Positions 1 through 64,000 of a stretch of DNA of 64,000 bases are shown piece by piece. Each line of letters opens with the position of its first letter. The stretch's first letter is position 1. A program made the translations under genes and the position numbers. Source of the stretch: a virus; the IMG/VR virus record IMGVR_UViG_3300021440_000018, positions 1 through 64,000 of that record; one strand, 5' to 3'. The notes beneath the pieces are model-generated. The model was not told where the DNA came from and did no database searches. It was given only the letters and a program-made list of their open reading frames with translations.

Positions 1-867
1 GAAGGCCGAAACCTGCGCCGTCTCGGCCGCCTGCGCCTCCATCTGCGCCTTGATCTGGGCGCTGAAGGTCTTGACCTCGCTGCGCGAGGGCACCCCGAGA
101 AGGGCGCGCACGTCGTCTTCTGTGTGCTTGGCAGCCGACTTGCTCAGCAACCTGGAGCGCTGAACCTCGGCCTCCATCTGCCGCTTTAGGGCGTTGGCCT
201 CCTCGATCGTCCGCAGAGCCTCCTCAGCATCCACCTTCAAGCTGTGACCAGTCGTTACCCCCGTCGCCTTGTCGGTGTAAGACCGACTCACGCGGGCGCT
301 GGCAGCAGCATCGCTGCCACCCGCCCCCGTCCCTGCGCCGACCTTGCGGGCGGTACCGCCGACCAGGGCGGCAGCCCGCACCAGTTCATTGACGGCGGGC
401 TCCAGCGACGCCTTCACTGCCTGCATGATCGCCGCCACGTCCGACGGCGCCGCGGCATGCGAAGCCGCCGCAGCCACGCCCTTGGGGGCGTTGATGATCG
501 GGTTGACGACGGGCGTGAACGTGTGGCTGCCCAGAGCCGTGTTGACAGCCGAGCGAATGCCGTCGATCAGGTGGCCGTAGTCGATGCGGATCTGGCGGGG
601 GCGCTGGAAAACCGAGGCCAGGGCCTGGTCTACCTCACCCGCGATCTCCCGACCGACGTTCTTGAGGTTGGCACTACCCAGCGAGATGCGGAAGGTGCGC
701 TGCTTGAAGTAGCGCTGGATCTCTTCGTCGATCGACTTGGCGTCGAAGCGGATGGCAAGCTGCATCGCGGAGGTGTTGATCTCCGCACGCATCCAGCGAC
801 GCAACTCAAGCAGGTCCTCCTTGGCCTTGGAGGTGTTGATGCCTACGCTTAGATTCGCTGTGGTCAC
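1..867 (-). CDS. Tail tape measure protein, N-terminal part (cut by window edge)
   Basis: The frame is open from a GTG at 867 to the window edge, giving about 289 residues. The GTG overlaps the stop of the preceding T reading frame (GTGA), as expected for translational coupling. The product is rich in Ala, Lys and Glu, with helical, coiled-coil-like stretches and no catalytic motif. In long-tailed phages the large gene directly after the G/GT chaperone pair is the tape measure, which sets tail length and enters the host envelope. The assignment rests on this position and composition. The bulk of the gene lies outside the window. Confidence 0.8.
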   Translation of the reverse strand, partial: MTTANLSVGINTSKAKEDLLELRRWMRAEINTSAMQLAIRFDAKSIDEEIQRYFKQRTFRISLGSANLKNVGREIAGEVDQALASVFQRPRQIRIDYGHLIDGIRSAVNTALGSHTFTPVVNPIINAPKGVAAAASHAAAPSDVAAIMQAVKASLEPAVNELVRAAALVGGTARKVGAGTGAGGSDAAASARVSRSYTDKATGVTTGHSLKVDAEEALRTIEEANALKRQMEAEVQRSRLLSKSAAKHTEDDVRALLGVPSRSEVKTFSAQIKAQMEAQAAETAQVSAF

Positions 868-1208
868 TTGGATTTCCTGCTCTGGTAGTTCAACTCAGCC
901 ACATCCAACCGCTGCATCAACCTCAGATACTTCAACCGCGTCTCAGGGTCCTCCACCCCGGCCATCCTTGTGTATGCCTCTATCTCGCTCACCGCCAATG
1001 GAAGAGGCCCACCTTGCCCCCACTGCCTGCCGGCACTGATGGATCGGTAGGCCCGTAGGTACTTCTGGCAGCCCAGAGGCAGGGTGGGTTTTCGGAGAAA
1101 TGCAGGGTGGTGTTTGCCCTCGGACTGGAACACCACCTTGAACAACTTCTCGTTCTCTTCACCTCCCCATTGCAGGTACCACTCCAGGTACGCGATCAGC
1201 CGTTTCCC
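864..1208 (-). CDS. Tail assembly chaperone, T part of the G-T fusion (made by -1 frameshift)
   Basis: This frame has no good start of its own. It stays open upstream into the end of the G gene and joins it exactly at a slippery heptamer. The T part adds roughly 114 residues to G. It begins with an aromatic segment (IAYLEWYLQW) and ends in a basic tail. In lambda the gpG and gpGT chaperones load tape measure protein during tail assembly and are absent from the virion. Its place between the G frame and the tape measure gene fits that role. A TTG at 1145 could serve as an independent start but has no visible Shine-Dalgarno sequence. Confidence 0.8.
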   Translation of the reverse strand, partial: GKRLIAYLEWYLQWGGEENEKLFKVVFQSEGKHHPAFLRKPTLPLGCQKYLRAYRSISAGRQWGQGGPLPLAVSEIEAYTRMAGVEDPETRLKYLRLMQRLDVAELNYQSRKSK

Positions 1209-1615
1209 TGCTCCACCTCTTCCTTGACCTTGAATGACTGCAGATTTTCCGCAAACGTCACAACCTGCTTGCGGAAGTCCTTCACCTTCAGCAGGACCCG
1301 AGCGTTCTCTTCCGAGTACGACAGGGTCTCGCCCTTGAAGCTGATGTTCTCCCAGCCAAGCAGGATGGTCTTGGCCAGGACCGAGATCATGATCTGCTCG
1401 GACAGCGCATCAGCGGAGTCATCACCCACGTCCAGGGCCACGCGGTTCAGCTCGACCTGGCGGGTCAACTCCTTGCCGTAGGCGCGGTTGCCGGCGCGGG
1501 CGATCAGCAGGCGCGACTTCTTTCCGATCGGAAACCAGGTGCCGTTGTTCTCCAGCCCTTCATCGGTTGCGTACTGCGCAAAGATGTCCAGCGCGTCGTT
1601 CTTGGCTTCAGTCAT
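1196..1615 (-). CDS. Tail assembly chaperone G
   Basis: This 139-residue protein starts at ATG 1615 behind a GAGG Shine-Dalgarno sequence with 6-nt spacing. It sits between the tail tube and tape measure genes, the invariant place of the lambda gpG-type chaperone, and its 3' end carries a -1 slippery heptamer leading into the T frame. The sequence is mixed alpha/beta with no catalytic motif, including an IGKKSRLLIARAGN segment typical of phage G-like proteins. Most ribosomes should make G alone and a minority the longer GT. Confidence 0.85.
   Translation of the reverse strand: MTEAKNDALDIFAQYATDEGLENNGTWFPIGKKSRLLIARAGNRAYGKELTRQVELNRVALDVGDDSADALSEQIMISVLAKTILLGWENISFKGETLSYSEENARVLLKVKDFRKQVVTFAENLQSFKVKEEVEQGNG
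1202..1208 (-). promoter_or_regulatory. Programmed -1 ribosomal frameshift site GGGAAAC
   Basis: The minus strand reads G GGA AAC in the G frame, a canonical X XXY YYZ heptamer, three codons before the G stop (GGC TGA follows). A -1 slip gives GGG AAA CGG CTG and enters the T frame directly. Lambda uses the closely related GGGAAAG at the same gene junction. Confidence 0.85.
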
Positions 1616-1652
1616 GAATACCTCAGTGGTGGTGGGATGGGTCGTTGGCGTG

Positions 1653-1674
1653 GGCGGGGGTCGTTGCCCCCGCC
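1653..1674 (-). promoter_or_regulatory. GC-rich hairpin between tail tube and G genes
   Basis: A perfect 8-bp stem (GGCGGGGG with CCCCCGCC) and a 6-nt loop lie in the 66-nt gap between the highly expressed tail tube gene and G. There is no U-tract, so it is more likely an attenuator or RNA-stability element than a full intrinsic terminator. It could lower chaperone expression relative to tail tube (inference). Confidence 0.45.
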
Positions 1675-1681
1675 TCGTCTA

Positions 1682-2947
1682 TCAGGTACCGACGCGGTAG
1701 ATGGCGACGGTCTTCTGGTACGTCGGGCTGGTGGCCAGCGGATCGAGCGTGGCCGTGAAGTCCATGGACAGCATGTTGTCCTGGTCCAGGCCGCCCGTCG
1801 CCACCTTGGCCGCCGTGTACTTGATGTTCGGGAAGTAGTACACGTAGCCGTTGCCGTCGACATCCAGGAGCGGGATCGTCAGCGACGACGCCACGCCGCT
1901 GATGATCTTGTTGTACATCGCAGCGTCGGCGAAGTACACCTCCAGCTTGCCCGTCACTTCCAGCGTGCCGGCTGCAAGGCCCGCCGTGCCGAAGACGCCA
2001 ACGGCGTCCTGCATGCGGATCTTGTTGTCGATGCTGAAGTCGGCAGACTTGATGTACGTGGTCGCCGTGACCGAGGCACCACCTTCCAGGATGTCGAACA
2101 CCCCGCGCGTGGCGTTGGCCGGCGTGAAGGTCTGCGACGCCACGGGCGCACCACCCATGTTGCTCGACGCACCGAGCGTGAAGCTCTTGCCCATGAACTC
2201 GAAGCCGCCCGTGACGATCGAGCCCACGCTGAGCTTCACGTCCATCTTCGAGACGATCATGCCCAGGTACAAGCGGTACTGGCTGACATCGGCGTGGCCA
2301 ACCTGGAGGCTATAGCTCTTGACCGTCGTGCCGTTGTAGACGCGGGACGAGGCGATCTTGTAGCCGGTGGCCAGGGGCGCAGTGATGACCGCGTTGTCCA
2401 CAGGCGTCGCAGCATCGAGCGTCAGCACGGTCGAGGTCGGCGCCACCGTCACGCTCAGGCGGAAGGCGCGGCCCTTCAGGTACGCCTTGACCGCGGCGGA
2501 CTCACCGACAGCCGGGATGATGCTGAACCACTGGCCTTTGTCCAGGCCGGTGAAAATGTCAGCGCCCGAGGAGGCGACGCTCGCCGTCAGCACGGTGGCG
2601 CTGGTGACGGTCAGCGTACCCGTCAGTGTGGTGCTGACGCCGTTGGTGCCGTAGGCGACGAACGGGTTCTCCATCACACCTTCGAGGAAGGGGTCGTACT
2701 CTTTGTACTGCGCCTCGAACTGGAAGCCGCCCTGGGCGGACGCACTGACCTGCACCACGTCAGGAATCTGGCGGTCGGAGCGGATTTGCTTCGACTGCTC
2801 GTTCTTGATGGTGTAGTCGAGGTTCTCCGAGGTCATGTTCAGGAGCGTACCGTTGCCGGCCTGGAGCACCCCGAAGTTCGTCGGATAGGTCCCCTCCAGC
2901 TTGTAGGCAAGCTGCGAGCGGTTCGATGCGGAAAGGCTGCCCGGCAT
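1682..2947 (-). CDS. Major tail tube protein
   Basis: This 421-residue, Thr/Ser/Gly/Val-rich, beta-rich protein lies immediately upstream of the G/GT pair and downstream of the tail terminator gene, which is the standard place of the siphovirus major tail protein. It starts MPGSLSASNRSQLAYKLEGT with a Shine-Dalgarno sequence (GAGG) upstream. The N-terminus resembles phage tail tube proteins that begin with a short loop followed by a Y-xx-E-x-T-xG segment. It is longer than minimal tube proteins (about 200 residues), so it probably carries an extra Ig-like domain in residues 100-200, where TTLTGTLTVTSATVL and similar strands occur. Confidence 0.75.
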   Translation of the reverse strand: MPGSLSASNRSQLAYKLEGTYPTNFGVLQAGNGTLLNMTSENLDYTIKNEQSKQIRSDRQIPDVVQVSASAQGGFQFEAQYKEYDPFLEGVMENPFVAYGTNGVSTTLTGTLTVTSATVLTASVASSGADIFTGLDKGQWFSIIPAVGESAAVKAYLKGRAFRLSVTVAPTSTVLTLDAATPVDNAVITAPLATGYKIASSRVYNGTTVKSYSLQVGHADVSQYRLYLGMIVSKMDVKLSVGSIVTGGFEFMGKSFTLGASSNMGGAPVASQTFTPANATRGVFDILEGGASVTATTYIKSADFSIDNKIRMQDAVGVFGTAGLAAGTLEVTGKLEVYFADAAMYNKIISGVASSLTIPLLDVDGNGYVYYFPNIKYTAAKVATGGLDQDNMLSMDFTATLDPLATSPTYQKTVAIYRVGT

Positions 2948-3014
2948 GGTTAGTTCCTCATTTCAGAGAATGTCATTGCGGATTGTAGCCGCGTGGCACA
3001 GGAATGGAAGCCCG

Positions 3015-3416
3015 TCAAGCGGGGTCTGAACAGAAAGGCACCTTCAGGTGCTCGATATGGAACCCGCGAAGCTGGCTGTTGCCGTCAGGTTCCGGGGCCT
3101 GCAGTTGGGCAGGGCCCAAATGCTGGAACTTCAGGGTGTCAGAGAACCAGGTGACCACGTCCAGTGCCCCCTTGACGCCGGTACCGGCTCGGCGATACGC
3201 GTGCACGTACACGCAGCCGGCCACCCGACGTTTGGGAGCCCAAGCCATGCCCACCTGGGAGCCGCCCTGGAACTCGATCTCCACCTCGGTGAACTGCTCC
3301 GGCAAGGTGTTCCAGTCGAAAGGCGCGTTGGGGTAGACGATCGGCACGGCGGGGAACGCCGTGGGGTAGCCCGAATTGATGGCGGCGATGATGGCCTGAC
3401 GAATCTGGTCTTCCAC
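3015..3416 (-). CDS. Tail terminator protein
   Basis: A 133-residue protein with an N-terminal helix (MEDQIRQAIIAAI) followed by beta strands, encoded between a gp10-like tail completion gene and the tail tube gene. This order (connector, completion, terminator, tube) is standard for HK97/lambda-like phages, in which the terminator (lambda gpU family) caps the growing tail. The family is assigned from position, size and predicted alpha-then-beta pattern, not from a diagnostic motif. Confidence 0.6.
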   Translation of the reverse strand: MEDQIRQAIIAAINSGYPTAFPAVPIVYPNAPFDWNTLPEQFTEVEIEFQGGSQVGMAWAPKRRVAGCVYVHAYRRAGTGVKGALDVVTWFSDTLKFQHLGPAQLQAPEPDGNSQLRGFHIEHLKVPFCSDPA

Positions 3417-3417
3417 G

Positions 3418-3939
3418 TCAAGCTCCCAGGTGCAGGTTCTTGTAGACCTGACCCATGTGTTGGGTCATGCCCTCGGCGTAGTTGATCCCCGCCCAGTCGA
3501 ACGTGCGGCGGGCCATCTGGCCCGGGCTGCGCAGGGGGATGGCCTCATCCTCGACATCCTGGGAATACGGACCCTCACCGTGGTCGACGCCGTTGGAGAT
3601 GTACACCGTGTCGCCCAGGCGGAAGCCGCTGTCCTTGCCGCGGTTGGCTGAGTTGGCCAGGGCAATGGCGTTGGTGTGCCCCGGCCACAAGGGGCGGCCC
3701 ATCAGGCTCACCGGCCAACGGTGATCCGGGTGCTCCATGGTGGGAACCTGGTCAGACCGATCGCTGAAATCGGGCGAATTCAGGCTGTAGTTGTAGCTGG
3801 CGACCATGCGGCCCGCCCACTGGGGGGTCTTCGACAGCACGCCGCTCCAGATCCGCACGGTGAACCCGCGGATGATCTGTGTGCACTCTGCCTCAAGCTC
3901 GGCAAAGGCCAGGTCCAGGTTCTCCCAGCTATCAGCCAT
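3418..3939 (-). CDS. HK97 gp10-like tail completion (neck) protein
   Basis: 173 residues. An N-terminal helix (WENLDLAFAELEAECTQI) leads into a segment GVLSKTPQWAGRMVASYNYS that matches the pattern of gp10-like neck proteins, in which a treated ligand-like T-P-x-x-x-G-x-x-x-x-S segment follows the first helix. It lies between head-tail connector genes and the tail terminator, with its start overlapping the end of the upstream gene by 8 nt. The function in joining head and tail is inferred from family and order. Confidence 0.6.
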   Translation of the reverse strand: MADSWENLDLAFAELEAECTQIIRGFTVRIWSGVLSKTPQWAGRMVASYNYSLNSPDFSDRSDQVPTMEHPDHRWPVSLMGRPLWPGHTNAIALANSANRGKDSGFRLGDTVYISNGVDHGEGPYSQDVEDEAIPLRSPGQMARRTFDWAGINYAEGMTQHMGQVYKNLHLGA

Positions 3940-4771
3940 GGAGGGTCACCCGGCACAGCCACACGGGGCCTTCGCTGAGGGCCGACATCACCTTCCAGGT
4001 ACCGTCGGACATGGTCACTGTGGCACCGGGTAGTAGGCTTGCCACGTCAGACTTGGACACCGCGATCTGCATGTCCCCCGGGGAGAACTTCGGCGCCAGG
4101 TTGTTCCTGTACTTGAAGAGGGCCTGCCAGCGCACGCGAACTACTTGAACCGAGGTGGGCGCGCCGGCCACTGTGTCCAGCACAGGGTTGTATGCACCAC
4201 TCGAAATGGAGGCGGTCTCGACACTGGGTTCCTCCATCTCCTCGCAGGTGGCTATGAGCGTGCCCCCTGCGCCATCGGTAATCTCCCGCACGATGTAGGA
4301 CCTGCCGGCGTAGCCGACGATCTTGTCGTCGGAGACCGGCTCTCCCGCAGCGAAGTGCAAGTGCACCTGCGGAAACAGGTTCGAGCCCTCGTCGGTGTAC
4401 GCCTTGTCCTTGACCCAGGCACGGCCTGCATAGGCGCTGGTGCCCGTGGCGTCGGTGCAGACCTCGTCCAGGGTGCGGACGACGGCCAGCGTGGTCGCTT
4501 CGTGCGCCACGTAGCTGACGCGCAGCGTGCTGCCGTTGAAGTCGTCGGGGTTGGCATGACCCAGGATGAACCTGGTACCCGCGGCCGCGATGACACGGCG
4601 CGCCGGCAACACGGTGTCGGCGCCCATCGAAATGGTGCGCCGCTCCTGGGTCTCGCTGTCGCGCTTGTTGTCGTCGTACAGACCGAGTTGGGCGCGGAAC
4701 AGGTGCTCGCCGGTATAGCCGTCGCGGCAGACCATGCGGTCGAAATGCCGCGCGACCTTCTCCAAGCGCAT
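3932..4771 (-). CDS. Structural protein, probable head-tail joining component
   Basis: The start is placed at ATG 4771, one base after the stop of the upstream connector gene. A longer in-frame start at 4948 would only translate the shadow of that gene. The 279-residue product begins MRLEKVARHFDRMVCRDG and is beta-rich further on, with a short C-terminal domain (WKVMSALSEGPVWLCRVTLHG). I do not recognise the family. Its position among head-completion genes, with tight spacing on both sides, argues for a virion joining or neck role. Confidence 0.6.
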   Translation of the reverse strand: MRLEKVARHFDRMVCRDGYTGEHLFRAQLGLYDDNKRDSETQERRTISMGADTVLPARRVIAAAGTRFILGHANPDDFNGSTLRVSYVAHEATTLAVVRTLDEVCTDATGTSAYAGRAWVKDKAYTDEGSNLFPQVHLHFAAGEPVSDDKIVGYAGRSYIVREITDGAGGTLIATCEEMEEPSVETASISSGAYNPVLDTVAGAPTSVQVVRVRWQALFKYRNNLAPKFSPGDMQIAVSKSDVASLLPGATVTMSDGTWKVMSALSEGPVWLCRVTLHG

Positions 4772-4772
4772 G

Positions 4773-5270
4773 TCAGGTGCCCGTGACGGGGTCGCGGGCG
4801 GGGGCAACGGCCCGGAAGTACGGGAACAACACCGTGGGCGTCGCCGTCTCGGCCGTGAGGTCTCCGTAGGCTTCGGACAGGCGGCCCCGGTACTGCTGGT
4901 ACCTGTTGGAGACGCTGGCGATCGTCGCCTTGTAAGGGTCGACGGCATAACGGACCATGCTCGCCTTGCCGTCGCTGATCTCCTTGGGGCTGAACAAGGG
5001 CAAGGAGTCGGTCAGATGCTTCGCCACGGCGTACGTGGCGAAGAGGCTCGTGTACCGGATGAACCGCTCTTGTGCAGCCGTCCACCCAGCCGGGGGCGTC
5101 AATGCCAGCGCTGCGTAGTCTTCGACCAGCGTCAGGCTGACATCCTCGAACTCGGAAGTGAGGTTGAGATCGTAGAGGGGGAGCGAGATCGTGGCGTCCT
5201 CGACTTCGTCCGAAGACACTCCAAGAGCGGCACGAATGTCGTCGTAGCTCGTGTAGTCCACCACTGCCAT
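4773..5270 (-). CDS. Head-tail connector (adaptor) protein
   Basis: 165 residues, mostly helical, beginning with a short segment YTSYDDIRAALGVSSDEVED that resembles the first helix pair of phage gp6/gp15-type adaptor proteins (short T-x-x-D-I-R-x-x-L-G-V start). Such proteins form the ring under the portal. The gene lies after a small acidic/basic protein gene and before the neck genes. Family call is by pattern and synteny. Confidence 0.6.
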   Translation of the reverse strand: MAVVDYTSYDDIRAALGVSSDEVEDATISLPLYDLNLTSEFEDVSLTLVEDYAALALTPPAGWTAAQERFIRYTSLFATYAVAKHLTDSLPLFSPKEISDGKASMVRYAVDPYKATIASVSNRYQQYRGRLSEAYGDLTAETATPTVLFPYFRAVAPARDPVTGT

Positions 5271-5290
5271 GGTTCAGCCCCCGTGAGCCT

Positions 5291-5494
5291 TCAGGCGAAC
5301 GCGATTTTGCCGGCGTCCATCTGGGTCTTCACCCACCCATCCAACTCGTGGTCGGTGGCCTTGCTCTGGTCGAACCTGGCCTGGGTGTACGGGTGAATCA
5401 TGAGACCGTAGACGGCGCGCAGTGCCACCAATTCCACGGTCTTGGCCTTCGGCGCTTCAGCGGCCTCGGGCTTGGTCTTTTTCGCTTCGGTCAT
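5291..5494 (-). CDS. Small Lys/Ala-rich protein of the head module
   Basis: 67 residues. The first 20 are Lys/Ala/Glu-rich and probably disordered. The rest (VALRAVYGLMIHPYTQ, then DGWVKTQMDAGKIA) looks like a small helical fold. Comparable small proteins in this place in other phages are annotated as hypothetical virion or head-tail proteins. A Shine-Dalgarno sequence (GAGAGG) lies upstream of ATG 5494. The function is unknown. Confidence 0.6.
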   Translation of the reverse strand: MTEAKKTKPEAAEAPKAKTVELVALRAVYGLMIHPYTQARFDQSKATDHELDGWVKTQMDAGKIAFA

Positions 5495-5544
5495 GCGGAC
5501 CTCTCAAGTGCAGGCACTGACATTATCAGAAAATGGGGCTCAAC

Positions 5545-7203
5545 TCAAGGTCTGACCCAGACCCACCTGGTTTTGCCGCAGTCGTAGAGGCGGTACCAAC
5601 CCATCCTCGTCATGTTCTCCCTCTCGGTGAGCGCGGGATCGAACCCCGGCAGTTCGGCCAGCCTCGCGCGGGTGAAGTTGCTCTTGCGGTAGCGGGACAG
5701 GAACGGGTTGCGCACGTAGTAGTAGTCCGGGCGCCCTACCAGTTCCCTGGAAAAACCGAGCTTCTCGTACAGGCGCCCGTCGAACATGCGGTTGTCGGAG
5801 TAGGAGACGACGCGTGTCACCTGGGGGCAGTTGCGCAGGAATGCCTTGAACAGCTTCGAGGCGCCACCCACCACGCTGCAGGTCGTGGCGAATCTGCGGA
5901 GTTCCGCGGAACTGTCGACCTGGTGCCCTCGGCGGCTATTCACCGAGGAGAACGACATGACGGCCACCAGCGTGCCCGAGTGCTCCAGCCCGAGGTGGTC
6001 GCAACCGCTGGCGCCGGCCTGGGCGTGGTTGTCGGCCAGGAAGGTGGCGGCCTCGTCGGCGGGGACCAACACGACTCTGGTCTGCCTTGCGGACAGGCGT
6101 GGGGAAGCCCCCAGGAGATGCCGCACCGTCTTCTCGATGACGGGCCTGTTGTTGTCCCACTCGTCGGAGAAGATGCTGACCACGCGGATGCCTTGGGCGC
6201 GTGCTTCCTGGTGCTTTCGCCAAATGTTCAGGGGGTCCATGGCCGCCCAGCTCGAATGCCACGGCAGCCCGTCGTACTCGAACCCCAGCATGAGCCCGGG
6301 AACGAAGACATCCAGTTCCTTCCTGCCGGGGCCGTAGCGGTAGTTCAGAACCGCATCCGGCCGCACCGAACGCACGAGGTCGAACAGTTCCACCTGCCCC
6401 GCCGACGGACCAGAGACCGCGCACCGGGGGCACCCGTGCCCGTCCAAGTGGTCGTGCGGGGTCTGCAGGAAGGGGCCGTGCTCCGGGCACCGGACTTCGA
6501 CTTTCTGCGCAGAGTGCTCGTACCGGGCCCCGGAGTAGTCGTACACCCCGCCGTGGGCAGTACGGGCCCGCGCCACGAAGTTCTCGGTGTTGCTGCGCCG
6601 GCCTTCCGCCTGCTTCCGCGGCGCGCACCGGGGGCACCCCTGACCAGTCAAGTGGAGATGCGGGGTCTGCAGGAAGGGGCCATGCTCCGGGCACCGGATC
6701 TCTACCTTGTCCCGGACCCTCACGTACCGCACCGCGGAGTAGTCGTAGGTGGCCCCATGAACCTCTGCGGCGCGGGCAAGGAAGTCGTCCTGGCCTAACC
6801 TCCTCGACCGGCCCCCCTTCTCCTTCCCACACTCCGGGCACCCGGCCCCCTTCAAGTGGTGATACGGCTGCTGCTTGAACGCCCCGTGCGCCGGGCAGAG
6901 GATCTCGACCTTCTGGCGCACCCCGGCATAGCCCTGCCCGTCCGGGTAGCTGTACGCACCCTCGTGCACCCCGTGGGCGCGGGCAACGAACTCCTCGTAC
7001 GTCACCTTCGGCCCGGCAGCACAGCCAGGACATCCCGTGCCCCGCAGCAGGTTCGCCGGGGTGGCGAAGAAGGGCCCGTGCCCCGGGCACACCAACCGCA
7101 CCTTGGCGTGGGCCGTGGTGTACGACACCTGGGATGTGTCGTACTTGTCCCCGTGAACGCTGGACAAGCGTGCGAGAAACTCCCCCTGCGTGTGCTTCTT
7201 CAA
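5545..7203 (-). CDS. Homing endonuclease: four zinc-ribbon repeats, Vsr-like nuclease, GNAT-like tail
   Basis: About 552 residues from TTG 7203, preceded by a GAGG Shine-Dalgarno sequence at 6-nt spacing. GTG codons at 7233 and 7236 are alternatives without one. Four consecutive units of about 60 residues occupy roughly residues 5-262. Each has a helix ending xHGxxYDYS, then KVEIxCPxHGPF, then GxGCPxC, giving four Cys/His sites for four zincs and a likely DNA-reading array. Residues of about 275-360 look like a Vsr/EDxHD-type nuclease (LDVFVPGLMLGFEYDG, PWHSS). The C-terminal 180 residues carry the VVGGASKLFKAFLRN and LYEKLGF segments seen in other phage homing endonucleases. It sits alone behind the capsid gene terminator and has no structural role. 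Confidence 0.8.
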   Translation of the reverse strand: MKKHTQGEFLARLSSVHGDKYDTSQVSYTTAHAKVRLVCPGHGPFFATPANLLRGTGCPGCAAGPKVTYEEFVARAHGVHEGAYSYPDGQGYAGVRQKVEILCPAHGAFKQQPYHHLKGAGCPECGKEKGGRSRRLGQDDFLARAAEVHGATYDYSAVRYVRVRDKVEIRCPEHGPFLQTPHLHLTGQGCPRCAPRKQAEGRRSNTENFVARARTAHGGVYDYSGARYEHSAQKVEVRCPEHGPFLQTPHDHLDGHGCPRCAVSGPSAGQVELFDLVRSVRPDAVLNYRYGPGRKELDVFVPGLMLGFEYDGLPWHSSWAAMDPLNIWRKHQEARAQGIRVVSIFSDEWDNNRPVIEKTVRHLLGASPRLSARQTRVVLVPADEAATFLADNHAQAGASGCDHLGLEHSGTLVAVMSFSSVNSRRGHQVDSSAELRRFATTCSVVGGASKLFKAFLRNCPQVTRVVSYSDNRMFDGRLYEKLGFSRELVGRPDYYYVRNPFLSRYRKSNFTRARLAELPGFDPALTERENMTRMGWYRLYDCGKTRWVWVRP

Positions 7204-7251
7204 CCCTGACCTCGTAGGTATCCTGCGTCTCACCACATAGGAGTATGGGGC

Positions 7252-7280
7252 GAAAGAAACGCCCCTCCGGGGAGGGGCGT
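7252..7280 (-). terminator. Intrinsic terminator after the capsid gene
   Basis: A 10-bp GC-rich stem (ACGCCCCTCC paired with GGAGGGGCGT) is followed on the minus strand by TTTCTTTC. It lies just beyond the capsid stop and before the endonuclease gene, so it may limit transcription into the endonuclease and the downstream connector genes. Confidence 0.75.
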
Positions 7281-7298
7281 CGTGATCTCTAGGTACGC

Positions 7299-8465
7299 TC
7301 AGGAGATCGTCATGCAGCCGAAGGCGTCCTTGAACAGGCGGTTCACGTGCTCGCCGAAGTCGAAGCGCATGGCCTGGCTGCGGCGCATCACGAAGGACTC
7401 GATGCCCTGGAAGTCCGCCGACAGGCTGCGCACACGACGGATCGCGGCGCTCTTGTCGAAGCCCATGATCGTCGCAGCCGGCCAGTTGCTGTCCTGGGTC
7501 AGGAACAGTTGCGGGTTCTTGGCCCAGGTCGGGTTCATGATCGTGAACTGCGTGTCGATGCGCGGCGACTGAGCGTCGTCGGTGTAGACCGTCGGCTTGT
7601 TCGCACGACCTTCGATCTTCATCGCGCTGTCGATGTCGGTCACGATGTGCGTGATGGTGCGCTTCGTGCCGTTGTTCATCAGGTACTTCATCCACGCCTT
7701 CTGCGTCAGGTTGCCACCCGAAGCCGCGGAATCGAACGAGGTCGAGGTCTGCACCAGACCCAGCGACGACAGCGAGCCATCGTTGTTGTCGGTGTCACCG
7801 TTGTACAGGGCCAGCATGTAGCCCTGGGCGCGCTCGTTGCGCTCGACAGCAGCCTGGCGGGCCAGCGACAGGGCCACGATGTCCAGCGTGCTGGCGCGCA
7901 GGGCCTGATCGCTGATCTCCATGCCCAGGCTGAAGGTCGGGATGCGGTAGGCCACGTCACTCGACGTGATCGTCAGCATCGACGCCGGCTGCGCGAGTTG
8001 GCTGATGCCCTGGCTGCGAGCCGCTTCCGGCTTGCTGAAGCTCAGGATCGGCTGCTCGTAGCGGTCGCCGTTGATCGACTCGTCGACCGCGATCATCTGC
8101 TCGAAGGCGTCGGCCGTCATCGTCAGATTGGCGACCAGCTTGTCTTCGATGGCTTGCAGGAACACGGCCGGGAACAGGATGCGCGAGGCCGGGACGCCGT
8201 CCTTGACGACGGTGCCAGCTTGGCGGCCGTTCAGGATGTCGTCCATGGTGCTGGCGCGGATGCCCAGTTCGCGGTTCGGGCGCACGAAGATGCCTTCGCT
8301 GGCCATCAGTTGGTTGAACGTCGAGCCGTACTTCTCAGCGTTCGTGGGGTACTGCGTGTTGACCCACTGCTGGAAGCTCATGCCCGAGCGTGCAGCCTGC
8401 TGGTACATCGACACATTCAGGTCGATCTGCTGGGTCGCGCCCGAGGCGTCGAGGAAGGATGCCAT
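7299..8465 (-). CDS. Major capsid protein, HK97 fold
   Basis: 388 residues, encoded directly after decoration and protease/scaffold genes. The N-terminal quarter is helical (MYQQAARSGMSFQQWVNTQY), then follow features typical of HK97-type capsids: a long helix region around residues 100-130 (AVFLQAIEDKLVANLTM), the segment FSLGMEISDQALRAST, and a C-terminal domain beginning near WMKYLMNNGTKRTITHIVTD. The family assignment rests on order, length and these patterns. No separate delta-domain cleavage site can be read with confidence. Confidence 0.85.
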   Translation of the reverse strand: MASFLDASGATQQIDLNVSMYQQAARSGMSFQQWVNTQYPTNAEKYGSTFNQLMASEGIFVRPNRELGIRASTMDDILNGRQAGTVVKDGVPASRILFPAVFLQAIEDKLVANLTMTADAFEQMIAVDESINGDRYEQPILSFSKPEAARSQGISQLAQPASMLTITSSDVAYRIPTFSLGMEISDQALRASTLDIVALSLARQAAVERNERAQGYMLALYNGDTDNNDGSLSSLGLVQTSTSFDSAASGGNLTQKAWMKYLMNNGTKRTITHIVTDIDSAMKIEGRANKPTVYTDDAQSPRIDTQFTIMNPTWAKNPQLFLTQDSNWPAATIMGFDKSAAIRRVRSLSADFQGIESFVMRRSQAMRFDFGEHVNRLFKDAFGCMTIS

Positions 8466-8480
8466 GTTCGATTGCTCCGA

Positions 8481-8960
8481 TTAAGCGACGAATTCGATGA
8501 CGCCGGTCGTACCGACCGCGCCCGTACCAGCCGAGCCAAGCGACACGACACGCCACTTGAAGTTCAGGGTGTTGCCAGCCGCCGTGGCCTTGCAGACCTT
8601 GGCAGGAACCGTCAGGGCCGTGCCCTTGGCCACCGCCGTGCCGGCGACGACGTAGTCGCCGATGGCCAGGGTGCCGGTGCCGGGGGTTGCCTGCAGACCG
8701 TCGAAGGTCACTTGGAAGCGACCCTGCGTGGTGACCGAACCGATGGCGTAGCCGTCTTGCGAAGCCGGCTCGTAGGCCGCCATGCGGCCCTCGATTTCGT
8801 TGCCGACCGCGCACAGGTCATAGCGGGATTCGCCGGCCAGCTTGACGAACTTCCCGACTTCAAGGTCGGTCAGCCAGTTTGCGCTGCCAGTGTTCGCGCC
8901 CAGGCGGGCCGTAACAGTCTTTGCGATGTCGACCAGTTCGGTCATCTGGAACTTTGCCAT
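8481..8960 (-). CDS. Capsid decoration/stabilisation protein
   Basis: 159 residues, beta-rich, high in Gly, Ala, Thr and Val, encoded between the protease/scaffold and capsid genes, the position of lambda gpD-like proteins. A C-terminal stretch VVSLGSAGTGAVGTTGVIEF looks like exposed beta structure. I infer binding to the capsid exterior. The protein could also be a head-fibre base. Confidence 0.65.
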   Translation of the reverse strand: MAKFQMTELVDIAKTVTARLGANTGSANWLTDLEVGKFVKLAGESRYDLCAVGNEIEGRMAAYEPASQDGYAIGSVTTQGRFQVTFDGLQATPGTGTLAIGDYVVAGTAVAKGTALTVPAKVCKATAAGNTLNFKWRVVSLGSAGTGAVGTTGVIEFVA

Positions 8961-8972
8961 TGGGGGCTCCGA

Positions 8973-9539
8973 TTACTTGGCGGGAGAGAAGCGAGTGGCA
9001 GCGATATGCGCCAGATGCAGGGGCGAGACCGGCTTGGCCTCGTCCTTGACGGCGTCGGCTTGCGGCACCGCCGCAACACCACCCACCTTGAACGACTTGG
9101 TGAAGGTCTCGGTCATCGCTGCATGGTCAGCCAGCAGCGATTCAGCCGAGGCGGCCGACAGATCGATCTTGGCAAGGCCCAGGCCGACGCGCATGTTCGA
9201 CACCGACTGCGCCGCGATCTTCATCAGCGGAGCGTGGGTGGTGCGAAGAGCAGCCAACTCGGCGTTGGCCTTGTCCAGGTCCGCCTTCAGGGTGACCTGA
9301 GCTTCCGTCGCCGCCGTCAGTTGACCTTGCAGGTAGGCCACGACGCCGGCATCGGCAGCGGGCTTGACTTCAGCGGCGGGCTCGACAGGAACCTCGCTCT
9401 CAGCCGCAGCAACTTCAGCGGCGGGGGCCTCGACCTCCGCCTCGGGGGCCACAACCTCGGCCGCAGCGGCAGCGGCAGCCAGCGGAGCACCGCTTTGAAT
9501 CGCGGCAATCTGCTGTTCTGTCAACGCAACTTTCGGCAT
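8973..9539 (-). CDS. Nested in-frame scaffold protein (Nu3-like)
   Basis: ATG 9539 lies inside the protease gene in the same frame and is preceded by AAAGGA about 6 nt upstream. It would give a 188-residue protein (MPKVALTEQQIAAIQSG start) made only of the Ala/Glu linker and coiled-coil. Lambda Nu3 is made from an internal start of gene C in exactly this way, which supplies excess scaffold over protease. Confidence 0.7.
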   Translation of the reverse strand: MPKVALTEQQIAAIQSGAPLAAAAAAAEVVAPEAEVEAPAAEVAAAESEVPVEPAAEVKPAADAGVVAYLQGQLTAATEAQVTLKADLDKANAELAALRTTHAPLMKIAAQSVSNMRVGLGLAKIDLSAASAESLLADHAAMTETFTKSFKVGGVAAVPQADAVKDEAKPVSPLHLAHIAATRFSPAK

Positions 9540-10430
9540 GCTCAATCCTTTATGGAGAATGCTCGGATTGTTTGCCCGATTTTCAGAAGTGTCAAGTGAC
9601 TTCTCGATTTTGGTGATCAGCGCGTCGAAGGAAAGTACCCCGTCGGACATGCCAGCCTGTACCGCGCCTTCACCGTGGAAAACACGGCCCTGCCCCATCT
9701 TGGCCTCGAAGTGCGCCATGGTGACGCCACGAGCATCGGCCACGTTCGAGGCAAACACCTGGTAGGCCGAATCCAAGGATGCCTGAACCTGTTCCTTGGC
9801 CTTGTCGGTCAAGGGTTCGTTGGGGTTGGCGAGAGCCTTGTACTCCCCGGCACGCATCACGGTCACGCCGATGCCGGCCTCCTTGAACGCCTTGGAGTAT
9901 TCCTTGTGCGTCAGGATTACGCCGACAGAGCCCACTTCCGAGGTATCGGAACCGTAGACTTTGCCGGCCGCGCTGCCCAGCCAGTAGGCCGCGCTCAGCA
10001 TGTTGTCGCCCGCGTAGGCGTAGACCTTCTTGACCTTGGCGTTGATGGTCGAGATCAACCGGGCCGTGTCCGACACCCCGCTGACTTCCCCGCCCCCCGA
10101 GTTCACGTCAAGAACGATGGCCCCGACATTCGGGTCGGTCGCCGCGTAGACCAGTGCATTGCGGATCGACTGATACGAGGTCAGACCGAATACGTCATTC
10201 AGCCACGAATCCCGATTGACCAACGGACCCGCGACGGAAACAACCCCAACACGGCCCACCATCTTCAGGTTTCTCGGCGGCCCGTCTTCCGCGGGGGGCG
10301 TGCCGCTCATCGAGCCGGCGAGGATGCGGGCATACGCCTGCTCAGCCACCTGCAGCGAATGCTCCGTGCCTGCCCAAAGAGTCTCCGGGTAAACGACGGA
10401 ACTAGAGTCGGATAGAGTCCTATCTTTCAT
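8973..10430 (-). CDS. Head maturation protease (S49/SppA-like) fused to scaffold
   Basis: 485 residues. Residues of about 60-275 form a ClpP/crotonase-type S49 peptidase: GAIVLDVNSGGGEVSG near residue 105, then DNMLSAAYWLGSAA with the predicted nucleophile Ser (in MLSAAYWL), and a Lys in VILTHKEYSKAFKEAG as general base. The C-terminal 190 residues are Ala/Glu/Pro-rich then coiled-coil (QVTLKADLDKANAELAAL), as expected for a scaffold that is removed by the protease. Lambda C/Nu3 has the same layout. The start codon at 10430 has only a weak Shine-Dalgarno sequence. Confidence 0.85.
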   Translation of the reverse strand: MKDRTLSDSSSVVYPETLWAGTEHSLQVAEQAYARILAGSMSGTPPAEDGPPRNLKMVGRVGVVSVAGPLVNRDSWLNDVFGLTSYQSIRNALVYAATDPNVGAIVLDVNSGGGEVSGVSDTARLISTINAKVKKVYAYAGDNMLSAAYWLGSAAGKVYGSDTSEVGSVGVILTHKEYSKAFKEAGIGVTVMRAGEYKALANPNEPLTDKAKEQVQASLDSAYQVFASNVADARGVTMAHFEAKMGQGRVFHGEGAVQAGMSDGVLSFDALITKIEKSLDTSENRANNPSILHKGLSMPKVALTEQQIAAIQSGAPLAAAAAAAEVVAPEAEVEAPAAEVAAAESEVPVEPAAEVKPAADAGVVAYLQGQLTAATEAQVTLKADLDKANAELAALRTTHAPLMKIAAQSVSNMRVGLGLAKIDLSAASAESLLADHAAMTETFTKSFKVGGVAAVPQADAVKDEAKPVSPLHLAHIAATRFSPAK

Positions 10431-10453
10431 TTTTGTCTTTATAGCATAGGTTG

Positions 10454-10759
10454 TCAGCGCTGGCGAATCTTCAAGAAGATCGAGCGCTCATCGATTCTTC
10501 CCCCAGCCGTCGTGAATCTGAAAGTCACCTGCTTCGTGGTACCTGCAAGCCCGCCAGCGACCCATACCGTCATAACCCCTGAAGCATGCGACGGTGAGGT
10601 CAGGACCAGCGGTGCAGCCGCCGTAGCGGTAAAGCTGGCGATTGAATCCCCAACCGCGCTCAGCCAGTCAGCAATGTCCACGGAATAGTCGAGCTTCGCA
10701 TCGGGGTCCTTGACAATGGTCGGGCCCAGGGGATTGCTCAGGTCGTACGTCTCAGCCAT
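10454..10759 (-). CDS. Small Ig-like virion protein (fibre-tail adaptor type)
   Basis: 101 residues with a pattern common in phages: KDPDAKLDYSVDIADWL at the start, then VWVAGGLAGTTKQVTFRFTT and GRIDERSIFLKI at the end, giving an Ig-like beta sandwich. Proteins of this family are often labelled fibre-tail adaptor or hypothetical structural. The start overlaps the end of the large repeat protein gene by 8 nt, so the two are probably co-translated and may assemble together on the virion. Confidence 0.65.
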   Translation of the reverse strand: MAETYDLSNPLGPTIVKDPDAKLDYSVDIADWLSAVGDSIASFTATAAAPLVLTSPSHASGVMTVWVAGGLAGTTKQVTFRFTTAGGRIDERSIFLKIRQR

Positions 10760-13583
10760 GCAGGTACCTCAACTTTCTGTTCTCTGAATCCACGAAGAGG
10801 ACTCGATCTTCCGCCTTGACGTGCAGCACACGGTCCTGCCTGTCGACGACGAGGGTTCTATCCAACGAGGGGATGAAGATGTAGTCGGCAAGCGAGATTT
10901 CCGACGCCAGCGCCGACTCGGAGAGGTAGGCGAAGTACCCACCCACACCCATCGACGAGTCGCTGGCAGCCGCAGTCTCGGAGACCGATACCGGCATGAA
11001 GGCTGTCGCACCCTCAAAGTCGATCGCTGAGGTCGACTCGGTGGCGTCGGCGTAGAGGATGACCGTCGCGGAGGCGCTGTCCTGCGCGCTGGCGGATTCG
11101 CTGGCGCTGGCGGGTGCGCTGCCGCTGGTGCTGGCGCTGTCGGTGGCGGTCGTGGCCTCGACGATCGAGGCCGTCGTCGACTCGACGGCCGACGGCGTAT
11201 CAGCCGCCGCAGCCGCCTCGGCGTGAGACTGCAAGTTGACGGCCGTGGCCGACGACGTATCGAGACCTGCCGCCGTCTCGGAAGCAACACCCACCGCGAT
11301 GAGGGTGGAGGACGCGCTGTCCGCGGCACTAGCCGCCTCGGTCGCCGACGCCGCGAGCGCTCTGGCGCCGTCCGAGGTCTCCGTAGCCGAGGCCGGCTCA
11401 GTCCGGGAGACAAGCAGGGTGGCCGTCGAGGACGCATCTTCAGCGGCTGCAGCCGACTCGGCATCCGAAACCAGCAGCGTGGCGACGGACGACTCCGTGC
11501 TGCTGGCGCTGGAAGACTCAGCACCCGAAACCAGCAGGTTGGCGGTAGCCGAGGTCGTATCGCTGGCGCTGGCCGACTCGGAAGCGTTTGCCGAGGAGGC
11601 CCCAGAGGTGTTGGAATCCTCCAGCGCGCTCCCGGTCTCCGAAACGGAGGCAAGCAGGTTGGCGGTGGCGGAGGTCGTATCGGCAGCCGCAGCCGCCTCC
11701 GTGGCATCGCCCACGGCGATGAGCACCGACGACTGGCTGTCCGAAGCCGCAGCCGCCTCCGTGGCCGCAGCCGGCGTGATCAGCACCCCCGCAGGGCTGT
11801 CGAGGGCCGAGGCACTCTCGCTGGCGCTGGCGGAGGTCGACTTGGTGCTGTCGACCGAGTCTGCCGCCGACGCAGATTCCGTCGCCGACGCACTGGTCGA
11901 TAGGACCGAGGTGGGCGCATCGGTGGCCGCACCCGACTCGGACTGCGACGCCCCGACGTTGGCGATGGCCGAAACCGTGTCGGTGGCCGACCCGGACTCG
12001 CTCGCCGTGACCCCGGACCCGGTGTCGGCCGACGTGGTCTCCGACGCCGAGGCGGGCTCGCTGGCGCTCGCCAGGACGCTGGCGATGGCCGAGACCGTGT
12101 CGCTCGAAGACGCCGCCTCCGTGGCCGACGCCGGCAGATTCGACACGGCCGACTCGGAGTCCGCCGCGGTGGCGCTTTCCGAAGTGGAAGCCGAGGTCTG
12201 CGTCGTCGCCGATTCGGTGTCAGTCGCGCTCGCGCTCTCAGAGGCCGAAGCCGGCGCCTGAACGGTTGCCGACTCGGAGTCCGTCGCGCTGGTGCTTTCC
12301 GAGGCCGACGCAGGGGTCTGCATCGCCGCCGACTCGGAATCCGCCGCGCTAGCGGCCTCAGTCGCCGACGCAGAAGTCTGCAGCGTCGCCGACTCGCTAT
12401 CGGATGCGCTGGCGCTCTCCGTGGCTGAGGCGCTGGTCTGCGTCGTCGCCGACTCGGAGTCCGTCGCGCTGGCACTTTCACTGGCGCTGGCCGAGGTCTG
12501 CAGCGTCGCCGACTCGCTGTCGGTAGCGCTGGCACTCTCGCTGGCGCTGGCGGCGGTCGACAGAACCGCGGACTCGGACTCGGTGGCCGACGCCGCTTCA
12601 GTCGCAGAGGCAACCTCGTTCGCTATCGCGCTCGGCGTGTCTGTCGCGCTGGCGCTCTCCGTGGCCGACGCGACAAGCGTGATGACCGCGGACCCGGACT
12701 CGGTGGCCGACGCAGCCTCGGTCTGCACCGCCGCCGTCAGCAGCACCGACGACGAGGTGTCGGTGGCGCTGGCCGACTCAGAGACGTTGGCGGCAGAGTC
12801 GGTGGTGAACGCCCCCGTGACGGCGACATTCGAGTAGGTCGAGATCCCGTCGAACCAGACCGCGGACGCCTTGTAGGAGACCCCCGAGGTCAAGCCGCTG
12901 ATCGCAGCGGCTGCGTTCAGGTCGAACGAAGTCGTCGTGGACGTGGGCGCCGTGTCGTAGCCGGCTGCGGTCGCCGCAGACCCGGTGCCGTCCTGCCCGG
13001 CGACGATCTGCGCCGCCGTGGGAGCCGTTACCGCCGACGGGTAGATGACCCAGTAGATGCGCTTGGGCACCACGACGGCGTCGGTAGTGTCCGAAGCCGA
13101 TGCAGCCTCGCTCGCCGAGGCGACAAGTGTGGCGACCTGGCTGCTGGACTCGGCCGCGCTGGCGGCCTCGGTCGCGGCTGCACCCAGGTTCGATACGGCG
13201 TCCTCGGTGTCCGCCGCGCTAGCAACCTCACTCGCGGAATCCGGGAAAGAGGCCACCGAACTGGGGGCGTCCGCTGCGCTGGCCACTTCATCCGCGGACG
13301 CCAGGAACGTGGCAACTGAACTGGGGCTGTCCGACGCGCTGGCCGCTTCAGTTTCCGAAACCAGGAGTGTGGCGACCGCACTCGGGGAGTCTGTCCCGCT
13401 CCCTGCCTCGGATGAACTGGAAACAACCTGAGAGGTAGCGCTGGCCGAATCAGAAGCAGAGGCAGACTCGGCTATGACTGCCAGGTCAATCAGGTCGCGG
13501 TCGAACCACCCCGCGACCTGCAACTCGGGGTCGAACCACCCCGCGTCAAGCAGGGCCTCGTCGAACTGGCCGAGGCGGGCCAT
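10752..13583 (-). CDS. Large Ser/Ala/Glu-rich repeat fibre protein with an FnIII-like domain
   Basis: 943 residues. The first 35 residues (EALLDAGWFDPELQVAGWFD) repeat an acidic-aromatic GWFDxxL motif and may anchor to the virion. A fibronectin-III-like domain with typical strands (DLNAAAAISGLTSGVSYKAS) occurs at roughly residues 170-260. Almost all the rest is a degenerate 20-residue repeat of the type SASASESASATDSESATLQT, encoded with exact 60-nt periodicity. The last 45 residues (LDRTLVVDRQDRVLHVKAED) form a distinct beta C-terminus with an RVLxV repeat. It is probably a long, flexible virion filament. No receptor-binding domain is obvious. Confidence 0.7.
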   Translation of the reverse strand: MARLGQFDEALLDAGWFDPELQVAGWFDRDLIDLAVIAESASASDSASATSQVVSSSSEAGSGTDSPSAVATLLVSETEAASASDSPSSVATFLASADEVASAADAPSSVASFPDSASEVASAADTEDAVSNLGAAATEAASAAESSSQVATLVASASEAASASDTTDAVVVPKRIYWVIYPSAVTAPTAAQIVAGQDGTGSAATAAGYDTAPTSTTTSFDLNAAAAISGLTSGVSYKASAVWFDGISTYSNVAVTGAFTTDSAANVSESASATDTSSSVLLTAAVQTEAASATESGSAVITLVASATESASATDTPSAIANEVASATEAASATESESAVLSTAASASESASATDSESATLQTSASASESASATDSESATTQTSASATESASASDSESATLQTSASATEAASAADSESAAMQTPASASESTSATDSESATVQAPASASESASATDTESATTQTSASTSESATAADSESAVSNLPASATEAASSSDTVSAIASVLASASEPASASETTSADTGSGVTASESGSATDTVSAIANVGASQSESGAATDAPTSVLSTSASATESASAADSVDSTKSTSASASESASALDSPAGVLITPAAATEAAAASDSQSSVLIAVGDATEAAAAADTTSATANLLASVSETGSALEDSNTSGASSANASESASASDTTSATANLLVSGAESSSASSTESSVATLLVSDAESAAAAEDASSTATLLVSRTEPASATETSDGARALAASATEAASAADSASSTLIAVGVASETAAGLDTSSATAVNLQSHAEAAAAADTPSAVESTTASIVEATTATDSASTSGSAPASASESASAQDSASATVILYADATESTSAIDFEGATAFMPVSVSETAAASDSSMGVGGYFAYLSESALASEISLADYIFIPSLDRTLVVDRQDRVLHVKAEDRVLFVDSENRKLRYLHG
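10980..12780 (-). repeat. Degenerate 60-bp tandem repeats inside the fibre gene
   Basis: Successive 60-nt units stay in register over about 1.8 kb, so each unit encodes 20 residues with a conserved Glu-Ser-Ala-Ser or Ala-Thr-Asp-Ser core. The units diverge mostly at synonymous or Ser/Ala/Thr positions. Exact 60-nt spacing suggests growth by duplication or unequal recombination. Confidence 0.8.
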
Positions 13584-13592
13584 GGCGCTGGC

Positions 13593-14936
13593 TTACCAGC
13601 AGTAGACGACGAGCAGGCCGGCACCCCCCGCGCCACCGTTGCCGCCGAGGCCCGGGTTCATGCCAACGCCGCCGCCGCCGCCGCCGCCGCCGCCTGCACC
13701 GCCTGCACCGCCGTCGCCACCTGCCGCCGAGGCCAGGACGCTGGCACCGCCACCGCCACCACCCGCACCACCCTTGGTCGAGTTGCCTCCCGACCCGGCA
13801 CCGCCGTTACCGCCCGCAGAGGTACCTGCACCGTCCGTACCCGCCGTGCCGCCGCCGCCAGCGGTGTAGGAGCCCGAGGCCCCACCCGCGCCAGGGGTCA
13901 CGGTCGTGGGTGTAGCAGTGTGACCGCCGCCCGACCCGCCGCCGCCGCCGCCTCGAATCGAGCTACCCCCGTTGCCGCCGCCAACGGGTGGGTTCGCGCT
14001 ACCTGAGCCACCACCACCTCCAGCTTCAGCGTTCGAGGTCGTGCTCACCGCCACGCTGCCGGTCACCCCCTGACCACCTGACCCGTTGGTCGCCGCAGTG
14101 GGCAAGCCTCCGGTGCCGCCCGTTGTCGAGCCATTGCCGCCCGCGCCGCCGATGCCGCCGCCTCCGCCCCCGCCCGTCACGACCGCGGAGTTGGAGCCGC
14201 CAGCACCAGCGCCACCACCGTAGGCAGTCAGATAGGTGCCGAAGGTCGTATTGCCGCCCGCGCCGCCGTTGCCACCTGCGGCACCGGCCGCGCCCTTGGC
14301 GCCCGCGGTGCCGCCATTGCCGATCGTCACGGACACGGTCGAGGTCAGGTCGGACGCAGCGAAGACACCGCGTACCCAGCAGCCGCCGCCGCCGCCGCCG
14401 CCGCCCTTGGCCACGACCGCCGTAGCCAGAGAGGCACCTGCGCCACCGCCACCGCCACCGCCGATCGCCTCGACGATCACGACCTTCGGCGTGAAGGCCG
14501 TCGGCTTCGTCCAGGTGCCTCCCGAGGTGAAAGTCTGAACGTCGGCAGGGCCGTAGGGCCCTGCCGTGATTGGCACGCCAACGGTGCTCAGGTGAGACCA
14601 GCCGGCCCCCTCGTCGTAGACCAGGGACTCACCGGGAGCAAGCGTCGCCTGGATGAGTTGGTTGGCGTTGGTCCCGTCGGTGTGCAACACCAGCACGGTG
14701 TTCGTCACGCTCGCGTGGCGATTCGCCACGGTGAGATGCTTCACATTGCGCACTGTGCTCGCGCCAGGGGATGCGACGATGTCGGCCGTCGTGGCAGTGA
14801 CGATGCTGTTGCTGTTCGCGCGGCCCGGCGTGACCGTCGAGCCATTCAGATCGACGTGAGACTCGTGGATCTCGACATCGCCGGCAGCCGAGGTGGTGAC
14901 CTGGACCTTGTCGCTGGTGCTCGTTAGAAGGATCAT
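13593..14936 (-). CDS. Glycine-rich tail fibre/adhesin
   Basis: 447 residues. The N-terminal 130 residues are beta-rich (HLTVANRHASVTNTVLVLHT) and end in a GGTWTKP segment, a common lead-in to phage adhesin tips. From about residue 150 to the end the protein has many Gly runs of 5-10 separated by short loops (for example SIRGGGGGGSGGGHT) and closes with GLLVVYCW. Polyglycine-II helix bundles of this kind form the receptor-binding tip of some phage fibres. The gene forms part of the fibre block between portal and protease. Confidence 0.65.
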   Translation of the reverse strand: MILLTSTSDKVQVTTSAAGDVEIHESHVDLNGSTVTPGRANSNSIVTATTADIVASPGASTVRNVKHLTVANRHASVTNTVLVLHTDGTNANQLIQATLAPGESLVYDEGAGWSHLSTVGVPITAGPYGPADVQTFTSGGTWTKPTAFTPKVVIVEAIGGGGGGGAGASLATAVVAKGGGGGGGGCWVRGVFAASDLTSTVSVTIGNGGTAGAKGAAGAAGGNGGAGGNTTFGTYLTAYGGGAGAGGSNSAVVTGGGGGGGIGGAGGNGSTTGGTGGLPTAATNGSGGQGVTGSVAVSTTSNAEAGGGGGSGSANPPVGGGNGGSSIRGGGGGGSGGGHTATPTTVTPGAGGASGSYTAGGGGTAGTDGAGTSAGGNGGAGSGGNSTKGGAGGGGGGASVLASAAGGDGGAGGAGGGGGGGGGVGMNPGLGGNGGAGGAGLLVVYCW

Positions 14937-14945
14937 GTTGCCGTC

Positions 14946-15842
14946 CTATGGGATGGTCACATCGACGCGCAACTTCGTGCTGGTCGAAAGAATGGTGTGG
15001 GCGGTGAGGTTGGAGAGGGTGGGAGTTCCCCCGGAGGCGGGTATGCCAACCGGCACCCAAATCGACCTTGTGAACAGGTTCCATGGGTTTACCAACTGCT
15101 CTTGGTAGAGTTTTGCGACCTCGGCGTCGGAGAGGACGCGCGAGATTGCAAGAGGTAGGCCAGTTCCTTTGGTTGAGTTTGATAGCCCGTTCAACACGTA
15201 CCCAGCACCGTGTCGTGCACCTAGCATGGATATTTGCGTGTGCGTGCTCCCTATATCGAAACTAGAGCTTGCTGATTGTTTAGTTCCCCCGTTATCGTAG
15301 ATAGCTCTAGAGGTTAATCCACCGTGAATGACGACCGTGTGCCGCCAAACGCTGCCGAGATACGTTCCACCTGAACCAAGAGTACTTGATGTCCCAGACG
15401 AGGTGTAGAAACTTGCCCTCGGGATTCCAAAAAGAATCCCCGCAACCGCCCCAAAGGCCCCACTCGATGGACCGCCTGAACCTAAGCCGGTAGACCCCTG
15501 ATTCGAGGCGACGTTCCACCACCAGGATAGCGTCAGTATTGACGAGTGTCCGCCCGTCTCATAGTACGGGAATTTTGTGGACCCGCCTGTCGCCCCGGTC
15601 GATATATTCGCACTGCGCGAAAAGTGCGGTTGCAAAAAAGTCGCGCTGTTCGTATGAGGCCCGATGACCTTCTTGTAATGAACTTCGCCGACATTGGACA
15701 TATGCACGGGTCTGCCGCGCAAAAATGCTATCGCGCCCGTGTACGCGAACAGAAGATCCTTAGCAAGCCAGTGCCGAGGGTTTATGCGCCACCGCGTATC
15801 TAGCGGCTGCTGCCGGTTGATCCGACCCGCCGCATCGATCAT
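14946..15842 (-). CDS. LamG/concanavalin-like fibre protein
   Basis: 298 residues of lower GC than the neighbours. Residues of about 90-250 have a jelly-roll pattern: LTLSWWWNVASNQG, then SVWRHTVVIHGGLTSRAIYDNG, then ISMLGARHGAGYVLNG, ending with ISRVLSDAEVAKLYQEQLVN and PWNLF, the familiar end of LamG-like phage domains. A C-terminal 45-residue strand-rich tail follows. It is probably a carbohydrate-binding fibre component. The codon and base use suggest recent acquisition. Confidence 0.65.
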   Translation of the reverse strand: MIDAAGRINRQQPLDTRWRINPRHWLAKDLLFAYTGAIAFLRGRPVHMSNVGEVHYKKVIGPHTNSATFLQPHFSRSANISTGATGGSTKFPYYETGGHSSILTLSWWWNVASNQGSTGLGSGGPSSGAFGAVAGILFGIPRASFYTSSGTSSTLGSGGTYLGSVWRHTVVIHGGLTSRAIYDNGGTKQSASSSFDIGSTHTQISMLGARHGAGYVLNGLSNSTKGTGLPLAISRVLSDAEVAKLYQEQLVNPWNLFTRSIWVPVGIPASGGTPTLSNLTAHTILSTSTKLRVDVTIP

Positions 15843-15848
15843 TTGATT

Positions 15849-16271
15849 TCAGGCCGGGCGGCGCGTCACCACGCGGGCACGAACGGTGATACTGTTGCTC
15901 GCCGCGTTGCTCTTAGCGATGATCTTGAACCCAAGCGCGACGGTTTCAATCGGCACAGTAAACATCGCCGGGTCTTCCCCTGGCGTATCGGTCGAGTAGG
16001 TATTTAGCTTGGTCAGCGGCAGCGCATGCTCGGTCGTGTCGTAATCATTGCCGGAGTCCCCGAGAATGTCACCCGTCGTAAACGCGATAGAAAAGTCTAT
16101 CGTATCCCCGCTCGCAGGAGTCCCACTGTTGTCTGCGTAAAGCTGCACGACAGCATTCCAATCCTCAACATGGAATAGGAACTCGTCACTGATCTCAGTC
16201 GTCCCAGCAGCAACGCTCTTGCTGCTGGCCGACGACCAAGTGATCTGCGCCTCATTACGCGAACTGGCCAT
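15849..16271 (-). CDS. Beta-rich structural/fibre-associated protein
   Basis: 140 residues, no Cys, with alternating strands (ITWSSASSKSVAAGTTEIS, DWNAVVQLYADN, FKIIAKSNAASNSITVRARV). It lies in the low-GC section of the fibre block and follows the secreted dockerin-like gene by 6 nt. It may be a virion protein forming part of the fibre assembly. I do not recognise a family. Confidence 0.6.
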   Translation of the reverse strand: MASSRNEAQITWSSASSKSVAAGTTEISDEFLFHVEDWNAVVQLYADNSGTPASGDTIDFSIAFTTGDILGDSGNDYDTTEHALPLTKLNTYSTDTPGEDPAMFTVPIETVALGFKIIAKSNAASNSITVRARVVTRRPA

Positions 16272-16277
16272 GACGGA

Positions 16278-16574
16278 TCAGTATTCGGCGCAATTGGCAC
16301 GCGTGCAGACAAGCTGGCAGAAACGTGCGTCCGCTACGTTGATCCGACCGTCTTCGTTCGCGTCCCTGGGGTCGCCCGGCGCGGCCGGTGTGTTCAGCGC
16401 GGCGCGAATAAGCAGAAGGTCGGCCTTATCGATATCGCCGTCGAGGTCGATATCACACACGCGCGGCGTGTACTGCTGCGCTGCCACAGGGGTAGCAATC
16501 ATCGACGCCGGAAGAGCCGCAACTAAGGCGGCTACCGAGAAGACAATAGCGGCTGCGATCACAGGTAGCTTCAT
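16278..16574 (-). CDS. Secreted dockerin-like calcium-binding protein
   Basis: 98 residues. A Sec-type signal peptide is clear: MKLP, a hydrophobic core IAAAIVFSVAALVAALP, and a cleavage site near TPVAAQQ. The mature part has two dockerin/EF-hand-like calcium loops, DIDLDGDIDKADLLLIRAAL and DANEDGRINVADARFCQL, and four cysteines. Dockerins normally dock enzymes to cohesins in cellulosomes. A phage-encoded exported one is unusual. It could decorate the host envelope after infection or bind calcium for a neighbouring fibre (inference). No cohesin partner is visible here. Confidence 0.7.
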   Translation of the reverse strand: MKLPVIAAAIVFSVAALVAALPASMIATPVAAQQYTPRVCDIDLDGDIDKADLLLIRAALNTPAAPGDPRDANEDGRINVADARFCQLVCTRANCAEY

Positions 16575-16583
16575 GACATCTCC

Positions 16584-17159
16584 TTACAGGCTCGTCGAGT
16601 AGCTGACGCTGACGGTGTCACCAACGCCCAGGACCTTGTCACCGCCCGAGAACAGGCCGGCGCTCCACAATTTGCCCGCCGTGCTGGCGATGGTCGATAC
16701 CGCGCCCGAGAAGGCGATCAGGAAGCAGCCCTTGACCGTGCCGCCCGTGGTGACCACGGTCATGGCCACGGCCGAACTGAACGCCTTGGCGCCAGCCGAC
16801 GCCGCCGACCAGGACGGCGTGCCGCGAGCCGAGAACAGCGGGAAGTTGGTAGAGCTACCCGCTTCCTTCCAGCCGTTCGAGCCGTTGATCTGCGCCGCCG
16901 TGTCACCCGCAGCCACTGCCGAGTAGCTGACCGACGAGATCAGGCCCAGGAAAGAGCCACTGGCGATGCTGCCGCCGTCGAGCATCGCGTTCTTGCCCTC
17001 GGTACACACCACGTTGTCGATGTTGTCTTCCCACTTCAGCGAACCGTCAGGGCCGAAGCACTGCACGGTATACACGCCGTGGGCTTCAGCCGATTCCGAC
17101 AGTCCGCCTCCGCGCAGGACCGAAGCGTCAGCGATGGAGAGTGCGTTCGTGGATTCCAT
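16584..17159 (-). CDS. Virion-associated protein next to portal
   Basis: 191 residues starting MESTNALSIADASVLRGGG, followed by a segment VYTVQCFGPDGSLKWEDNID that is widespread in small phage structural proteins (a short beta hairpin with DG-x-L-x-W), and then Ala/Gly/Ser-rich beta structure to the end. It is the first gene after the portal in transcription order. I infer a capsid or fibre component; the precise role is unknown. Confidence 0.6.
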   Translation of the reverse strand: MESTNALSIADASVLRGGGLSESAEAHGVYTVQCFGPDGSLKWEDNIDNVVCTEGKNAMLDGGSIASGSFLGLISSVSYSAVAAGDTAAQINGSNGWKEAGSSTNFPLFSARGTPSWSAASAGAKAFSSAVAMTVVTTGGTVKGCFLIAFSGAVSTIASTAGKLWSAGLFSGGDKVLGVGDTVSVSYSTSL

Positions 17160-17231
17160 GGGTAATAGCCCTTTTCTGGAGAAATGACATTCTAGAGGAA
17201 GGATAAGACAATCCGGTGCAAAACACCAGAA

Positions 17232-18770
17232 CTACATCTCATTGACCATCGGGAGCACGACTCCACGAGGGCCGCTGGGAGACTTTGGCTTGGCCGGCGC
17301 GTCCGACTTGATCTTCTGATTCATCGTCGAACCGTCGTTCGAGGCCCCGTTGTAGCCGCTGCCAGCCGGCTGGGACCCCGTGTTGGGCCGGAACTGCGTC
17401 CCGGACAGCGGCTTGTACCCCGGAGGCGGCAAGTGGCCGGTCAGCTTGATGGATGCCTCCTCGTCGCTGATCAAGCCCAGGCTGAGTTGCTCCAGCACCC
17501 TGCTCTGCTTCATCGCGTAGAACGCCTCAAGCTCGTTCTCCGGGCGCAGATCGATCGCGTTGTAGGTGAACTCCACGTACACGTCGTGGCCCATCAGGCG
17601 CACACCCAGCGTCAGCACTTTGCTGAACATCTCATTGAGCTTGCCCCACACGCTGCCCTCCACGGACTTCATGAACAGAAGAACTTCCGCCGACGCCGTG
17701 TTGCTGGTACCCCCAGCGTGGCCCAGGATGGTGGGCAGGACCTTGGCACCCGCGGCGAGCTTGGCGTCGGCCAGGCCCTGCAGCACGGTGTACTCCTGGC
17801 TCAGGCTCGTGTTGCCGTGGTCCTGGATGTTGATCCCGAACAGGTCGAACACGACCAGGGCGTCCTCGGGCTCCAGACCGTTGATCTGGGCCTGGACCTG
17901 GTCGACGACCGAGGTCATGTACTCGTTGATCTTGGCCAGGTCCCCGGAAATGTCCTGGGGAACCGACTTCAGGAACTTGTCGTGGTCGATCGTCACGACC
18001 ATGCGCGGGTGGATCGCCTTCTTCACCACCCGACGGATGTCGTTCATGAAGTCGGCCGAGAACAGCACCGCCTGGATCGCCGGCTCGATCGGAGAGATCG
18101 GGTACGGCTCGGTCAAATCCGCGTCGAGCGTGACCATGAAGAAGGTCGGGATGTCCAGGTCGATGTACTGGCCCGACACGAACTGCTTGGGCACGATCTT
18201 GCGGGCGTCGCTGGACGGGAACAGGCGCACCTGCGTCGTCGAGATGGGCTGGATCTTCTCCGGCAAGCGCATCCGGTCGAGCACAAGCTCGCCACAGCAC
18301 GCCCCCTGCGTGATCAGGTCCTGCGCCCACACCTCCGACAGCGAGCGGATCGACAACCCATCGTCGTAGCCGATGCTGTAGTCGTTGAGCACGTTCATGC
18401 GCGTCAGGATCTGCTGCAGCGCCGCGGTTCCCTCCGGGTTGACGGTGCCATCGGGGTTGCGCGCCACCGCCGTGTACCCGCTGGTGATGCCCGTGCGGAT
18501 GTAGCTGACGACGGCCGCACTTAGGTCCGGGCTGGCGCGCCGGAAATCCCGGATCGTTTGCCGGCTGTCCGCGCTCGTACGGTATTCGAGGATGTCCTTG
18601 TTGGCCAGCAGCATGTCGCTGCGGATCAGCGGGGACTGCGTGCTGGGCTTGGCCGTCTTCAGGTACGACGGCAGGGTCTTCTGGCCCTTCTGGACCTTGG
18701 GGTCAGGCTGCGTGGGAAGATCCACCCCCGCCTGGCGACCCGTGAAGAATGACTTGAACCGCTCGAACAT
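17232..18770 (-). CDS. Portal protein
   Basis: 512 residues, directly downstream of the large terminase. It has portal-like features: an N-terminal basic segment, IRDFRRASPDLSAAVVSYIR, then a body with QVRLFPSSDARKI and the stem-region helix DIRRVVKKAIHPRMVVTIDH, then EVLLFMKSVEGSVWGKLNEM, close to the loop-stem consensus of HK97-type portals. A 70-residue Pro/Gly/Lys-rich tail (PPGYKPLSGTQF onward) is probably disordered. The length and synteny support the call. Confidence 0.85.
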   Translation of the reverse strand: MFERFKSFFTGRQAGVDLPTQPDPKVQKGQKTLPSYLKTAKPSTQSPLIRSDMLLANKDILEYRTSADSRQTIRDFRRASPDLSAAVVSYIRTGITSGYTAVARNPDGTVNPEGTAALQQILTRMNVLNDYSIGYDDGLSIRSLSEVWAQDLITQGACCGELVLDRMRLPEKIQPISTTQVRLFPSSDARKIVPKQFVSGQYIDLDIPTFFMVTLDADLTEPYPISPIEPAIQAVLFSADFMNDIRRVVKKAIHPRMVVTIDHDKFLKSVPQDISGDLAKINEYMTSVVDQVQAQINGLEPEDALVVFDLFGINIQDHGNTSLSQEYTVLQGLADAKLAAGAKVLPTILGHAGGTSNTASAEVLLFMKSVEGSVWGKLNEMFSKVLTLGVRLMGHDVYVEFTYNAIDLRPENELEAFYAMKQSRVLEQLSLGLISDEEASIKLTGHLPPPGYKPLSGTQFRPNTGSQPAGSGYNGASNDGSTMNQKIKSDAPAKPKSPSGPRGVVLPMVNEM

Positions 18771-18810
18771 CTAGACCCCCGGGGTGTGTGCCCGCCCTAC
18801 CGATATGACA

Positions 18811-18838
18811 AGGGCCAGGCCCTTTCGAGCCCGGCCCT
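18811..18838 (-). promoter_or_regulatory. Strong hairpin between terL and portal
   Basis: The stem pairs AGGGCC-GGGC with GCCT-GGCCCT around an 8-nt loop, with one G-U pair and no U-tract. It lies 40-70 nt before the portal start. It may stabilise the portal mRNA 5' end or attenuate transcription. Confidence 0.4.
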
Positions 18839-18872
18839 GCCACTTGACCCGAGGAGAACGATGAGCACGACA

Positions 18873-18888
18873 TGCTTCACGTGAAACA
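18873..18888. promoter_or_regulatory. parS-like ParB binding site
   Basis: The plus strand reads TGCTTCACGTGAAACA, which differs from the 16-bp chromosomal parS consensus TGTTTCACGTGAAACA at a single position. It lies in the 184-bp non-coding gap between terL and portal, one of the few gaps in the late operon. A site this close is very unlikely by chance in 64 kb. Host ParB could bind it and spread or tether phage DNA. No parA or parB gene is visible in the window. Confidence 0.7.
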
Positions 18889-18954
18889 CTCGGCCGCCAG
18901 GGGCGTAGTCTGGACCCGATACCGTATCTTCCCAGATTGCTGCCGATTCTACAA

Positions 18955-20640
18955 CTATGTCACTTTGTCCTTCAAGCGGAACTTCATGGGCATGCACACC
19001 GGAAGCTGGATCAAGCTGCGCCCCACCCCCTTGATGCGCGCTGCCACCCAGGCGTAGAGATGGGCGTGGTGGTAGTGATCCTCCCCGTCCGTCTTCTGCC
19101 ACGAATACTCCATCTCCTTGGAGTCGGCCTGGTACGTCTTCACCCGCTTCATGCTCATATGGTGCGAGATCACCAGGTCGTCCTCGTCGGAGGCGATCTG
19201 GCGCATGTGCCCCTCGCGGATGTAGTTCATGTAAGCGTCCAGGGCCCTGTTGCGGTTGATATTCACCTGCCGCACGAACTCCTGCCCCTTGTCCGCGACC
19301 TCTTCCTTGTCGATGACCGTGTGCGTCAGGATCGACCTCGTCCTCGTGTACACCGCGGCGTAGCAGTTGGGGTCCGCGTCCTGGATCGCCATCACCGTCT
19401 CGGCGTGGGGGGCTGAATCGATCACCGTGCACAACACCCGGTACTGCGCGCGGAGTTCAAAGTAGCGGGCCTTGGCGTTGCCCATTGGAACCTGCTCCTT
19501 GTGCACGACAAGGGCGTCCCCCCAGGCGTCGACCGCCCAGATGTTGAAGTGGTAGACGCTGCCCACGTCCACGCCCATGACGTAGGCGCAGCCCCCGGGC
19601 CTCTCCTCTTGCACGAACATGCCCTCGAAGTCGGCGCGGGTCAGCGTCGCCTCGCTATCCTCAGCCGGCAACCCCAGGTTGAAGTTGTCGAAGTCCTGCC
19701 TGCGGTTGTACTTCGTGCTGGCAAGCACCAGGTCGCTGACCGTAATGACCCGTGGCGCGTCGAACGGCGTGATCTGGATGCCGGCGCCCGTATAGTGCTC
19801 GTCGGGGTTCTCACAGACCCATTGGCGGTGCTCCGGCAGCAGCGAAGGCACGTCCCCGCACTTCGGGCACACCACCCTCGCCTCCTGCCACCGGATCCGC
19901 GTCAGCGCGTGCTTGTTGATGTCCTTCAGGTTGCCCAGGAAACCCGGAATCTCGACGTGCTTGTAGTAGTCGGGGGTGAACCAGTGGCCGCAGTGGTGGC
20001 ACCTGCACAGGTTCCAGTACCTCTTGCTCTCCTCGAACGACTTCGAGATTCCGAACCCGGGCAAGGTCGGGGTGCTCAACCTCGTGATCCGCTTCCACGG
20101 AGAGTGCGTCAAGCGGGAGAAATACTGCCCGAGCACCTCCTGGTCGCTGAAATCGACCTCGTCGTGGACCAAATGGTCGCACGGGATCGAGATCGGGGCG
20201 TTCGAGCTGGCCGCGCCCCGGATGTACAGGAAGCTGTCGCCGAACTGCTTGACCTCGTTGTTGTCGTTGGTGCGGTGGATCGCCTCGCGCATCACCTTCG
20301 AGCCCTGAATGACCGGGTCGATGCGCGTCTTCGTGAACGTGCCCGCGAACGCGGCCGTGGGCAGCGTGTAGGCCACCGTATAGGGGCGCAGGACGTTGAC
20401 CAGGGCAAGGGCCATGCGCGTGCTGGCCTCCGACAAGCCTACCTGCGAGCATTTGCGCACATCCACCTGCTGCGCCGTCTCGCTCAGCACCCGTTCCTGG
20501 AACTCGTGGGCGTCGTACGAGTACGGTTGGCCCGCGTAGGTGGTGTTTTCGGTCACCCACTTCGCAATCGAGGCAGCAGTGTGCTTTTTGAGGACCGCTG
20601 TACGCAGCCTCAAGAGGTGTTCACGGTAGATGGAGTCCAA
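18955..20640 (-). CDS. Terminase large subunit (GpA-like)
   Basis: 561 residues. The N-terminal ATPase contains KCSQVGLSEAST as an atypical P-loop (Walker A) and HLVHDEVDFSDQ as Walker B with the catalytic Glu. Two zinc-binding pairs occur at CHHCGHW and CPKCG (around residues 225-265). The nuclease half contains VMGVDVGSVYHFNIW and VIDSAPHAE, as in RNase H-like terminase nucleases, with a further DHYHHAHLYAW near the end. The motif set matches lambda GpA-type terminases, which cut at cos. The start overlaps the upstream 86-aa gene by 20 nt. Confidence 0.85.
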   Translation of the reverse strand: MDSIYREHLLRLRTAVLKKHTAASIAKWVTENTTYAGQPYSYDAHEFQERVLSETAQQVDVRKCSQVGLSEASTRMALALVNVLRPYTVAYTLPTAAFAGTFTKTRIDPVIQGSKVMREAIHRTNDNNEVKQFGDSFLYIRGAASSNAPISIPCDHLVHDEVDFSDQEVLGQYFSRLTHSPWKRITRLSTPTLPGFGISKSFEESKRYWNLCRCHHCGHWFTPDYYKHVEIPGFLGNLKDINKHALTRIRWQEARVVCPKCGDVPSLLPEHRQWVCENPDEHYTGAGIQITPFDAPRVITVSDLVLASTKYNRRQDFDNFNLGLPAEDSEATLTRADFEGMFVQEERPGGCAYVMGVDVGSVYHFNIWAVDAWGDALVVHKEQVPMGNAKARYFELRAQYRVLCTVIDSAPHAETVMAIQDADPNCYAAVYTRTRSILTHTVIDKEEVADKGQEFVRQVNINRNRALDAYMNYIREGHMRQIASDEDDLVISHHMSMKRVKTYQADSKEMEYSWQKTDGEDHYHHAHLYAWVAARIKGVGRSLIQLPVCMPMKFRLKDKVT

Positions 20641-20881
20641 AATTTACCCTGTCCAGCGGCCTCACTTTGATCACTTTTCCCTCTCGAAAGTGAGCCCAGA
20701 TGGCCAATTCGTCCTCCTGGGCCCCTGGCATGCCGATGACCAGGTACACAGGGCCGTCTTTTCGCGCCCGCAAAGCCATCGCCGAGCCCAGATATGACCA
20801 TTCATTAGGCTTCAGCGCGTTCACCTCGGCGAAAGCTCGCGCCCTCGCCCTGGTCGTCGCCGAAATCTGCACCTTATCCAT
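20621..20881 (-). CDS. Small protein upstream of terL
   Basis: 86 residues, no recognised domain. A helical start (ATTRARARAFAEVNAL) is followed by beta strands with GPVYLVIGMPGA and EDELAIWAHFREGKVIKVRP. The gene overlaps the small-terminase candidate by 8 nt at its start and terL by 20 nt at its end, so it is co-translated with the packaging genes and may take part in packaging. Confidence 0.6.
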   Translation of the reverse strand: MDKVQISATTRARARAFAEVNALKPNEWSYLGSAMALRARKDGPVYLVIGMPGAQEDELAIWAHFREGKVIKVRPLDRVNFGLHLP

Positions 20882-21296
20882 CGCCGTTACCCAGCAGTTT
20901 TTCGTATTCTGTCAAAAAGGCGGCTGCACTTTCCTCCGGGAGCTTCGACAGCACCCGAATCAGCAGGTTTTCCACGTTCTTGAACCTCTCGGCCGTGTAG
21001 ACGCCCATCTGCATCTCCGCGAGCTTGTTCAAGCTGCTCGCTACTGCGTTCGCCACCTGCGCGCGCTGGTTCACGGGCACATCGCCGTCGTCGATCACGT
21101 CTTTTTGCAGCGTCCTGATGGTGTGGAACTGCAGAAGTAGCTCCTCCTCCAGGTTGATCTTGGACAACTCCAGCGCCGGCAACTGCTGCGTGATCTCGTC
21201 GCGGTACTTGATCAGCAGATCCGTCGGCAGCGAGGACCAATTGAAGGGGGCCGCGGCCCCCTTACCGATTTTTTGGACCTGTTTCTCGTCGAACAT
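20874..21296 (-). CDS. Small-terminase candidate or terminase accessory protein
   Basis: The start is placed at ATG 21296 (MFDEKQVQKIGKG) because the upstream frame is the shadow of the preceding gene. 140 residues, almost entirely helical, with SLPTDLLIKYRDEITQQLPA, then EEELLLQFHTIRTLQKDV and a C-terminal coiled-coil. It has no obvious HTH. Comparable helical proteins occur next to terL in other phages and are often labelled terminase small subunit. The label is by position. The gene overlaps the upstream HTH gene by 35 nt. Confidence 0.5.
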   Translation of the reverse strand: MFDEKQVQKIGKGAAAPFNWSSLPTDLLIKYRDEITQQLPALELSKINLEEELLLQFHTIRTLQKDVIDDGDVPVNQRAQVANAVASSLNKLAEMQMGVYTAERFKNVENLLIRVLSKLPEESAAAFLTEYEKLLGNGDG

Positions 21297-21918
21297 AGAC
21301 TCTGCCTCTGTATTTGGGTTTGGCCAGGACGCGGGCGACGGCCTCGGCGTGGGCGGTCCTTTCGCCGCGGGCGATGGACTCCAAAGCTCGTAGCTTATCA
21401 AGCTCCAGCCGCTCTGCCTCGGCGATCTCGTTGGCCATCCGGGTCCGATTGCGCTGGCTGACCTTTTTCAGGTCCTTCCACGGCATGTTGAAGTGCTTTT
21501 CAAGCAGCTTGGTGATCCAGCGACGGACCTGGCGTGGGTGCAGTCCTGTGCCGGCGGCGGCGTCTTCGAGGGTGACGCGGCCCTCGATGTAGCCGAGGGC
21601 CCAGGCTTTGTGCATCTCCCACTTGATGGCAGTTTCCTGGCGCTTGACGATGTACGTCTTGACGGGTCTCTGCGCGTGCCATGACTCCTGCAACCTATTC
21701 AGCGCTCTCGGACTGATTCCTAGCCTCGCTGAGGCATCACTTCTTGTGATTTGGTCAGTCTTCAGTAGGTCCAGTACCTCGAAGAGGAGTTCCAGTCGGC
21801 GGCCCCATACAGTGATCCGGTGCCGCATGGACTCTGGTGTGAGCCCGATGATTTCTGCTGCTTGCTCTACCGATAGTGTGTTGTCTCTTAGGCCGATGAA
21901 GATGTCTGTAAAGGTCAT
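21262..21918 (-). CDS. DNA-binding protein with three helix-turn-helix units
   Basis: 218 residues. Three HTH-like segments recur at regular spacing: LSVEQAAEIIGLTPESMRHR, ITRSDASARLGISPRALNRL and VTLEDAAAGTGLHPRQVRRW. The C-terminal part is strongly charged and helical, with a basic end (KPKYRGRVYVRRETG). It could be the DNA-recognition component of packaging (small terminase) or a late-operon regulator. Which of these it is cannot be told from sequence alone. Confidence 0.6.
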   Translation of the reverse strand: MTFTDIFIGLRDNTLSVEQAAEIIGLTPESMRHRITVWGRRLELLFEVLDLLKTDQITRSDASARLGISPRALNRLQESWHAQRPVKTYIVKRQETAIKWEMHKAWALGYIEGRVTLEDAAAGTGLHPRQVRRWITKLLEKHFNMPWKDLKKVSQRNRTRMANEIAEAERLELDKLRALESIARGERTAHAEAVARVLAKPKYRGRVYVRRETGPKNR

Positions 21919-21949
21919 GTGTGCCTTAGTGTGAGTGGTGTGTGGTGTG

Positions 21950-22255
21950 TCAGTATTTCTTCAAGTAAGCCTCCAGTGCTCTGCTTAGGACAATGTCCAT
22001 GGGGATCTTGTTGTGTTCAGCGAGTTCTCTAAGAGCTTTCAGGGTCTCGGGGTCACCTTTGATGGTGATCCGAGTCTCTTCCTCTTTTTTAGGGTTGGCA
22101 ATTGTGTTGCTATGTGCCCGTAAGGCCATCCCTAGAACGTCGGGGCGCTGCCTGGCCATCAGGATGGCGATCTTAGCGAGCTTGGCCTTGGGGACGGGCC
22201 CTTCGAGGCTGTCGCTGAGGCTTTTCGGTACCCGAAGGGAGAGTCGTGTGTCCAT
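21950..22255 (-). CDS. Ribbon-helix-helix-like regulator
   Basis: The start is placed at ATG 22255 because the preceding promoter predicts transcript start at about 22257, making the mRNA leaderless. An ATG at 22273 lies inside the promoter -10 region. The 101-residue product begins with TRLSLRVPKSL, a beta strand plus helix of RHH type, and ends with TRITIKGDPETLKALRELAE and a second helix DIVLSRALEAYLKK, a good RHH unit. It may autoregulate the late operon (inference). Confidence 0.6.
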   Translation of the reverse strand: MDTRLSLRVPKSLSDSLEGPVPKAKLAKIAILMARQRPDVLGMALRAHSNTIANPKKEEETRITIKGDPETLKALRELAEHNKIPMDIVLSRALEAYLKKY

Positions 22256-22264
22256 GGTGAGTGC

Positions 22265-22294
22265 ATTATGCATTCAAAAGTTGGGGGATGTGAA
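22265..22294 (-). promoter_or_regulatory. Sigma70-type promoter for the late operon
   Basis: On the minus strand TTCACA (5 of 6 match to TTGACA) is followed after 18 nt by CATAAT (5 of 6 to TATAAT). The predicted start is near 22257, next to the first gene of the leftward operon. Confidence 0.6.
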
Positions 22295-22378
22295 ATTTTT
22301 TTCTTGTGGGGGTGGTTGCCCCCGCCGCCGCCCAGGCCGACGGAAACCTACCCCGTCAACGATCGATGTGCATAGCCC

Positions 22379-22772
22379 CCCATTGCCGACGATGCCCCCT
22401 CCCCCCGCAACGCGAGTGGCGCGAGTGGCGCGCGTGGCGCGCATGCGCTGGCATCAGCGGCGCGCCCTCGCCCTCGCCCTCGCCCTCGCCCTCGCCCTCG
22501 CCCTCGCCCTCGCCCTCGCCCATGCGCGCGGGAGTGCGTGCGATGACATCAGCGGCGCCCCCTAGCAGTAGCGGCGGCATGGGCGAGGGCATGGGCATGG
22601 GCGAGGGCAGGGGCGAGGGCAGGGGCGAGGGCATGGGCGAGGGCATGGGCGAGGGCATGGGCGAGGGCATGGGCGAGGGCATGGGCGAGGGCATCGTCGG
22701 CGCCACTAGTGGGGCACTGCGGCGCCGACAATGCCCACAATGTGCTAGGGGTCTTTGTTGCGGCGCCGCAAC
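22379..22772. repeat. Low-complexity inverted repeats in the divergent control region
   Basis: No gene is supported in 22256-22902. It holds nine copies of GCCCTC (22464-22517) and about nine 12-mers ATGGGCGAGGGC (22579-22692), largely the reverse complement of the first array. An imperfect inverted pair lies at 22691-22704/22721-22734 (13 of 14) and a perfect 16-bp palindrome GTTGCGGCGCCGCAAC at 22757-22772. GAGTGGCGC repeats lie at 22408-22436. The arrays could extrude as a giant hairpin or bind a protein cooperatively. Confidence 0.75.
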
Positions 22773-22902
22773 GCGGGCGGTTAGCGCCTAGGGAAAACCC
22801 CTATGTAATGAGTGCCATGTATAGTCGATACTGCATGCAGGTGGCGCCGAGTGGTACCACTGCTAACCGCGCCGACAACGGCGCATCATTGGAGTACCTG
22901 AA

Positions 22903-23547
22903 ATGTCGAACCGTACAACAGTCAACGCACTGGCCGACGCACTGCAAGGGCTAGCGGGGAACATTGAATGCCACGTTTCCACAGTGGCCCATGAAATGCA
23001 CTGCGCTATCGCTCTCATCGTGCGGCATGGCACAAATAACCCCCTCGTTTTGGCAGCATCCCGCATTGGTGAACTGCGCAAGGGCAGAAGGGGGGATGCA
23101 GTGCGCGCGGCATTCTCGGCCGCACTCGGCGCGGTCCCCATGCTGCACTACGCGGGCGGCATCGTGACGGATACGCGCGAAAAGGGGCAACGCCGAGGAA
23201 CCGACGCGCAGGCGGCCGAGGCGGCCGAGGCGGCCGAGGCGGCATTTGTGCTTGCCTTCGCAGAATCCTACAGCGCGCCGCGCGACGTGCGCGCCAAGGG
23301 CGACCCGGTGGCGCGCGCCTTCGATGTGATCGCGGCATTGTCGGATGATGAGTTGCGCGCTGCACTGGTGGCGCGCATCGATGCCGCCGACCGGATCGCG
23401 CGGGAATGCGGGAAAGCCCGTGCAGAGCTCGCAGCGCGCAAGGTTGCCAGCACTGCGCCGCGCCGCATCGTGCGCGCCACGCCGGCCGCCACGCCGGCCG
23501 CCACGCCGGCCGCGATCGAACCCGCGCCGATCGCGCTCGCAGCGTAA
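22903..23547 (+). CDS. Ala/Arg-rich protein of unknown function
   Basis: 214 residues; a GGAG Shine-Dalgarno sequence lies 8 nt upstream of the ATG. N-terminal helices (VNALADALQGLAGNIECHVS) are followed by three AEA triplets encoded by a short DNA repeat, a helical core (VARAFDVIAALSDDELRAAL) and a C-terminal tail with three ATPA repeats. No domain is recognised. It is the only plausible gene in the 2.7-kb control region. It is bracketed by imperfect inverted sequences of GGGAAAACCCC type at 22795 and 23706 and has GCGC-rich composition unlike the other genes, so it may be a separately acquired unit. Confidence 0.55.
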   Translation: MSNRTTVNALADALQGLAGNIECHVSTVAHEMHCAIALIVRHGTNNPLVLAASRIGELRKGRRGDAVRAAFSAALGAVPMLHYAGGIVTDTREKGQRRGTDAQAAEAAEAAEAAFVLAFAESYSAPRDVRAKGDPVARAFDVIAALSDDELRAALVARIDAADRIARECGKARAELAARKVASTAPRRIVRATPAATPAATPAAIEPAPIALAA

Positions 23548-23555
23548 CGCGAGGG

Positions 23556-23639
23556 GGGCACGCCGGCCGCATGGTCGGCGTGCCCTAGGGCATGCGCTAC
23601 CGCATGCCCTAGGGCTGCGGCATGGTCCAGCCATGCCGC
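23556..23639. repeat. Cluster of three hairpins, two mutually exclusive
   Basis: Three inverted repeats follow the 214-aa gene: 23556-23565 with 23576-23585 (10 bp), 23582-23596 with 23601-23615 (15 bp, perfect, CTAC loop) and 23617-23625 with 23631-23639 (9 bp). The first and second share four bases, so only one can form at a time in one strand. There is no U-tract, so they are not ordinary terminators. Confidence 0.75.
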
Positions 23640-24374
23640 CCCCTTGCGGGCTATCGCACGCCATACCGCGCGCCGTAGCATCCGCCAAAGGTCGATCTTT
23701 CAAAACCTAGGGGTTTCCCGTTGCCACGTGGCGCCACCATGCGCGCCGCACGGGATACCCGCGTGCACGTCTAACGGGCTTTCGGCGCCAGCATCCGCGC
23801 CAGCCTACCGCATTGCATCCCGCTACCATCCGCGCCACCCGGCCGGGTAATGGTAGCGCTCGCATGTGGTTTGCAGAGTAATCGATTCGTGCATGTGCCC
23901 CCCTAGGTCATCCAATGGTTTGCCGACGTAGTGATAGCGCTACCATCGGCAACGATTCGACCGGATGGCATTAACGGTTGCCATTCGTCAAACCCTACCC
24001 TTTCCCCTCTCAGTGGTCCCGGATGCCATAGGCTACCGCGGCCCTTGCCCATGTCGTTGATCCGACCTTTGTACCAGGCCGGAGCGCTGGAAGTTATGAC
24101 CCCAGTAGCAGGCACAGAAAAACCGAGCCCCGCATGGACCCCGCGAATTCCCCCCGTATCGTTACCCGGATGCCCCGCTGAGGTTCGGGGAAGTAGCCGG
24201 CGCGACCCGGTCGAATCGTCAGAATCCCCCCGCCCAGGCCCACGCTAAAGCCCACACTCGTGGCCAAGCCCACAAACCCCATTCGGGCTCGACCTGGCGG
24301 GCGGTCAGCGCACGGTGAAACATGGATACGCCTACCCGCTGCTCGAAAACGTGCACCAGCCCCCTGCATGGGGG
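23640..24374. other. Non-coding stretch with scattered inverted repeats
   Basis: I find no supported gene here. Perfect inverted pairs include GCTACCAT/ATGGTAGC bracketing the palindrome ACCCGGCCGGGT (near 23821-23858), and ATGGTAGCGCT near 23850 facing AGCGCTACCAT near 23936. The hairpin AGCCCCC-TGCAT-GGGGGCT lies at about 24358-24376. Confidence 0.6.
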
Positions 24375-24430
24375 CTACCTCAAGCCCGCCGAATCGGCCA
24401 CTTGGCCGGATTAACACGGTCTTGAGGTAG
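24375..24430. repeat. Long stem-loop beside the iterons
   Basis: CTACCTCAAG (24375-24384) pairs with CTTGAGGTAG (24421-24430), with an inner stem AATCGGCCA/TGGCCGGATT. It directly abuts the first iteron array. Confidence 0.7.
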
Positions 24431-24510
24431 GGCCCACACTGTCACCTTTTGGCCCACACTGTCACCTTTTGGCCCACACTGTCACCCTTTGGGACACAGT
24501 GTCACCCTAC
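24431..24510 (+). repeat. Iteron array 1: four 20-bp tandem repeats
   Basis: Three near-identical copies of GGCCCACACTGTCACCTTTT are followed by a fourth variant GGGACACAGTGTCACCCTAC, in exact 20-bp phase, about two helical turns. This is typical of a DNA-binding array in a replication origin, a centromere or operators. Confidence 0.85.
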
Positions 24511-24554
24511 TTTCGGCCATTTTCTGTCCGAAAATGTCAGCTTTGCAAGTGCTC

Positions 24555-24742
24555 CGACGAACAATCAAGCACTTAGCACATCCTCTCGAACTTCCTTACA
24601 AAAAACCCAAAAGGGTCGTACGAGAAGCACTTTTACGAAAAAAATTTCATGAAGTGAAAACGAAATTCCCGTTAGGTACCCCCCTTTCGGACTTTTCGCT
24701 AACTTTTTCGAGAGGATGTCCTAAGTGCTTGATTCTTCGTCG
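24555..24742. repeat. 36-bp inverted repeat around a 116-bp AT-rich core
   Basis: Arms 24555-24590 and 24707-24742 match at 34 of 36 positions. The core and flanks are AT-rich compared with the rest of the window. A smaller perfect hairpin CATTTTC/GAAAATG lies just to the left at 24518-24536. The inner part retains weaker pairing. It could be a DNA-unwinding element with flanking protein sites, or a relic of a miniature inverted-repeat element. No transposase or target duplication is visible. Confidence 0.8.
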
Positions 24743-24781
24743 CCAACCCCCCAACTGCCCAAAAATTAAGCAGTTTTCAGG

Positions 24782-24841
24782 GGCCCACACTGTCCCAAAG
24801 TGGGCCAATGTGTCCCACTTTGGGACACAGTGTCCCCCTCC
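24782..24841 (+). repeat. Iteron array 2: three 20-bp repeats
   Basis: Three 20-bp units of the same family (GGCCCACACTGTCCCAAAGT, GGGCCAATGTGTCCCACTTT, GGGACACAGTGTCCCCCTCC) lie on the far side of the inverted repeat, in 20-bp phase. Together with array 1 they bracket the AT-rich core. Confidence 0.8.
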
Positions 24842-24864
24842 CCGACCCAAAATCCGCCGATTTT

Positions 24865-24920
24865 TTGACACTCCCGCAACTTGGGTAGCCACTCGGCTAC
24901 ACTTCCGCCCCCAAGGGGGC
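24865..24920 (+). promoter_or_regulatory. Early promoter region with overlapping hairpins
   Basis: TTGACA at 24865 and a TACACT -10-like hexamer at 24898 lie ahead of the early operon. A GCCACT hexamer 17 nt after TTGACA is a weak alternative -10. Two hairpins, GTAGCC/GGCTAC (24885-24900) and GCCCCC/GGGGGC (24907-24920), overlap or follow the promoter. The GGCTACACT sequence recurs at two other promoters (31503 and 38084). Confidence 0.45.
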
Positions 24921-24977
24921 TTGAAACGGCTCCCCGGCCCAGGCCGGAGACGGGGCCCAACCTCGAAAGGACCTGAG

Positions 24978-25106
24978 ATGACCCCCCACGCCCACGCCCA
25001 CGCCCCCATCGGAGCCCCCGCCGAAATCCAGGCCCAAATCCCCATCGGCGAGGCCACCGAAATCCCCTTCTCCACCTGGCTGATGGCCAAGTTCAAGGGA
25101 GCCTGA
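24978..25106 (+). CDS. Small His/Pro-rich early protein
   Basis: 42 residues, first gene of the rightward early operon. An AAGGA Shine-Dalgarno sequence is 8 nt upstream. The N-terminus has an HAHAHAP stretch, then repeats of QAQIPIGEATEIPF. No domain is recognised. Confidence 0.55.
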   Translation: MTPHAHAHAPIGAPAEIQAQIPIGEATEIPFSTWLMAKFKGA

Positions 25107-25109
25107 CTC

Positions 25110-25250
25110 ATGCTGCGCTTCATCGCCCTGGTCGCCGGCCTGTGCTCGATCGCCGCCGCAACCAACCTCACTACGAGCTTGACCGCGCACGTCGTGCTCA
25201 CGTTCCTGGCCCTCGTGCTCATCCTGGGGCTGGCATTCCCCCGGGAGTGA
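25110..25250 (+). CDS. Small two-helix membrane protein
   Basis: 46 residues starting 3 nt after the previous stop. Two hydrophobic segments are predicted to span the membrane: FIALVAGLCSIAAA and VVLTFLALVLILGLAF. Probably an inner-membrane protein made early in infection. The function is unknown. Confidence 0.55.
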   Translation: MLRFIALVAGLCSIAAATNLTTSLTAHVVLTFLALVLILGLAFPRE

Positions 25251-25396
25251 CACTTTCCGAATTCAGGACCCACCCGAGCAGGGCTTGCAACCGCGAAGCG
25301 GCCGCGAACCCTGTCGAGTGCGCCCATCGGTGCACTGCCCCCGCCCACGGCGAGGGCCCTATTGCGTCCTACAGGACGCGCAACCAAGGAGTACGT

Positions 25397-25489
25397 ATGC
25401 GAACCCTCAACTGGCCATTTATCGCCGTAGCGGCCTTCCTGGCCGCTTTCTGGGCCATCCCCGCTCTCATCTGGATCTGGAGCCTGTGA
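25397..25489 (+). CDS. Single-span membrane micropeptide
   Basis: 30 residues with GGAG upstream of the ATG. Almost the entire length is one hydrophobic segment (FIAVAAFLAAFWAIPALIWI). The 146-nt gap before it contains the hairpin GCGTCCT/AGGACGC. The stop overlaps the next start (TGATG), so the pair is translationally coupled. Confidence 0.5.
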   Translation: MRTLNWPFIAVAAFLAAFWAIPALIWIWSL

Positions 25490-25647
25490 TGGACCACATC
25501 CTCCACGACTTCAACACCCACGGCGCGGAGGCCCTGCGCCACCTGGATTCGGACCTGGGCGCGGATCAGGTCGACGTGTTCATCGCACGGCACGAGTCCA
25601 TCGACGAGATCGAGATCGAGCACACACCCGAGGAGGGCTTGCAATGA
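25489..25647 (+). CDS. Small acidic early protein
   Basis: 52 residues, strongly acidic (DSDLGADQVDVF, DEIEIEHTPEE). The start overlaps the stop of the membrane micropeptide and its own stop overlaps the next gene by ATGA. No domain is recognised. Confidence 0.55.
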   Translation: MDHILHDFNTHGAEALRHLDSDLGADQVDVFIARHESIDEIEIEHTPEEGLQ

Positions 25648-25832
25648 AGCTCAATAGGCGCGAATTCGCAACGATCCGGGCGGCACTGCTCTACTGGCAA
25701 GCCAATGAGCCGTACAAGGACAGCCCCGGGTTCGACCACATCGCCACGGACGGGGGCACTCTCGTGCCCATGTCCGAGTCCGAAATCGACGCTCTTTACG
25801 AGCGGCTCAACTTCTTGGAGTACGAGCAATGA
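25644..25832 (+). CDS. Small early protein, paralogue A
   Basis: 62 residues. MKLNRREFATIRAALLYWQ is alignable with the start of the next gene, and both share a C-terminal helix with an SEIDALYERL or AEIDDLRWQL pattern, so the two are tandem paralogues. Both ends overlap neighbours by ATGA. The function is unknown. Confidence 0.6.
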   Translation: MKLNRREFATIRAALLYWQANEPYKDSPGFDHIATDGGTLVPMSESEIDALYERLNFLEYEQ

Positions 25833-26044
25833 ACCTGAACCTCAGACAACTCGCCACCCTGGTGGCCGCGCTCGACTACTGGAAGCGCGAGGGCCTGATG
25901 TCCAACGGCTACGAGCACGAGACGGCCCGACTCTCGGGCCTGATCGAGCCCCTTGCCCAGGCCGAAATCGACGACCTCAGGTGGCAACTCAGGGAGGCCA
26001 TCGTCGAGAAGGGCACCACCAGTACCCAAACCAAGGAGTCATGA
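25829..26044 (+). CDS. Small early protein, paralogue B
   Basis: 71 residues, paralogue of the preceding gene (MNLNLRQLATLVAALDYWK). It differs by an 8-residue C-terminal extension. The arrangement suggests a recent tandem duplication with divergence. Confidence 0.6.
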   Translation: MNLNLRQLATLVAALDYWKREGLMSNGYEHETARLSGLIEPLAQAEIDDLRWQLREAIVEKGTTSTQTKES

Positions 26045-26262
26045 CCATGAACCTGACCCGATTCGAGGACTACGTGCGCCTCACCGGCCACGCACCGAGC
26101 GAGCCACCCATCACCCTGTGGCGGGTCAACGGGCTTGCCTCAGGCTACCTGTTTCCGTCCCTGATCCAAGCCGTGAAGGCCCGCTTGATCCACTTCCGCG
26201 ACGACACCCCCGCCCAGGCCCAGGCCCGCATCAGCGTCGCCAACTACGTGAAGGAACCCTGA
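26041..26262 (+). CDS. Small early protein
   Basis: 73 residues starting MTMNLTRFEDYVRLTGHAP. The start overlaps the preceding stop as ATGA. Segments ITLWRVNGLASGYLFPSL and AVKARLIHFRDD suggest a small alpha/beta fold. No family is recognised. Confidence 0.55.
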   Translation: MTMNLTRFEDYVRLTGHAPSEPPITLWRVNGLASGYLFPSLIQAVKARLIHFRDDTPAQAQARISVANYVKEP

Positions 26263-26264
26263 CC

Positions 26265-26525
26265 ATGCACACACTCGCCCTCGCCGTCATCACCGACGGC
26301 GCCAGCTACGCCAAGCGGCTGGCAATCGCATTCGAGAACGATCCTCAATTGAGGCTCGCCGAGATTCACAAGATCGTGCACGTGCAAGCGTCGATCGACA
26401 ACTACACCCTGGCGGACTGCTCGTGGACCCGCGAGGACGTGCAGCAAGCCACGCTCGATGTGGCCTGGTACATGGCGACGCACCGCGCCGAGTTGGAGCG
26501 GGACTCGAAGCTCGCCGTGAAGTGA
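26265..26525 (+). CDS. Small early protein
   Basis: 86 residues, helical: LALAVITDGASYAKRLAIAF, then a central segment EDVQQATLDVAWYMATH. It begins 2 nt after the previous stop and ends just before an intergenic Shine-Dalgarno cassette. Unknown function. Confidence 0.55.
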   Translation: MHTLALAVITDGASYAKRLAIAFENDPQLRLAEIHKIVHVQASIDNYTLADCSWTREDVQQATLDVAWYMATHRAELERDSKLAVK

Positions 26526-26550
26526 CACAACTGAACAAGGAGAACTTGAG

Positions 26551-26745
26551 ATGCAGATCGAATTCATTCGCGGCCAAGTGGAGCCCGAGATCGTGCCCAA
26601 GGACGGCTGCCCTTGGAACCTCTACGGTCCCATGCAATCCGTGCGTGCGTACAAGGTCGGGTACGGGGAGGTGGTGCTCTACGGGGACTACTACCCGTTT
26701 CACGAGGACTTCGACGCCTATCGCGTCTCGCTGATCGGAGCTTGA
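26551..26745 (+). CDS. Small early protein
   Basis: 64 residues, beta-rich: IRGQVEPEIVPKDGCPWNLY and GEVVLYGDYYPFHEDFD. Translation starts after the repeated AAGGAGAACTTGAG leader. Unknown function. Confidence 0.55.
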   Translation: MQIEFIRGQVEPEIVPKDGCPWNLYGPMQSVRAYKVGYGEVVLYGDYYPFHEDFDAYRVSLIGA

Positions 26746-26746
26746 G

Positions 26747-26935
26747 ATGAACAAGAACACCGCCCAGGCCCAGGACCTCACCTACTACAGATTGTCGGGT
26801 GTGGACCATGACGGCAAACCCTTCGTCCGTACCTCCACCAACCTGGCCTATCTGCGCTGCATCAATGCGTGGAAGGCGCGCATGTACATGGTCAAGGACG
26901 GCAAGCCCCGCTTGATGTGGGCGATTCACAACTGA
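26747..26935 (+). CDS. Small early protein
   Basis: 62 residues starting one nucleotide after the previous stop. The sequence TYYRLSGVDHDGKPFVRTST and INAWKARMYMVKDGKPR indicates a small beta-alpha protein. Unknown function. Confidence 0.55.
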   Translation: MNKNTAQAQDLTYYRLSGVDHDGKPFVRTSTNLAYLRCINAWKARMYMVKDGKPRLMWAIHN

Positions 26936-26948
26936 AAGGAGAACTGAG

Positions 26949-27185
26949 ATGCACATCGAAATCATCGGCAACCCCGACGGGGAGCGCGAGGCATTCATGC
27001 AGGCGATGGCGCGGCTGCTGCGCTGGGGCGACCCCAACCTGAGGGCTCGCGTCATGTGCTCCGAGCGCAACGAGAGCGGGTGGCTGGAGTGGCTCATCTG
27101 GATCGGCAACGCCGAGGGCCAGCACCGCATCACCATCGGCATGATCCAGCGCTCGCCGGATGCCGAGTTCGAGTTCCATTCGTAG
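26949..27185 (+). CDS. Small early protein
   Basis: 78 residues, preceded by the conserved AAGGAGAACTGAG start cassette. N-terminal strand and helix (IGNPDGEREAFMQAMARLLR), then SGWLEWLIWIGNAEGQHRIT. Unknown function. Confidence 0.55.
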   Translation: MHIEIIGNPDGEREAFMQAMARLLRWGDPNLRARVMCSERNESGWLEWLIWIGNAEGQHRITIGMIQRSPDAEFEFHS

Positions 27186-27194
27186 GAGGTCACC

Positions 27195-27455
27195 ATGCAC
27201 GCGGTGAAACCAGGCTTTGTGTACGCCATCGTCACTCTGACCGTGGCCATCCCCTTAAGTAAGGCCGAACCCGGGGAGGTCCCGACCTATTCCAGCTACG
27301 ACGATGCCCGAGCCTGCGACGGCATCAACGACTTCCTCAACGGCCAGATCATGGAGCATGGGTCCGAAGCCCTGATCCATGACTGGGCCATCGAGAACAT
27401 TGACTTCAGGGTCTCACGTCAAGACCCCCAAGAAGGGGAACTGGTCAGAACTTGA
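27195..27455 (+). CDS. Small early protein
   Basis: 86 residues; a GGAGG Shine-Dalgarno sequence is upstream. The first 20 residues (AVKPGFVYAIVTLTVAIPLS) are moderately hydrophobic, but this looks like a beta strand pair more than a signal peptide. The acidic C-terminal half has a DWAIENIDFRV segment. Unknown function. Confidence 0.5.
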   Translation: MHAVKPGFVYAIVTLTVAIPLSKAEPGEVPTYSSYDDARACDGINDFLNGQIMEHGSEALIHDWAIENIDFRVSRQDPQEGELVRT

Positions 27456-27479
27456 ACCCCAACTGAAAGGAGAACTGAG

Positions 27480-27794
27480 ATGGCAAAGCTGGCACTGTGC
27501 CCGCGCTGCTGCGGGATACCGGACTTCGACGAGGACGGCCGAGCATTCACCTGCTACTTCTGTTGCGACACCGGGACGGTCGACAAGTGGGTGGCGGATA
27601 GTCATGCACGGGATGCGGCCTGGCATTACTACGTGGAGTGTGAGCGTCGAATCGCGGAACGCGCCGCACTTGGAGTGCCGGCCGGCTACGGCTACTACTT
27701 CGACGACTACGACGGCACGCTGGTGCTGGTGCCGCCGCAGGGTCGGAACGTAGCCCTACCTCTGCACTGCATCGACAACGACATCCCCTTCTAA
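27480..27794 (+). CDS. Small zinc-ribbon protein
   Basis: 104 residues. Two Cys pairs (CPRCCG near residue 8 and CYFCCDTG near residue 29) form a probable zinc ribbon. The rest contains a helix (HARDAAWHYYVECERRIAE) and beta strands. It starts after the repeated AAGGAGAACTGAG leader. The specific role is unknown. Confidence 0.6.
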   Translation: MAKLALCPRCCGIPDFDEDGRAFTCYFCCDTGTVDKWVADSHARDAAWHYYVECERRIAERAALGVPAGYGYYFDDYDGTLVLVPPQGRNVALPLHCIDNDIPF

Positions 27795-27809
27795 ACAAGG
27801 AGAACTGAA

Positions 27810-28160
27810 ATGAACAACACCAGCACGGCCGACAGGCTACGCGCTTTCCTCGCGGATGAAGCGAACGTGACCATGCGCGGCCCTTCTGTGTTTGACATGG
27901 GAAACGGGTTCCGAGACACGGTAATGCGCCGCCACTTCCAGTGCTCCAACGGGATCACCGTGAGCATTCAGCAGGGTGCTACGCACTACTGCAACAAGAT
28001 CGAGAACACATTCGAGATGTGGAACTGCCCGCACCTCCCGATGCTGCAGCCCTACGGGAGCGGGGAGGACGGCCCGTACGCCCACGTCCCCTTCGACGTG
28101 GTGGTGCAGTACATCGACGCGATCGAGTCCGATCCGAACTTCAACCGGAAGGAGAACTGA
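27810..28160 (+). CDS. Early protein of unknown function
   Basis: 116 residues, beta-rich, with FDMGNGFRDTVMRRHFQCSN and a central MWNCPHLPMLQPYG. Its C-terminal segment (VVQYIDAIESDPNFN) is helical. Translation begins after the conserved AAGGAGAACTGAA cassette. Confidence 0.55.
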   Translation: MNNTSTADRLRAFLADEANVTMRGPSVFDMGNGFRDTVMRRHFQCSNGITVSIQQGATHYCNKIENTFEMWNCPHLPMLQPYGSGEDGPYAHVPFDVVVQYIDAIESDPNFNRKEN

Positions 28161-28161
28161 G

Positions 28162-28401
28162 ATGAAAGACACCGGAGGCTTGATCTTCCCCTGGCAGATG
28201 CAGCAGGGCTACTTCCTCGACCCGAGGACGAATCAGAACGAGCCGTACTACGTGCCGGTCCCCGGGTCCCTGACCCTGCGCGGGTACTTCGCGGGACTTG
28301 TGATGCCGTATCTCGTGCCCGTGCACAACGCGGACGGCGCTGCGCGTCACGCCGTTGCCTACGCCGACGCCCTCATCGAAGAACTGAAGAAGGGGGGCTA
28401 A
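28162..28401 (+). CDS. Early protein of unknown function
   Basis: 79 residues starting one nucleotide after the previous stop, again with AAGGAGAACTGAG upstream. The central LTLRGYFAGLVMPYLVPVHN and a C-terminal helix (VAYADALIEELKK) are the main features. Unknown function. Confidence 0.55.
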   Translation: MKDTGGLIFPWQMQQGYFLDPRTNQNEPYYVPVPGSLTLRGYFAGLVMPYLVPVHNADGAARHAVAYADALIEELKKGG

Positions 28402-28429
28402 CCCCTATTCAATTCCGAATCACTCACAT

Positions 28430-28456
28430 TGACACTTTCACACAAGGAGAACCGAC
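28430..28456 (+). repeat. Intergenic translation-start cassette, copy 1
   Basis: TGACACTTTCACACAAGGAG followed by AAC and a short spacer precedes the ATG of the 190-aa gene. Near-identical copies lie at 29829 and 33590. It carries the Shine-Dalgarno sequence. The TTGACA at its left end could also act as a -35 hexamer. Confidence 0.65.
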
Positions 28457-29029
28457 ATGGCTAACACCAACCCCACCACGGGCATCCGCTACGGCGTGAT
28501 CGCCATGAACTCCATCGACCCCGACGTGGCCAACGAACTCTGGTATGGGCCGGGCGCGGTCGACATGAGCTACGAAAACGCCTGTGCCGAGGCGCGCAAG
28601 GAGGCGGCGCGGGAGTTCGACAACCTGCTTGAATCGGCCGAGGTCGCGGCATACGAGATCGACCCCGGCATGAGCGACAGCGAGCGCGAAGCCTTCATCG
28701 AGCGCTGGTTCGAGGAGGCCGGCGAATTCCACGACCAGGAGGCATTCGTCGATGCGCGCGTCGACTACTTCGGGGATCAATGCCAGATCGACGAGCCCGT
28801 GATCGAGGGCAAGTACGAGGGCATCGACTACATGATCGACTGGCTCGGAGGTGCGCCCCTGCTGTGGGTGTTCGAGGGTCCGATCGGGTGGGCGAACGAA
28901 CTGTGTTCGCCCTGCGTGCCCAACGCCGCGAACCTGGACGGAGGGTTCGGCACGGGTGAAGTTGCGGATGACTGCCGGGTGTACCCCTGCTACGTCATCC
29001 CGCGTGACTGGCTTGCGAAGGAGGTGTGA
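28457..29029 (+). CDS. Conserved phage protein of unknown function
   Basis: 190 residues, strongly acidic. Its body matches a protein seen in many unrelated phages: YGVIAMNSIDPDVANELWYG at the start, an all-helical middle, then IEGKYEGIDYMIDWLGGAPL and a Cys-bearing NELCSPCVPNAANLDGG. The wide spread suggests a general early function, but none is known to me. Confidence 0.65.
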   Translation: MANTNPTTGIRYGVIAMNSIDPDVANELWYGPGAVDMSYENACAEARKEAAREFDNLLESAEVAAYEIDPGMSDSEREAFIERWFEEAGEFHDQEAFVDARVDYFGDQCQIDEPVIEGKYEGIDYMIDWLGGAPLLWVFEGPIGWANELCSPCVPNAANLDGGFGTGEVADDCRVYPCYVIPRDWLAKEV

Positions 29030-29030
29030 G

Positions 29031-29582
29031 ATGGACGCGCTGACCCCCTGGCAGCACCCAAGCCACTACGCCGGCTTCAGCCCCGACGGGGACTACCTCA
29101 TGCTCGCCCAGCACCGCGAATCCGACGCCCTGGACCGCAGCAACTACACCTGCGCGTTCAAGGCCCTGCGCAAGGCATGTGAGGGCTTGGCCGATGCACC
29201 GGAGGAGCCGCTGTACGACGCGTTCCCCGGCCGAGATGGATGCCTGAGTCCGAGGTCGAGCGGATGGGTCTACGACTTCCGTGCGAGTCACCCTCTCGTG
29301 GGCTGGATCGAGTACCTGCTGGTGCGCAAGGACGCACCCGAGAAGGTCCTCGCCCTCGCCCAGGCCCTCGCCGATCGCATCGAGGACTACCCCATCCTCG
29401 ACGAGGACCACTACAGCGAACTCGAATGGGGCGAGGTCGCGCAATTCTGGTCTGACTCCAGCGTCAGGGATCGACTGGAATTCATACGCTCATCGGGATC
29501 CACAGTCTCGATGTTCGCCGCCCGTCGCGCGGACTTCCCGCAGGACGACGACGGGAGACTCTTCGACTACCTGCGGGATTGA
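29031..29582 (+). CDS. Early protein of unknown function
   Basis: 183 residues from ATG 29031, one base after the previous stop, with GGAGG upstream. Helical body (KVLALAQALADRIEDYPILD) and an acidic C-terminus (FPQDDDGRLFDYLRD). Its stop is the TGA that opens a TGACACTTT intergenic motif. Confidence 0.6.
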   Translation: MDALTPWQHPSHYAGFSPDGDYLMLAQHRESDALDRSNYTCAFKALRKACEGLADAPEEPLYDAFPGRDGCLSPRSSGWVYDFRASHPLVGWIEYLLVRKDAPEKVLALAQALADRIEDYPILDEDHYSELEWGEVAQFWSDSSVRDRLEFIRSSGSTVSMFAARRADFPQDDDGRLFDYLRD

Positions 29583-29600
29583 CACTTTGAAAGGATGAGC

Positions 29601-29825
29601 ATGTACAACGGGCACAAGGACTGGAACCACTGGAACGTGAGCCTGTGGATCAACAACGACGAGGGCTTGTACCTCACGGCCCGCGACTTCGTTCGCACTT
29701 CCAAGAACAAGACTGAAGCCGCGGTTCGCATGGTCGACTTCATGGCCTCCTTCAATGGAGGGAAGACACCGGACGGCGCTCTCTACAACGTGCCGTCTGT
29801 CCGGGCTGCGATGGTCGATATGTAG
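29601..29825 (+). CDS. Small conserved phage protein (NxWNVxLWI type)
   Basis: The second of two in-frame ATGs (29601) is chosen because AAAGG is correctly spaced from it. 74 residues start MYNGHKDWNHWNVSLWINND, a pattern widespread in phage early regions (a DUF7249-like family, from memory). It may bind a host factor. No function is established here. Confidence 0.65.
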   Translation: MYNGHKDWNHWNVSLWINNDEGLYLTARDFVRTSKNKTEAAVRMVDFMASFNGGKTPDGALYNVPSVRAAMVDM

Positions 29826-29828
29826 GTC

Positions 29829-29855
29829 TGACACTTTCACACAAGGAGTATTCAC
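29829..29855 (+). repeat. Intergenic translation-start cassette, copy 2
   Basis: The sequence TGACACTTTCACACAAGGAG occurs again, here 3 nt after the stop of the preceding gene and 7 nt before the ATG of the 466-aa gene. Confidence 0.65.
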
Positions 29856-31256
29856 ATGGAAGGCGCACAAGAGTTGTTCAACAAGGTTGCCGAGGAACTC
29901 GGCAAGGAACTCGACTGGCATCTGGATCTGCAGGAGCGGTTCGAGCCGCACCCGGCTGTCCTGCTTGCCGTCGAGAAGTTCACGTGCAGTTGCATCAACA
30001 GGTTGGTCCGCGAGTGGCCGCACCAGGCCGAGATGGATCGCGCTCGCCTGGCCTACACCCAGGGCGACGAGAAGGGTCGGCGCAACCTGCAGACCGTCAC
30101 GACCCTGGGCCGCTACCTGACCCGCCACTTCCCCGAGATGCCTCAGACCGAGATCACGGGCGCAGTGCAGCGATACACCGCCACGGGTTGCCGCATCGTC
30201 AGGACCATCGAGGAGATCGTGGGTGCGGTTCAGAACGGGCCAGGTTCGTGCATGCAGTTCGACGACGACGACGAACTGATTAGAACCGGGGGGCACCACC
30301 CCTACGAGTGCTACGACCCGGACCTGGGCTGGGCTTGCGCCATCCGGGTCGACGAAGGTGGGCAGATCAACGCACGAGCCCTCGTCTACGAACAGGACGG
30401 GCACAAGTGCTTCGTCCGCAGCTACCAGCGCTGCTCGGGCTATTCCGGGCCCGATCCTGAATTGGTGGCGTGGTTGGAGGGGCAGGGCTACACGCACGAG
30501 AGCGCATGGCCGGATGGAACGAAGCTGGCCCGCATTGAAGTCGACCGGGGTCTCGTCGCACCATACATCGACGGCGGGAGACAGTGCCTGGACGACGACG
30601 GGGATAGCCTCGTGATTCGTCTACGCGGCAGGTACCACGCGACGAATACGAGCGGCCTCCTTGAGAACTGCAACTACGAGGAGTGCGAGTGCTGCGGTCA
30701 AGGATTCTACGAAGACGACATGACCTGGGTGGGTAGACACGAGGACACCCGTGTCTGTCAAGGGTGCCTGGATGGGTGCTACATCTATGTCGAGGCATCA
30801 AGAGGCGCCGAATACTACGTGCTTAGCGACGATGCGATCGAGATCAGCGGGACCTACTACGACAGGGACAACCTGCCCAGTTGCATCGTCGAGTTGCACG
30901 ACGGCGACTATGCCCACGAGGACGACGTGGTGCGCTGTGAGACCGACGACGAGTATTACCTGAGCAACGACGACGACCTGGTCTGGGTCTATGGTGATGC
31001 CTACCTGTACGGCGACGACACCATCGTCGAGTTGAAGTCGGGGGAGTACGTGCTGAGAGAGGACGCGTGGCAGTGCTACGAGACGGAGGATTGGTACTCC
31101 TACTCCGATGTCAGTCCGGTCGAGGTCGACGGTCACGAGTACCACCCCGACCACGCCCCGGAAACCGAAGAGGACTACGACAAGCCCGAGGGCTCGATCC
31201 CCAACGAGCTTCAGCAGCCCCTGCCCTTGACAGTATCGGAGGCTGAGACGGTATGA
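29856..31256 (+). CDS. Large early protein with a zinc motif and acidic Tyr/Asp-rich repeats
   Basis: 466 residues. The N-terminal third is helical. Around residue 270 lies a zinc-binding motif, EECECCGQGFYEDDMTWVGR, with a second Cys pair in VCQGC. The final 180 residues are strongly acidic with repeated short strands (YVLSDDAIEISGTYYDRDN, YYLSNDDDLVWVYGDAYLYG), reminiscent of small beta repeats. Related phage proteins are annotated only as hypothetical. Acidity and repeats would be consistent with DNA mimicry or protein binding, but that is speculation. Confidence 0.6.
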   Translation: MEGAQELFNKVAEELGKELDWHLDLQERFEPHPAVLLAVEKFTCSCINRLVREWPHQAEMDRARLAYTQGDEKGRRNLQTVTTLGRYLTRHFPEMPQTEITGAVQRYTATGCRIVRTIEEIVGAVQNGPGSCMQFDDDDELIRTGGHHPYECYDPDLGWACAIRVDEGGQINARALVYEQDGHKCFVRSYQRCSGYSGPDPELVAWLEGQGYTHESAWPDGTKLARIEVDRGLVAPYIDGGRQCLDDDGDSLVIRLRGRYHATNTSGLLENCNYEECECCGQGFYEDDMTWVGRHEDTRVCQGCLDGCYIYVEASRGAEYYVLSDDAIEISGTYYDRDNLPSCIVELHDGDYAHEDDVVRCETDDEYYLSNDDDLVWVYGDAYLYGDDTIVELKSGEYVLREDAWQCYETEDWYSYSDVSPVEVDGHEYHPDHAPETEEDYDKPEGSIPNELQQPLPLTVSEAETV

Positions 31257-31486
31257 ACTTCGACATCAACACCCCGGAAGGCATGGCCTACGCCAAGCGT
31301 TGGACTCTGGGCATGTTGTCCATGATCCGCGACGGCGGCGCATGGGCGGTCCCCCGCAACGCATCGGTCTACATCGTGGACCACAAGGCCAAGACGCTGA
31401 CCCGATCGGGGATGAAACCCGACCCGTCCATCAACAAGGTTGCCGCTGCCATTGGATGGCGCGTCATCGAGCGCAACTCGCAATGA
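31253..31486 (+). CDS. Small early protein
   Basis: 77 residues. The ATG overlaps the stop of the previous gene as ATGA. Contains GMAYAKRWTLGMLSMIRDGG and VYIVDHKAKTLTRSGM. It is the last gene before the low-GC island that carries the homing endonuclease. Unknown function. Confidence 0.6.
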   Translation: MNFDINTPEGMAYAKRWTLGMLSMIRDGGAWAVPRNASVYIVDHKAKTLTRSGMKPDPSINKVAAAIGWRVIERNSQ

Positions 31487-31511
31487 CGTTTATTCACGTT
31501 AGGGCTACACT
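31483..31511 (+). promoter_or_regulatory. Promoter-like sequence before the HNH endonuclease gene
   Basis: ATGACG, 17 nt, TACACT. The GGGCTACACT -10 context is shared with the promoter before the MazG gene (38084-38092). Confidence 0.45.
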
Positions 31512-31542
31512 GTATACCCACACGTGTATAAAGTGAGGCAGC

Positions 31543-32187
31543 ATGGCTAGGATTAAGGATGAGACGGGGAAGCGATTCGGGTCCCTCGTAGTGGTTGGTG
31601 CCGGCCCGATGGCCCGTAATCTTAGGCATTGGGTGTGTCTGTGTGACTGCGGATGGACCACTGCACCAATTTCAGGGGCGGCTTTACGCTCCGGGAATAC
31701 TAGGTCCTGCGGGTGTCTGAAGAGGACGAATAACGCGGCTAGGACCCACGGGATGACAGGGCATCCCGCTCTGGAGTCCTATAAAGGGGCTAAACGCAGA
31801 TGTCTAAGCCCGAGGTGCCACTCGTACCCCTTTTACGGCGGGCGTGGTATTAAGTTTCTGCTGCCCGCGTTCAGCGAATTTTGGTTTGTGCTGGGCTCTG
31901 CGTGGTTTCCGGGGGCTACCCTGGAGAGAGTAAACAACGAGGGGCATTACGAGATCGGCAATATCCGATGGGCCACACGCGCGGAGCAGTGCTTGAACAC
32001 CAGAAACAGCGTGCTGTTAACCCACGGCGGAAAAACACAAAACCTATCCACCTGGGCCGCTGAACTCGGGATCAACCCCGGGAGTCTGAGTGAGAGGGTT
32101 AAGAAGTGGGGGGTGGACCGGGCGCTATCCACGCCCAAGAAAGTACGTTTGTTTGACTTATCTACACACAAGGAACCTTCAACATGA
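31543..32187 (+). CDS. HNH/AP2-type homing endonuclease
   Basis: 214 residues of lower GC than its neighbours. The N-terminus (KRFGSLVVVG) and the Cys-rich VCLCDCGWTT and RSCGCL belong to the phage HNH/AP2 family, followed by the AP2-like body with SYKGAKRRCLSPRCHSYPFY and GGRGIK, and the EIGNIRWATRAEQCLNTRNS segment. The C-terminal tail looks HTH-like (LSTWAAELGINPGSLSERVK). It overlaps the peptidase gene start by ATGA and appears inserted into an operon. Confidence 0.75.
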   Translation: MARIKDETGKRFGSLVVVGAGPMARNLRHWVCLCDCGWTTAPISGAALRSGNTRSCGCLKRTNNAARTHGMTGHPALESYKGAKRRCLSPRCHSYPFYGGRGIKFLLPAFSEFWFVLGSAWFPGATLERVNNEGHYEIGNIRWATRAEQCLNTRNSVLLTHGGKTQNLSTWAAELGINPGSLSERVKKWGVDRALSTPKKVRLFDLSTHKEPST

Positions 32188-33314
32188 ACATGGATACTTT
32201 TCATAAGGCAATTTCGATGAAGCGCAGGTCCGGTAGCGACGGGGAGACACAGTTTGTGGCTTACCTGGCTGGGTTGCTGTCCCCCACGCTAATTGATGAG
32301 GCTGGGAACCTTCACTTTGACCTAAGGGTAGACCAAGGAAACCGGACACTGTTCGTAGCCCACACGGACACAGTTAGCCGCGGTTCTTGCGTGAATAACG
32401 AGTTCACCGTGGATGAAAAGGGCTTCTACCAGGCTAGCGGGGATACCCTTGGGGCGGATGACGGTGCCGGGGTCTCTATCCTCACTGAGCTAATCCAGCA
32501 ACAAGTCCCGGCGTACTACATCTTCCTGCGCTCGGAGGAGCGTGGCGGCATCGGGTCCAAGTTCGTAGCCAAGACCTATCCGAAACTCCTGGCCGAGTTC
32601 GATCGTGCCATCGCCTTCGATCGGCGCGGCTACTCCGATGTGATCACGCACCAGGCCGGAGGTCGCTGTGCCTCGAACGAGTTCGCCGAGGCCCTGAGCG
32701 ACAGGCTCAACGACCTGGGCCTGCTGTACATGCCGTGTGACGGTGGCATCTACACCGACACGGCCGAGTTCGTCGACTTCATTCCCGAGTGCACGAACAT
32801 CTCCGTGGGCTACGACAACGAGCACGGCAACCGAGAGTCCCAGGATGGCCCGTACTTGCAGCAACTGTGCGAGGCGGCGCTCGACCTGGACTGGGACAGC
32901 CTGCCCGTCAAGCGAGAGCCGGGCGACGACGGGTACGACGAGCAACCGCGCGTCGGGGGCTGGATGTTCGGGGGCCGTACCGGCTACGAGGAGGTCATCG
33001 ACACCAAGACCTCGTTCAAATCTTCGAGCCGGGCCTTCGTTGACGACGACTACGACGACCGTGAGCAAGAGGCCTGGTTCCCGACGATCGACTCGCCCCA
33101 GGACCAGGACATCGCCGACGCCGTGTACAGCGCCCTCGGCGGAGACCCCGAGCACTTGATCCGCATGGTGGCGCGACGCCTGGGGCGCAGCGAATCCCGG
33201 ATCGACCCCGCGATGTTCGAGCCCCAGGAAGTCGAGGCCATCGCCTCGTACGCAACCATGTGGGACGACGTGGTGGAAACGCTGGTCGACGAGGCCGGCT
33301 TGTTTATCAACTGA
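32184..33314 (+). CDS. M20/peptidase T-like metallopeptidase
   Basis: 376 residues. Metal and catalytic motifs of the M20/M28 clan are in order: FVAHTDTV (first metal His and Asp), LGADDGAG (bridging Asp), SEERGGIGS (catalytic and metal Glu), AFDRRG (Asp), and a late His in YDNEHGNRESQD. The C-terminal 130 residues are extra, acidic and probably regulatory or disordered. Phage copies are uncommon. Whether it cleaves peptides, amides or a conjugate cannot be inferred. The first 300 nt have lower-GC codon use like the endonuclease in front. Confidence 0.7.
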   Translation: MNMDTFHKAISMKRRSGSDGETQFVAYLAGLLSPTLIDEAGNLHFDLRVDQGNRTLFVAHTDTVSRGSCVNNEFTVDEKGFYQASGDTLGADDGAGVSILTELIQQQVPAYYIFLRSEERGGIGSKFVAKTYPKLLAEFDRAIAFDRRGYSDVITHQAGGRCASNEFAEALSDRLNDLGLLYMPCDGGIYTDTAEFVDFIPECTNISVGYDNEHGNRESQDGPYLQQLCEAALDLDWDSLPVKREPGDDGYDEQPRVGGWMFGGRTGYEEVIDTKTSFKSSSRAFVDDDYDDREQEAWFPTIDSPQDQDIADAVYSALGGDPEHLIRMVARRLGRSESRIDPAMFEPQEVEAIASYATMWDDVVETLVDEAGLFIN

Positions 33315-33325
33315 AGGAGAGTGCT

Positions 33326-33592
33326 ATGGAGCAGACACGAGTCTCGATCCGAATCAGCAAGACCATCGCCAACGACCTGGAGGTTCGCAGCCCGGATGAA
33401 GACGGGTGCTGGCGGGGCATCGATACCCCTGGGGTGTACTGGCTCACCCGCCAAGAGGCCCTGCAGATCCGGGCCGACTGCGAGTACCAGGGCAACGTCG
33501 GCGGGAACTACATCGACCCCGTGAGTTCCGGCCTGACCCGAGCGTACAGGGCTTTGTACAAGCAGATCGGCGAAGCCCTGCTCCTCATCTGA
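33326..33592 (+). CDS. Small early protein
   Basis: 88 residues from ATG 33326 (the longer in-frame start has no Shine-Dalgarno sequence). N-terminal RVSIRISKTIANDLEVRS and a following WLTRQEALQIRADCEYQG suggest a small alpha/beta fold. Ends on the TGA that begins cassette copy 3. Unknown function. Confidence 0.55.
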   Translation: MEQTRVSIRISKTIANDLEVRSPDEDGCWRGIDTPGVYWLTRQEALQIRADCEYQGNVGGNYIDPVSSGLTRAYRALYKQIGEALLLI

Positions 33593-33616
33593 CACTTTCA
33601 CACAAGGAGAACTGAC
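33590..33616 (+). repeat. Intergenic translation-start cassette, copy 3
   Basis: TGACACTTTCACACAAGGAG with AAC next, starting on the stop codon of the upstream gene and ending 7 nt before ATG 33617. It differs from copy 1 only near the start codon. Confidence 0.65.
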
Positions 33617-34012
33617 ATGACGTGCAAAGACAGAATCAGGGACCAGTGGGCGGGCCGTAAGGCCGACCTCCGGGTGTTCATGGGCGACCCTGATGGCAAC
33701 GAAGACATCGGGTCGTTCTACGACTACGGCCTGGCTTTCGACTACGTGACGCCGGGCACGTTCAAGGACCAGACCCGCGGCTACTGGCGCTACCAGTTGA
33801 GCTGGGGCGGGCCCAGCGACGAGATCCGTTTCTACGGCGAGGTCCAAGGGTTCAGGGCGGCGCTCGACCGCGCCGACTACCACTTCATGGACTGGTTCGA
33901 CGGAGCCAAGATCAACGTCACCGACGAGCCCGTGGTTCAGTGGCTGTGGCAACACTTCGCGGACTGCGAGAGCTTGCAGTGCGCCCGCGAGCAAGCACTC
34001 AAGGAGGAGTGA
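33617..34012 (+). CDS. Early protein of unknown function
   Basis: 131 residues, acidic and aromatic-rich: DLRVFMGDPDGNEDIGSFYD and YHFMDWFDGAKINVTDEP. Preceded by cassette copy 3. Unknown function. Confidence 0.6.
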   Translation: MTCKDRIRDQWAGRKADLRVFMGDPDGNEDIGSFYDYGLAFDYVTPGTFKDQTRGYWRYQLSWGGPSDEIRFYGEVQGFRAALDRADYHFMDWFDGAKINVTDEPVVQWLWQHFADCESLQCAREQALKEE

Positions 34013-34013
34013 A

Positions 34014-34268
34014 ATGACTCACGATTCAGACCGTATCGAAGCGTGCCTCGCCTTCTGTGAAGGCATTCTCACCGAGGAACTGGTGCAGGGGTTGGGCCTC
34101 AACCCCCCACTGACTGCGCTCAAGGCCATGCACATGATGGCTGTGACGATCCAGGACCTCGTGCAGCAACAGTCCAGGTTTATCGCCCTGGCCAACGAAC
34201 TGGCCACCGTCCAGGCCCAGGCCGAGAGACGGCTGTCCGAGGAACTGGGCATCAACGTCCTGAATTGA
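34014..34268 (+). CDS. Helical early protein
   Basis: 84 residues, one base after the previous stop. Mostly amphipathic helix with a C-terminal coiled-coil (LATVQAQAERRLSEELG). Unknown function. Confidence 0.55.
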   Translation: MTHDSDRIEACLAFCEGILTEELVQGLGLNPPLTALKAMHMMAVTIQDLVQQQSRFIALANELATVQAQAERRLSEELGINVLN

Positions 34269-34293
34269 CGCTTCACTACGAAAGGAATTCGCA

Positions 34294-34536
34294 ATGAATC
34301 GGAGACTGAAAACCAATGAGGACCTGGTCCTCGATCTCATGAACTACTCGCCCTACGGTGCGCTCGGCGAGGTGTTCATCGTCGAGGCTATCCGCAAGTA
34401 CGCCGACGCCCTCGTGGCCACGCCGCTGGGCCCGAGTTCGCCCGACTCGTTCATCAACAACGAACCCTGGAACTCCATCGCTGCGGATGTGAAGAAGCGC
34501 TGCGACGAGTTCTATGGCTGGGAGAAGACGCAATGA
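34294..34536 (+). CDS. Early protein of unknown function
   Basis: 80 residues; AAAGGAATTCGCA precedes the ATG. Its middle holds a segment SPYGALGEVFIVEAIRKYAD typical of phage-specific small proteins. The stop overlaps the next start (ATGA). Unknown function. Confidence 0.6.
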   Translation: MNRRLKTNEDLVLDLMNYSPYGALGEVFIVEAIRKYADALVATPLGPSSPDSFINNEPWNSIAADVKKRCDEFYGWEKTQ

Positions 34537-34742
34537 AGATCCCCGTCTATCGTGACCAGGCCGTGTGGGAGCGCGAGTATCTCGAAGTCGAGATCCCCGA
34601 CGACACCGCACCCAACGAGGTCGATGACGCTGTGTCCGAGGCACTCGACGCCGGCAACTACATCAGCGTGTCCGACCCCGAGATCCAGGATGCTGTCGAA
34701 GGGATCGACACCCAGACCGAGATCGTGGACCAGCATGGCTGA
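34533..34742 (+). CDS. Acidic early protein
   Basis: 69 residues, strongly acidic (EVEIPDDTAPNEVDDAVSEA, AVEGIDTQTEIVD). The next gene begins 8 nt before its stop. Unknown function. Confidence 0.55.
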   Translation: MKIPVYRDQAVWEREYLEVEIPDDTAPNEVDDAVSEALDAGNYISVSDPEIQDAVEGIDTQTEIVDQHG

Positions 34743-34956
34743 CGACCTCGAATCCAAGGCCCGCGCCCTATACGAGGCCGGGCATAGCGTCCGACCGAAG
34801 TGGGAGCAACTCGGGGAGACAACCAAGGGAGTCTGGAAGGGCTACGTGCTCTCAGGCTCGTTCTACATCGACGATCAACAAGGAGATCAGCAATGCAGTT
34901 CTACCGAATCACGCGATACGTTGGAGAGACCGACCCAGGCTGGGCAGCAACCCTGA
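34735..34956 (+). CDS. Small early protein, overlapping the next gene
   Basis: 73 residues from ATG 34735. The N-terminal part (ADDLESKARALYEAGHSVRP and VWKGYVLSGSFYID) looks like real coding sequence. The last 20 residues are read through the start of the next gene, an overlap of 64 nt. Either the overlap is genuine or a base error hides an earlier stop. Confidence 0.45.
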   Translation: MADDLESKARALYEAGHSVRPKWEQLGETTKGVWKGYVLSGSFYIDDQQGDQQCSSTESRDTLERPTQAGQQP

Positions 34957-35147
34957 GTGCGGCCCACGACATGCTCCGCAAGCACCCCACCTTCCAGGAT
35001 GCTCGCATCGAACTGTTCGACATCCCCACGGACAAGGAGGGGGTGCTTGCGCTGTTGAGCCGTGCCGAGGGCCTGACGGCTACGGTGCTGCGCACCTGGG
35101 CGCTGACGCCGCGGGGTGGGCTCAAAGAAGTTGAGAACGGGGAGTGA
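34893..35147 (+). CDS. Small early protein
   Basis: 84 residues with AAGGAG upstream. Contains QFYRITRYVGETDPGW and AHDMLRKHPTFQDARIELFD, then AEGLTATVLRTWALTP, a small alpha/beta fold. Unknown function. Confidence 0.55.
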   Translation: MQFYRITRYVGETDPGWAATLSAAHDMLRKHPTFQDARIELFDIPTDKEGVLALLSRAEGLTATVLRTWALTPRGGLKEVENGE

Positions 35148-35151
35148 TGCC

Positions 35152-35262
35152 ATGCCCTGGGACCGTGAATCCGACGACGAGTACGACGACGGCTACACCC
35201 GAGAGAGCTTCGAGCGGGCCGACGAAGATCAACCTGAAGACCTGGACGACGAGGAGAACTGA
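35152..35262 (+). CDS. Very acidic micropeptide
   Basis: 36 residues, 18 of them Asp or Glu (for example DRESDDEYDDGYTRESFERA). It lies between genes with 1-4 nt spacing, and its end encodes the Shine-Dalgarno sequence of the next gene (GAGGAGAACTGA). Confidence 0.5.
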   Translation: MPWDRESDDEYDDGYTRESFERADEDQPEDLDDEEN

Positions 35263-35263
35263 A

Positions 35264-35674
35264 ATGACAACACCGAAGGAACTGAAGGGAGTCATGGACC
35301 AGTACATCGGCGGCAGTGACGGCCGCACCCGGCACCCGTTCAACCGGCGCTTCATCTTCACCGACGGGGTGAAGGCGGTTGCCGACCAGGCCGGCGCCTA
35401 CTGGCTGCTCGACATCGTCGCCACCGAGGTGGCACCGATCTGCCTCCATCTGTGGGAGGGGGAGCAGGAGCACATGACCTTCTTGCACGTGCATGTTGCA
35501 CACGACGGAGCGGTTTTGTGGCTCGACCAGGATACCGGAGGACCCCGGCTTTGGGAGCGTCGGATAGAGTACACGGATTTTCCTGAGGGTAACTGGGTCT
35601 TCTACCTGTGCATGGATGGGCTCATCGACCCCACCCAGGACGTACTCGTGGCCCTGCTTCCCCAGGAGTATTGA
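35264..35674 (+). CDS. DUF6876-like protein
   Basis: 136 residues. Features match a small family found in phages and plasmids: GAYWLLDIVATE after an N-terminal helix, then FLHVHVAHDGAVLWLDQD, then RRIEYTDFPEGNWVFYLC and a C-terminal VLVALLPQEY. No molecular function is established. The start at 35264 follows the conserved AAGGAGAACTGAA-like leader. Confidence 0.65.
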   Translation: MTTPKELKGVMDQYIGGSDGRTRHPFNRRFIFTDGVKAVADQAGAYWLLDIVATEVAPICLHLWEGEQEHMTFLHVHVAHDGAVLWLDQDTGGPRLWERRIEYTDFPEGNWVFYLCMDGLIDPTQDVLVALLPQEY

Positions 35675-35675
35675 C

Positions 35676-36083
35676 ATGAAGGAAGAGCAACGCAACCACT
35701 TGGTTCGGGTGCTGAACACCCTGGTGCGGATCGAGGAGACCCCGGAGAGCGAGGCCGTGGACAAGGCCCATGCTGTCCTGGATTCGGCCATCGACAACTT
35801 CCGCGTCGCCCTGCTGACTCTGGCGGCGAAGCTTAGGCAGAGCACGCTGGAACCCCTGCGGGCCCAGATCCATGCGCTGCAGGGCCAAGTCGACGCCATC
35901 CCGGTCCACGAGAATGACGGCGGCCTGACACTCAAGATCATGCACCTGGAGGAGGCAGCGGCGTGCCTGGACGCGGCGATCTCCACGCTGACCACGCCAG
36001 AGCACGATCCCTACGACGACACCGAGCACGCCTTTCACCTGCTCGACGAGGCGAAGGATCTGATCATTCGTGCCATGGGCTGA
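35676..36083 (+). CDS. Helical/coiled-coil early protein
   Basis: 135 residues from ATG 35676. Nearly all helix with heptad-like spacing (VLNTLVRIEETPESEAVDKA, LTLAAKLRQSTLEPLRAQIH, AFHLLDEAKDLIIRAM). Probably a homo-oligomeric scaffold or regulator. Unknown function. Confidence 0.55.
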   Translation: MKEEQRNHLVRVLNTLVRIEETPESEAVDKAHAVLDSAIDNFRVALLTLAAKLRQSTLEPLRAQIHALQGQVDAIPVHENDGGLTLKIMHLEEAAACLDAAISTLTTPEHDPYDDTEHAFHLLDEAKDLIIRAMG

Positions 36084-36118
36084 GCCCGGAATGTGACACA
36101 ACCATAAGGAAAGACAGC

Positions 36119-36421
36119 ATGAGCAACTTGAAGATGCAAGTCAGCGCCGAGGACTCGGTCCTCATCGACCGCATCGTCAGCTACGCGAAGGACATGGCCA
36201 AAGACTACGGTCTGAACTTCAAACCCCTGGACTGCATGATGGACCTGACCATCTGCCACGCCAACGGCTGCCCTCTCGATCTCGAACGCATGGCCAAGGC
36301 CAGCGACCCCGACCTGGTCCATGACGTGTGGGGGATTGCGAAGTGGTTGGACCGCAAGACCGGCCGGTTGACCGGCGTCTTCTGGCCTCGTTTCGCCAGG
36401 AGCCAGCATGCACTTCAGTGA
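36119..36421 (+). CDS. Early protein (DUF6874-like pattern)
   Basis: 100 residues. Segment DSVLIDRIVSYAKDMAKDYG is followed by MMDLTICHANGCPLDLERMA and VHDVWGIAKWLDRKTGRLTG, which resembles a widespread small phage family with an N-G-C-P-L core and a D-R-x-T-G helix (recalled as DUF6874). No function known. AAGG upstream of ATG. Confidence 0.6.
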   Translation: MSNLKMQVSAEDSVLIDRIVSYAKDMAKDYGLNFKPLDCMMDLTICHANGCPLDLERMAKASDPDLVHDVWGIAKWLDRKTGRLTGVFWPRFARSQHALQ

Positions 36422-36641
36422 GTACGCGATCGCCCTGACCATCGCCATTGCCAGCACCTCTTGTGTGCTGGGCTACTGGTTGGGCTACAGGTCAGCACGC
36501 AGGGTTCCTGACCCGGACCCGATTGCCGAGGACTTCAAGGCCAACATTCAGCGCCTGCGTGTCGACGCCATGGCCCTGGGGATGCTTCTCGTCGAGTGGG
36601 AGCACCGCTTCGGCTCGAAGGATCAACCTCTCACCAAGTAA
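36408..36641 (+). CDS. Small membrane protein
   Basis: 77 residues; the start overlaps the previous gene by 14 nt. One N-terminal membrane segment (IALTIAIASTSCVLGYWLGY) is followed by a cytoplasmic basic then helical tail (QRLRVDAMALGMLLVEWEHR). A weakly conserved phage type of inner-membrane protein. Confidence 0.55.
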   Translation: MHFSEYAIALTIAIASTSCVLGYWLGYRSARRVPDPDPIAEDFKANIQRLRVDAMALGMLLVEWEHRFGSKDQPLTK

Positions 36642-36643
36642 CT

Positions 36644-36673
36644 TTGACACTTCCACAATCCGGGGCGTATTAT
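36644..36673 (+). promoter_or_regulatory. Strong sigma70 promoter
   Basis: TTGACA (36644-36649), 18 nt, TATTAT (36668-36673), 31 nt ahead of the ribbon-helix-helix gene pair. It overlaps the recurring TTGACACTT sequence of this region. Confidence 0.65.
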
Positions 36674-36704
36674 CCGCGCCCCGGGCCCAGGACAAGGAGC
36701 TTAT

Positions 36705-36899
36705 ATGCCAAAGATTCACGTCTCTTTACCGGACCATCTGCTCACGCAGGCCAACAAGGTCTGTGCTGACTGGGGGATGACCCGCAGCAAGCTCATCCAG
36801 GCTGGCCTTGCTCACACCATCAGCGAACTCGAACGGGCCAAGCGCGCGATCGAACTCGCCGCCAAGCACGACCTGATGGGGGAGCCTCGCAATGCCTAG
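36705..36899 (+). CDS. Ribbon-helix-helix protein 1
   Basis: 64 residues: strand PKIHVSLPDHLL, helix TQANKVCADWG, turn, and helix MTRSKLIQAGLAHTISEL. A standard RHH DNA-binding fold. It overlaps the next RHH gene by 8 nt. It has its own promoter and could regulate it. Confidence 0.7.
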   Translation: MPKIHVSLPDHLLTQANKVCADWGMTRSKLIQAGLAHTISELERAKRAIELAAKHDLMGEPRNA

Positions 36900-37395
36900 G
36901 GTGAAGATGACACTGTCCCAGGAGTGTCTGGACAGGCTGGACCAGTGCCGGGAGAAGTTCGGCTCGACCCGCTCCGGGTTCACCGAGCGCGCCGTGCTGC
37001 TTCTGTGCGACTCGACCGACCTGGCCATCGTCGGGGATGAGCCCGCCCGGACGTTGCCCGGGCCACGCCCAACCCCCTCCGCCGTGGCCCATGACCATGC
37101 CTTGGCGGTACCGCCCGAGGCCGGGAACATGCGCTCGATGCCTCGTGGGGACACGCTGTATTGGACCGTGGATGGCGTGTGCGCCACCTTCGGCATCGCC
37201 CCGGAGCAGGTTCGACAGGGTGTCGACGAAGACGATTTCCTCGACGACTACGCGGGGGCTGACTGGGTACCTCAGTCGGCGCTGCGCTCGGCCGCCGTGC
37301 ACTGCGAAGACAAGGTCCTGGCCAAGGTCATCCTGGCCTACGCCCAAGAGAAACTTTCCCGGACCCCGGGACTGCAGAAAGGAGGTGGCATTTGA
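36892..37395 (+). CDS. Ribbon-helix-helix protein 2 with a C-terminal domain
   Basis: 167 residues. The first 45 residues are an RHH unit (RVKMTLSQECLDRLDQCREK then GSTRSGFTERAVLLL). A Pro-rich linker leads to a C-terminal domain with GDTLYWTVDGVCATFGIAPE and EQVRQGVDEDDFLDDYA, perhaps a ligand- or partner-binding unit. The tandem RHH pair looks like a regulator with a dimerisation partner. Confidence 0.65.
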   Translation: MPRVKMTLSQECLDRLDQCREKFGSTRSGFTERAVLLLCDSTDLAIVGDEPARTLPGPRPTPSAVAHDHALAVPPEAGNMRSMPRGDTLYWTVDGVCATFGIAPEQVRQGVDEDDFLDDYAGADWVPQSALRSAAVHCEDKVLAKVILAYAQEKLSRTPGLQKGGGI

Positions 37396-37453
37396 TCGAC
37401 TGATCCACGCTCAGGGAGAACTCTGAGCCCCGACTACACAACAGGAGAATCAC

Positions 37454-37618
37454 ATGAAGGCTCATAACAGCGAGCGCTCGAAGTCAGTGCTCAAGCCCAG
37501 GTACCCGCGACTGTGCTTGCTGCGCCTCAAGCGCAAGACGGCCAACGACCTCGACCAATGGTTCGCGGTCGATGACAACCACCACTACGCCCACACCCAC
37601 ACGAGGAACCCACGATGA
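37454..37618 (+). CDS. Small basic early protein
   Basis: 54 residues, basic and His-rich (RLCLLRLKRKTANDLDQWFA, HHYAHTHTRNPR). AGGAGAATCAC precedes the ATG. Its stop overlaps the next ATG pair. Unknown function. Confidence 0.5.
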   Translation: MKAHNSERSKSVLKPRYPRLCLLRLKRKTANDLDQWFAVDDNHHYAHTHTRNPR

Positions 37619-37905
37619 TGTTTCGTACCCCGACAGTTACCGACAGAATCCGGCGCGCCCTGGCCCAGGCCGAGCAGGACTTGATGGACAACCGGGACCG
37701 TGCCCAGTACCACCAGGCCATGGCCGAACTGAACGAGCATCAGGCGCTGGCCGTGAAGTACAGGGTCATGGCCGAGATGAACGAGGGCATGATTGATCGC
37801 TACCGCAGCGAACTCGACATGATCGAGTCGCGTCGGGTGGCGTCACTCAAGAAGGTGCACCCTGCGGTCCAGTTCCTGACGCGGCCCCTGTTCCAGCGCG
37901 CGTAG
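37615..37905 (+). CDS. Helical early protein
   Basis: 96 residues, two long helices (RIRRALAQAEQDLMDNRDRA and RYRSELDMIESRRVASLKKV), likely coiled-coil. The start overlaps the previous stop. Unknown function. Confidence 0.6.
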   Translation: MMFRTPTVTDRIRRALAQAEQDLMDNRDRAQYHQAMAELNEHQALAVKYRVMAEMNEGMIDRYRSELDMIESRRVASLKKVHPAVQFLTRPLFQRA

Positions 37906-38076
37906 GGGAACCACACCCATGCGAGCCAGGACCAGGTCAGCTTCGTGGGGTCCGCGCCGAGCCAGCGCGGCCTCCAGGACCTTGATCGTCTTGCGCCGAA
38001 TCTGCACCACGTTCACGAGCGGGCTGACGATCCGGGGTTTCACGTCCAAATCGTAACACCGGATTGTCACATTCAA
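37843..38076 (-). CDS. Possible small gene on the opposite strand
   Basis: 77 residues from TTG 38076. The sequence VKPRIVSPLVNVVQIRRKTI and KVLEAALARRGPHEADLVLA has high GC at third positions in this frame and looks like coding sequence, in a 211-nt gap with no plus-strand gene. It converges onto and overlaps the end of the 96-aa gene. There is no Shine-Dalgarno sequence at the TTG. It could be a real antisense-oriented gene or a relic. Confidence 0.35.
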   Translation of the reverse strand: MNVTIRCYDLDVKPRIVSPLVNVVQIRRKTIKVLEAALARRGPHEADLVLARMGVVPLRALEQGPRQELDRRVHLLE

Positions 38077-38092
38077 AACCCGGGGCTACACT
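38064..38092 (+). promoter_or_regulatory. Sigma70 promoter for the MazG operon
   Basis: TTGTCA (38064-38069), 17 nt, TACACT (38087-38092), followed within 25 nt by AGAAGGACTCAC and the MazG start. Confidence 0.65.
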
Positions 38093-38116
38093 CTGGCCCC
38101 CTACAGAAGGACTCAC

Positions 38117-38494
38117 ATGAGTTTCCATGACATCAGGCTGAGCGGGGACATCCTGCAAACTGCCTGCCACGATGCCGCCCTCAAGGGCGGTTGGTGGACC
38201 GACCTGAACACAGGCGAACCCAAGGACCGCAACGTCGGCGAGATGCTGTGCTTGATCCACAGCGAGATCAGCGAGGCGATGGAAGGCCATCGCAAGGGGC
38301 TGATGGACGACAAGCTGCCCCACCGCAAGATGATCGAAGTGGAGTTGGCCGACGCCGTCATCCGCATCGCCGACTTGTGCGGGGGCCTGGGCCTCCACCT
38401 CGGAAGTGCCATTGCCGAGAAGCTCGCCTACAACGCCCAGCGCGAAGACCACAAGATTGAAGCTCGCCGGGCTGCGGGCGGAAAGGCGTACTGA
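38117..38494 (+). CDS. MazG-like nucleotide pyrophosphohydrolase
   Basis: 125 residues. The helix pair with the metal-binding acidic residues is clear: LCLIHSEISEAMEGHRKG (ExxE type) and VELADAVIRIADLC (D near the end of the second helix). Phage MazG proteins hydrolyse nucleotides such as (d)NTPs or alarmones such as ppGpp and may delay host starvation responses. It lies under its own promoter. Confidence 0.75.
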   Translation: MSFHDIRLSGDILQTACHDAALKGGWWTDLNTGEPKDRNVGEMLCLIHSEISEAMEGHRKGLMDDKLPHRKMIEVELADAVIRIADLCGGLGLHLGSAIAEKLAYNAQREDHKIEARRAAGGKAY

Positions 38495-38552
38495 GATGAA
38501 CACGACCCACACGACCCACACGACCCACACCCCGCACACACAAGGAACCAAC

Positions 38553-39422
38553 ATGAACTTCAAGAGCAACACCGTTCGCACCGCTGAGATGCTGGTGACC
38601 CCGGAGATGGCTGACAAGATGCTGGCGACCAGTGCAGGCAATCGGGTTATCCGCGAGTGGCACGTACGCTACCTGGCTGCCGCCCAGGTGCGTGGGGATT
38701 GGAAGCTGACCCACCAGGGGGCTGCGTTCGACTGGGACGGTCACCTACGTGACGGTCACCACAGACTGCTGGCCTGCGTGGAGTCCGGGGTCACCATTCC
38801 GATCCTGGTGACCGTGGGCATGGACCCGGCCGTGTTCGACGCCGTCGACCAAGGCGTGAACCGCAACCTCGCTGACCTTCTTGGTATGGACAGGCGGATT
38901 GCGGAGCCGCTGCGGCTGGGCGCCCCCATCGCTCATGCAAATCAGCGCCCGTCGATCAGTCAGGTGCGCGCGATCGTGGACGCCGGCCTGGGTGCTGCGG
39001 TTCGTGAGGTCATCGACTACTGTGGCACAGCGCGCAAGTTCTTCTCCAGCGCCCCGGTGCGCCTTGCCGCAGCCGTGTCCATGATGGCCGGGATGGACCG
39101 CACTCACGTGCTGAATCAGTACCGGGCCATGCTTCTGGCCGACTACGACAATATGACTCAGTCTGCCAAGGCCCTGACTCGTCAAGTCGAAACCCAGGGG
39201 CTGAAGGCAGGACAGACCTACGAGACCATTGCCCGCAGTCTGAAGGTGTTCGACCCGTCCAGAGCGAGCTTGACCAAGATCCAGGTTGGCGAGAGCGATG
39301 CTATCTCGGCAGTTGCCTGGGTCCGCGGCGTCCTTCTGACCTCGGTGGGTCAAGTGCCGAAGACCCCTGCGGCCGTGCGGCGTTTGGGCAAGATGCAGGC
39401 AGCGATGGTCGCACGGGTATGA
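38553..39422 (+). CDS. ParB/sulfiredoxin-like phage protein
   Basis: 289 residues from ATG 38553 (AAGGA upstream). An in-frame ATG at 38496 would add 19 residues from a CACGACCCA tandem repeat and is less likely. The core RDGHHRLLACVESGVTIPIL with VFDAVDQGVNRNLADLLG is the ParB/Srx nucleotide-binding pattern (the usual R-D-G-x-H-R). The rest is helical. Phage proteins of this type are named ParB-like nuclease, but activity is not established. No parS-associated partner lies near it. Confidence 0.6.
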   Translation: MNFKSNTVRTAEMLVTPEMADKMLATSAGNRVIREWHVRYLAAAQVRGDWKLTHQGAAFDWDGHLRDGHHRLLACVESGVTIPILVTVGMDPAVFDAVDQGVNRNLADLLGMDRRIAEPLRLGAPIAHANQRPSISQVRAIVDAGLGAAVREVIDYCGTARKFFSSAPVRLAAAVSMMAGMDRTHVLNQYRAMLLADYDNMTQSAKALTRQVETQGLKAGQTYETIARSLKVFDPSRASLTKIQVGESDAISAVAWVRGVLLTSVGQVPKTPAAVRRLGKMQAAMVARV

Positions 39423-39634
39423 CACCCTTCGACCTCGAAGCCTTCAAGGCCGGTGCGCCGGCCTACTTCCTGGGGCGCCCCGTCACCTTCGTGGCGCTGG
39501 TGCCCCAGGCATTTGAGGACCACCGCCTCGTGGTGCTGGACAACGGGCGCATCGCCACGTTCTGCGCCGACGGGAGCTACCTCGCGGGCGGGCCTAGTTC
39601 GGCGGATCTGACGATGACGAAGGACGAACAATGA
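39419..39634 (+). CDS. Small early protein
   Basis: 71 residues. ATGA overlap with the previous gene. DLEAFKAGAPAYFLGRPVTF and RLVVLDNGRIATFCADGSYL suggest a small beta-sheet fold, as in phage proteins with an SH3-like core. Unknown function. Confidence 0.55.
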   Translation: MTPFDLEAFKAGAPAYFLGRPVTFVALVPQAFEDHRLVVLDNGRIATFCADGSYLAGGPSSADLTMTKDEQ

Positions 39635-39759
39635 CGAAGTTTACCGTGCAGGTTCTTCTCCTTGCCATGGCCATTCTGGCTGTGGTGCTTCACAAGGACG
39701 CATCAATCTGGGCCGCGGCCTCGATCGTGGTCTATGCGATGGGTCTGCCCAGAGGGTGA
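39631..39759 (+). CDS. Small membrane protein
   Basis: 42 residues, start overlapping the preceding stop (ATGA). Two short hydrophobic segments (VQVLLLAMAILAVVLH and WAAAASIVVYAMGL) suggest a membrane hairpin. Unknown function. Confidence 0.5.
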   Translation: MTKFTVQVLLLAMAILAVVLHKDASIWAAASIVVYAMGLPRG

Positions 39760-39783
39760 CACTTAACGATGAAAGGAACTGAA

Positions 39784-40017
39784 ATGCTCCAGACTCAAGT
39801 CGAAAGCTCCAACATCTCCGCTGTCGGATGGAGCGACGACATCCTGCTGGTGAAGTTCAACCGCGGCGACATCTACCGCTACGACGGTGTGCCTCTGTCG
39901 ACGTACCAGGGACTCATCGGCGCCGACAGCGTTGGCAAGTTCTTCCACGCCAACATCCGGGCCTACCCCTACGTCAAGGTGGAGGCCAGCGTGGCGCAGG
40001 AGATGGGGTTTCACTGA
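39784..40017 (+). CDS. KTSC-domain protein
   Basis: The start is ATG 39784, with AAGGAACTGAA in front. An ATG at 39769 precedes the Shine-Dalgarno sequence. 77 residues match the KTSC pattern: SSNISAVGWSDDILLVKFN, GDIYRYDGVPLSTYQGL, DSVGKFFHANIRAYPYVKV. KTSC domains occur at the ends of lysyl-tRNA synthetases and in many phage proteins. The function is unknown. Confidence 0.7.
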   Translation: MLQTQVESSNISAVGWSDDILLVKFNRGDIYRYDGVPLSTYQGLIGADSVGKFFHANIRAYPYVKVEASVAQEMGFH

Positions 40018-40034
40018 TGTAAGCGAAGCTCGGG

Positions 40035-40063
40035 CTGACAGAAACCTGTCAGGTTTCTGTCAG
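40035..40063. promoter_or_regulatory. Perfect 29-bp palindrome (operator candidate)
   Basis: Both 14-bp arms (CTGACAGAAACCTG and its exact complement) meet around a single T. It lies 33-61 nt upstream of the GTG of the next gene. As RNA it would form a 13-bp stem with a tight loop but has no U-tract, so an operator is more likely than a terminator. Confidence 0.7.
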
Positions 40064-40095
40064 AATGTAAGGTTCACATAAGAAAGGCAACAACA

Positions 40096-40557
40096 GTGGT
40101 TCACGAATACTCCCCCCTGCCCAGGCATATGTACGAGTTGCAGGGGGCGGAAGACTGCGATGTCCGGGCCATAGGGCGGCTCGAAAGGTCCACAGCGATC
40201 TGGAACCTGTATTGGATGTCGGTACCTGCTCTGGACCTGATCCCCGGTTCGGGGGCGGACTGGTGGAAGGTCTACAGCCCGGCCGCCGATGTCGCTGCCA
40301 CCCTGGCCTCTGATGTCATGGACGACGAGGTGTTCTTCCGCAAGCTCACGATGCACCCGCAGTCGTTCGGTGCCTGGTTCGAGCGCGAGGACCTGACCAT
40401 CTTCGACGCCTACCCCCTCATGGGCTGCGAGAACTGGCGCACCATCGTCATGGCCCGCGCACAGGAGGCGATGGAGCGCATGCGCCTGGGCGGCGGCAGC
40501 GTCCTGGGAAAGTCTCGCAACGTGGTCTATGCTAACTTCGGGCGTCGTTTTGCATGA
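40096..40557 (+). CDS. Unknown protein in the replication module
   Basis: 153 residues from GTG 40096, preceded by AAAGG with 8-nt spacing. Contains TAIWNLYWMSVPALDLIPGS and AWFEREDLTIFDAYPLMGCE. Its stop overlaps the helicase start (ATGA), so it is coupled to the helicase. I recognise no domain. Confidence 0.6.
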   Translation: MVHEYSPLPRHMYELQGAEDCDVRAIGRLERSTAIWNLYWMSVPALDLIPGSGADWWKVYSPAADVAATLASDVMDDEVFFRKLTMHPQSFGAWFEREDLTIFDAYPLMGCENWRTIVMARAQEAMERMRLGGGSVLGKSRNVVYANFGRRFA

Positions 40558-42959
40558 CGCCGTTCGAGGTCGTACAGCAGCACTACCAGTTCCCCGACTA
40601 CATCAAACCCCACCCGCTGCAGGTGGGTGTGATCAACGATCTGGCCCCCCTTCCTAACCAAGGGGAGTGGCTGGAGATGGGCTGTGTAGACTCCGAGACG
40701 GAGTACCTGAGTCCCACGGGGTGGGTGAAGATGCCCGAATACGCTGGCGGTCCGGTGGCTCAGTTCTCCCCCGAGCCTGGCCTCGGCCGCCAGCTTGGGC
40801 GCCTTCAGTTCGTAGAGCCGCTGCGCTACATCAAGGAACCCTGCGGCGACATGGTGGTGTTCCGCACTGCCCGCGGCATGGACCAGAAGCTGAGCCCGGA
40901 GCACCGGGTACTGCACGTATCCGCGACGGGGGTGCTGGAGGTCAACACCGCGCAGGAAATCATGGAGAGAGATGCCCGGTGCAAGTTGGGGCTCAAGCGG
41001 TTCTTCCTGACCACGGCCCACTACGACGGGGGGCCCGGGCTTGATCTGTCGGAGTGGGATCTTCGGTTGCAGGTAGCGGTCATTGCCGACGGGCACTTTC
41101 CGAACGGTGGGAGCAAGTGCTTTGTACGCGTGAAGAAGCCGCGGAAGATCGAGCGGATGCGCTGGCTGCTGAAGAACTCTGGCCGGGAGTTCACCGAGAT
41201 GAACGAACCCTGGAAAGGGTGCGAAGGTTTTGTCAGATTCGCATTTCAGGCACCTATCAAGGTAAAGGTCTTCGACGCCCGTTTCTATTCGGCAAGCCGG
41301 GCTCAACTGGAGATCATCGAGAGCGAGGTGTTTCTTTGGGATGGGAGTCAGCCTCGCAACCCCAACAAGGGGAGATCGTTTCACTCCTCACAGAAGGAGT
41401 CTGCGGACTTCGTCCAGTTCGTGCTGTGTGCGTTGGGCTCCCGAGCCTATCGAAGCTACCACCTGCGTGTGCGCAGCGGCCGACCGGACAGCCACGAGTA
41501 CACGGTGGTGGAGAGCAAGGGCCCTAACCTGGTGGGAATTTCAGGCACGTCCCCCGGCCCGGACGGGGCTGTGGTCAAACGCCGCAACATCTGGGTGGAG
41601 CCCAGTACCGACGGATTCAAATACTGCTTCGAGGTGCCGTCGTCATTCCTGGTACTCCGGCGCAACGGAAACATCTTCGTCACTGGGAACTGCGGCAAGA
41701 CCTACTGCAGCACGATCGGCGCCCTCTACAACAAGATCACGCTCGGCCACGCCGTCGTCGTCATCATGCCCCCCATCCTGGTTCGACAGTGGGGGCGCTG
41801 GCTGCGCAGCATCAAGCCGGCCCTGAGCGTGACCGAGTACCGGGGAACGCCGGCCGAGCGCAAGAAGCTGGATCTGTCTGCTGACTTCGTGCTCGTCGGT
41901 GTGCAGATTTTCAAGAAGGACTTCGATCGGTTCTGCGCCGAGTACCGGGACCGCGGCGTCACCGTCATCGTGGACGAAGCCACGATGCTGAGCAACATCA
42001 ACAGCGACAACCACAGCAAGGTCTTCGACTTCTGCATCGGGCGCCCTCGCATCCTGCTATCCGGGACCCCGATGAACAAGCCGCTGGACGTGTACGGACT
42101 GCTCAAGTTCACCACGCCGGGGACCTACCGCAACAAGCGACAGTTCGAGAACTTGCACGTGGCCGATCGGGACTTCTTCGGCAACCCGAGTGCGTACAAG
42201 GACCTCGACCTCCTGGGCCAGAACCTGATGCTGAACTCGCGGCGCATCCTCTACGAGGATATGTACAGCGAGACCGAGCAGCCGCTGTACGTGCCGCTGG
42301 ACTACGACCTGGACCCTGCCCACTACAAGCTGTACAAGAGGCTGGCCGACGAGGAGATCCTGAAGCTGCCTGACGGCGGCAAGGTCGAGGCCACCACGGT
42401 CAACAAGCTGCTGCACGCCCTCGGCCAGATCGTCGTCAACTGGGGGCACTTCGCCGGGGATCCCAAGCTCGTGTCCAACAGCATCAACCTGATCGAGGAG
42501 AAGCTGGAGGAACTGGGAGACGGCAAGCTGCTGGTCTTCGCCAACTACCGCATGTCGATCGCCGCGCTACGCCAGCACCTGGGGCACCGCGGCATCGTCA
42601 CGGTCAACTCCGAGATCACCGAGAAGCAGAAAGAGGAGAACCTCCTGCGCTTCATGGAGGATCCCGCGTGCCGGGTGATGGCGGCCCAGTTCGTTTCCGC
42701 GGGCAAAGGGCTGGACGGCATGCAGCACGTCTGCCATCATGCGCTCTTCGTCGAGCCCTGCCAGCAGCCGCGTGATTTTCACCAAGCGGTTGCCCGGTTG
42801 AACCGCCTCGGCCAACGCAAGAGGGTGATGGTCATGATGGCCACGGCATCTGGTACAACCCAGGTCCGTGGCTTTCGCAACCTCATCAAGAATGACACTT
42901 TGGTAAACCAGGTAATCCGCAACGCAGTGGACTTGAAGGAGGCCATCTTCGGCCAATGA
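40554..42959 (+). CDS. SNF2-type helicase interrupted by an intein
   Basis: 801 residues before splicing, 465 after. The P-loop is split: EWLEMG lies before the intein and CGKTY after it. Other helicase motifs are VIVDEATM (motif II), LLSGTPMNK (III) and HQAVARLNRLGQ (VI-type arginine motif), which fit a SNF2/DEAD-like remodelling helicase, as in phage replication modules with a primase-helicase next to them. It likely needs splicing to be active because the insertion destroys the ATP site. It overlaps the preceding gene by ATGA. Confidence 0.85.
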   Translation: MTPFEVVQQHYQFPDYIKPHPLQVGVINDLAPLPNQGEWLEMGCVDSETEYLSPTGWVKMPEYAGGPVAQFSPEPGLGRQLGRLQFVEPLRYIKEPCGDMVVFRTARGMDQKLSPEHRVLHVSATGVLEVNTAQEIMERDARCKLGLKRFFLTTAHYDGGPGLDLSEWDLRLQVAVIADGHFPNGGSKCFVRVKKPRKIERMRWLLKNSGREFTEMNEPWKGCEGFVRFAFQAPIKVKVFDARFYSASRAQLEIIESEVFLWDGSQPRNPNKGRSFHSSQKESADFVQFVLCALGSRAYRSYHLRVRSGRPDSHEYTVVESKGPNLVGISGTSPGPDGAVVKRRNIWVEPSTDGFKYCFEVPSSFLVLRRNGNIFVTGNCGKTYCSTIGALYNKITLGHAVVVIMPPILVRQWGRWLRSIKPALSVTEYRGTPAERKKLDLSADFVLVGVQIFKKDFDRFCAEYRDRGVTVIVDEATMLSNINSDNHSKVFDFCIGRPRILLSGTPMNKPLDVYGLLKFTTPGTYRNKRQFENLHVADRDFFGNPSAYKDLDLLGQNLMLNSRRILYEDMYSETEQPLYVPLDYDLDPAHYKLYKRLADEEILKLPDGGKVEATTVNKLLHALGQIVVNWGHFAGDPKLVSNSINLIEEKLEELGDGKLLVFANYRMSIAALRQHLGHRGIVTVNSEITEKQKEENLLRFMEDPACRVMAAQFVSAGKGLDGMQHVCHHALFVEPCQQPRDFHQAVARLNRLGQRKRVMVMMATASGTTQVRGFRNLIKNDTLVNQVIRNAVDLKEAIFGQ
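40683..41690 (+). other. Intein with a LAGLIDADG-type endonuclease domain
   Basis: 336 residues. It begins with Cys (CVDSETEYLSPTGW, block A), has SPEHRVL in block B, and ends CFEVPSSFLVLRRNGN, then IFVTGN, followed by Cys as the +1 residue. The penultimate residue is Gly, not the usual His. The middle contains VAVIADGHF and a second helix with EVFLWDG and KESADFVQF, consistent with a DOD endonuclease. The insertion site is the P-loop of the helicase. Confidence 0.85.
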
Positions 42960-42974
42960 CGGGCCGGTCGCGCA

Positions 42975-43005
42975 TTGACAGTTTTGCTGGTTGGGAAGCT
43001 ACTTA
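42975..43005 (+). promoter_or_regulatory. Promoter-like sequence upstream of the 163-aa gene
   Basis: TTGACA (42975-42980) with CTACTT or TACTTA 18-19 nt downstream, in the 70-nt gap between the helicase and the following gene. Confidence 0.5.
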
Positions 43006-43029
43006 CGGCCCTTTGGGCCAAACAAAACA

Positions 43030-43518
43030 ATGATCAAAGAAGACTTCATGGGGGCAGAGGAACACTTCGGAGTCCTCGTCGGGCAACTTCATCCTGAGTC
43101 CCGTGCCCTGTACGACACGTCATACCACCTGAGAATCGAGACTGCCTACAAAGGCCGCAACTTCATCCTGTACGAGGTGGAAGACGGCCTGCCCAAGGTC
43201 CTGGACCGCGTCATCGTCCGGGACTTCGAGTGCAACGAGAAGGACGGGGCATCGACCCAAGTCACACTGCAGTCCACCGACGAAGAGCGCATCATCGGCT
43301 ACGGCCCTGAGCAGGTGTTCGACTTCCCCGTGTTCATGTGGCTGCCACTCACCAGCCGCGTACGCTGGGGGGCCCCGGCCAGCAACCCGTACAAGGGTTC
43401 GCTCGGTTTTCCCCTGGTGCTGAAGACCAAGTCCCGGCTGAGTCTGAGGGAACCAGGGGTCGTGTACTGCGAGACGGCTGCCAGCTTCGCCGCCGAATTC
43501 GGCAACGCCTATTTCTGA
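43030..43518 (+). CDS. Unknown protein in the replication module
   Basis: 162 residues from ATG 43030; ATG 43048 (MGAEEHFGVLVGQLHP) is better spaced from AAGAAGA and may be the true start. Beta-rich body (YHLRIETAYKGRNFILYEVE, RVIVRDFECNEKDGASTQVT). Unknown function; directly precedes the primase-helicase gene. Confidence 0.6.
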   Translation: MIKEDFMGAEEHFGVLVGQLHPESRALYDTSYHLRIETAYKGRNFILYEVEDGLPKVLDRVIVRDFECNEKDGASTQVTLQSTDEERIIGYGPEQVFDFPVFMWLPLTSRVRWGAPASNPYKGSLGFPLVLKTKSRLSLREPGVVYCETAASFAAEFGNAYF

Positions 43519-43530
43519 CGGAGGCGCGTC

Positions 43531-46467
43531 ATGGCCTCCAACTGGTTCTTCCAGTACCAGCGCCACGGCGGTGAAGACGCCTGGGTGCTGGACTTTGCCG
43601 ACAACAAGGCGAAGGTGCTGGCGGAGATCCGCCCCGCCTTCACCACCGCCCTCGACCTGAGCGCCATCCCGGACGATGGTGACTGGTCCAAGGTCCGCTA
43701 CCGCGGGCCCATGTACTTCGACTTCGATGCAGCCGGCGACTTGCCGCTGGCGTGCACCCAGTTCCTGATCTTCCTGGACAAGCTGGAGAATGAGTTCGGG
43801 TTCGACCTGAAGCAGGCGTCGCTGTTCCTGTCGGGGGGCAAGGGGTTCCACATCACGATCCCGGCCGAGTGCTTCCAGCCCAAGGTGCCGGCGACCGGCA
43901 CCGCCTGGTTGCCCTACGTGTACCGCACCATGGCCGAAGCCATGGTCGTCGACACCATGGACTTGCTGGTCTACACCGGCAAGCGTGGGCGCATGTGGCG
44001 CACGGCAAACGTGCAGCGGGACAGCGGGACCTACAAGGTGCCTATCACGCCGGAGGAGGCGTGGACGATCACCCCGGACCTGTACGCCGAACTGTGTGCT
44101 GCTCCCCGCGAAGTGCCCCCGCCCTCGCCCGCGTCGTGCAACAGCAAGCTCGCCATGCTGTTCAACCTCGCCAGGGAGAAGGTCGTCGCCAAGATGCGCG
44201 GCAAGAAGAAGCGCGTCGAGCAGGCCAGCACGCTGCTCGATCCCTGGCGCAAGTCGAAGACGCACCCGCCGACCATGCTCGGGCTGATGGACGGGTCCCT
44301 GGTCAACCCCGACGCCGGGTTCCAGAGCCTGTCGATGCAGCTTGCCATCTACGCCACCACCGTTGGGTTGGGGCTGGATGAGTACCTGGAGCGCTGCCGC
44401 GGCCTGTGCGAGAACCACGTCAGCGACAGCTACCGCTACAACACCTTCGCCAAGCGGCAGGAGGAGTTGGCCCGGATGTGGCGCTACATGGCCGAGGACA
44501 ACAGCGAGTACGACTACGCCGTCGGACCCCTGGTGAACCTGGTCAAGCCCGGCGTGTCATGTCCCGACCTGGGCGTCATGGCCACCGAGGATACCGGCGA
44601 CGTGCGCGACGACGTGCATGTGGCTGCGCCGGCCGCCTCAGGGGAGGAAGGTGACGCGCCCCCCGTGATCGATGCCCACATGGGCATTCGTCGGGGTGTG
44701 TTCATGAACGCCGACGGCATTTTCAAGCGAGGCAACGATACGGTGGAATCTCTGTGTCGAGCCTCGATACGGAAGGTCGATGCGTTCTACCACGCCGACA
44801 CCAAGAACTTCCAGGGCTACCAGTTCAACCTCACTGCTCACGGCATGACGAAGAAGGGGGTCCTGCTGGGGGCCGATGCGTTCACCTCGGCCAATTCGCT
44901 GCGGAAGTTCTTCGCCGCGCATCAACTGTCCTTTATGGGGGGTGAGCCGGAGACGGCCGCCCTGCTCGACATCATGAGTGAAAAAGCTGCAAAGGGCGGG
45001 CGAGTGTTCGTCTACCCGAGAGAGGGGTTCTTCATCATCAACAACCCCCTGCTCGATGAGCCGACCCCGGTCAAGGTCTACCTCACCGAGCACGCGTTCA
45101 TGTCCTCGGTGCCGGTCGAAGACCCGGCCTACTTCCGCATGCGGTACCGGCCGGAGTCGGCGACCAACACCTACAACATCGACATCCATCGAGCCCCCGA
45201 GCTTGACGAGACGATGGTGCCCGCGCTGCACGATCTGCTCTCCTTCAACCGTCACGATGTGGTTGCCGATATGGTGGGCTGGTTCGTGGCCTGCCACTAT
45301 CGCAGCGTGTACCTGCACTTGTTCAGGCAGTTCCCATTGCTGCAAATGTACGGCGAGGCGGGCTCTGGAAAGACGCAGACTACGCTGATGCTCGGACACC
45401 TGCACTGGTACATGAACGAGGTCTCGTTGCGCAGCGCCTCCAGCGACACACCGTACGTCGTCGACTGCTACGCCAGCAGCAGTACCAGTGCCCCGTATCT
45501 GATCGACGAGTTCAAGCCCCGGGAGATGCGGGCGCTCAACGGTGCCAGGCACCCGAAGCTGAAGGACGTGTTCAAGGCCAGCTACGTGGGCAGTTCTGCA
45601 GGGGGCCGGGGGACCGTGAACAAAGCGGCGGCCGACAACCCCATGGCGACGATCAACTCCCGGTGCACGGCCCCTATCGCGTTCATGGCCGAAGCCATCG
45701 AGATGGAGACCGCGATCATCGAGCGCAGTGTGTGCGTCAACTTCTCGAAGTCATACCTCACGAACCAGCGCAAGCAGGCGTTCAAGCGTTTGGAGCATAG
45801 TCACCGGGCTATCTCGGCCCTGGGGCGAGAGATCGTCGAGTGCGGATTCGGCCTGGACCTGGATGAGAAGCGGGCGTCGGTGGAGTCGATCATCGCCGAC
45901 ATCAACGCCGGTCTCCCCGACTTCGACGACCTTGAGGCGAAGCGGCCGTCGGAGCGCTCGATCTTCAACCGCGCCGTCATCATCGACTCCTTGCGCACGC
46001 TTAAGGTCATCTTGAAGCGGCGCTTCGGCACGGAGTTCGACGCTCCCATCGATGCACTGCTGGAATGGAAGGCCGACGAGGCGGCATCCGAGCAGGCCAA
46101 GGTCATTCAGTCCTTGGGCATCAGCGAAATCTCCAAGGTGCTCAACCGCATCTCGCTGCTCAGCCAGGACGTGGGCCGCAGTTGGGAGATGCGCGAGGAC
46201 AAGGACTACATCGTCGGCGACGGATGGGTCGAGATCAAGCTGGCCAGAGCTTACGACAACTACCGGCTGTTCTGTTCGGCCACCAACGACACTCCGCTGT
46301 TCGACTCGCTGGACACGTTCATCCATGCTACCAACTCGTACTCGCCGTGCATCGACAGGTTGTGCGTCAACTCCGAGTTGCGTGCTGACGGCAGCAGCGA
46401 GCGCATCGCCAGATTCGACACAACCAAACTGACCAGAGAGGGGGTACAGACTTTCAACAAAAGGTGA
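43531..46467 (+). CDS. Primase-helicase (AEP primase plus ring-type helicase)
   Basis: 978 residues. The N-terminal domain is an archaeo-eukaryotic-type primase: MYFDFDAAGD gives the catalytic DxD, FLSGGKGFHITIP the SxH-like motif and RMWRTANVQRDSGTYKVP the third element. A Pro/Ala linker region follows at about 360-400. The C-terminal half has the P-loop YGEAGSGKTQTTLML and a downstream acidic LIDEFKPREM, consistent with a D5/phage-type helicase. It would open the fork and prime replication for the PolA enzyme. Confidence 0.8.
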   Translation: MASNWFFQYQRHGGEDAWVLDFADNKAKVLAEIRPAFTTALDLSAIPDDGDWSKVRYRGPMYFDFDAAGDLPLACTQFLIFLDKLENEFGFDLKQASLFLSGGKGFHITIPAECFQPKVPATGTAWLPYVYRTMAEAMVVDTMDLLVYTGKRGRMWRTANVQRDSGTYKVPITPEEAWTITPDLYAELCAAPREVPPPSPASCNSKLAMLFNLAREKVVAKMRGKKKRVEQASTLLDPWRKSKTHPPTMLGLMDGSLVNPDAGFQSLSMQLAIYATTVGLGLDEYLERCRGLCENHVSDSYRYNTFAKRQEELARMWRYMAEDNSEYDYAVGPLVNLVKPGVSCPDLGVMATEDTGDVRDDVHVAAPAASGEEGDAPPVIDAHMGIRRGVFMNADGIFKRGNDTVESLCRASIRKVDAFYHADTKNFQGYQFNLTAHGMTKKGVLLGADAFTSANSLRKFFAAHQLSFMGGEPETAALLDIMSEKAAKGGRVFVYPREGFFIINNPLLDEPTPVKVYLTEHAFMSSVPVEDPAYFRMRYRPESATNTYNIDIHRAPELDETMVPALHDLLSFNRHDVVADMVGWFVACHYRSVYLHLFRQFPLLQMYGEAGSGKTQTTLMLGHLHWYMNEVSLRSASSDTPYVVDCYASSSTSAPYLIDEFKPREMRALNGARHPKLKDVFKASYVGSSAGGRGTVNKAAADNPMATINSRCTAPIAFMAEAIEMETAIIERSVCVNFSKSYLTNQRKQAFKRLEHSHRAISALGREIVECGFGLDLDEKRASVESIIADINAGLPDFDDLEAKRPSERSIFNRAVIIDSLRTLKVILKRRFGTEFDAPIDALLEWKADEAASEQAKVIQSLGISEISKVLNRISLLSQDVGRSWEMREDKDYIVGDGWVEIKLARAYDNYRLFCSATNDTPLFDSLDTFIHATNSYSPCIDRLCVNSELRADGSSERIARFDTTKLTREGVQTFNKR

Positions 46468-46496
46468 TTGACACTTCGTTCCGTTAGGAACATACT
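46468..46496 (+). promoter_or_regulatory. Strong sigma70 promoter for the ssDNA-binding operon
   Basis: TTGACA (46468-46473), 17 nt, CATACT (46491-46496). Overlaps the end of the primase-helicase gene. Confidence 0.7.
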
Positions 46497-46502
46497 CGCG
46501 CC

Positions 46503-46528
46503 CCACGACGGGAAGTAGCCTGTCGTGG
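46503..46528 (+). promoter_or_regulatory. 5' mRNA hairpin
   Basis: CCACGAC pairs with GTCGTGG around a 12-nt centre that can extend the stem. It starts at about the predicted transcription start, so it would cap the mRNA 5' end. Confidence 0.5.
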
Positions 46529-46558
46529 TGACAATGAAACTGATTGAAGGAAACGAAA

Positions 46559-47377
46559 ATGGCACTGACCAAGACTGTCGAGAAGCAATCCGGCCCCGTG
46601 AGCGACGCAACGCCGCTCGGCACCTTCGAGGGCATGGATGAAGCGCCCGCCGCGGCGAATGAAGCGCCCCCGGCCCCCGCTGCAGCGGCCCCCGCCGCCG
46701 TGACTGTCGCCCCCGCCCAGGCCGGCGCCGTCGCCGTCTCCCGCGGCGAGGCCAGCGCGTTCGCCAAGGAAGTCGAGGCCATGAAGGGCGCCGCCGACTT
46801 CTCTTACGGCAACTTCCCCGTGTTCAAGGGCAACAACGGAGAGATCATCGGTACCGGCGACACCAAGGCCAGCTTCGGCCGCTGGGTCAAGGTCTCCATG
46901 ATCGCTTGGGACGAGCACTGGGAGATCAGCCCGAACAGCAAGAACGAGAAGTCACGGGACTACGTGGCCTACTCGACCGATGGGCAGACCCTTGGCCACG
47001 TGATCTCGAAGGAGTACGCGACGTGGATCGGCAAACCCATCACGCAGTACATCGAGCACCTGCGCAACGAGATGGATTACCCGCTGGCGGATTCCCGTCC
47101 CTTCGTGGACGTGGTCTGCGTGGTTCACGAGAGCGAGTCGAACGACGCCTACAACGGCGAGATCGTACAGATCACGCTGAGCAAAACGTCGATCCAGAGC
47201 TTCAAGCAGTACCAGGAGAAGCTGCTCCAGAAGGCACGTGCCGTCGCCCGGGGCATCCCCGGCGTGCAGGTGCCGGCCGACCCGTTCACCTTCTACTTCC
47301 TGCGTGAACTCGCAAGCGCGAACGGCAACAACTGGACCAAGCTGGTCGTCGTCGACAAGCTGCCCCCAAAGCTTTGA
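46559..47377 (+). CDS. Candidate ssDNA-binding protein
   Basis: 272 residues from ATG 46559 with AAGGAAACG upstream (an ATG at 46544 precedes this sequence). The first 60 residues are Pro/Ala-rich and disordered, then a beta-rich core with WVKVSMIAWDEHWEISPNSK and VDVVCVVHESESNDAYNGEI and helices to the end. Related phage proteins next to replicative polymerases are often annotated only as hypothetical. The ssDNA-binding label is an inference from position and fold-like pattern. Confidence 0.5.
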   Translation: MALTKTVEKQSGPVSDATPLGTFEGMDEAPAAANEAPPAPAAAAPAAVTVAPAQAGAVAVSRGEASAFAKEVEAMKGAADFSYGNFPVFKGNNGEIIGTGDTKASFGRWVKVSMIAWDEHWEISPNSKNEKSRDYVAYSTDGQTLGHVISKEYATWIGKPITQYIEHLRNEMDYPLADSRPFVDVVCVVHESESNDAYNGEIVQITLSKTSIQSFKQYQEKLLQKARAVARGIPGVQVPADPFTFYFLRELASANGNNWTKLVVVDKLPPKL

Positions 47378-47397
47378 CGTAATCGCAGGCTAGGTAC

Positions 47398-48090
47398 ATG
47401 CGAGCCCTCATCACCGACACCGAGACCGCCAGCCTGAAGGGCGGCATCGTGGAGATCGCCATCGCCCAGGTCGACGCCGACTTCAATGTTCGGTGGGAGG
47501 CTCACAGCCTCATCGACCCGGAGATGGCGATCAGCGCGGAGGCATCGGGGGTGCACCACATCACGGACGCCGACGTGCAGGACGCGCCAACGATTGACCA
47601 GTTCATGCGGATGCACGGCATGCCGTTCGACGCCGACGACCTGGTCTTCATCGCGCACAACGCACAGTTCGACGCCCGGATGCTGCACGACTGGCTGCCT
47701 CCGATGCGCTACGACGTGTGCACCTTGAAGCTGGCTCGCATGACCTGGCCCGATGCGCCGAACCACAAGCTCCAGACCCTGCGCTACCACCTGGGCCTGG
47801 ATGCCGGCGACGCTCACTCGGCCAAGGGGGATGTACTGGCGACGCTGAACTTGCTGCGTCGCGTGGCCGAGGCCAAGGGCCTGGACATGCTCGGCTTGAT
47901 CGAGCTATGCCGGGAACCCCTGTCCTTGGACACGTACATCTCCTTCGGCAAATACGGCCCCCTCGGGGCCGACAGAAAGACCGACCGGGGCACCCGCCTC
48001 ATCGACTTGCCGATGTCCTACGTTCGTTGGCTGCTCGGCACCGACAACCTGGACCCGGACCTCAGACAGTCGCTCAAGCAGCGCCTGTGA
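47398..48090 (+). CDS. DnaQ/ExoX-type 3'-5' exonuclease
   Basis: 230 residues. Catalytic motifs of the DEDDh class are present: ITDTETA (Exo I), FIAHNAQFD (Exo II), HSAKGD (Exo III). The C-terminal 60 residues (ISFGKYGPLGADRKTDRG, YVRWLLGTDN) match the ExoX/DUF3820 extension. Probably a DNA exonuclease for proofreading or nucleotide recycling. It lies 20 nt downstream of the ssDNA-binding candidate. Confidence 0.8.
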   Translation: MRALITDTETASLKGGIVEIAIAQVDADFNVRWEAHSLIDPEMAISAEASGVHHITDADVQDAPTIDQFMRMHGMPFDADDLVFIAHNAQFDARMLHDWLPPMRYDVCTLKLARMTWPDAPNHKLQTLRYHLGLDAGDAHSAKGDVLATLNLLRRVAEAKGLDMLGLIELCREPLSLDTYISFGKYGPLGADRKTDRGTRLIDLPMSYVRWLLGTDNLDPDLRQSLKQRL

Positions 48091-48116
48091 CAACAACCCC
48101 TGAAAGGACCCACCAC

Positions 48117-48353
48117 ATGGTTACCGCTGTTCAACGATTCGCCGCCCGTGACGGGCAAGTGTTCGACACCGCCGAGGCAGCCAACGCCTACGAGCAGCGC
48201 CTGGACGCGATCGCCTCCATCGAAGCCTACGTGGCCCGCGCCGAACTGCGCAAGGCCAGCGCCGGCCTGGTGCGCAAGCACCTCGCGGCCTACGTCGAGT
48301 TCTCGGCCCTGCCCAGGGACGTGCCCGACGCGGGGCCGACCCTCCAGGCTTGA
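48117..48353 (+). CDS. Small helical protein
   Basis: 78 residues: VQRFAARDGQVFDTAEAANA then helical IEAYVARAELRKASAGLVRK. AAAGGA upstream of ATG. Directly followed by an intrinsic terminator. Unknown function. Confidence 0.6.
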   Translation: MVTAVQRFAARDGQVFDTAEAANAYEQRLDAIASIEAYVARAELRKASAGLVRKHLAAYVEFSALPRDVPDAGPTLQA

Positions 48354-48374
48354 GGTCGAGCGGCACGTACCTAG

Positions 48375-48399
48375 AGGCGATCCACGGGTCGCCTTTTTC
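48375..48399 (+). terminator. Intrinsic terminator
   Basis: AGGCGA pairs with TCGCCT around TCCACGGG, followed by TTTTT. It ends 2-3 nt before the next start codon. Confidence 0.75.
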
Positions 48400-48400
48400 A

Positions 48401-49174
48401 ATGATGACTCCCACCTCCCTACTCGATGAGTTCGCTCTCGCCCTGCGCGACGAGTGCGTCCGCGCCACGGGCAGCAACGACTACCCGCCGTCCCGTAACC
48501 CGGCCAAGGGTTTTGGCCCCTGCGTGCACCAGGTACTCACCCTGGGGCATCTGCGCACCGTGGACCTGGTAGCCAGCCTGTACGACCCAAACCCCCTGCC
48601 CTTGCCCACGATGTTGGACTTGTGGGATCAGGTGGCCAAGCTGATGGCCGAGCGCAAGCATACGGAAGCTCGGGACTGGCTCCAGCAGGCCCACCCCCAC
48701 ATGCCGTACAGCAAGGAGGTGGATGTGGGGATAGCCGGGGTGCTGGCCCAGTACATCGTCCTCATGTCCTGGCGTCACGGAACCCTGGAGGTGTCCGGGA
48801 ACACGGCTCTGCTCAGCGCCGGGGGGCACACCGTCGGCATCCGTCGAGGCACGCTGGTCACGACCCGCGGCACGCGCCGCCTTCTTCGCCCCTCTAACCT
48901 GGAGACGGCGCTGTACTGCACGCTTGGGGATCCCAAGCCTATGGGCCTGGAGGTGGGTGGCCTACGCCGGCATCTCTCGGGTGTTCTGCCCCGGCTGGCT
49001 GGTGTCATCAACACCGTGTTCTACGCAGCGGTACAGCAGCAGCGTGAGCCCGCTCTGCTGGACCTCTTCGTGTGCCGCAGCGAGGTCAAAGGCAGGAAGG
49101 CGCGCGAGGAGCGGCAGCGACTGGAAGCTGCGATGTCCTTCCTTCGAGTTCAACAACAAGTGAAACACATATGA
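48401..49174 (+). CDS. Unknown protein after a terminator
   Basis: 257 residues from ATG-ATG at 48401, immediately after the terminator T-run and lacking a Shine-Dalgarno sequence. A TTG at 48350 would be upstream of the terminator. Contains CVHQVLTLGHLRTVDLVASL and AQYIVLMSWRHGTLEV, a possible alpha/beta fold. No family is recognised. The start and the route of transcription are unclear. Confidence 0.55.
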   Translation: MMTPTSLLDEFALALRDECVRATGSNDYPPSRNPAKGFGPCVHQVLTLGHLRTVDLVASLYDPNPLPLPTMLDLWDQVAKLMAERKHTEARDWLQQAHPHMPYSKEVDVGIAGVLAQYIVLMSWRHGTLEVSGNTALLSAGGHTVGIRRGTLVTTRGTRRLLRPSNLETALYCTLGDPKPMGLEVGGLRRHLSGVLPRLAGVINTVFYAAVQQQREPALLDLFVCRSEVKGRKAREERQRLEAAMSFLRVQQQVKHI

Positions 49175-49710
49175 GCCAACGAAAACTCATCGGCCTGCAC
49201 GGCTACGCCAGATCCGGCAAAGACACCCTCGCCACGCTGATCATGCAGCAGCACAGGTTCACACGCATGGCCTTCGCCGACCCGCTGAAGGCAGCAGCAT
49301 CGGTGCTGTTCGGGATCCACCGCGACGTGGTCTTCGGCGACGACAAGACGGTCGTGTTGGAGCCCTGGGGCATCACGCTGCGCGAGGCCCTGCAGAAGCT
49401 GGGCACCGAGGCCATGCGCAACAACTTCGGCGAGGACTTCTGGATCAAGCGCTGGCGCATGGAGTACGACCGGACTGAAGGCAACGTCGTTGTGACAGAT
49501 GTGCGGTTTGAGAACGAAGCCGCGGCGATCCGGGCCGCGGGCGGACGCATGGTGCACCTGACACGGCCCGGCGCTGGTCTCAAGGGCGACGCCGGCCGGC
49601 ACCCCAGCGAGGGCGGCGTGACTGTGATGCCGGGTGACCTCCAGATTGCCAACGACAGCACGATCCAGGCGCTCAGCGCCAAGGTCCTGGGGATCGTGGC
49701 CGCCGCATGA
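49171..49710 (+). CDS. Deoxynucleoside monophosphate kinase
   Basis: 179 residues from ATG 49171, overlapping the previous stop. The P-loop is GLHGYARSGKDTLA. Further features are KRWRMEYDRTEGNVVVTDV with RFENEA (substrate and lid region). It matches T4 gp1-like dNMP kinases that supply dNTPs for phage DNA replication. Confidence 0.8.
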   Translation: MSQRKLIGLHGYARSGKDTLATLIMQQHRFTRMAFADPLKAAASVLFGIHRDVVFGDDKTVVLEPWGITLREALQKLGTEAMRNNFGEDFWIKRWRMEYDRTEGNVVVTDVRFENEAAAIRAAGGRMVHLTRPGAGLKGDAGRHPSEGGVTVMPGDLQIANDSTIQALSAKVLGIVAAA

Positions 49711-49964
49711 CTGCTCCGCTGAACCTGGGCCAGTTGCCCGACGAATCAGACCGGGCAACCGAGCTTGAGATGGCGATGACCGAGTCGGCCATCGCCCATG
49801 CCCGCATCAAGGCCCGGCGCAAGCAGGAGCCCGACGCCAACGGCGTGTACGCCATCACTGAGTGCGAGGAGTGCGGGGACGAGATCGAGCCCGCGCGCCT
49901 TGCCGTCGCTGCAATGAACACGTGGTGCATTCACTGCGCCACGATGAAGGAGAGGAAGAGATGA
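49707..49964 (+). CDS. DksA/TraR-like C4 zinc-finger protein
   Basis: 85 residues. A zinc finger CEECGDEIEPARLAVAAMNT ending WCIHCA is preceded by a helix-rich N-terminus with IAHARIKARRKQEPD. TraR and DksA-like phage proteins bind RNA polymerase and mimic or replace ppGpp/DksA control. ATGA overlaps on both sides. Confidence 0.75.
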   Translation: MTAPLNLGQLPDESDRATELEMAMTESAIAHARIKARRKQEPDANGVYAITECEECGDEIEPARLAVAAMNTWCIHCATMKERKR

Positions 49965-50290
49965 GTGTGTGGGTCGACGACTTAGGTACTCGATACCGGC
50001 TTGTGCACAAGTTGCTTCCAGTGAGGTGCATGGAGTTCGACGGGGATTGGTGGGTCGACGGGGGTCGCATCCGCGGTGTCGTGCTTGAGATGCGCGGCCC
50101 GCTAGGTGAACGCTGGTACGTCAAGCCGGAGGACAAGCTTGCGCTGAACACTAAAGCATGTCGACTCCTTTCTCGCGCCCGCAATCTGCTGAGCCACCCA
50201 CGTTCGTGGTTCAGTGAGGAGGGCCACACGAAGAGCCGCCACGCCCTGTCCGTCGAGATCACCACCTACCTATTGAGAGGCGACAAATGA
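49961..50290 (+). CDS. Unknown small protein
   Basis: 109 residues from ATG 49961. Contains YRLVHKLLPVRCMEFDGDWW and RIRGVVLEMRGPLGERWYVK, beta-rich; the second half is basic and helical. Coupled by overlaps to the zinc-finger gene and the next gene. Unknown function. Confidence 0.55.
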   Translation: MSVWVDDLGTRYRLVHKLLPVRCMEFDGDWWVDGGRIRGVVLEMRGPLGERWYVKPEDKLALNTKACRLLSRARNLLSHPRSWFSEEGHTKSRHALSVEITTYLLRGDK

Positions 50291-50475
50291 GCCACTGGGC
50301 TGACGAGTACATCACTCTGATCGAAGACTGTGAGCAGCGCTGTGAGCGCCTGTCGGACTGGGAGTCCGACTTCGTGTCTTCGCTGCGGGACCAACTGGAA
50401 GCTGGTAGAGCCCTGTCACCGAAGCAGATCGACGTTCTGGACGGGATCTGGGAGAAGGTCACGGGCCGAGGCTAA
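50287..50475 (+). CDS. Small helical protein
   Basis: 62 residues (LIEDCEQRCERLSDWESDFV), start overlapping the previous stop. Position before the polymerase gene suggests a replication accessory role, but it is unproven. Confidence 0.55.
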   Translation: MSHWADEYITLIEDCEQRCERLSDWESDFVSSLRDQLEAGRALSPKQIDVLDGIWEKVTGRG

Positions 50476-50487
50476 CCGAGGAGTTAC

Positions 50488-53400
50488 ATGAAGAGAGCCA
50501 TCATCGATTTGTCCAGCGTAGTCTGGACCGCCCTCCTCGCGGGCAAGGACAGCGAGTACGGCAAGACCGTCGAGTTCGACGGCAAGCAAGTCCACATCAA
50601 TTCGGCCGGCTACGGCTTCGACAACGCCCTGAACCACATCGAGAAGGTCATGGCCGACCTGAGTCTGGTGCCGCACCAGATGACCTTCGTGGTCGAGGGC
50701 AAGGACAGCAAGCGTGAGCGCACGAGCTTGCACCCCGGCTACAAGGCCGGGCGTGGGCGCCCCCCGGAGGCGTACGAGGAGTTCGTGGCCTGCCGCGACA
50801 AGATCCTGCGCACCTTTCTCGACCTGGGCTCGCTCCAGGCGTGGCAGGACGGCGGGCTGGAGGCCGACGACGTGATCGGCTACCTCGCCAAGAACCTCGA
50901 CGGTGAGCGCTGGATCGTCAGCTACGACAAGGACCTGGCCCAACTCGTAGGCGGCGACATCCACCACCTGCGTGGCGGCAAGGTCGACGAGAACCCCTTC
51001 GGGGACTTCGAGCACCGGCTGATCCCCGTGTGGATCGCCCTCGTCGGCGACAGCGCTGACAAGATCCCCGGCGCCAAGGGCTTCGGCGCGGTCGCGGCCC
51101 AGGACATCCTCTTCGCCTTCGGAAACGACGGGCTGGAGTTGATGGAGGACCTGATCAAGACGCGCACGCTGCTGCGCCTCGAAGAGGATCTGGCCACGCT
51201 GCCGAAGCTGCAGAAGATCATCGACGACGCCGGGGGCGTCTACATGAGCTACGAACTGGCCCGCCTGCGCATCGAGCGTGTGAACACCCTGCGCCGCCCC
51301 CTGCAGTGGAAAGTCGGCATGGTCAAACCCTCTTCGCAGTGCGAGGAGCAGACCCTGCGCAAGTGGGCAGGGCAAGCCCGCCTGATCCACGCCGGCAACT
51401 ACGCCGAGGCCCGCGCCTTCTTCGCCAAGCAGGTGGCGCGCACGCCGGAGTTCTGCCTTGACCTTGAGACCCATGTCGACGAGCAGTCCGAAGAGTGGCT
51501 GGAGCGGCGCAGCACCAAGGGCGGCGGAGTCGATGTCATCGGCTCGATGATCGTGGGCTGCGGGTTGTGCTTCGGGCCCAACGGCGAGTACCACTTCTAC
51601 CTCACCACCAAGCACGTCGAGGAAGAAGGCATCCGCAACCTGACCCTTGCCCAGGTCCGTGAGTTCCTCGAACTCATCCCCAAGGACAAGATCACGGTGG
51701 CGCAGAACGCGGCCGGCTTCGAGTTGCCGGTCATGTACAACGCCTTCGGTGAAGCGTGGAAGGACAACGGCTGGCGCGGCATGTTCCCCAACATGGTGGA
51801 CTCGCGCATCGCGGCCACCTACTGGGATGAGGATCAGCCCTCTCACGGCCTGAAGCAGATGTCCAAGCTGCTGCTGGAATACGACCAGGAGACCTACGAG
51901 CACGTCACCACCGTTGACGGCGTGCAGTACAAGATGAACGAGCTTACCGCTCGCCACGTCCTGAACTACGGCCTGGAAGATGTCGTCACGGCGATGGCGC
52001 TGTGGCGCTTTTACCGCGTGATCATGGAACTCGACGGCACCCTGGACGCCTTCATGCGCCTGGAGCAGAAGCCGATGTACCTGTCGGCCCTCGGCTACGC
52101 CCAGGGGGTGCCGATCAGCCTGCAGCACCTGAACAAGCTGCGCCAAACCGACGACGAGGCATTCGTCGAGCACGGCGCTGTGCTCGACGAGTTGCTCCTG
52201 GGCCTGGGCTGGGACGGCACGGTGTGCCCCGTGTACACCGAGATCACCCCCGCCAGCGTCAAGGAGGCGGTCCTGCTGCTCACCGGGCTTGAGGCTGACT
52301 TCAGGGTGCGCCTGCCGGCGAAGATGTCGCAGGCCATGGACGAGTGGGCCGACGGCCTGATCGAGGAGAGCGAGGACAACGAGATCCCCGGCTCGCGCAT
52401 CAGGCTGTTGTCGGCCTACGTGCGCAACGGCGACGTGGACAGCATCAACGAACTCGTGGCCCGCCACTTCAGCGGCCGCCCGAAGTTCGACGTGGCCTCG
52501 CCCAAGCAGGTGGCCCGGCTGGTCTACGAGCGCATGGGGCTGCCCGTGCGGCTGCGCAACAAGCCGACCGATGTCATGCGCGCCAAGGGCATCCACGAGG
52601 GCACCGCCCGCACCGACGACGACGCCCTGAAGATGGCGCAGAAGATGGGCGACGTGACTGCCGGCACGCTTGAGCATCGCGCGCTGAGTGCGCTGATCGA
52701 GATGAAGTCTATCAACACCAAGCGCGGCCTGTACTACGAGCCGTACCCGGCCATGGTGCACTGGAAGACCCGGCGCATCCATCCTGAACTCGTTCAGTCG
52801 GGGACTAACACGCGGCGCTGGGCTGCACGCAACCCGAACATCCAGCAACTCGACAGCGCCCCGGGCGGCATCCGCTCCGTGGTCCTGCCCCACCACCGCG
52901 ATGCCGTGGTCGTGTCGCTGGACGAGAGCGGGCAGGAGGTTCGCCAAGCGGCCGACTACTGCCGGGACCCGAACCTGCTGTCCTGCTTCATGGGCACGGC
53001 TGAAGAGATCCGCGACGTGCACTCCATCGTCGGCTCCAAGATCCTGAGCATCCCGTACCGTGACCTGCGCTCTGGCGCCGACCTGCCCGAGGGCGCGGGC
53101 AAGGTGCGCAGCATCGCCAAGACCGTGCTGTTCGCCAGCTTCTACGGCGCCGGGGCCGCGAAGATCGGCGAGAACCTGGGCATCAGCGAGGGCGAGGCCC
53201 AGGACTACATCGACGCCATCTACGCCCAGTTCCCCGACCTGGCGAAGTGGAAGTCTGAGACGGAGCGCTTCGCGGAGAAGCACGGGTGGGTGCCGGTGCA
53301 CGGGGGCACGGTACGCCACTTGCGCAAGGCCCTGCTGTCGGACAACAACTACGAGAGCAGCAAGGCACTGCGGCAGGCGTCCAACGCTCGAATTCAGGGC

Positions 53401-53712
53401 GCTGGCGCCAACCAACTCAAGACCATCATGTCCGCGGTCTGGGACAGCGACATCATCGAGCGGTACGACTACCGCTGGTACTTCCCGGTGCACGATGAGA
53501 CGGTCCACAGCGTGGGCCGCGGCGACGTGGCGGCGTGTGTGAAGGAACTCCATGGGTTGATGACCAAGCAGTTCCTGGGGCTCGTGCCTTCGGCCTCGTC
53601 CATCGGTCTTGGACCTACCTTCGGCGACCTGATCGAGATCGGCGAGACTTACGACGTGGGCCTCATCGAGAAAGCCCTGAACGACATCTTTGAAATGAAA
53701 GAGGCAGCATGA
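50488..53712 (+). CDS. DNA polymerase A with N-terminal 5' nuclease and 3'-5' exonuclease
   Basis: 1074 residues. The N-terminal flap-nuclease part has LEADDVIGYLAK, IVSYDKDLAQLV and LVGDSADKIPGAKG. A 3'-5' exonuclease follows with DLETH near residue 327, NAAGFELPV and YGLEDVVT. The polymerase has motif B RSIAKTVLFASFYGAG and motif C FPVHDETVHS. Motif A is VVSLDESGQEVRQAA: the catalytic Asp, the Glu and the Arg are kept, but the usual Y, Q and I are E, G and Q. It is the complete replicative polymerase of this phage, with a flap nuclease for RNA primer removal. Confidence 0.85.
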   Translation: MKRAIIDLSSVVWTALLAGKDSEYGKTVEFDGKQVHINSAGYGFDNALNHIEKVMADLSLVPHQMTFVVEGKDSKRERTSLHPGYKAGRGRPPEAYEEFVACRDKILRTFLDLGSLQAWQDGGLEADDVIGYLAKNLDGERWIVSYDKDLAQLVGGDIHHLRGGKVDENPFGDFEHRLIPVWIALVGDSADKIPGAKGFGAVAAQDILFAFGNDGLELMEDLIKTRTLLRLEEDLATLPKLQKIIDDAGGVYMSYELARLRIERVNTLRRPLQWKVGMVKPSSQCEEQTLRKWAGQARLIHAGNYAEARAFFAKQVARTPEFCLDLETHVDEQSEEWLERRSTKGGGVDVIGSMIVGCGLCFGPNGEYHFYLTTKHVEEEGIRNLTLAQVREFLELIPKDKITVAQNAAGFELPVMYNAFGEAWKDNGWRGMFPNMVDSRIAATYWDEDQPSHGLKQMSKLLLEYDQETYEHVTTVDGVQYKMNELTARHVLNYGLEDVVTAMALWRFYRVIMELDGTLDAFMRLEQKPMYLSALGYAQGVPISLQHLNKLRQTDDEAFVEHGAVLDELLLGLGWDGTVCPVYTEITPASVKEAVLLLTGLEADFRVRLPAKMSQAMDEWADGLIEESEDNEIPGSRIRLLSAYVRNGDVDSINELVARHFSGRPKFDVASPKQVARLVYERMGLPVRLRNKPTDVMRAKGIHEGTARTDDDALKMAQKMGDVTAGTLEHRALSALIEMKSINTKRGLYYEPYPAMVHWKTRRIHPELVQSGTNTRRWAARNPNIQQLDSAPGGIRSVVLPHHRDAVVVSLDESGQEVRQAADYCRDPNLLSCFMGTAEEIRDVHSIVGSKILSIPYRDLRSGADLPEGAGKVRSIAKTVLFASFYGAGAAKIGENLGISEGEAQDYIDAIYAQFPDLAKWKSETERFAEKHGWVPVHGGTVRHLRKALLSDNNYESSKALRQASNARIQGAGANQLKTIMSAVWDSDIIERYDYRWYFPVHDETVHSVGRGDVAACVKELHGLMTKQFLGLVPSASSIGLGPTFGDLIEIGETYDVGLIEKALNDIFEMKEAA

Positions 53713-54158
53713 GTGTTTCAGTAGACGGCAAGAGAGCAGAGCGAGCGGTGCAGGAGTGGCTGACCGAGCGCAGCGCGCGGGACGTGCGGTTCGCTTTTCA
53801 CAGGTACCCCGACTCCCACGCGGCGCGCGGCATCCTGAGTGCGCAGCCGGCCGACTATCTGGTCGCGCGGTGGGCCACGTTCGATCGTTCCGAGGCCACC
53901 AACCTGGAGGTCAAGGAGACCAGCGAGGTCACTCGCCTGCCCCGCGCCAAGATCACACAGTACGGCAAGCTGAAGATGTTCGACATGGCGGGGTTCCGCA
54001 CCGTCGTCATCGTCTACCTGAGCGCCAAGAAGATGTGGACCTACTTCGAGCGCGACACCCTGTTCCCCAACACGGAACAGACCCCGACCTCGTTCCCGTT
54101 CGAGGGTCGCCCCCTGTACCCCACGGCGGCGGAGGCGCTGCAGTACATCTTCTCTTGA
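53709..54158 (+). CDS. PD-(D/E)XK nuclease, possibly a Holliday junction resolvase
   Basis: 149 residues, ATGA overlap with the polymerase gene. The catalytic pattern is QPADYLVARWATFD then TNLEVKETSEVTRLP, giving D-x(n)-E-V-K, followed by KITQYGKLKMFDMAGF. The arrangement with a helix of Lys/Gln after the E-x-K strand resembles RecU-type resolvases and VRR-NUC proteins. Function in resolving replication or recombination branches is inferred. Confidence 0.65.
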   Translation: MSVSVDGKRAERAVQEWLTERSARDVRFAFHRYPDSHAARGILSAQPADYLVARWATFDRSEATNLEVKETSEVTRLPRAKITQYGKLKMFDMAGFRTVVIVYLSAKKMWTYFERDTLFPNTEQTPTSFPFEGRPLYPTAAEALQYIFS

Positions 54159-54184
54159 CAACTATTTCACGAATGACAGAATAC

Positions 54185-54216
54185 GAACAAAGGCAGCCGA
54201 CAGGTTGCCTTTGTTC
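54185..54216 (+). terminator. Hairpin before the SbcD-like gene
   Basis: An 11-bp perfect stem GAACAAAGGCA with TGCCTTTGTTC and a 10-nt loop, with no separate U-run, so a weak terminator or attenuator. A TTGACA at 54155 with no good -10 lies upstream. Confidence 0.5.
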
Positions 54217-54233
54217 ACACCAAGGATCACGAA

Positions 54234-55310
54234 ATGCTAGTCCTGAATGATCTGCACCTCGGGGTGCAGCGCAAGGGGGGCACCACCCCGGCCTCGCAAG
54301 AGGCGCTGCGCAACTACCTGTTCACCTCGCTCGAAGAGATCCTGCATGACTCGCAGGAGAAGCACCTCGTCATCGCAGGCGACCTGTTCGACGAGTTTGA
54401 AGTCTCGCCGCGCGACTGGGTTCAGACCTACCTGATCTTCCAGGACTGGCTGGTGCGCAGCGGGGGCAAACTGACGCTGATCGCCGGTAACCACGACCAT
54501 AGCCCCAAGGCCCTGCGCGTCTCATCGTTCGAGATGTTGAGCAAGGTGTTGGTTGAGCAGTTCGGCGACCAAGTGGTCACCGTAGTTGGCATTGACCAGT
54601 GGAGTGGGATCAACCCACCAACAGGTCACATCTACGCGCTGGCCCACTGCAGCAACCAGGACGTGTTCAACGCCAAACTGAACGAGGTATTGGCACAGGT
54701 CGTGGATGGAGACGGCGTCTTCCTCCACGCCAACTTCGACAACCACTTCGCTGCCCAGTCGGACCATAGCTTGAACGTGAGCATGGAGCAGGCCAAGAAG
54801 TTCGCCGAGAAGGGTGCGACCCTGTTCTTTGCCCACGAGCACCAGGCCCGCACGGCGCTGGGTGGCAGAGTCGTCGTGTTTGGGAACCAGTGGCCGACGA
54901 GCATCGCCGATTGCCTCAACAACGACGAGAAGTACGCCCACGTGTTCAACGGTGGCGTCACCAAGGTCAGGACCTGGGCGGGCGCCAGCGGCCGTGCAGC
55001 GTTCCTGGAGTGCGATTGGCGTACCTTGATGGACGAGGCCCAGATCCCCGGCCTGGGTTTCATCCGGGTCACCGGCAAAGCCAGCGCTGCTGAAGCCAGC
55101 GACTGCCTCAACGCCATCGCCAAGTTCCGCCAGCGCAGCAGCGCGTTCGTGATCAGCAACGCCGTGCAGATCGAGGGCCTCGCCGAGATCGGCGAACTGC
55201 CCTCATCTTTCGAGGCGGCGAAGCGGTTCGACGTGCTTGAGTTCATCCGCGAGAAGATGGAGCCCGAGGAAGTAGCCATGCTGGAGAAGTTGGTGGAGGC
55301 ACAGCAATGA
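54234..55310 (+). CDS. SbcD/gp47-like recombination nuclease
   Basis: 358 residues with metallophosphoesterase motifs in order: LNDLHLG (D-x-H), VIAGDLFDEFE (GDxxD), IAGNHDHSPK (GNHD), VFLHANFDNHF and FFAHEHQARTAL. Like T4 gp47 and SbcD, it should pair with the following SMC-like ATPase and process DNA ends or hairpins. The palindromic DNA of the control region would be a natural SbcCD-type substrate (inference). Confidence 0.8.
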   Translation: MLVLNDLHLGVQRKGGTTPASQEALRNYLFTSLEEILHDSQEKHLVIAGDLFDEFEVSPRDWVQTYLIFQDWLVRSGGKLTLIAGNHDHSPKALRVSSFEMLSKVLVEQFGDQVVTVVGIDQWSGINPPTGHIYALAHCSNQDVFNAKLNEVLAQVVDGDGVFLHANFDNHFAAQSDHSLNVSMEQAKKFAEKGATLFFAHEHQARTALGGRVVVFGNQWPTSIADCLNNDEKYAHVFNGGVTKVRTWAGASGRAAFLECDWRTLMDEAQIPGLGFIRVTGKASAAEASDCLNAIAKFRQRSSAFVISNAVQIEGLAEIGELPSSFEAAKRFDVLEFIREKMEPEEVAMLEKLVEAQQ

Positions 55311-57436
55311 TCGTCTCCCTGGAACTCACCGCCTTCCGCCGCCACGAGCACCTGAGCCTGAACCTGACCCAGGGCATGAACGTCCTGCGGGGTGGCAACG
55401 AGCAGGGCAAGACGACTGTGATCGAAGCCGTGCTGTACGCCCTCTACGGCTCGAAGGCCCTGCGCACGTCGTTCGTCGATGCGGTTACCTGGGGACGCAA
55501 GGAGAGCGAACTCAAGGTCGCTCTCGTGCTGCGGGTCAGCGGCGTGGACTACACGTTCACGCGCAGCAAGGCCGGCGCGGAGGTCAACTACGACGGCGGC
55601 AAGGTCACGGGCCAGGTCGAGGTCAGCAACTTCGCCACCTCGCTCCTGGGCGCCGACGCCAAGGTGGCGAGCATGCTGATGCTGGCCTCGCAGAACGGTC
55701 TGCGCGGCGCCCTGGACGAGGGGGCTACCGCCGTCAGCGCCCTGATGGGCAACCTCGCTGACTTCGACGTGATCGATCGCATCCTGGAGACTGCGTCCAA
55801 CACCCTGGCTCTGGGCGCAGAAGCCCCCTGGGCCACGAAAGTGACGGAAGCGGAAAAGGAGGTTGCTGACGCGGCCGAGGCCCTCGCCCAGGCCAGCGCT
55901 ATCGACACACTGATCTGGAAGGTCGAGAACCTGGAACAGCACAGAGGGGCCCTGAGCGAGCAGGCTGATGCGTTGCAGGATGCCATGACAGATGACCAGG
56001 AAAAGCTCGATGAGGCGAAGGCCGCAGCCAGCGCCCACGCCAGCGCCCTCGCCGGCATCGCTGCGCTCGACGAGGAGATCGCCCGGTCCAAGCAGGCGCT
56101 GTCGATCGCCGAGGAGGATGCCGCCAAGGTGCCTGATGCCGACCGCATAGCAGCGCTGCGCACGGCCATCGAGGGCAGCACCAAGGCGCAGCAGGACCTC
56201 GACGCATACCGCGCCCTGGCTTCGCTGGCGGCGTACCCCGATGCGTACTGGGACCGACCGAAGGAAGACTTCGACGCCGAGTTTGAGTCCATCCAGGCCC
56301 AGGCCAACAAGATCGACTTGCGCCTGCGCGAGATCAACGGTGAGGCCAAGCAACTGGACGCCGGGCGCGTCACCAACGGCAAGTGCCCCACCTGTGGCAG
56401 CACGAAGGTCAGCGACGAACACGTGGTCCGCATCAATGCCGAGATCGACGCCAAGGTCGCGGTGTTGGCCGCCGAACAACAAGGTCTGCGAGCCAACCTC
56501 AACGCCCTGAACACGCACCTGACGGCGATGAAGGCCATCAAGGTCACGGCCGAGGCGCGCGATCGCACCACGTCGCGCATCGCAGCCTACCTGTCCTTCG
56601 ACACGAGCGTGTACCCCTCGCGCGTGTCCTGGGCGTGGCCGGTCCCCGAGGTGCGGGACTACACCACCATGCGCAGCGAACTGGCGAAGTTGAACGACCA
56701 GGCTCAGAAAGCGGCCCAGGCCGCGGGCAGGGTCGAGGTTCTCACTGCCTCGCTGGCCAGCTTGAACACCAAGCTGGTCGCGGCCGAGGAGACCCGGGCC
56801 AAGATGGTGGTTCCCGACCTGAAGGACCTGACCGTGAGAGCCGAAGCCTCGTACCAGGCATACGCCGCGGCGTCGAAGGCTCTGGCCGATGTCACCAAGG
56901 AAGTGCAAGCCGCCCAGGCGGAGTTGGCGGAGGCTCGCCGGATCATGGCCGACGGCCAGAAGCGCCACGCCCAGGCCCAGGCCCGCGTCGCGCAGGCGCA
57001 AGCGGACCTGAAGACGCTGCAGTTCAACAACGGGTTCGTCAAGAAGCTGAAGTCGCTCAAGCCCGTGGTCACGGACCACCTGTGGTCCACGGTCCTGGCT
57101 GCCGTCAGCGGGTTCTTCACGCAGATGCGCGGGGAGCAGTCTGTCGTCACCAAGGACGGAGGCGGGTTCAAAGTCAACGGGCAGAGCGTGGAGTCCCTGA
57201 GCGGGTCGACGCTGGACGCCCTGGGGCTGGCCATCCGCGTGGCCTTGAGCAAGACCTTCGTGCCGCACGCGTCGTTCCTGCTGCTGGATGAGCCGGCGCA
57301 CGGGTGTGACTCGGATCGCACGGGCAACGTGCTGGGGTTCCTGCACGGTTGCGGGTTCGACCAGGTGCTCATCGCGTCGCACGACGAGATGAGCGAGTCG
57401 GTGGCGGACAACGTCGTGGTCGTGGGCGAGCAGTGA
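55307..57436 (+). CDS. SbcC/gp46-like ATPase
   Basis: 709 residues. P-loop GGNEQGKTTVIE near residue 35; a signature-type LSGSTLDALGLAIRVALS and Walker B ASFLLLDEPAHGCDSD occur near the C-terminus. Between them are two long coiled-coils separated by the zinc hook GKCPTCGSTK. It is shorter than the bacterial SbcC. It overlaps SbcD by ATGA, as expected for a complex. Confidence 0.85.
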   Translation: MIVSLELTAFRRHEHLSLNLTQGMNVLRGGNEQGKTTVIEAVLYALYGSKALRTSFVDAVTWGRKESELKVALVLRVSGVDYTFTRSKAGAEVNYDGGKVTGQVEVSNFATSLLGADAKVASMLMLASQNGLRGALDEGATAVSALMGNLADFDVIDRILETASNTLALGAEAPWATKVTEAEKEVADAAEALAQASAIDTLIWKVENLEQHRGALSEQADALQDAMTDDQEKLDEAKAAASAHASALAGIAALDEEIARSKQALSIAEEDAAKVPDADRIAALRTAIEGSTKAQQDLDAYRALASLAAYPDAYWDRPKEDFDAEFESIQAQANKIDLRLREINGEAKQLDAGRVTNGKCPTCGSTKVSDEHVVRINAEIDAKVAVLAAEQQGLRANLNALNTHLTAMKAIKVTAEARDRTTSRIAAYLSFDTSVYPSRVSWAWPVPEVRDYTTMRSELAKLNDQAQKAAQAAGRVEVLTASLASLNTKLVAAEETRAKMVVPDLKDLTVRAEASYQAYAAASKALADVTKEVQAAQAELAEARRIMADGQKRHAQAQARVAQAQADLKTLQFNNGFVKKLKSLKPVVTDHLWSTVLAAVSGFFTQMRGEQSVVTKDGGGFKVNGQSVESLSGSTLDALGLAIRVALSKTFVPHASFLLLDEPAHGCDSDRTGNVLGFLHGCGFDQVLIASHDEMSESVADNVVVVGEQ

Positions 57437-57711
57437 TGGACTTCAGCTACACGGAGACCACGACCTATCCCGAGGACGAGACCCTGACCCACGCCCAGGC
57501 CGCTGCCCTTCTCAAGTGCAGCGTCGAAACGCTGGCCGGCGTGCTGGCCACGGGTCAGTTACCCAGCATCAAGTTCGGCCGGGAGCGCGTGATCCCCAGA
57601 TCCGCCTTCCTACAGCGGCTGAACGAACTGGCGATCGAGGAGTCGTCGCGGCTGCGCCGATCGAAGTCAACGGGAATCCGAAGGAGAAGGGCTCTGCCCG
57701 AGATCGCATGA
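57436..57711 (+). CDS. Excisionase-like HTH protein
   Basis: 91 residues, ATGG overlap with the SbcC stop. Winged-helix core: LTHAQAAALLKCSVETLAGV and LPSIKFGRERVIPRSAFLQR, then a basic C-terminus. The family includes excisionases and small transcription regulators. Its distance from the integrase makes Xis identity only possible. Confidence 0.65.
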   Translation: MDFSYTETTTYPEDETLTHAQAAALLKCSVETLAGVLATGQLPSIKFGRERVIPRSAFLQRLNELAIEESSRLRRSKSTGIRRRRALPEIA

Positions 57712-57986
57712 ACATCGTGGACCTGGGAGACGAGGCTTTGAAGAACAACCCATGGGGGCTGACCCCGAACCAGTGCCGGGCCATCTTGGCGATCAACGAG
57801 ACCGGCAGCATCAAGGGGGCCTCCGTGCTCCTCGGCAAGACGCAGAAGACGGTTGAATACTACGTGGTGGTCCTGCGCAAGAAGATCGGCAAGCACCGCT
57901 GGCGGTGTCAGATCGAGTTCGATAGGTGGTGGCAGAAGGAGCTTGCCGCACGGCAGCCCATGTTGGCCGACGGGGGTGAGTCATGA
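57708..57986 (+). CDS. LuxR/LysR-like HTH regulator
   Basis: 92 residues. An HTH with LTPNQCRAILAINETGSIKG then LLGKTQKTVEYYVVVLRKKI is close to a small phage family with C-terminal FDRWWQ. The position after the recombination genes suggests a late-gene regulator, but no target is visible. Confidence 0.65.
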   Translation: MNIVDLGDEALKNNPWGLTPNQCRAILAINETGSIKGASVLLGKTQKTVEYYVVVLRKKIGKHRWRCQIEFDRWWQKELAARQPMLADGGES

Positions 57987-58258
57987 CGCTGTACCACACT
58001 ACCCGCAAGTGGATCAATCAGGTCCTGGCACAGGACTCATCGTCGGTGAGGGCGCTGGAGGCCCAGGTCAACTGCGTGGCCAAGCGCATCCTCGATCTGC
58101 GCAGATTCGCGCCGTGGCCCGCGCTGGAGGAGTCTCTGATGGAAGACCTGGTCCGCCTCCACGGCGCGTACCTGGGCAAGGGTGGGCCAAAGACGTTGGG
58201 CCTGGTTAGTGAGTGCATGAATAAGGAGATCAACGATGAAGAGACTAACGTGGAGTGA
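57983..58258 (+). CDS. Helical small protein
   Basis: 91 residues, ATGA overlap with the regulator. Contains LAQDSSSVRALEAQVNCVAK and LVRLHGAYLGKGGPKTLGLV. Similar short proteins occur beside phage regulators of this type. No function known. Confidence 0.6.
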   Translation: MTLYHTTRKWINQVLAQDSSSVRALEAQVNCVAKRILDLRRFAPWPALEESLMEDLVRLHGAYLGKGGPKTLGLVSECMNKEINDEETNVE

Positions 58259-58286
58259 AAGTTTGACTCGTGGAGTGCAGCCATGA
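58236..58286 (+). CDS. Possible 16-residue leader peptide
   Basis: A perfect AAGGAG with 7-nt spacing precedes an ATG that encodes MKRLTWSESLTRGVQP and stops on the start of the next gene (ATGA). It may couple translation to the 67-aa gene rather than act itself. Confidence 0.35.
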   Translation: MKRLTWSESLTRGVQP

Positions 58287-58486
58287 TGTGGAGGCTGTTA
58301 CACGCCCTGTTTGGGTGGGACTACGTGCAGTGGGACAACAGCGTGGACCAGGGTATCGCCAGGGTACACCGTTCGGGAGGCGGCGACATCTACTACTGGC
58401 GCTACAAATCCATCAAGTGCGCCGACATCATCTACAGCAGGGACCAGGTCCTGTGGCTCACGTGCCACCCGTCAAAGTACCTTTAG
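58283..58486 (+). CDS. Small conserved-type phage protein
   Basis: 67 residues: MMWRLLHALFGWDYVQWDNS and IYYWRYKSIKCADIIY, aromatic and beta-rich. Unknown function, but similar short proteins occur in other phage early regions. Confidence 0.6.
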   Translation: MMWRLLHALFGWDYVQWDNSVDQGIARVHRSGGGDIYYWRYKSIKCADIIYSRDQVLWLTCHPSKYL

Positions 58487-58502
58487 ACCAGGAGAAGCAA
58501 CC

Positions 58503-58748
58503 ATGAATGAAGACCTGATAGCGCGGCTGCTTGACATAGCCCGTTTGAATCAATGGTCAGATCGAATCGAATCTGCTGACGCCATAAAGGCACAGGATGC
58601 GCGTATTGCGGAGCTTGAAGTGGCGCTGCGCAGCGTGACGAGGCACCTGGAGCGTCACCAAGAACTGATGACCGAGCGCGGGGTGGATTTCATCCTAGAC
58701 ACCGGGCCAGCAGACATGGCCCGCGCTGCATTGGAGAAACAAGCATGA
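58503..58748 (+). CDS. Coiled-coil accessory protein
   Basis: 81 residues with helix IKAQDARIAELEVALRSVTR and a C-terminal amphipathic end. AGGAGAAGCA upstream. Belongs to a set of lower-GC accessory genes up to 60.1 kb. Unknown function. Confidence 0.6.
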   Translation: MNEDLIARLLDIARLNQWSDRIESADAIKAQDARIAELEVALRSVTRHLERHQELMTERGVDFILDTGPADMARAALEKQA

Positions 58749-59212
58749 ATGAAGAACTGCCTCCGCTGCCTGCGCCAGCATTCCCGAAGATGTACTACTG
58801 CAACAAGTGTGGCAAATTTCCGCCGGCAGCCTTGCACTTGGATTGCCAATACGAGGCTGTTACGGACGGGACTGGTGACAAATTCAGTGCTGACCAAATG
58901 CGAGCCTACGCCCGTGCAGCACTAGCCGCAGCGCAGCCATCACAAGAGCCGGTTGCCCATTGCGCACTAACTGCCTCTGGAAAGATTGCCTACTTCGACG
59001 GCAAGCCGATGGTGATGGTTGGGAAAGTTGGCAACGAACACCATCCGACACCCCTCTACACCACCCCACCAGCACCGCAGCCGCTGACGCTCAGTGATCA
59101 GCAAATCATCACTGTAGGCCGTGACGCTTTCGGCATTGACCCAACATTTGACGGCCGTTTGATGACGTTCGCCCGCGCCATCCTCGCCGAAGCACAGGAG
59201 CCAAAGCCATGA
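58745..59212 (+). CDS. Accessory protein with a ribbon and YxTxP-type spacer
   Basis: 155 residues. YYCNKCGKFPPAALHLDC is a probable zinc or Cys motif. DQMRAYARAALAAA and the PTPLYTTPPAPQPLTLSDQQ stretch are familiar from composite phage accessory genes, in which a variable N-terminal unit is joined to a shared tail. Unknown function. Confidence 0.65.
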   Translation: MNEELPPLPAPAFPKMYYCNKCGKFPPAALHLDCQYEAVTDGTGDKFSADQMRAYARAALAAAQPSQEPVAHCALTASGKIAYFDGKPMVMVGKVGNEHHPTPLYTTPPAPQPLTLSDQQIITVGRDAFGIDPTFDGRLMTFARAILAEAQEPKP

Positions 59213-59469
59213 GCGACACCGTGAAGATGATGCGCTTGGCCCGCAAGTTGGAGCAGCGGGGTAGACGCATCGCTGGACTGCAGCGGCGCATCGCTGACCT
59301 TGAGCACTCGATTGCGGTGAAGGACGTGGAGATACGCCGATTGCCGCGCGACGTTACCCGAGCAGTGCAGGACGCGCTGTGCAACGTCCGCATGATTCCC
59401 GTGCTGGGCCTGGGTGGAGGCACGCGAATTCTCGAAGTACGGGCCGTAGACCCGGAGCCAAAGCCATGA
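59209..59469 (+). CDS. Helical accessory protein
   Basis: 86 residues, ATGA overlap. LARKLEQRGRRIAGLQRRIA and VKDVEIRRLPRDVTRAVQDA are helical and basic. Unknown function. Confidence 0.55.
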   Translation: MSDTVKMMRLARKLEQRGRRIAGLQRRIADLEHSIAVKDVEIRRLPRDVTRAVQDALCNVRMIPVLGLGGGTRILEVRAVDPEPKP

Positions 59470-59741
59470 CACCAGAACAAACGATGCTTTTCAAGCGCCT
59501 GATCGAATACGCTCATCGGCAGGCAATGATGCGTAACGGACAGATTGCGCAGGACATCAGACTTGTGCTCGCAGATGCCGCTCGCTACTGGCATTTGCGA
59601 GACAACAGCGACCCCGACTTGTGCCAGTTCTATCTGGCCTCGCATGACAGATCGGCCGCTTTCGTCGGGCCGCAGATCGACAAGCAGGTGGACACCGATA
59701 GGGCAAATTTGGAGGCGCGCAATCGCGCGACTAGGGCATGA
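59466..59741 (+). CDS. Accessory protein of unknown function
   Basis: 91 residues from ATG 59466 (ATGA overlap). FKRLIEYAHRQAMMRNGQIA and DIRLVLADAARYWHLRDNSD suggest two helices and a small beta segment. The segment DAARYWHLRD is shared by many short phage proteins. Unknown function. Confidence 0.6.
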   Translation: MTPEQTMLFKRLIEYAHRQAMMRNGQIAQDIRLVLADAARYWHLRDNSDPDLCQFYLASHDRSAAFVGPQIDKQVDTDRANLEARNRATRA

Positions 59742-60118
59742 CTGACTACAAAGCACTGACCGAGAGATTGCACTACGCATCGCTTACCAGTAGCTCGATT
59801 GGAAGGATAGAAGTATGTAAAGAAGCCGCCGACGCTATCGACGCACTGGTGGCCGAGCTGGATGCTGCTCGACGCACTGCTGAATATTGGAAGGCCGAGC
59901 ACCTTGCTGGTAATGCCGAGCTTGCTCGCGTCACTGCCGAGCGGGATGCTGCGGCGAAGGATGCGGAGCGGCTGCGAGTTGTCGCCAGAGAGGCGCTGTA
60001 TGAGGTAGAGGCGTGGGCCTGTTATGCGTCAGACTATTTCCGCAATAAGCACGATCTAGTCGGCACGTTGGCAAGGTTAAGCACCGCTATCGACGCAGCG
60101 ATCAAGGACCACGGCTGA
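59738..60118 (+). CDS. Coiled-coil accessory protein
   Basis: 126 residues; the middle is a long coiled-coil (LVAELDAARRTAEYWKAEHL, LARVTAERDAAAKDAERLRV). Typical of the variable modules in this region. Unknown function. Confidence 0.6.
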   Translation: MTDYKALTERLHYASLTSSSIGRIEVCKEAADAIDALVAELDAARRTAEYWKAEHLAGNAELARVTAERDAAAKDAERLRVVAREALYEVEAWACYASDYFRNKHDLVGTLARLSTAIDAAIKDHG

Positions 60119-60119
60119 C

Positions 60120-60434
60120 ATGCTGACTTACCTTGGCATCTCCTCCCTCGTCTTCTGCGGAGCCTTCACCTGGTGGGCCTCGCGCGGCGGCGCCGACCCT
60201 CGGGTAGCGATCGTCGAGGCGTGGACCAACATCTGCCTCGGGTTCTCCATCAACTTCTGCGCCAACCTCCTGATCCTGCCTCTGGCAGGGGCCAGCGTCA
60301 CATTTGGACAGAACTGGTGGATGGGGTGGATCTACACTTCGATCGCCGTCGTGCGCCAGTACGTGATCCGGCGCTGGTTCCAAGAGAGGTTGCACCGCGT
60401 GGCCGCGCGTGTCTCGCATGAGGCGTCAACGTGA
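60120..60434 (+). CDS. Two-helix membrane protein (DUF7220-like)
   Basis: 104 residues. Membrane segments LGISSLVFCGAFTWWAS and ICLGFSINFCANLLILPLAG, with a third weaker one, are followed by a basic tail with RQYVIRRWFQERLHR. This looks like a small phage inner-membrane protein family recalled as DUF7220. Unknown function. Confidence 0.6.
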   Translation: MLTYLGISSLVFCGAFTWWASRGGADPRVAIVEAWTNICLGFSINFCANLLILPLAGASVTFGQNWWMGWIYTSIAVVRQYVIRRWFQERLHRVAARVSHEAST

Positions 60435-60468
60435 CAGATTTTGAAGTTGTGAATCCAAGGAGCAAAGC

Positions 60469-60729
60469 ATGACCCACCGTGACCCCCACGTCTTTCTGCC
60501 CGCCGATGTCTCTCGTTGCCGGCCCAGTCACGAGTGCACGCGCAAGAGCACGTGCGCCCGGTACCTGGCGACGATCCCCCCGCAGGGGGCGTCAATGGCC
60601 GACTTCTCGCTGAACGTGAACCCGTTCAACTCCTGCACGATGTGGATCAGCGCGGCCACCAGCAGGCTCGGCCCCAGCCCAGGCCCAGGCCGGCGTCGTG
60701 TTCACCCGCCGCTGGGCAGCCAACCCTGA
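60469..60729 (+). CDS. Cys-containing phage protein
   Basis: 86 residues from ATG 60469 (AAGGAGCAAAGC upstream). The Cys cluster CRPSHECTRKSTCARYLAT followed by GASMADFSLN recurs in many Burkholderiales-type phages. The C-terminus is Pro/Arg-rich and may be a frame-shifted or low-quality end. Unknown function. Confidence 0.6.
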   Translation: MTHRDPHVFLPADVSRCRPSHECTRKSTCARYLATIPPQGASMADFSLNVNPFNSCTMWISAATSRLGPSPGPGRRRVHPPLGSQP

Positions 60730-60745
60730 ACAGGAGGAGCGCGCA

Positions 60746-61180
60746 GTGAACCCAGGGATAGTCCAGGGATACATCCGCTTCGGCTCAGTCCCCCACTCCA
60801 TCCTGACCTACCTGCACGATCATGGCCCCAGCCTCGCTTCGCAGATCAAGGTCGCCGAGCAGCGTCAGGTCAGCGCGACCATCATCCGGCTGCGCAAGGC
60901 TGGCCTCATCAAGGTCGTGGGCCGGCAGAGCAAGGTCGGGATGCGCTCGCACCGGGTGTTCGACTTGGCGCACTCGGACACCCCCGCCCTCGACGAGGCC
61001 CGGCACCCCCCGATGACGGACACCGAACGCCGCAGGGTTCAGCGGGCCCGGGCCAAGATCAAGGTCAGCAGCGTGTTCGACTTCCGGGGGTCGATCCCCC
61101 TCAGTCCAGTCGCGCCGCCAGGTCCGAGCCGCGCATCGAGAAGTACCGGAAAAACATCTGCTCCGACCTGTGCCCCGTGA
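60746..61180 (+). CDS. Winged-helix regulator
   Basis: 144 residues from GTG 60746 behind GGAGG. A winged-helix motif (HSILTYLHDHGPSLASQIKV then IIRLRKAGLIKVVGRQSKVG) is followed by basic residues. The 3' end runs 80 nt antisense into the integrase 3' end, so both transcripts overlap; the last 30 residues may be extra. Possibly a late or lysogeny regulator. Confidence 0.6.
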   Translation: MNPGIVQGYIRFGSVPHSILTYLHDHGPSLASQIKVAEQRQVSATIIRLRKAGLIKVVGRQSKVGMRSHRVFDLAHSDTPALDEARHPPMTDTERRRVQRARAKIKVSSVFDFRGSIPLSPVAPPGPSRASRSTGKTSAPTCAP

Positions 61181-62162
61181 TACGGCGGACCTCCTCGGGG
61201 CGGAACAGCCACTGCCCCGAGGCGTCGCGCATCTCCATCCAGCGGCAAGTTGCTTCGTGACGTAGGTCGTGGGCCGTCAGGTCCACGCACCCGGCGTACT
61301 CGAAGGTCGAGACGAACCTCGCCGACAGCCTGCGCGTGGTTTGGGTCTCCCCTTCGGGGGTCCCGTCCCAGAACGGGAACACCAGGTCCTTCTCGTCCGC
61401 CCCCGCCAGCATCTCCACCACGGCCTTAGTCATGGGCACGTCCCTGGCCCTGCCCGTCTTGCTGCGTGAGACGTGGATGGTGCGCGCCGCCATGCGGATG
61501 TGCGCCCCCTGCAGCCGGTACGCTTCGCCCAGGCGCAGGCCGGTGTGCACCAGCAGGCGGAACAGCAGCAGGAATTCGGCGCTGTCGTGTCGCTTACGCC
61601 CGAGCAGCGTCGCCTCGATGCGCTCGTACTCCCCGGGCAGCAGTCGCCTATCCCGTACCGTGTCCGTGCGTTCGCCGGCCGCGTAGCCGGAGTACCCCCG
61701 CGGCAACGTGCGCAGCGGGTTGGTGGCGTCGGATCCCTGCTGGCGAAGGTGCCAGTCGACGGCGCGGGCCAAGCTCTCCACGCGCTTCCTGATGCTGCCG
61801 GGGGCCAGCCGGCCCCCTTTCTTCATGCCGGCCACCCACTGGTCCACCCAGCGCACCGTCAGGTCCTGCATGGCGATCTTCAGGTTCTCCTGCAGCCACT
61901 CGACCAGCGGCCGATCTGTGCGCGCGATCGGGGCCTCGTTCAGGTACTGGCGCAGCACCGCCGACAGCATGATCCTCCGGGTCTGGATCGGCGTCAGCAA
62001 CTCGGGGGGCACCTGCCCCCTGCCCAGGGCCTCGACCAGTCTCCTGGCGTAATCCTCGGCCTCCTGCCGCGTGTCGTGGGTGCTGTAGAACGGGCGAGGC
62101 AGCGCCTTGTTCACCACCCGTAACTCGAATGTCCCGTTGCCGCGCTGCCTGATCGTCGCCAT
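61101..62162 (-). CDS. int: Tyrosine-family site-specific integrase
   Basis: 353 residues. N-terminal arm-binding domain (QRGNGTFELRVVNKALPRPF), a core-binding domain (RWVDQWVAGMKKGG, about residues 65-150), then the catalytic residues: Arg in VHTGLRLGEAYRL, Lys in RSKTGRARDVPMT, HxxR in LTAHDLRHEATCR, His in ITGHRSEQMF and the nucleophile Tyr in FFRYFSMRG. The start ATG 62162 has GAGGG in front, inside a hairpin. It lies beside an attP-like tRNA-Cys sequence, so it should integrate the phage at the host tRNA-Cys gene. Confidence 0.9.
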   Translation of the reverse strand: MATIRQRGNGTFELRVVNKALPRPFYSTHDTRQEAEDYARRLVEALGRGQVPPELLTPIQTRRIMLSAVLRQYLNEAPIARTDRPLVEWLQENLKIAMQDLTVRWVDQWVAGMKKGGRLAPGSIRKRVESLARAVDWHLRQQGSDATNPLRTLPRGYSGYAAGERTDTVRDRRLLPGEYERIEATLLGRKRHDSAEFLLLFRLLVHTGLRLGEAYRLQGAHIRMAARTIHVSRSKTGRARDVPMTKAVVEMLAGADEKDLVFPFWDGTPEGETQTTRRLSARFVSTFEYAGCVDLTAHDLRHEATCRWMEMRDASGQWLFRPEEVRRITGHRSEQMFFRYFSMRGSDLAARLD

Positions 62163-62167
62163 ACCTG

Positions 62168-62183
62168 CCCTCGTGTGAGGGCG
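62168..62183 (-). promoter_or_regulatory. Hairpin covering the integrase Shine-Dalgarno sequence
   Basis: GCCCTC pairs with GAGGGC around ACAC, and the GAGGG is the Shine-Dalgarno sequence of the integrase. The structure would hide the ribosome site unless something opens it. Confidence 0.6.
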
Positions 62184-62211
62184 TGACTGTAGTCCAACAA
62201 CAATCCGTCTT

Positions 62212-62268
62212 GTGTGGTTTCAACCACACCTCGAACCCAGTTTGAACGCGGTTCGTGACAGGTTTGAA
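62212..62268. repeat. Candidate integrase arm-site repeats
   Basis: A perfect 18-bp palindrome GTGTGGTTTCAACCACAC (62212-62229) and two GTTTGAA-type direct repeats lie between the integrase start and attP. Such repeats usually bind the integrase N-terminal domain or accessory factors. Assignment is by pattern. Confidence 0.4.
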
Positions 62269-62274
62269 AACCGG

Positions 62275-62303
62275 GAATAGAAACGCCGCTTCAGGAGCGG
62301 CGT
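62275..62303 (-). terminator. Intrinsic terminator at the end of the late operon
   Basis: ACGCCGCT pairs with AGCGGCGT around a 5-nt loop, followed on the minus strand by TTTCTATT. It sits between attP and int. Confidence 0.7.
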
Positions 62304-62330
62304 CTAAGTTGTTGATTACGTTGGAGTTTC

Positions 62331-62376
62331 TGGAGGCGCGGAGGAGAGTCGAACTCCTCTGGACGGATTTGCAATC
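62331..62376 (-). other. attP core matching the 3' half of tRNA-Cys
   Basis: The minus strand reads from GATTGCAAATCC through the variable region, a TTCGACT T-loop with paired AGGAG/CTCCT stem, and CCGCGCCTCCA. This is anticodon loop (GCA) to CCA end of a tRNA-Cys. Upstream of it the 5' half is missing: no GGCGCGG partner and a mismatch in the anticodon stem. Tyrosine integrases use such segments as attP, restoring the host tRNA on insertion. Core about 46 bp. Confidence 0.8.
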
Positions 62377-62398
62377 GGCCTTGGCCGTTGTAATTCAG

Positions 62399-62560
62399 TC
62401 ACTTACACCAGAACCACAGGTTGTGCCACACAGGAGAATGTGGCGGGGGCACCACTTTGGCCACGATGTAGACCTCGGCGGCGAACACCACCATGGTCGC
62501 CGCCGACAGCAGGATCAGGGCTGCGATAGCCCTGATCGTAGGCCGCACCCAGCGTTTCAC
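62399..62560 (-). CDS. Small membrane protein at the end of the late operon
   Basis: 53 residues from GTG 62560, overlapping the previous stop as GTGA. One membrane span is predicted (IRAIAALILLSAATMVVFAA). The charge and length could fit a small holin or spanin-type lysis protein, but there is no motif. It ends only 22 nt from attP. Confidence 0.5.
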   Translation of the reverse strand: MKRWVRPTIRAIAALILLSAATMVVFAAEVYIVAKVVPPPHSPVWHNLWFWCK

Positions 62561-62901
62561 ACAACAGCCTTGAAGGAAGCCAGGGCCAGGGCGGTGATCT
62601 CGTCAGCCTGGTGGGCTTCGAGCCCTGTGTACCCGAGTTCGACCTTCGAGGTACCGGCACCGTGGTCCGCCTCCAGGCGGAAGGACAGGTCCGTGCGCTT
62701 CGGCGCGGTCGACGGGACCTCAGGGACCTTGTCGAAGGTGTCGGCAAGACGGCCCACCCCATAGGTCAGGAGTTGGACCAGGGAGGCGCTGAGCGCCACC
62801 TGCAAGGTGACGAAACGGCCGTAGGGGAGTTTGGCCATGTTGTGCGTGGTCGTGAGACCATCACGCACGATGGTGAAGCTGGCGTTGACTGTCTTGGGCA
62901 T
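62557..62901 (-). CDS. Late protein of unknown function
   Basis: 114 residues from ATG 62901 with GGAG in front (an ATG at 62913 is less well spaced). Beta-rich: KTVNASFTIVRDGLTTTHNM and LPYGRFVTLQVALSASLVQL, then DLSFRLEADHGAG. It follows a terminator, so it may rely on read-through or antitermination. Unknown function. Confidence 0.6.
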   Translation of the reverse strand: MPKTVNASFTIVRDGLTTTHNMAKLPYGRFVTLQVALSASLVQLLTYGVGRLADTFDKVPEVPSTAPKRTDLSFRLEADHGAGTSKVELGYTGLEAHQADEITALALASFKAVV

Positions 62902-62932
62902 GGGGAACTCCATTCAGAGACGCGGGGAAAAG

Positions 62933-62954
62933 AAAGGGCCCCGAAGGGCCCTTT
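62933..62954 (-). terminator. Intrinsic terminator with a UUCG loop
   Basis: Perfect 9-bp stem AAAGGGCCC-TTCG-GGGCCCTTT followed by CTTTTCC on the minus strand, just after the 168-aa gene. Confidence 0.8.
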
Positions 62955-62967
62955 CCGGGGAGAGCGC

Positions 62968-63474
62968 TTAGACGCCCTTCAGGCCGTCGCCGGTCATTTG
63001 CGTCATCGGCGACGACTCCGGCAGATCCAGCGGATCGATCACGGTGATGTAGTCCTGGATGAACTTCTTGCCACGCGTGATGTACGAGCGCATGCGGTTC
63101 TCGTCGTGCGAGATCAGGCCGCTGGGCATACGCGCCGATTGGCTGTTCACCAGTTCTTCGCGCATCGTGTCGAACAGGACGGCCAGGTCGTAGGCCGACT
63201 CGTTCTCCAGCGACGGGATCACCGGCTTGGGCTGCTGAACCACCGGCAGCGGGTGCGTCTCAGGCAAGTCCAGTTGCGGCTGGCTCACGACGTAGTCGAG
63301 GAACGCCTCCACGCTGGCCAGGTACGACTGCCAGCGCTTCACGTCGAAGCTGACGGTCAGCGACACGCCGCTCGACTGAGCTTTGATGATCTCGGTGATG
63401 TTGCGGTTGATGCGCCGGGCCAGGCCGTCGACATCGCAGTTGTAAACAATACCGTTGGTGAGGGCAATGGCCAT
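62968..63474 (-). CDS. Late protein of unknown function
   Basis: 168 residues. MAIALTNGIVYNCDVDGLAR, then VSLTVSFDVKRWQSYLASVE and a helical C-terminus with MREELVNSQSARMPSGLISH. It has AAGGAGTGCC upstream of ATG 63474 and lies between two strong terminators, so it is a monocistronic unit. Possibly a virion or lysis-timing protein. No motif. Confidence 0.6.
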   Translation of the reverse strand: MAIALTNGIVYNCDVDGLARRINRNITEIIKAQSSGVSLTVSFDVKRWQSYLASVEAFLDYVVSQPQLDLPETHPLPVVQQPKPVIPSLENESAYDLAVLFDTMREELVNSQSARMPSGLISHDENRMRSYITRGKKFIQDYITVIDPLDLPESSPMTQMTGDGLKGV

Positions 63475-63597
63475 ATGGCACTCCTTGAAATACGCCGACA
63501 GAAATGTCAGCTTGACTGAAGACGCGGCAATGGTAGCACTGTTTCCTATCCTAGAAAACTGTCATTCCGCAAGCCCCGTGAACAGGGGGCCTACTTC

Positions 63598-63625
63598 ACA
63601 AAAAAGCCCCACCCGAGGGTGGGGC
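63598..63625 (-). terminator. Intrinsic terminator after the phosphoesterase gene
   Basis: GCCCCACCC pairs with GGGTGGGGC around two bases, followed by six T on the minus strand. A textbook Rho-independent terminator. Confidence 0.85.
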
Positions 63626-63645
63626 AAACCCCACCACAGGGTCCG

Positions 63646-64000
63646 TCATACGGAATAGGCCGATTTCTTCGCCGAGGTGCTCTGCGGGCTGCTCATACGC
63701 ACCCGGATCTCCTCGATCGGCAGCACCCGCCTGCCCACATCGCCGTAGGTGCGCGACCTCAGCACCACGCTGATCGCACGACGCGATCGGTAGCCTGCCT
63801 CATGTGCCCATTTGTCATTCGGTGCAAGGTGGTTCCACGACTCGATCACGACGCTCGGGTGCTCCCGCGACACGTAGTGGTGATGCACGTGGCCGGTGTC
63901 GATGTAGTGGAAGTCGGTCTCCCCGAAGTCCTTGCGGAAGTCGGTCGTCATCACGCCCACGAGCCGGTCGGGGCGACACTTGTCCGAGTGGTGCACCATG
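63646..64000 (-). CDS. Calcineurin-like phosphoesterase, C-terminal part (cut by window edge)
   Basis: The frame is open to the right edge (117 visible residues). It carries YIDTGHVHHHYVSREHP (GHxH metal motif) and VVIESWNHLAPNDKWAHEAG, then GYRSRRAISVVLRSRTYGDV, matching the C-terminal half of a common phage metallophosphoesterase. The N-terminal metal motifs lie outside the window. It is followed by a strong terminator. Confidence 0.7.
   Translation of the reverse strand, partial: MVHHSDKCRPDRLVGVMTTDFRKDFGETDFHYIDTGHVHHHYVSREHPSVVIESWNHLAPNDKWAHEAGYRSRRAISVVLRSRTYGDVGRRVLPIEEIRVRMSSPQSTSAKKSAYSV

Follow-up and report, generated by a model that had tools for sequence, protein, structure and literature searches.

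The origins of PICI/SaPI elements, which are satellites, place two iteron sets on either side of an AT-rich melting site and lie directly 3' of the rep gene. Cch and SaPI Rep have been described as self-loading initiator helicases, with iteron binding by SaPI Rep mediated by its C-terminal domain (PMC7581432), and in some cases the primase is fused to Rep (PMC6092414, PMC7581432). The iteron-IHF plasmid origins, among them pSC101, R6K gamma and P1 oriR, combine iterons of about 20 bp with an AT-rich unwinding element and an IHF site; DnaA boxes occur in some iteron plasmid origins, and IHF is required at that of pSC101 (PMC4980987). In the literature searched, no origin has been described for the phages of about 80 kb considered here. 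The origins of phages P4 and lambda are also composed of iterons and an AT-rich region and are served by a phage-coded initiator; that of lambda is situated inside gene O, and the P4 alpha protein is a different primase-helicase from the candidate discussed below. Inverted-repeat arms of 36 bp that carry IHF sites are not known to us from either phage.

The window analysed here is the whole stretch of 64,000 nucleotides that makes up bases 1-64000 of a 79,164-base IMG/VR virus record, which is related to proteobacterial prophages and to Achromobacter phage JWF. The late genes (portal, TerL, major head, tail) occupy the left side from about 22 kb and point leftward; to the right, from about 25 kb, are the rightward early and replication genes, which encode an SNF2-like helicase, a primase-helicase, an exonuclease, PolA and an SbcCD-like pair. 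Between these late and early blocks is a long gene-poor stretch, and the element described here is situated within it (Table 1). To the left of the element, at about 22300-24370, some 2 kb of DNA has little coding signal. As the first-pass annotation had stated, the element holds no gene, and the ORFs that cross it (e.g. 24489-25106, + strand) are without the codon GC pattern typical of genes. We assign a probability of roughly 0.8 to the reading that this region is the replication origin of the phage and works like a PICI/SaPI replicon, with IHF bending the arms. This reading is based on the repeats, the IHF consensus sites in the arms, the minimum in DNA stability, the conserved place of the element and the initiator-type fold of a phage primase-helicase. 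The origin half of the first-pass proposal is thereby supported, and that annotation was largely correct.

Table 1. Coordinates in the window of the parts of the putative origin and of the candidate initiator gene.
Feature	Position	Strand	Description
Stem-loop left of iterons	about 24375..24430		10-bp outer stem and inner stem; fold z -3.9
Left iteron array	24431..24510	+	4 x 20 bp, GGCCCACACTGTCACCTTTT type
Inverted-repeat left arm	24555..24590	+	34/36 complementary to 24707-24742
IHF consensus site, left arm	24563..24575	+	AATCAAGCACTTA; perfect consensus match
AT-rich core	24591..24706		Probable DNA unwinding element; low duplex stability
Inverted-repeat right arm	24707..24742	-	Partner of 24555-24590
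IHF consensus site, right arm	24722..24734	-	AATCAAGCACTTA; inverted relative to left-arm site
Right iteron array	24782..24841	+	3 x 20 bp; last part is palindrome GGGACACAGTGTCCC
Candidate initiator, 978 aa	43531..46467	+	AEP-type primase, SaPI-Rep/Cch-type AAA+ helicase and C-terminal domain (by fold)

The iterons and inverted repeats are genuine and greatly exceed what chance would produce. The first-pass annotation had described four and three iterons around an inverted repeat with an AT-rich core, and all of these parts were recovered; the arm pair, with an outer span of 188 bp, has an ungapped score of 30, whereas the highest score among 100 Markov shuffles was 12. Within the left array the pitch is exactly 20 bp, iterons 1 and 2 are identical and the fourth is the semi-palindrome GGGACACAGTGTCACC, while the right iterons have hairpin potential at 24779-24839 (DNA fold z -5.3). 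The long stem-loop that had been noted on one side is real as well. The layout of iterons, arm, core, arm and iterons also stands, but the two arrays run in the same orientation, so that at the level of the iterons the two sides do not mirror each other. An Rfam search of the element gave no match.

Sites for IHF follow the consensus WATCAANNNNTTR. Only three perfect consensus sites are present in the 79-kb genome, where 0.47 would be expected: one in each arm and a third at 62305. In published form the IHF site is given as WATCAN5WTR (PMC1914354), and it is by fit to the consensus that IHF is assigned as the probable partner of the arm motif. The longer shared motif ATCAASSACTTA gave 11 matches in 56 records, with none for a reversed control; its candidacy as an initiator or recombinase box was dropped, and it was reassigned on its fit to the IHF consensus. 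In duplex stability, calculated from nearest-neighbour energies, the 100-bp window 24560-24659 is the lowest in the genome (rank 1 of 791, z -3.8), and the GC content of the core is 0.40-0.44 compared with about 0.62 for the genome. The GC skew of the genome was of no help. Of the features expected at theta-type origins, tandem iterons of initiator size, an easily melted AT-rich element and IHF sites are all found in the window, whereas DnaA sites are found in relatives only.

Relatives were gathered via TerL from IMG/VR and from bacterial genomes (Methylotenera, an uncultured proteobacterium and Variovorax), and many of them are metagenome contigs. Among records of the closer group with sufficient reach, many carry the IHF motif about 4-8 kb upstream of TerL, and in relatives including JWF an IHF site lies at or near the least stable DNA in the matching place, with DnaA boxes alongside in some. 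Over 15 genomes, the distance to the least stable window is 300 bp or less for 8 of 16 IHF sites, compared with 4 of the 55 sites given by 12 permuted motifs. The matching place ranks first for low stability in JWF, Lumi, G002, G008, G012, G014 and G036; in G007 it ranks second, with the rank-1 window 43 bp away, and in G024 it almost ties for first place and in G042 it ranks fourth, the least stable window of both lying elsewhere. More distant relatives have a low-stability gap without IHF sites, and the consensus site is absent from Lumi, G003, G027, G029, G030 and G033. DnaA boxes (TTATNCACA) are rare, numbering 11 in 18 records (1.32 Mb), and six of these lie no more than about 310 bp from the IHF motif of the element; the window phage has none. 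The conserved portion of the arms is the IHF motif only, of which G002 and similar relatives have a single perfect copy.

The iterons themselves vary. Those of the window are 20 bp, while the spacing is mostly 21-23 bp at locus L117 and 11 bp at L026, and L114 has two 20-bp copies. Because iterons were seen on one side only in G007, in G042 and in the L114 record (loci L114, L117 and L026), the two-sided arrangement is not conserved. The first-pass annotation had proposed a search for the 20-mer in related phages. Related iterons (ACTGTGACACCTTTTGACC type) occur beside IHF sites in a Methylotenera chromosomal prophage. A DNA similarity search of phage and plasmid collections with the element, and a search of viral contigs for the iteron-pair pattern, gave no match; the iterons evidently change rapidly. 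In that prophage, positions 3980-4400 of locus L119 hold window-like iterons and several IHF sites at the least stable DNA. Covariation of any gene with iteron type was not established. Constant IHF and melting parts joined to changing iterons would be expected of an origin that has a phage-specific initiator. Adjoining the putative origin of G008 is a highly repetitive, alanine-rich coding sequence (L024, 1500-2930), which the low-complexity sequence of L029 resembles.

The cultured relative JWF (NC_029075) has a gene gap of 1 kb, at 79093-80137, that holds an inverted repeat together with the single IHF site and the least stable window of this phage, the same parts as in the window element. 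The repeats differ, however, and the record is without an origin annotation there. At 79507-79810 the inverted repeat GGGGATTTATCATATACAC brackets an AT-rich core, with TCCACCCAAA repeats nearby, and this segment is probably an unannotated origin.

The candidate initiator is a 978-aa protein that is present in 12 relatives and matches a primase family (phrog_16345, E 2.9e-51). A Pfam search of the window's protein gave no match; for the N-terminal part, one family member matched DNA_primase_S (E 0.019), and matches to the Prim-PolC fold were weak. The whole-protein model was poor, and only a C-terminal model (residues 385-978, built from 13 sequences; pLDDT 85, pTM 0.78) was relied on. The best fold matches of this model are SCCmec Cch (5dgk; E 9e-16) and SaPIBov1 Rep (8tch; E 2e-10), with poxvirus D5-type helicases and PriRep1 ranked lower. 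The TM-scores of these matches are moderate (0.44-0.55), with 11-13% sequence identity. By fold, the protein is accordingly a candidate primase-helicase of initiator type. Its alignment to the annotated primase of JWF was not significant, and no repeats were seen directly 3' of its gene.

In the mechanism that we propose, the initiator, most likely this fused primase-helicase, would bind the 20-bp iterons on both sides, and host IHF would bend the DNA at the two inverted arm sites. The bend would bring the two iteron arrays together across the AT-rich core, the opening of which it would ease. Two helicase assemblies could then be loaded on the opened strands, primers would be laid by the primase domain, and the phage PolA-type polymerase would extend two forks outward between the divergent gene blocks, making the origin bidirectional.

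Compared with the described systems, the window shares with PICI/SaPI origins the two iteron sets that flank an AT-rich melting site and, at the level of fold only, the initiator helicase. The element is, however, 19 kb from the candidate initiator gene (24.4 kb vs 43.5-46.5 kb), its IHF sites lie in long inverted-repeat arms and several relatives have one-sided iterons. The distance and the one-sided relatives indicate that it is not a PICI; with its origin off the initiator gene and a full-size phage as carrier, it is filed as working like a PICI and not as a member. The window differs from the iteron plasmid origins in its two IHF sites in inverted arms and its two-sided iterons, and a Rep_3/pi/RepA-type initiator was not found. 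To call the element a new type of phage origin, as had been suggested, is too strong, as its plan resembles both PICI/SaPI and iteron-IHF plasmid origins.

The element could instead be a control region, in which a phage repressor or activator binds the iterons as operators and the divergent promoters on the early and late sides are shaped by IHF. Its place between divergent gene blocks, the semi-palindromic iterons (GGGACACAGTGTCCC) and a small HTH-like gene seen by eye after the iterons of G042 (L117) would suit such a role, and regulatory DNA could likewise be AT-rich and bind IHF. The early genes do begin on the side where the first-pass annotation had placed an early promoter, but no sigma-70-type promoter was found near the element, the iteron motif recurs in the window only as partial matches at chance level, and an operator needs neither minimum duplex stability nor the DnaA boxes that adjoin the element in relatives. 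A control region is accordingly unlikely. The origin reading is also favored over a recombination site or invertible segment for a tyrosine recombinase, which we consider very improbable even though the phage has such an enzyme and IHF sites occur at attP, since within the arms only the IHF motif is conserved (in relatives such as G002 as one perfect copy only) and attP lies elsewhere. Situated 143 bp upstream of the tyrosine integrase gene (61101-62162), the third IHF site adjoins a tRNA-Cys 3' piece that matches bacterial tRNA-Cys genes and thus marks attP, which probably spans 62305-62400 and carries the tRNA-Cys(GCA) 3' piece. These features suggest that the phage is temperate and has a tRNA-Cys gene as its integration site. 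In G001, an IHF-type motif at position 14536 of L033, contained in a short stem (CCCGCTAA...TTAGCGGG), was rejected as a window-type element, being just upstream of an integrase gene, and is likely the attP region of that integrase.

In P1 parS an IHF site separates the repeats, and the window element resembles it in this, as would suit the alternative proposal of a partition site, or centromere, bound by a ParB-like protein. This is the least probable reading: no ParA/ParB family match was seen in scans of the right-arm and junction genes, including the early genes, which covered the last 15 kb in part and two of which list the 25 top families, which makes a centromere unlikely, and the integrase and tRNA-Cys attP indicate chromosomal prophage life. 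Known initiator families were likewise not found among the families listed in the same scans.

Read as a replication origin, the element provides a precise and testable origin for the group of about 80-kb phages, cultured JWF included, together with a rule by which others may be sought: an IHF consensus site combined with the least stable DNA, in a place that divergent gene blocks flank. It suggests that the PICI/SaPI origin plan and a Rep-type helicase also serve full-size phages. More tentatively, and with somewhat less than even odds, the whole phage lineage may have a PICI-like origin in which a pair of IHF sites in inverted-repeat arms folds the two iteron sets together and a fused AEP primase/SaPI-Rep-like helicase drives replication from a distance. 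If true, this would form a link between PICI replicons and phages, and would contradict the published statement that the PICI origin plan is confined, among known bacterial replicons, to these elements.
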